Below, piece after piece: positions 1 through 7,557 of a DNA stretch of 7,557 bases. The notes beneath the pieces were generated by a model. That model did no database searches and was not told the DNA's origin. It saw only the letters and a list, made by a program, of their open reading frames with translations. A program made the position numbers and the translations under genes. Each line of letters opens with the position of its first letter. The first letter of the stretch is position 1. Origin of the DNA: an uncultured Coriobacteriaceae bacterium (GTDB taxonomy: Bacteria > Actinomycetota > Coriobacteriia > Coriobacteriales > Eggerthellaceae); contig USJN01000069.1 in assembly GCA_900554945.1 (NCBI GenBank), positions 1-7,557 on the forward strand, read 5' to 3'.

Positions 1-179
1 CGAAGCGTAGTATACGCCTATAACGAGTTTTATCGATTAGAAATGCAATATTTTCTACTATTCGAGTATTTTTATGCAATTACAAGAAACGATACCGAAA
101 GACGCGCACAGCTTCCGACCGTCGGACGTTCTATCCCGTCGGCGGCCGGCGCACGCGTGCCGAAGAAGCGGCGTGCCGC
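1..179. other. Intergenic segment with AT-rich patch, no gene recognised
   Basis: No convincing coding region is present; the short open frames here overlap one another and resemble no family. Roughly the first 110 bases are clearly AT-rich compared with the rest of the window, and the remainder returns to high GC, with a perfect 10-bp palindrome GCACGCGTGC at 151-160. On the minus strand the AT-rich part contains promoter-like hexamers (TTGCAT at 43-48, TTATAG at 18-23, TATACT at 9-14). The spacings are poor (19 bp between the first two), so this may be a promoter for a gene lying beyond the left edge, but it is only suggestive. Confidence 0.35.
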
Positions 180-327
180 GTGCGATTCTTCCCGCAATGT
201 TGCGTTTTTTCGGACCGTATCGGCATGCATCGAAAGTAATCATTGCAAACTGCCTGATCATCGTCTCGCGCTTTTCCGTGTCGATGAGAACGCCCCGTCA
301 AACGCAACATTCCTGTGATAATCGCAC
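180..327. repeat. REPIN-like inverted-repeat element, copy 1 (downstream of the nuclease-like gene)
   Basis: Two arms face each other: 180-207 on the plus strand and 300-327 on the minus strand, matching at 22 of 28 positions. Within each arm a 22-nt core (183-204 and 303-324) ends in AATGTTGCG, and the left arm carries the small palindrome CGCAA-TG-TTGCG. The core-to-core span is 142 bp, identical to the second copy at 1502-1643. The interiors of the two copies are mostly dissimilar. I see no transposase and no obvious target-site duplication. It could be a MITE, a REPIN-type palindrome pair, or a large transcribed hairpin acting as a terminator for the gene ending at 355. The repeat itself is certain; its nature is not. 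Confidence 0.75.
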
Positions 328-354
328 ATCGAGGCCGCACCTACGGCGGCCGGC

Positions 355-1344
355 CTAGTCGTAGCCCACCGGAAGCCCGAGCTGCCGCCGGAGCCGCAGC
401 TTGCGAGCATGGTAGTCCGACACGCGCACTTGCACGCGCTTTCCCAGGAGCCGACGTATCGTGTCGGCTATCGCATCGGTTGCAGCCAGGCTGTCCAGCT
501 CGTTGTTCGTGACGCCTACGACCGTCCAGCCCATCGCCATCAACGCGTTCGTCCTTCTAGAATCCCTGATACGGCTTTCCTCCCCTTCGTGCATCTCCCT
601 GCTTTGGTACTCCACGTCGAGTTTCGCATCCGGCCAGCAAAGGTCGCAACGAAAACTCGATCTGCCGGAAGTCGTGCGGGCTCCTGCGATTGCCTTCACC
701 TCGTAATTCATCCTCGGGATGCCCAAGCCGTACCCGCCGTACGATGTCGGCAAGCCCAACACGAGCGCCTGCTTCGTCTCCCTCGGAGAAGCCGAACCAT
801 CCGCCAGGTACGGCAGGACGCGCGCCACGATCCGAGCGCCCGCGATGGAAGGGTTGAGCGAAACGAAGCTGCGTAGAGAACGCATCGTCATCAAAGGAGG
901 CACCTGATACGCAGGAGCAGTCGACGTTCGCCGAGTGCGATAGGTTCCGCAAAGCTCGTAAGCAAGTTCAAGCAGATCGATCTTGTTTTTCGCTGACGGA
1001 GCCGCCTGAACGCAGGCAAACGGCGCACTGCATACGCCAACTCCGTCCGACAGCCGGAGCAAGGGCTTCCCACGCATCTGCCGTGTGCACACGTGCGACA
1101 CGCGACGCGAAGTGGAGCGGCATCTTGAAGCCGCTCCCAGGAGAATATGGACGGGACGCTCGATCGATAACCCAGGGCGATCGTTCTCAATGCGCTTGAC
1201 GACCTCTTCGAGCTCCCGCGCACTCGGCGCACGAGCGGGAAGCCGCCGCGCCGTGTCGCCAGACCCTGCAAGCTCCCGCGCGTCGATCGCCCTCAACACC
1301 TGAAAAGCCGTTTGATGGGAGAAGCAAACCTGCATAGGTTCCAT
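355..1344 (-). CDS. Protein with C-terminal DUF559/Vsr-like (PD-(D/E)XK) domain, AbiEi-antitoxin-like layout
   Basis: A 329-residue protein of unknown function. The ATG at 1344 is chosen because GAGGAGG lies about 6 nt upstream; the frame stays open to 1629, but that extension runs into a repeat and lacks a good ribosome site. Visible parts: an N-terminal segment FSHQTAFQVLRA (8-19), a strand-like VHILLG (65-70), a helix ELAYELCGTYR (126-136), a linker SASPRETKQALVLGLP near 184-199 followed by GGYGL, then a nuclease-like C-terminus with CDLCWPD (233-239), DVEYQ (243-247), H252, RDSRR (260-264) and GWTVVGVTNNEL (272-283). The C-terminal order matches DUF559/Vsr-type folds (Asp, then Glu-X-Lys/Gln, then a conserved Arg and Trp). 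The overall layout recalls actinobacterial AbiEi-like proteins fused to such domains, and I recall similar paralogs in Eggerthellaceae. No partner toxin is adjacent. GC bias is weaker than in the pyr genes, consistent with acquisition. REPIN-like elements flank both sides. Confidence 0.75.
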   Translation of the reverse strand: MEPMQVCFSHQTAFQVLRAIDARELAGSGDTARRLPARAPSARELEEVVKRIENDRPGLSIERPVHILLGAASRCRSTSRRVSHVCTRQMRGKPLLRLSDGVGVCSAPFACVQAAPSAKNKIDLLELAYELCGTYRTRRTSTAPAYQVPPLMTMRSLRSFVSLNPSIAGARIVARVLPYLADGSASPRETKQALVLGLPTSYGGYGLGIPRMNYEVKAIAGARTTSGRSSFRCDLCWPDAKLDVEYQSREMHEGEESRIRDSRRTNALMAMGWTVVGVTNNELDSLAATDAIADTIRRLLGKRVQVRVSDYHARKLRLRRQLGLPVGYD

Positions 1345-1495
1345 TGGAGCCTCCTCGTCTGCCCTGGGCTGCGAGGATCTTGCAGACGTGGTACTAGGAA
1401 GCGAGGGCCCGGCTTCCTCCATGGGCTGCTTCAAAAAAGAAGAGCGCCTGCACTGGCTCGATAAGGAGATGATTTTATCACGCAGTGCCCGCCCG

Positions 1496-1649
1496 GATGC
1501 CCGATATTTCCCGTAATGTTGCGAAAGAACGCGCATCAATCGGACATTCTCCAGCAGTTGCGTTTGCAACCAGGGAAAACGCGCAAAAGCACTCAGGATC
1601 GCCCTTCTTCTACCCCCGCAACGCAACATTGCAGGAAGAATCGGGCATC
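1496..1649. repeat. REPIN-like inverted-repeat element, copy 2 (upstream of the nuclease-like gene)
   Basis: Arms 1496-1523 (plus) and 1622-1649 (minus) match at 24 of 28 positions, starting with the exact 10-mer GATGCCCGAT and ending with AATGTTGCG. The 22-nt cores are 1502-1523 and 1622-1643, giving the same 142-bp span as copy 1. The right core differs from the left core of copy 1 (183-204) at only one position. Near the middle is a short inverted repeat GTTGC-GTTT-GCAAC at about 1557-1570. The element lies upstream of the nuclease-like gene, and an over-long reading of that gene would translate most of it. As with copy 1, the repeat is certain and its mobility is not shown. Confidence 0.78.
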
Positions 1650-1745
1650 TGGAACCGCAGCGGGCGACCTGCGTCGCCTAGTCGGCTCATCGGAGCGTTT
1701 CTTACGTCCCGTATGGCCATCGGGCGCACCGGGCATCGCGCAGAA

Positions 1746-1777
1746 CGGCCCCGCATCGTTCGCTCGATGCGGGGCCG
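1746..1777 (-). terminator. GC-rich hairpin after pyrC, probable end of the pyr operon
   Basis: A perfect 13-bp stem (1746-1758 with 1765-1777) closes a 6-nt loop, starting about 30 nt after the pyrC stop codon. The stem is strong (GGCCCCGCATCG-type), but no run of U follows it on the minus strand. It is therefore an atypical intrinsic terminator or a 3'-end stabilising structure. Its position fits the end of the pyrRBC transcript. Confidence 0.6.
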
Positions 1778-1807
1778 CGTGGTTCGAAGATCGTGCAGGG
1801 CTCGACC

Positions 1808-3100
1808 CTACTCGACGATGGCGCCGTCCTCCATGGTGGCGTAGCCGCCCACGTAGACGTCGGTGGCGCGACCGGTCAGCTCGGCGCCGAGGAAGCCCGA
1901 GTTCACGGCCTTGGACTGGAAGTCCGCGGCGTCCACCGTCCAGGCGGCCTCAGGGTCGATGACCGTGAGGTCGGCCGCAGCGCCCGGCTCGAGCGCCACG
2001 CGCTCGACGCGCAGGATCTTGCGGGGACGCACGGCCATGAGCTCGACGGCGCGCTCCCAGCTGATGACGCCGGGCGCAACCAGGTTCGTGATGACCAGCG
2101 AAAGCGCCGTCTCCAGGCCGATCATGCCGAAGGGCGCCAGCTCGAACTCGGCGTTCTTCTCGAAGTCGTTGTGCGGCGCGTGGTCGGTGACGATGGCGTC
2201 CACCGTGCCGTCCTTCACGCCCTCCACCAGCGCGGCGGCGTCCTCGGCCGTGCGCAGCGGCGGGTTCACCTTGAGGAAGGTGTTGTAGTCGTCGCCGATG
2301 GCGTCCTCGGTGAGGAACAGGTGGTGCGGCGTGACCTCGCAGGTGACCGGCAGGCCCTCGGCCTTGGCGGCGCGCACCAGGTCCAGGCCGCGCGCCGTGG
2401 TGAGGTGCTGGATGTGCAGCGGGCAGCCGGTGAGGCGGCAGATGGCGATGTCGCGGGCGATCTGGATCTCCTCGCCTTCGGCCGGCCAGCCCAGCATGCC
2501 CAGGCGCGTCGACACGACGCCCTCGTTCACCTGGCCGGCGCCGACGAGGTCCTCGTCCTGGCAGTGGCTCATCACCACGCGGTCGAACTGCGCGGCGTAG
2601 TCCATGACGCGGCGCATCATGCCCGCGCCCTGCACCCCGCGGCCGTCGTCGGTGAAGGCGACGGCGCCGTGCGCCACCATGTCGCCCATCTCGGACAGCG
2701 TGTCGCCCTTGAGCCCCTGCGAGCAGGAGCCGGCCACGTGCACGCGGCACTTGCCCACGGCCGCCGCGCGAGCCTTCACGTACTCCACGCCCACGGCGTT
2801 GTCGATGACGGGCTTCGTGTTCGGCATGCAGCACACCGCCGTGAAGCCGCCGTGCGCCGCGGCGCGCGTGCCGGAGGCGATATCCTCCTTCAGCTCGTAG
2901 CCGGGCTCGCGCAGATGCACGTGGATGTCCACGAGGCCGGGAACGACGATCTTGCCGCCCAGGTCGCGCTCGACGCCCTTCTCCATCGTCAGGTTCTGGC
3001 CGATCTCGACGATATTCCCGTCGCGCACGAGGATGTCGGCCGTTTCGTTCAGACCGACCTGCGGGTCGATCACGTGGGCGTTCTTAAGCAGTAAGGCCAT
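1808..3100 (-). CDS. pyrC: Dihydroorotase
   Basis: A 430-residue cytoplasmic amidohydrolase that reversibly cyclises N-carbamoyl-L-aspartate to L-dihydroorotate, the third step of de novo UMP synthesis. The metal-binding DIHVHLREPG gives H60 and H62. FTDDGRG gives D151/D152, MSHCQDED H179, IQHLTTAR H232, and TDHAPH D306 and H307. An Asp at the position bridging the two metals, instead of a carboxylated Lys, is what class I (Bacillus/Aquifex-type) enzymes show, and the roughly 430-residue length also fits that class rather than the shorter E. coli type. The substrate-binding segment MPNTKPVID (92-100) is present. The start at 3100 has GGAGGG about 9 nt upstream and lies inside the end of pyrB, overlapping it by 17 bp, which suggests translational coupling. 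It is the last gene of the operon here. Confidence 0.96.
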   Translation of the reverse strand: MALLLKNAHVIDPQVGLNETADILVRDGNIVEIGQNLTMEKGVERDLGGKIVVPGLVDIHVHLREPGYELKEDIASGTRAAAHGGFTAVCCMPNTKPVIDNAVGVEYVKARAAAVGKCRVHVAGSCSQGLKGDTLSEMGDMVAHGAVAFTDDGRGVQGAGMMRRVMDYAAQFDRVVMSHCQDEDLVGAGQVNEGVVSTRLGMLGWPAEGEEIQIARDIAICRLTGCPLHIQHLTTARGLDLVRAAKAEGLPVTCEVTPHHLFLTEDAIGDDYNTFLKVNPPLRTAEDAAALVEGVKDGTVDAIVTDHAPHNDFEKNAEFELAPFGMIGLETALSLVITNLVAPGVISWERAVELMAVRPRKILRVERVALEPGAAADLTVIDPEAAWTVDAADFQSKAVNSGFLGAELTGRATDVYVGGYATMEDGAIVE

Positions 3101-4028
3101 CTTCGCTCCCTCCGAGCAGCAGGTACATTTCGGCCATGCGGGTCAGGATGCCGGCATAGACCTGATCGAGAATGACCGAGCGCTTCGGATGGTCGGCCAT
3201 GTAGCTATCCAGTTCGACGCCGCGGTTGATGGGGCCGGGATGGCAGATGAGGGCGTCGGGCTTCATGAGGTGCTCGCGGTCCTTCGTGAGGCCGTACAGC
3301 ATGTTGTACTCGCGCAGCGACGGATACGGCGCGCCCTCGAGGCGCTCGCGCTGGATGCGCAGCATGTAGACCACGTCGAGCTCGGGCAGCGCCGCGTCGA
3401 GGTCGCTCGTGATTTCGTCGGCCCCTAAGATTTCAGGAGCTGCCGGCATGAGCGTCGGCGGTGCGATGACGGTGACGTGGGCGCCCATGATCTTGAGCGC
3501 GGGGATGAGCGAGCCGCAGACGCGCGAATGGCCGATGTCGCCGACGATGCCGACGCGAAGGCCCTCGATGTGCCCGAAGCGCTCGCGAATGGTGTACAGG
3601 TCGAGCAGCGCCTGGGTTGGATGCTGATGCTTGCCGTCACCTGCGCAGATGACGGACACGCCGGAAACATCGGCGACCTTGCGCGGAGCTCCCGCGTGCT
3701 TGTCTCGCACGACGATGGCATCGATCTTGTACGAGCAGAGCGTCTGCACGGTGTCGCGCAGGCTCTCGCCCTTCACCGTGGAGGTGGAGGACCCGCCGAA
3801 GTTGAGCGTATCGCATGACAGGCGCTTCTCGGCAAGCTCGAACGACGAGCGCGTGCGGGTCGAAGGCTCGTTGAACATGTTCACGACCGTGAAACCCTTG
3901 AGCGTTGGCACCTTCTTGATGCGCCGCTCGTTCACTGCGCGGAAGCTTGCGGCGGTGTCGAGGATCCGCGTGATGTCTTCCGCGGAGTATTCCGAGATGT
4001 TGATGAGGTGCTTGTGGTTGAAGGCCAT
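3084..4028 (-). CDS. pyrB: Aspartate carbamoyltransferase catalytic subunit
   Basis: A 314-residue catalytic chain that joins carbamoyl phosphate and L-aspartate to give N-carbamoyl-L-aspartate, the committed step of pyrimidine synthesis. Carbamoyl-phosphate residues are visible: STRTR (56-60), the SSTSTVKGES loop (80-89) with K86 supplied to the neighbouring active site, and HPTQA (136-140). Aspartate-side residues include R168 in GHSRV, R224 and Q226 in MLRIQRER, and HPGPINRG (263-270). Length is normal for the family. No pyrI regulatory chain follows, so it is probably an unregulated homotrimer as in Bacillus, with control left to PyrR. The ATG at 4028 has an excellent AAGGAGG about 10 nt upstream, inside the end of pyrR. 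Only 5 nt separate the pyrR stop from this start, and the gene overlaps pyrC by 17 bp. Confidence 0.97.
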   Translation of the reverse strand: MAFNHKHLINISEYSAEDITRILDTAASFRAVNERRIKKVPTLKGFTVVNMFNEPSTRTRSSFELAEKRLSCDTLNFGGSSTSTVKGESLRDTVQTLCSYKIDAIVVRDKHAGAPRKVADVSGVSVICAGDGKHQHPTQALLDLYTIRERFGHIEGLRVGIVGDIGHSRVCGSLIPALKIMGAHVTVIAPPTLMPAAPEILGADEITSDLDAALPELDVVYMLRIQRERLEGAPYPSLREYNMLYGLTKDREHLMKPDALICHPGPINRGVELDSYMADHPKRSVILDQVYAGILTRMAEMYLLLGGSEDGLTA

Positions 4029-4033
4029 GGCTG

Positions 4034-4642
4034 CTATGCCTCCTTTTCCTGGGGTTGGTCAAAGCCAAGCGGGGCGGATCCCGCACGGTCCCCCGGCGCC
4101 ATTTCGAGGACCTCGACGGCGGAGACGCCATCGACCTCTTCCAGAAAGAGGCGAACGTTCTCGTGCGACGAGGAGGGGACGTTCTTGCCGACGAAATCGG
4201 CGCGGATGGGAAGCTCGCGATGCCCGCGGTCGACGAGGACCGCAAGTTGCACGCAGGAAGGGCGGCCGAAATCGCTTAGCGCGTCGAGCGCCGCGCGGAT
4301 GGTGCGACCGGTGAACAGGACATCGTCGACGAGTACGACGGTTAGCCCGTCGATGTCGAAGCGGATGTCAGTCGAGTGGACCTCAGGGGAAAGATGCGTC
4401 GCGAAATCGTCGCGATAGAAGCTGATGTCGAGTGCGCCGAGCGGAACGTCGGTGCCTTCGATCTGTTTGATCTTGCTCGCAAGACGATGAGCGAGCAAGT
4501 CGCCTCGGGTGAGGATTCCCACCAAGGCGATGTTCGAGGCGCCGTGGTTGGCCTCGAGAATCTGGTGCGCGATGCGCGTGAGCGATCGCTCAATTTCGTC
4601 TGCGTCCATACAGACGGATTTCACTGTTCTAGAATCTGTCAT
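4034..4642 (-). CDS. pyrR: Pyrimidine operon RNA-binding regulator / uracil phosphoribosyltransferase
   Basis: A 202-residue PyrR. Members of this family bind pyr leader RNA when UMP or UTP is high and keep some uracil phosphoribosyltransferase activity. The PRPP loop is clear: [13 protein letters not shown] at about 102-114. The family signature [20 protein letters not shown] lies near 137-156, and the N-terminal [10 protein letters not shown] and [12 protein letters not shown] blocks match Bacillus PyrR closely. The ATG at 4642 is preferred because GAGGG sits about 7 nt before it and the product then aligns with PyrR; an in-frame start at 4705 would add 21 unrelated residues read from the leader. 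The C-terminus runs about 20 residues past the Bacillus protein (181 aa), ending in an acidic, Pro/Gly-rich tail. It is the first gene of the pyr operon. Confidence 0.95.
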
Positions 4643-4644
4643 TC

Positions 4645-4668
4645 GCACCCTCTTCCAATCAGGGATGC
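4645..4668 (-). promoter_or_regulatory. Shine-Dalgarno-hiding hairpin in the pyrR leader
   Basis: On the transcribed strand GCAUCCCU pairs with AGGGUGC (7 bp with one bulged U, 9-nt loop), immediately before the pyrR ATG. The 3' arm contains the GAGGGU ribosome site, so the stem would block initiation. A second hairpin just upstream (4671-4689, GCAGAACC/GGUCUGC, one bulged A) and a TTCACC/GGTGAA inverted repeat (4701-4714) fill the rest of the leader. The pairing is read by eye, without energy calculation. Confidence 0.5.
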
Positions 4669-4724
4669 AGGCAGACCGCTCGGTTCTGCGATAGTGCGAT
4701 TTCACCTGGGTGAACCGCTCGCGC

Positions 4725-4758
4725 TCCTTGTCGGTCTCTCTGTACCGCTTTTAAAGGA
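4725..4758 (-). promoter_or_regulatory. PyrR-binding RNA hairpin in the pyr leader
   Basis: The transcribed strand contains CGGUACAGAGAGACCG followed by ACAAGGA. The AGAGAG core and AAGG match the known PyrR recognition element (PyrR binding site, Rfam PyrR family). The lower stem UCCUU/AAGGA encloses an internal loop and an upper stem CGGU/ACCG. In the Bacillus subtilis element, as I remember it, the upper stem is CAGU/GCUG, so the bases have changed while pairing is kept. The hairpin begins only a few nucleotides from the predicted transcription start. Confidence 0.8.
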
Positions 4759-4767
4759 CTGAACGCA

Positions 4768-4796
4768 AGTATAGGCCAGCTTCGCGCCGCGCGAAA
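4768..4796 (-). promoter_or_regulatory. Predicted pyrRBC promoter
   Basis: A -10 box TATACT (4768-4773, minus strand) is separated by exactly 17 bp from a weak -35 TTTCGC (4791-4796). Transcription would start near 4761, directly before the PyrR hairpin, giving a leader of about 118 nt. The -35 is poor, and most of the -35/spacer region is occupied by a palindrome TTCGCG-CCG-CGCGAA (4781-4795). The upstream permease gene ends at 4807, so this is the only room for a promoter. Confidence 0.55.
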
Positions 4797-4806
4797 CCCC
4801 GAAATA

Positions 4807-6081
4807 CTACATTGGCGGAAAACGCACGATTAGATAGATTGCTGACACGGCGACGGTCGCGAGCATCGTGGGAAAGCCGACTTTGAAGAAGTGCGCGAAC
4901 GTGATGACGTGGCCGTTCTTGCGCGAGATGTCGGACATGACGACGTTCGCCGACGCGCCGATCAAGGTGCCGTTGCCGCCGAGGCAGGCGCCGAGCGACA
5001 CGGCCCACCACAGGGGCATGACGTCCATGCCGGTCGCCTCCATGGAGAGCAGGATCGGGATCATCGTGGCCACGAACGGGATGTTGTCGAGGAAGCTCGA
5101 GACGATGGCCGAGGCGAAGAGCAGCACGAGCATGGCGACGAAGGTCGACCCTCCCGTGACGTCGATCAAGGCCTGCGCGAGCATGCCGATGACGCCGACC
5201 TCCGAGAGCGCGCCCACGATGATGAACAGTCCGGCGAAGAAGACGAGCGTGGTCCACTCGACGTGCGCGAGCGCCTCCTCGATGCGCTCGCCCGAGATCA
5301 GCATGAGGACGCCCGCCGCGGTGAGCGCGACGACGCAGGACTCGACGCCGAGCGAGCCGTGGGCCATGAAGCCCACGACGACGAGGGCGATCATGACGAC
5401 GCTCTGGCGCAGGAGGATCGGGTTCTTGATCTGCTCCCGCTCGTCGAGGTCCGCGAGCGCATCTTTGTGCGCGTCGTCGACGAGGAGCTTTCGGCCGAAG
5501 AGCAGGTAGAACAGCGCGAGCATCACGGCGAGCGAGAGCAGCGCCGCCGGGGTGTCGTAGAGGACGAAGTCGACGAAGGAGTAGCCCGCCGCCGAGCCGA
5601 TCATGATGTTGGGCGGGTCGCCGATGAGGGTCGCTGTGCCGCCGATGTTGGAGGCCATGATCTCGGCGAGGAAGAACGGCACCGCGTCGATGTCGAGCAG
5701 GCGGCACACCGTGATGGTCATGGGGCCGATGAGCAGGACCGTCGTCACGTTGTCGAGCAGCGCCGAGAGCAGCGCGGTCAGGCAGACGAAGAGCACCATG
5801 ACGTGCCAGGGGTTGCCCTTCGCGAGCCGCGCGCACTTGATGGCGAGGTACTCGAAGATGCCCGAGAGCTTCACCACGGCGACGAAGAGCATCATACCCA
5901 GAAGCACGCCGAGCGTGTTGAAGTCGACATGGCTCATGGCCTGGTCGAAGGTGACGACGTGGACGATGAGCAGGATCATCGCGCCGACGATGGCGACGAG
6001 CGCGCGGTGCACCTTCTCCGACATGATGGCGACCATCGCGACGACGAACACCACCACGGCCACAATCTGCATCAAGTCCAT
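4807..6081 (-). CDS. ArsB/NhaD-type ion transporter superfamily permease
   Basis: A 424-residue inner-membrane protein made almost wholly of hydrophobic helices (about 10-12). It has the two-fold inverted-repeat plan of the ion transporter (ArsB/NhaD, SLC13-like) superfamily. Each half carries a matching motif pair: SALLDNVTTVL (106-116) with NIGGTATLIGDPPNIMIG (145-162), and SSFLDNIPFVATM (328-340) with GGNGTLIGASANVV (368-381). A charged cytoplasmic loop (about 196-220, DDAHKDALADLDEREQIK) joins the halves. Length is normal. The family includes arsenite, sodium/proton and dicarboxylate carriers; nothing here fixes the substrate, and no arsR or arsenate reductase gene is nearby. The ATG at 6081 has only a weak GGGGT ribosome site. 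It has its own promoter and the next gene, pyrR, has another, so it is probably not part of the pyr operon. Confidence 0.9.
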   Translation of the reverse strand: MDLMQIVAVVVFVVAMVAIMSEKVHRALVAIVGAMILLIVHVVTFDQAMSHVDFNTLGVLLGMMLFVAVVKLSGIFEYLAIKCARLAKGNPWHVMVLFVCLTALLSALLDNVTTVLLIGPMTITVCRLLDIDAVPFFLAEIMASNIGGTATLIGDPPNIMIGSAAGYSFVDFVLYDTPAALLSLAVMLALFYLLFGRKLLVDDAHKDALADLDEREQIKNPILLRQSVVMIALVVVGFMAHGSLGVESCVVALTAAGVLMLISGERIEEALAHVEWTTLVFFAGLFIIVGALSEVGVIGMLAQALIDVTGGSTFVAMLVLLFASAIVSSFLDNIPFVATMIPILLSMEATGMDVMPLWWAVSLGACLGGNGTLIGASANVVMSDISRKNGHVITFAHFFKVGFPTMLATVAVSAIYLIVRFPPM

Positions 6082-6114
6082 ACCACTACCCCACTCATAC
6101 CGTGAATTGCAAAA

Positions 6115-6150
6115 ACGTTCGGAATTATAGGAGTCTTTTGTTTCGAACGT
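6115..6150. promoter_or_regulatory. Inverted repeat flanking the permease -10 box, possible operator
   Basis: ACGTTCGGA at 6115-6123 and TTCGAACGT at 6142-6150 are inverted copies matching at 8 of 9 positions, with centres 27 bp apart. One arm covers the predicted transcription start, the other the -35/spacer side, and the -10 box lies between them. This is the geometry of an operator bound by a dimeric repressor, but no regulator gene is visible in the window. Confidence 0.4.
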
Positions 6151-6152
6151 GC
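6124..6152 (-). promoter_or_regulatory. Predicted promoter of the permease gene
   Basis: A perfect -10 TATAAT (6124-6129, minus strand) stands about 43 bp before the permease ATG. At 17-bp spacing the -35 would be GCACGT (6147-6152), a poor match, so activation or an alternative element may be needed. The rest of the 157-bp gap up to 6238 holds only a 10-bp palindrome TGCAGCTGCA (6227-6236), next to the stop of the upstream gene. Confidence 0.5.
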
Positions 6153-6238
6153 TAACAGTTCCCAGCGGTATTCCGTAAGCGGGGGCACCACTTCCGAGAG
6201 GGGCGTTTTAAAGTCGCCTGCGCCGATGCAGCTGCACC

Positions 6239-7054
6239 TTACTCTCCGAAGAAGGCGCGGGCTGTGCGCGCTGCGGGGAGATCCTTGCCATTATCGGCGG
6301 CGAAGCGCATGCAGCCTGCTGCCGCATCGCGGTTGCCCGCCGCGGCGTGAAGCTCGCCTTCCTTGGCGGCATACACGACGCGCAAGCGCGTGCACTGGTC
6401 GTGGTTGTCCCAGATAGAGCGGTAAAGCCCGATGAGCTTCGACTCGTCGTGATCAAGTTCTGCCTGGGCGACCTCGCGCGACCAGGAAAGATAGGCGCAG
6501 CGCTGCCGCGTGATAACGTCATCCCCCAAGTTTGGCAGCGAGAGCGCCTCATCGATGAGCGCGATCACCCGGTTGTTGTCAAAGAGGCTCTTCACCAGGG
6601 GAACCAGATCGGCGTACAGCGCGATTTTCGCCTCATCGGTGGGCGCGTCCTTCACGCTGTCTTGAATCATGAGGCCGAACTTCGCGGCGTCGCTCTTGCG
6701 GTCGACATTGATAAGCGCGCACGCGTAAAAGGACAAAAACCACGCGGGAAGCTCCCCCAAGGGCGGCTCGGCGGATTCCGCGATTTTCGACGAACCTTCG
6801 AGGAAGGCCATAGCATCGCAGTCATCGTTGTAGAGGGAGACGAGCTTTTCGAGCTTAGCCTGCGCTGCGCGAGCGAACACGCGCGTGAAGATGAACAGGC
6901 CGGCGAGCAAGAGCACGACAGATACGCCCGCGCCCGCTGCAGTGAAGCCCATCGCACGCCCCTCGATGTTCGACCAGATGAAGACCACGGCGAGGGGAAT
7001 GACGACGGCAATAGCGCAAGCCGCTATCTCATAGCGTTTGAAATACGTAAGCAC
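6239..7054 (-). CDS. Hypothetical membrane-anchored protein with TPR-like helical domain
   Basis: I do not recognise this family. Using the GTG at 7054 the product is 271 residues. That start has GAAGGG about 8-9 nt upstream; an earlier in-frame GTG at 7105 lacks a ribosome site. Two hydrophobic helices lie at about 9-29 (AACAIAVVIPLAVVFIW) and 36-58, separated by a short loop, so this is probably an N-terminal hairpin anchor with both ends in the cytoplasm. The remaining 200 or so residues are alternating amphipathic helices. Repeated small-residue patterns such as FLSFYACALINVDRKSDAA (about 106-124) and ELHAAAGNRDAAAGCMRFAA near the C-terminus look like degenerate TPR or Sel1-type repeats, suggesting protein-protein contact. 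No catalytic motif is seen. It follows the FNT gene by 57 bp with no clear promoter between, so co-transcription is possible. Confidence 0.75.
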   Translation of the reverse strand: MLTYFKRYEIAACAIAVVIPLAVVFIWSNIEGRAMGFTAAGAGVSVVLLLAGLFIFTRVFARAAQAKLEKLVSLYNDDCDAMAFLEGSSKIAESAEPPLGELPAWFLSFYACALINVDRKSDAAKFGLMIQDSVKDAPTDEAKIALYADLVPLVKSLFDNNRVIALIDEALSLPNLGDDVITRQRCAYLSWSREVAQAELDHDESKLIGLYRSIWDNHDQCTRLRVVYAAKEGELHAAAGNRDAAAGCMRFAADNGKDLPAARTARAFFGE

Positions 7055-7111
7055 GAACCTCACCCTTCCCCGTTGACTGTTGAAAGGTAAGTGTAGCGTA
7101 TGCACGCGGGT

Positions 7112-7557
7112 TTACGCGCGATTCTCACGAGTTCGATACGCGAACCAATACGCCGTGCCGACCGCCACGCCGCCGACGATGTTGCCGAGCGTCGCGATGA
7201 CGATGTTCGCGACGAGCCCCTCGAGCGCGATCGCCCCCGGGTTGCCGACGCCGAGCATGTTCATGAGAAGCCCGCTCGGAAGGAAGAACATGTTCGCCAC
7301 GCAGTGCTCGAACCCGCAGGCCACAAACGCAGTGATAGGAAGAAAAATACCGAGCACCTTATCGACCACCGAGCGGGCGGAAAAGCCGATCCACACGGCT
7401 AGGCACACGAGCACGTTGCAGAGGATGCCCTTCGCGAAGATGGTGGCGGGTGCAAGCGAGGCCTTCGAGGAAGCAACGTTTACCATGGTCGCTCCGACCG
7501 CTCCCCCGTTCATCGCGCCCATCTGCGAGGCGCATACGAGGAACACGACGACGAGCG
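7112..7557 (-). CDS. Formate/nitrite transporter (FNT) family protein, C-terminal part, cut by window edge
   Basis: About 148 codons are present, open to the right edge (the frame continues beyond the GTG at 7546 with LVVV), so the N-terminal half is missing. FNT proteins are pentameric channels for formate, nitrite or hydrosulfide in the cytoplasmic membrane. The signatures are clear: KGILCNVLVCLAVW and FVACGFEHCVANMFFLPSG. The latter contains the pore histidine (H209 in E. coli FocA) in FEHxxANM. The last helices and a short Arg/Glu-rich tail complete the protein. The selectivity residues of the missing half cannot be seen, so formate versus nitrite cannot be decided. The stop at 7112-7114 is shortly followed by the TPR-like gene. 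Confidence 0.92.
   Translation of the reverse strand, partial: LVVVFLVCASQMGAMNGGAVGATMVNVASSKASLAPATIFAKGILCNVLVCLAVWIGFSARSVVDKVLGIFLPITAFVACGFEHCVANMFFLPSGLLMNMLGVGNPGAIALEGLVANIVIATLGNIVGGVAVGTAYWFAYRTRENRA

Follow-up and report, generated by a model that had tools for sequence, protein, structure and literature searches.

Predicted Vsr-like nuclease genes of the Eggerthella family and the phased pairs of inverted repeats that accompany them

Introduction

REPINs and RAYTs are the best known repeat population that is tied to a resident enzyme. A host function has been proposed for REPINs. Two further groups of proteins bear on the present work: DUF559 is a domain of unknown function in Pfam, and two-site restriction enzymes such as SfiI bind two sites simultaneously and show a preference for helical phase when the DNA loop is short.

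In two accounts, a REP is a palindrome of 20-50 nt that follows GTAG or a similar tag, and REPINs and REPtrons are described as two inverted REPs that bear a tag of the GTAG type and go with a REP-associated tyrosine transposase (PMC8049555, PMC8266576).

Here we analyse a stretch of 7,557 nt from an uncultured Coriobacteriaceae bacterium (contig USJN01000069.1), hereafter the window. A sequence-only reading of this DNA had proposed a REPIN/RAYT-type system with a different enzyme. The gene-repeat association at the core of that proposal proved to be both general and gene-specific, and the system resembles REPIN/RAYT in its organisation; it is not a member of that class, because the enzyme and the tag differ and because the Y1/RAYT transposase profile (PF01797) was unmatched in six of the ten genomes searched, five of which hold at least 12 elements. 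As far as the two accounts describe REPIN/RAYT systems, the likeness extends to a gene bordered by its own repeats, to inverted repeats that come in pairs, have a spacer of variable length and are scattered mainly between genes, to different enzymes with different repeats, and to some genomes that retain repeats without the enzyme. The repeat unit is also that of REPINs: in arm-rich genomes nearly every arm has an inverted partner beside it, and nearly all matches are dispersed inverted pairs.

There are also differences. The enzyme here is a predicted Vsr-like PD-(D/E)XK protein and there a Y1 HUH transposase; the arms here are bipartite, whereas the same accounts portray GTAG-tagged palindromes; and the helical phasing of the spacing here indicates double-stranded DNA. 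Each of the seven genomes counted has 9-15 copies, against tens to thousands for REPINs, and several paralogues share a genome. As for the single copy and vertical inheritance by which RAYT genes are recognised, the evidence is mixed: a member adjacent to pyrC is common to six sequences, genomes hold up to 14 family matches, and the pyrC locus carries different types in different genera.

Unlike Vsr, DUF559 and I-Bth0305I-type endonucleases, the present protein has an extra N-terminal region (residues 1-180) and private repeat pairs, with no sign of mismatch repair or intron homing. SfiI-type enzymes offer an analogy, in that the protein may likewise engage two sites at once in helical phase; here, in contrast, the sites are chromosomal, few and asymmetric. 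The setting also differs from that of TnsA of Tn7, since the neighbours scanned in the window comprise pyrimidine genes and a transporter, none of them matching TnsB, and the similarity in fold is weak. Among the titles and abstract openings listed by searches of open-access PMC text, none linked a PD-(D/E)XK enzyme to a dispersed set of inverted pairs.

Results

We found by repeat search that two inverted-pair elements bracket the minus-strand gene at 355-1344 and confirmed both pairs (Table 1). The nuclease-like gene between two related inverted pairs, as first read from the letters, is therefore borne out, with coordinates correct to within a few bases. The arms of the downstream element are 28 nt long (180-207 and 300-327) and complementary at 82%, and those of the upstream element 31 nt (1493-1523 and 1622-1652) and complementary at 84%. 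The two elements have 24 nt in common (183-206 against 1620-1643, 96% identity), and the starts of the 22-nt cores lie 120 nt apart in each. The best pair on each flank outscored 40 of 40 dinucleotide shuffles of the same flank. Read by eye, the window arm contains the short palindrome GCAATGTTGC.

Table 1. Coordinates of the features at the nuclease locus of the window.
Feature	Position	Strand	Evidence or remark
Paired inverted element downstream of the nuclease gene	180..327	none	repeat search, shuffles, arm search
Left arm, downstream element	183..204	+	outer CGATTCTT, 5-nt linker, inner AATGTTGCG
Right arm, downstream element	303..324	-	outer half more diverged; inner AATGTTGCG intact
Predicted Vsr-like PD-(D/E)XK protein, 329 aa	355..1344	-	conserved E189, N213, D234, E245, H252
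Paired inverted element upstream of the nuclease gene, between the gene and pyrC	1493..1652	none	
Left arm, upstream element	1502..1523	+	22-nt core
Right arm, upstream element	1622..1643	-	22-nt core
pyrC, dihydroorotase-type amidohydrolase	1808..3100	-	profile search

The reading frame of the gene is uninterrupted over its 329 codons. The start was placed at this length because several homologues are also 329 aa long, though the open frame extends to 1629. In profile searches the product matched only DUF559 and MTES_1575, with DUF559 at an E value of 7.8e-4 and 19.7 bits, short of the 20.6-bit gathering cut-off; among family members, 81 of 115 match DUF559 at E ≤ 0.01. A first structure model, built on 18 sequences, was rejected, having a poor C-terminal part with many residues below pLDDT 50 and no Foldseek match below E 0.8. 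The second model, built on the 115-sequence alignment, reached a pLDDT of 93.7, with the extra N-terminal region also modelled confidently, and VIA-align supports the PD-(D/E)XK core of this model, in which the catalytic residues are present. The fold assignment rests on VIA-align because Foldseek gave no PDB match for the second model at E < 0.001 (one viral match was found, E 8.8e-4); a sequence search for relatives of solved structure found none. For the C-terminal part of the protein we thus have a predicted Vsr-like PD-(D/E)XK fold, which agrees with the DUF559/Vsr-like C-terminus proposed earlier in that DUF559 matches, though just under its cut-off, and the Vsr-like fold comes from a confident model. 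Furthermore, the active-site residues are near-invariant. A PADLOC search matched no family.

Family matches at E 1e-20 or better are present in 110 of 138 genomes of the Eggerthella family, many of which have several, and the hosts include, by name, Gordonibacter, Paraeggerthella, Raoultibacter, Adlercreutzia, Enteroscipio, Arabiibacter and Eggerthella. The flanks were studied in 86 members, namely the window gene and 85 members from 17 genomes; the latter derive from 91 matches by omitting four fragments (G005:C52, two at G011:C1:436 kb, G015:C162) and merging two split pairs (G013:C17, G003:C3). When inverted arms were searched over 900 nt on each side of the gene with a score threshold of 14, a pair was found on at least one side of 73 of the 86 members, so that the flanking of homologues by inverted repeats holds widely. 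By label, pairs were present on 56 of the 85 upstream flanks and 41 of the 86 downstream ones, and the labels disregard strand at L044-L052, which leaves the any-side figure unchanged; 54 of 85 and 39 of 86 of these flanks, respectively, outscored all 40 of their own dinucleotide shuffles. In real DNA away from the gene, the threshold score was reached in 2 of 44 windows, compared with 27 of 38 near sides at 19 loci. The remaining 13 members, some of them fragments or distant, have no flanking pair at this threshold; L005, L006 and L122 are close, full-length members of this group, and L005 has weaker arm matches on both sides. At L044 (G010:C4) both gene flanks carry nested, doubled inverted arms. 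At L251 (G074:C1:2806500-2809200) a family gene is split across two frames between two elements with intact arms.

The arms are specific to the gene that they flank. Twenty-four genes have elements on both sides, and 22 of them carry the same arm on the two (score of at least 15), the exceptions being L003 and L166 with unlike arms; between different genes, the 95th percentile of the arm score is 10. Arms are shared by 67% of the gene pairs with a protein score ratio above 0.7, by 15% of those between 0.55 and 0.7 and by less than 1% of those below 0.55. Over all pairs, arms and proteins show only a small rank correlation (0.15, p 0.001), which may be due to the predominance of distant pairs. 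Within one genome, the arms of paralogues are unlike (median score 6, 158 pairs). Distant paralogues own separate elements, and one such arm type is dispersed, with 3 pairs in G001, 4 in G002, 5 in G011 and smaller numbers in six others of 22 genomes. The arms are bipartite; judged by eye, their patterns are mostly non-palindromic and without GTAG, and the two arms of one element are often non-identical.

Beyond the genes, each of five genomes holds 9-14 pairs of one arm type, a count that, like all our dispersed-copy counts, takes in the gene-flanking elements. The Adlercreutzia arm occurs 26 times each in G012 and G017 and nowhere else in the 138 genomes (control 0). The window/Paraeggerthella arm occurs 25 times in G001, 26 in G002, twice in G062 and once each in G012 and G048, while the other 133 genomes lack it; the reversed pattern, which served as control, gave three matches. 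Gordonibacter arm pairs number 14 in G007, 9 in G003 and 12 in G061, with a few matches in seven others of 22 genomes, and arms of other types are also present in a few genomes. Some unlinked elements are alike over their whole length (74-86%, arms and interior), which suggests that whole elements have been copied. Of the 33 elements in G007, G003 and G061, 30 are clear of GC3-type ORFs.

The idea that the repeat tracks the gene holds in part: across the 138 genomes, two arm types are concentrated where the cognate gene is present, but G061 and G062 depart from this pattern. G062, the nearest to the window among the genomes compared (~99% across the cassette), has the arm at the gene only, as two gene-flanking copies. 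G061 holds 12 elements (L233-L244) of the G007/G003 type; its best-scoring nuclease, 65% identical to that of G007, bears another arm, and a G007-type gene is absent among its listed family matches. The element set of G061 may therefore be an orphan. In G074 five pairs of another type remain, two of which enclose a frame-broken copy of the gene. A few pairs are inside-out, with arms facing outward and starts 83-85 nt apart: L210 (G012:C44:60800-60908), G017:C110:1011-1119 and G006:C139:1246-1351.

Next we considered the distance between arms, which hardly varies within a lineage. A spacing of 120-122 nt is found in 31 of the 32 Paraeggerthella and window elements, the remaining one measuring 132; the other spacing classes are mainly 114-116, 123-128, 134-136, 145-146, 156 and 165-166, or 130-132, 139-141 and 151. 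Among 114 pairs in five arm families, the 26 that lie more than 2 nt from their family mode cluster close to multiples of 10.5 bp (mean cosine 0.848, p 2e-5). This value, which was 0.884 before eight further pairs were added, is the one used, and the test omits the 12 orthologous pairs of G017, the pairs with outward-facing arms and all matches that lack a partner. The 18 distinct spacing classes alone, a safer test because some copies are orthologous, gave a mean cosine of 0.816 (p 2e-5). One pair fits poorly, a spacing of 132 in G007 that is 8 nt from the mode. The phased spacing points to both arms lying on one face of double-stranded DNA, and hence to a bridging protein.

The elements are also conserved at orthologous sites. 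Over 19 orthologous element pairs, the subset that could be matched (8 of the 12 normal G012 pairs, 6 G001/G002 and 5 G007/G003), changed sites amount to 3.3% in the arms, a rate biased low by the picking of elements through their arms, 16.0% in the interior and 14.2% in the flanks. Indel events, however, run at 2.0 per kb inside the elements, whereas the flanks show 20.2 per kb (p 2.5e-10). The fixed length is not an artefact of the search, because 80-200 nt were allowed between arm starts. The elements look kept, more than merely decaying, and where sites are inherited vertically the conserved spacing suggests a role of the pairs for the host as well.

Discussion

We hypothesize, with somewhat better than even confidence, that the two elements around the window gene are the nuclease's own sites, gripped on one face by a multimer that also spread the copies. 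Under this hypothesis, the predicted Vsr-like protein would form a multimer on its own pair of arms and, because the spacing is helically phased, would bridge both arms on one face of the helix. The conserved active-site residues suggest that it could also cut at the elements, and dispersal by the protein may then proceed through repair of the break from another copy or through a transposition-like reaction. We hold more tentatively, at a little short of an even chance, the wider proposal that a counterpart of REPIN/RAYT evolved a second time and independently: a large Vsr-like family of the Eggerthellaceae in which each member made and guards its own set of phased two-armed sites, with arms and proteins co-evolving. 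If so, a second system with an unrelated enzyme, whose protein family is present in 110 of the 138 genomes examined from one family of gut bacteria, would mean that such an arrangement evolved more than once. Why hosts keep such repeats would become testable through dozens of natural enzyme-repeat pairs, a one-helical-turn rule and a measured constraint on spacing, and part of DUF559 could gain a function.

The same phasing and spacing constraint would suit DNA looping by a regulator, and the element is frequently upstream of the gene, as it would be if the protein were an autoregulator on inverted operators, the dispersed pairs its regulon and the nuclease domain a leftover or active elsewhere. 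We regard such an operator system as unlikely. The near-invariance of the active-site residues speaks against it, as do the elements downstream of the gene and the genes adjoining the 33 elements of G007, G003 and G061, which face every way and include convergent pairs at L220, L225 and L244. Moreover, the interiors shared by some unlinked copies are unexpected if operators arose singly.

More improbable still is that the elements are MITE-like passengers of another transposase, with the nuclease gene merely lying between two of them or moved with them as a composite unit. The specificity of arms for each nuclease paralogue, within one genome too, weighs against such passengers, and simple hitch-hiking between two unrelated MITEs, which the sequence-only reading had allowed for, leaves the gene-specific arms unexplained; the whole block may nonetheless have moved. 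Length and arms are retained at old sites, and two arm types are concentrated where the cognate gene is present. The passenger explanation does account for the inverted termini and constant size of the elements, for dispersed copies that resemble one another in their interior, for the block common to the window and Paraeggerthella at the nuclease locus, and for presence or absence between species: nine G007 elements and four G003 elements are without a partner at the same place among the detected elements of the other genome. Inspection of three sites (L086 in G001 versus G002; L212 and L215 in G007 versus G003), which took in two of the nine G007-only elements (L212, L215), revealed neither a clean empty site nor a target duplication. 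The compared genomes differ over most of the intergenic stretch at L086 and at L212, and at L215 ~190 nt are missing with a remnant of the right arm left, where loss is as likely as gain on the sequence comparison.

Arms that act as recombination sites around a flipping interior would make the element an invertible switch, a very improbable explanation for which the one observation in favour is an inverted interior in a single orthologous comparison out of 20 (L216/L240 being ambiguous at 0.60 and 0.65), while the two arms of an element often differ and no recombinase is found among the scanned ORFs of the window. In the inverted case, L092 versus L087 of G001/G002, the flanks are the same and the 143-nt element is inverted, with 0.87 identity in inverted and 0.67 in direct orientation.

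Least probable of all are ordinary REPIN-type RNA or single-strand hairpins served in trans by a Y1 RAYT enzyme: each of the six elements that were tested gives a better fold than shuffles do (z -2.5 to -8.9) and changes in the two arms of an element are correlated in four of five genomes (G001 p 5e-4, G012 p 3.5e-4, G007 p 6e-4, weakly G061 p 0.026), but hairpins have no need of a helically phased loop, and the distribution of PF01797 given above does not fit. Arm covariation was set aside as proof of a hairpin, as it fails in G002 (p 0.40).

Finally, we note several features of the pyrC locus, where pyrC is the neighbour that marks the nuclease locus in six sequences (window, L001, L002, L007, L008 and L014). 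Within pyrB, near position 3300, identity between the window and G062 falls from ~99% to ~80%, and the two cease to be collinear at 4617; the drop reflects either a recombination boundary or a chimeric contig. Downstream of pyrC in the six sequences, nuclease types and arms differ between genera. The window nuclease gene is nearest to that of Paraeggerthella, and the window pyrC is nearer to Gordonibacter than to Paraeggerthella, a mismatch of gene affinities that suggests cassette exchange at this locus.
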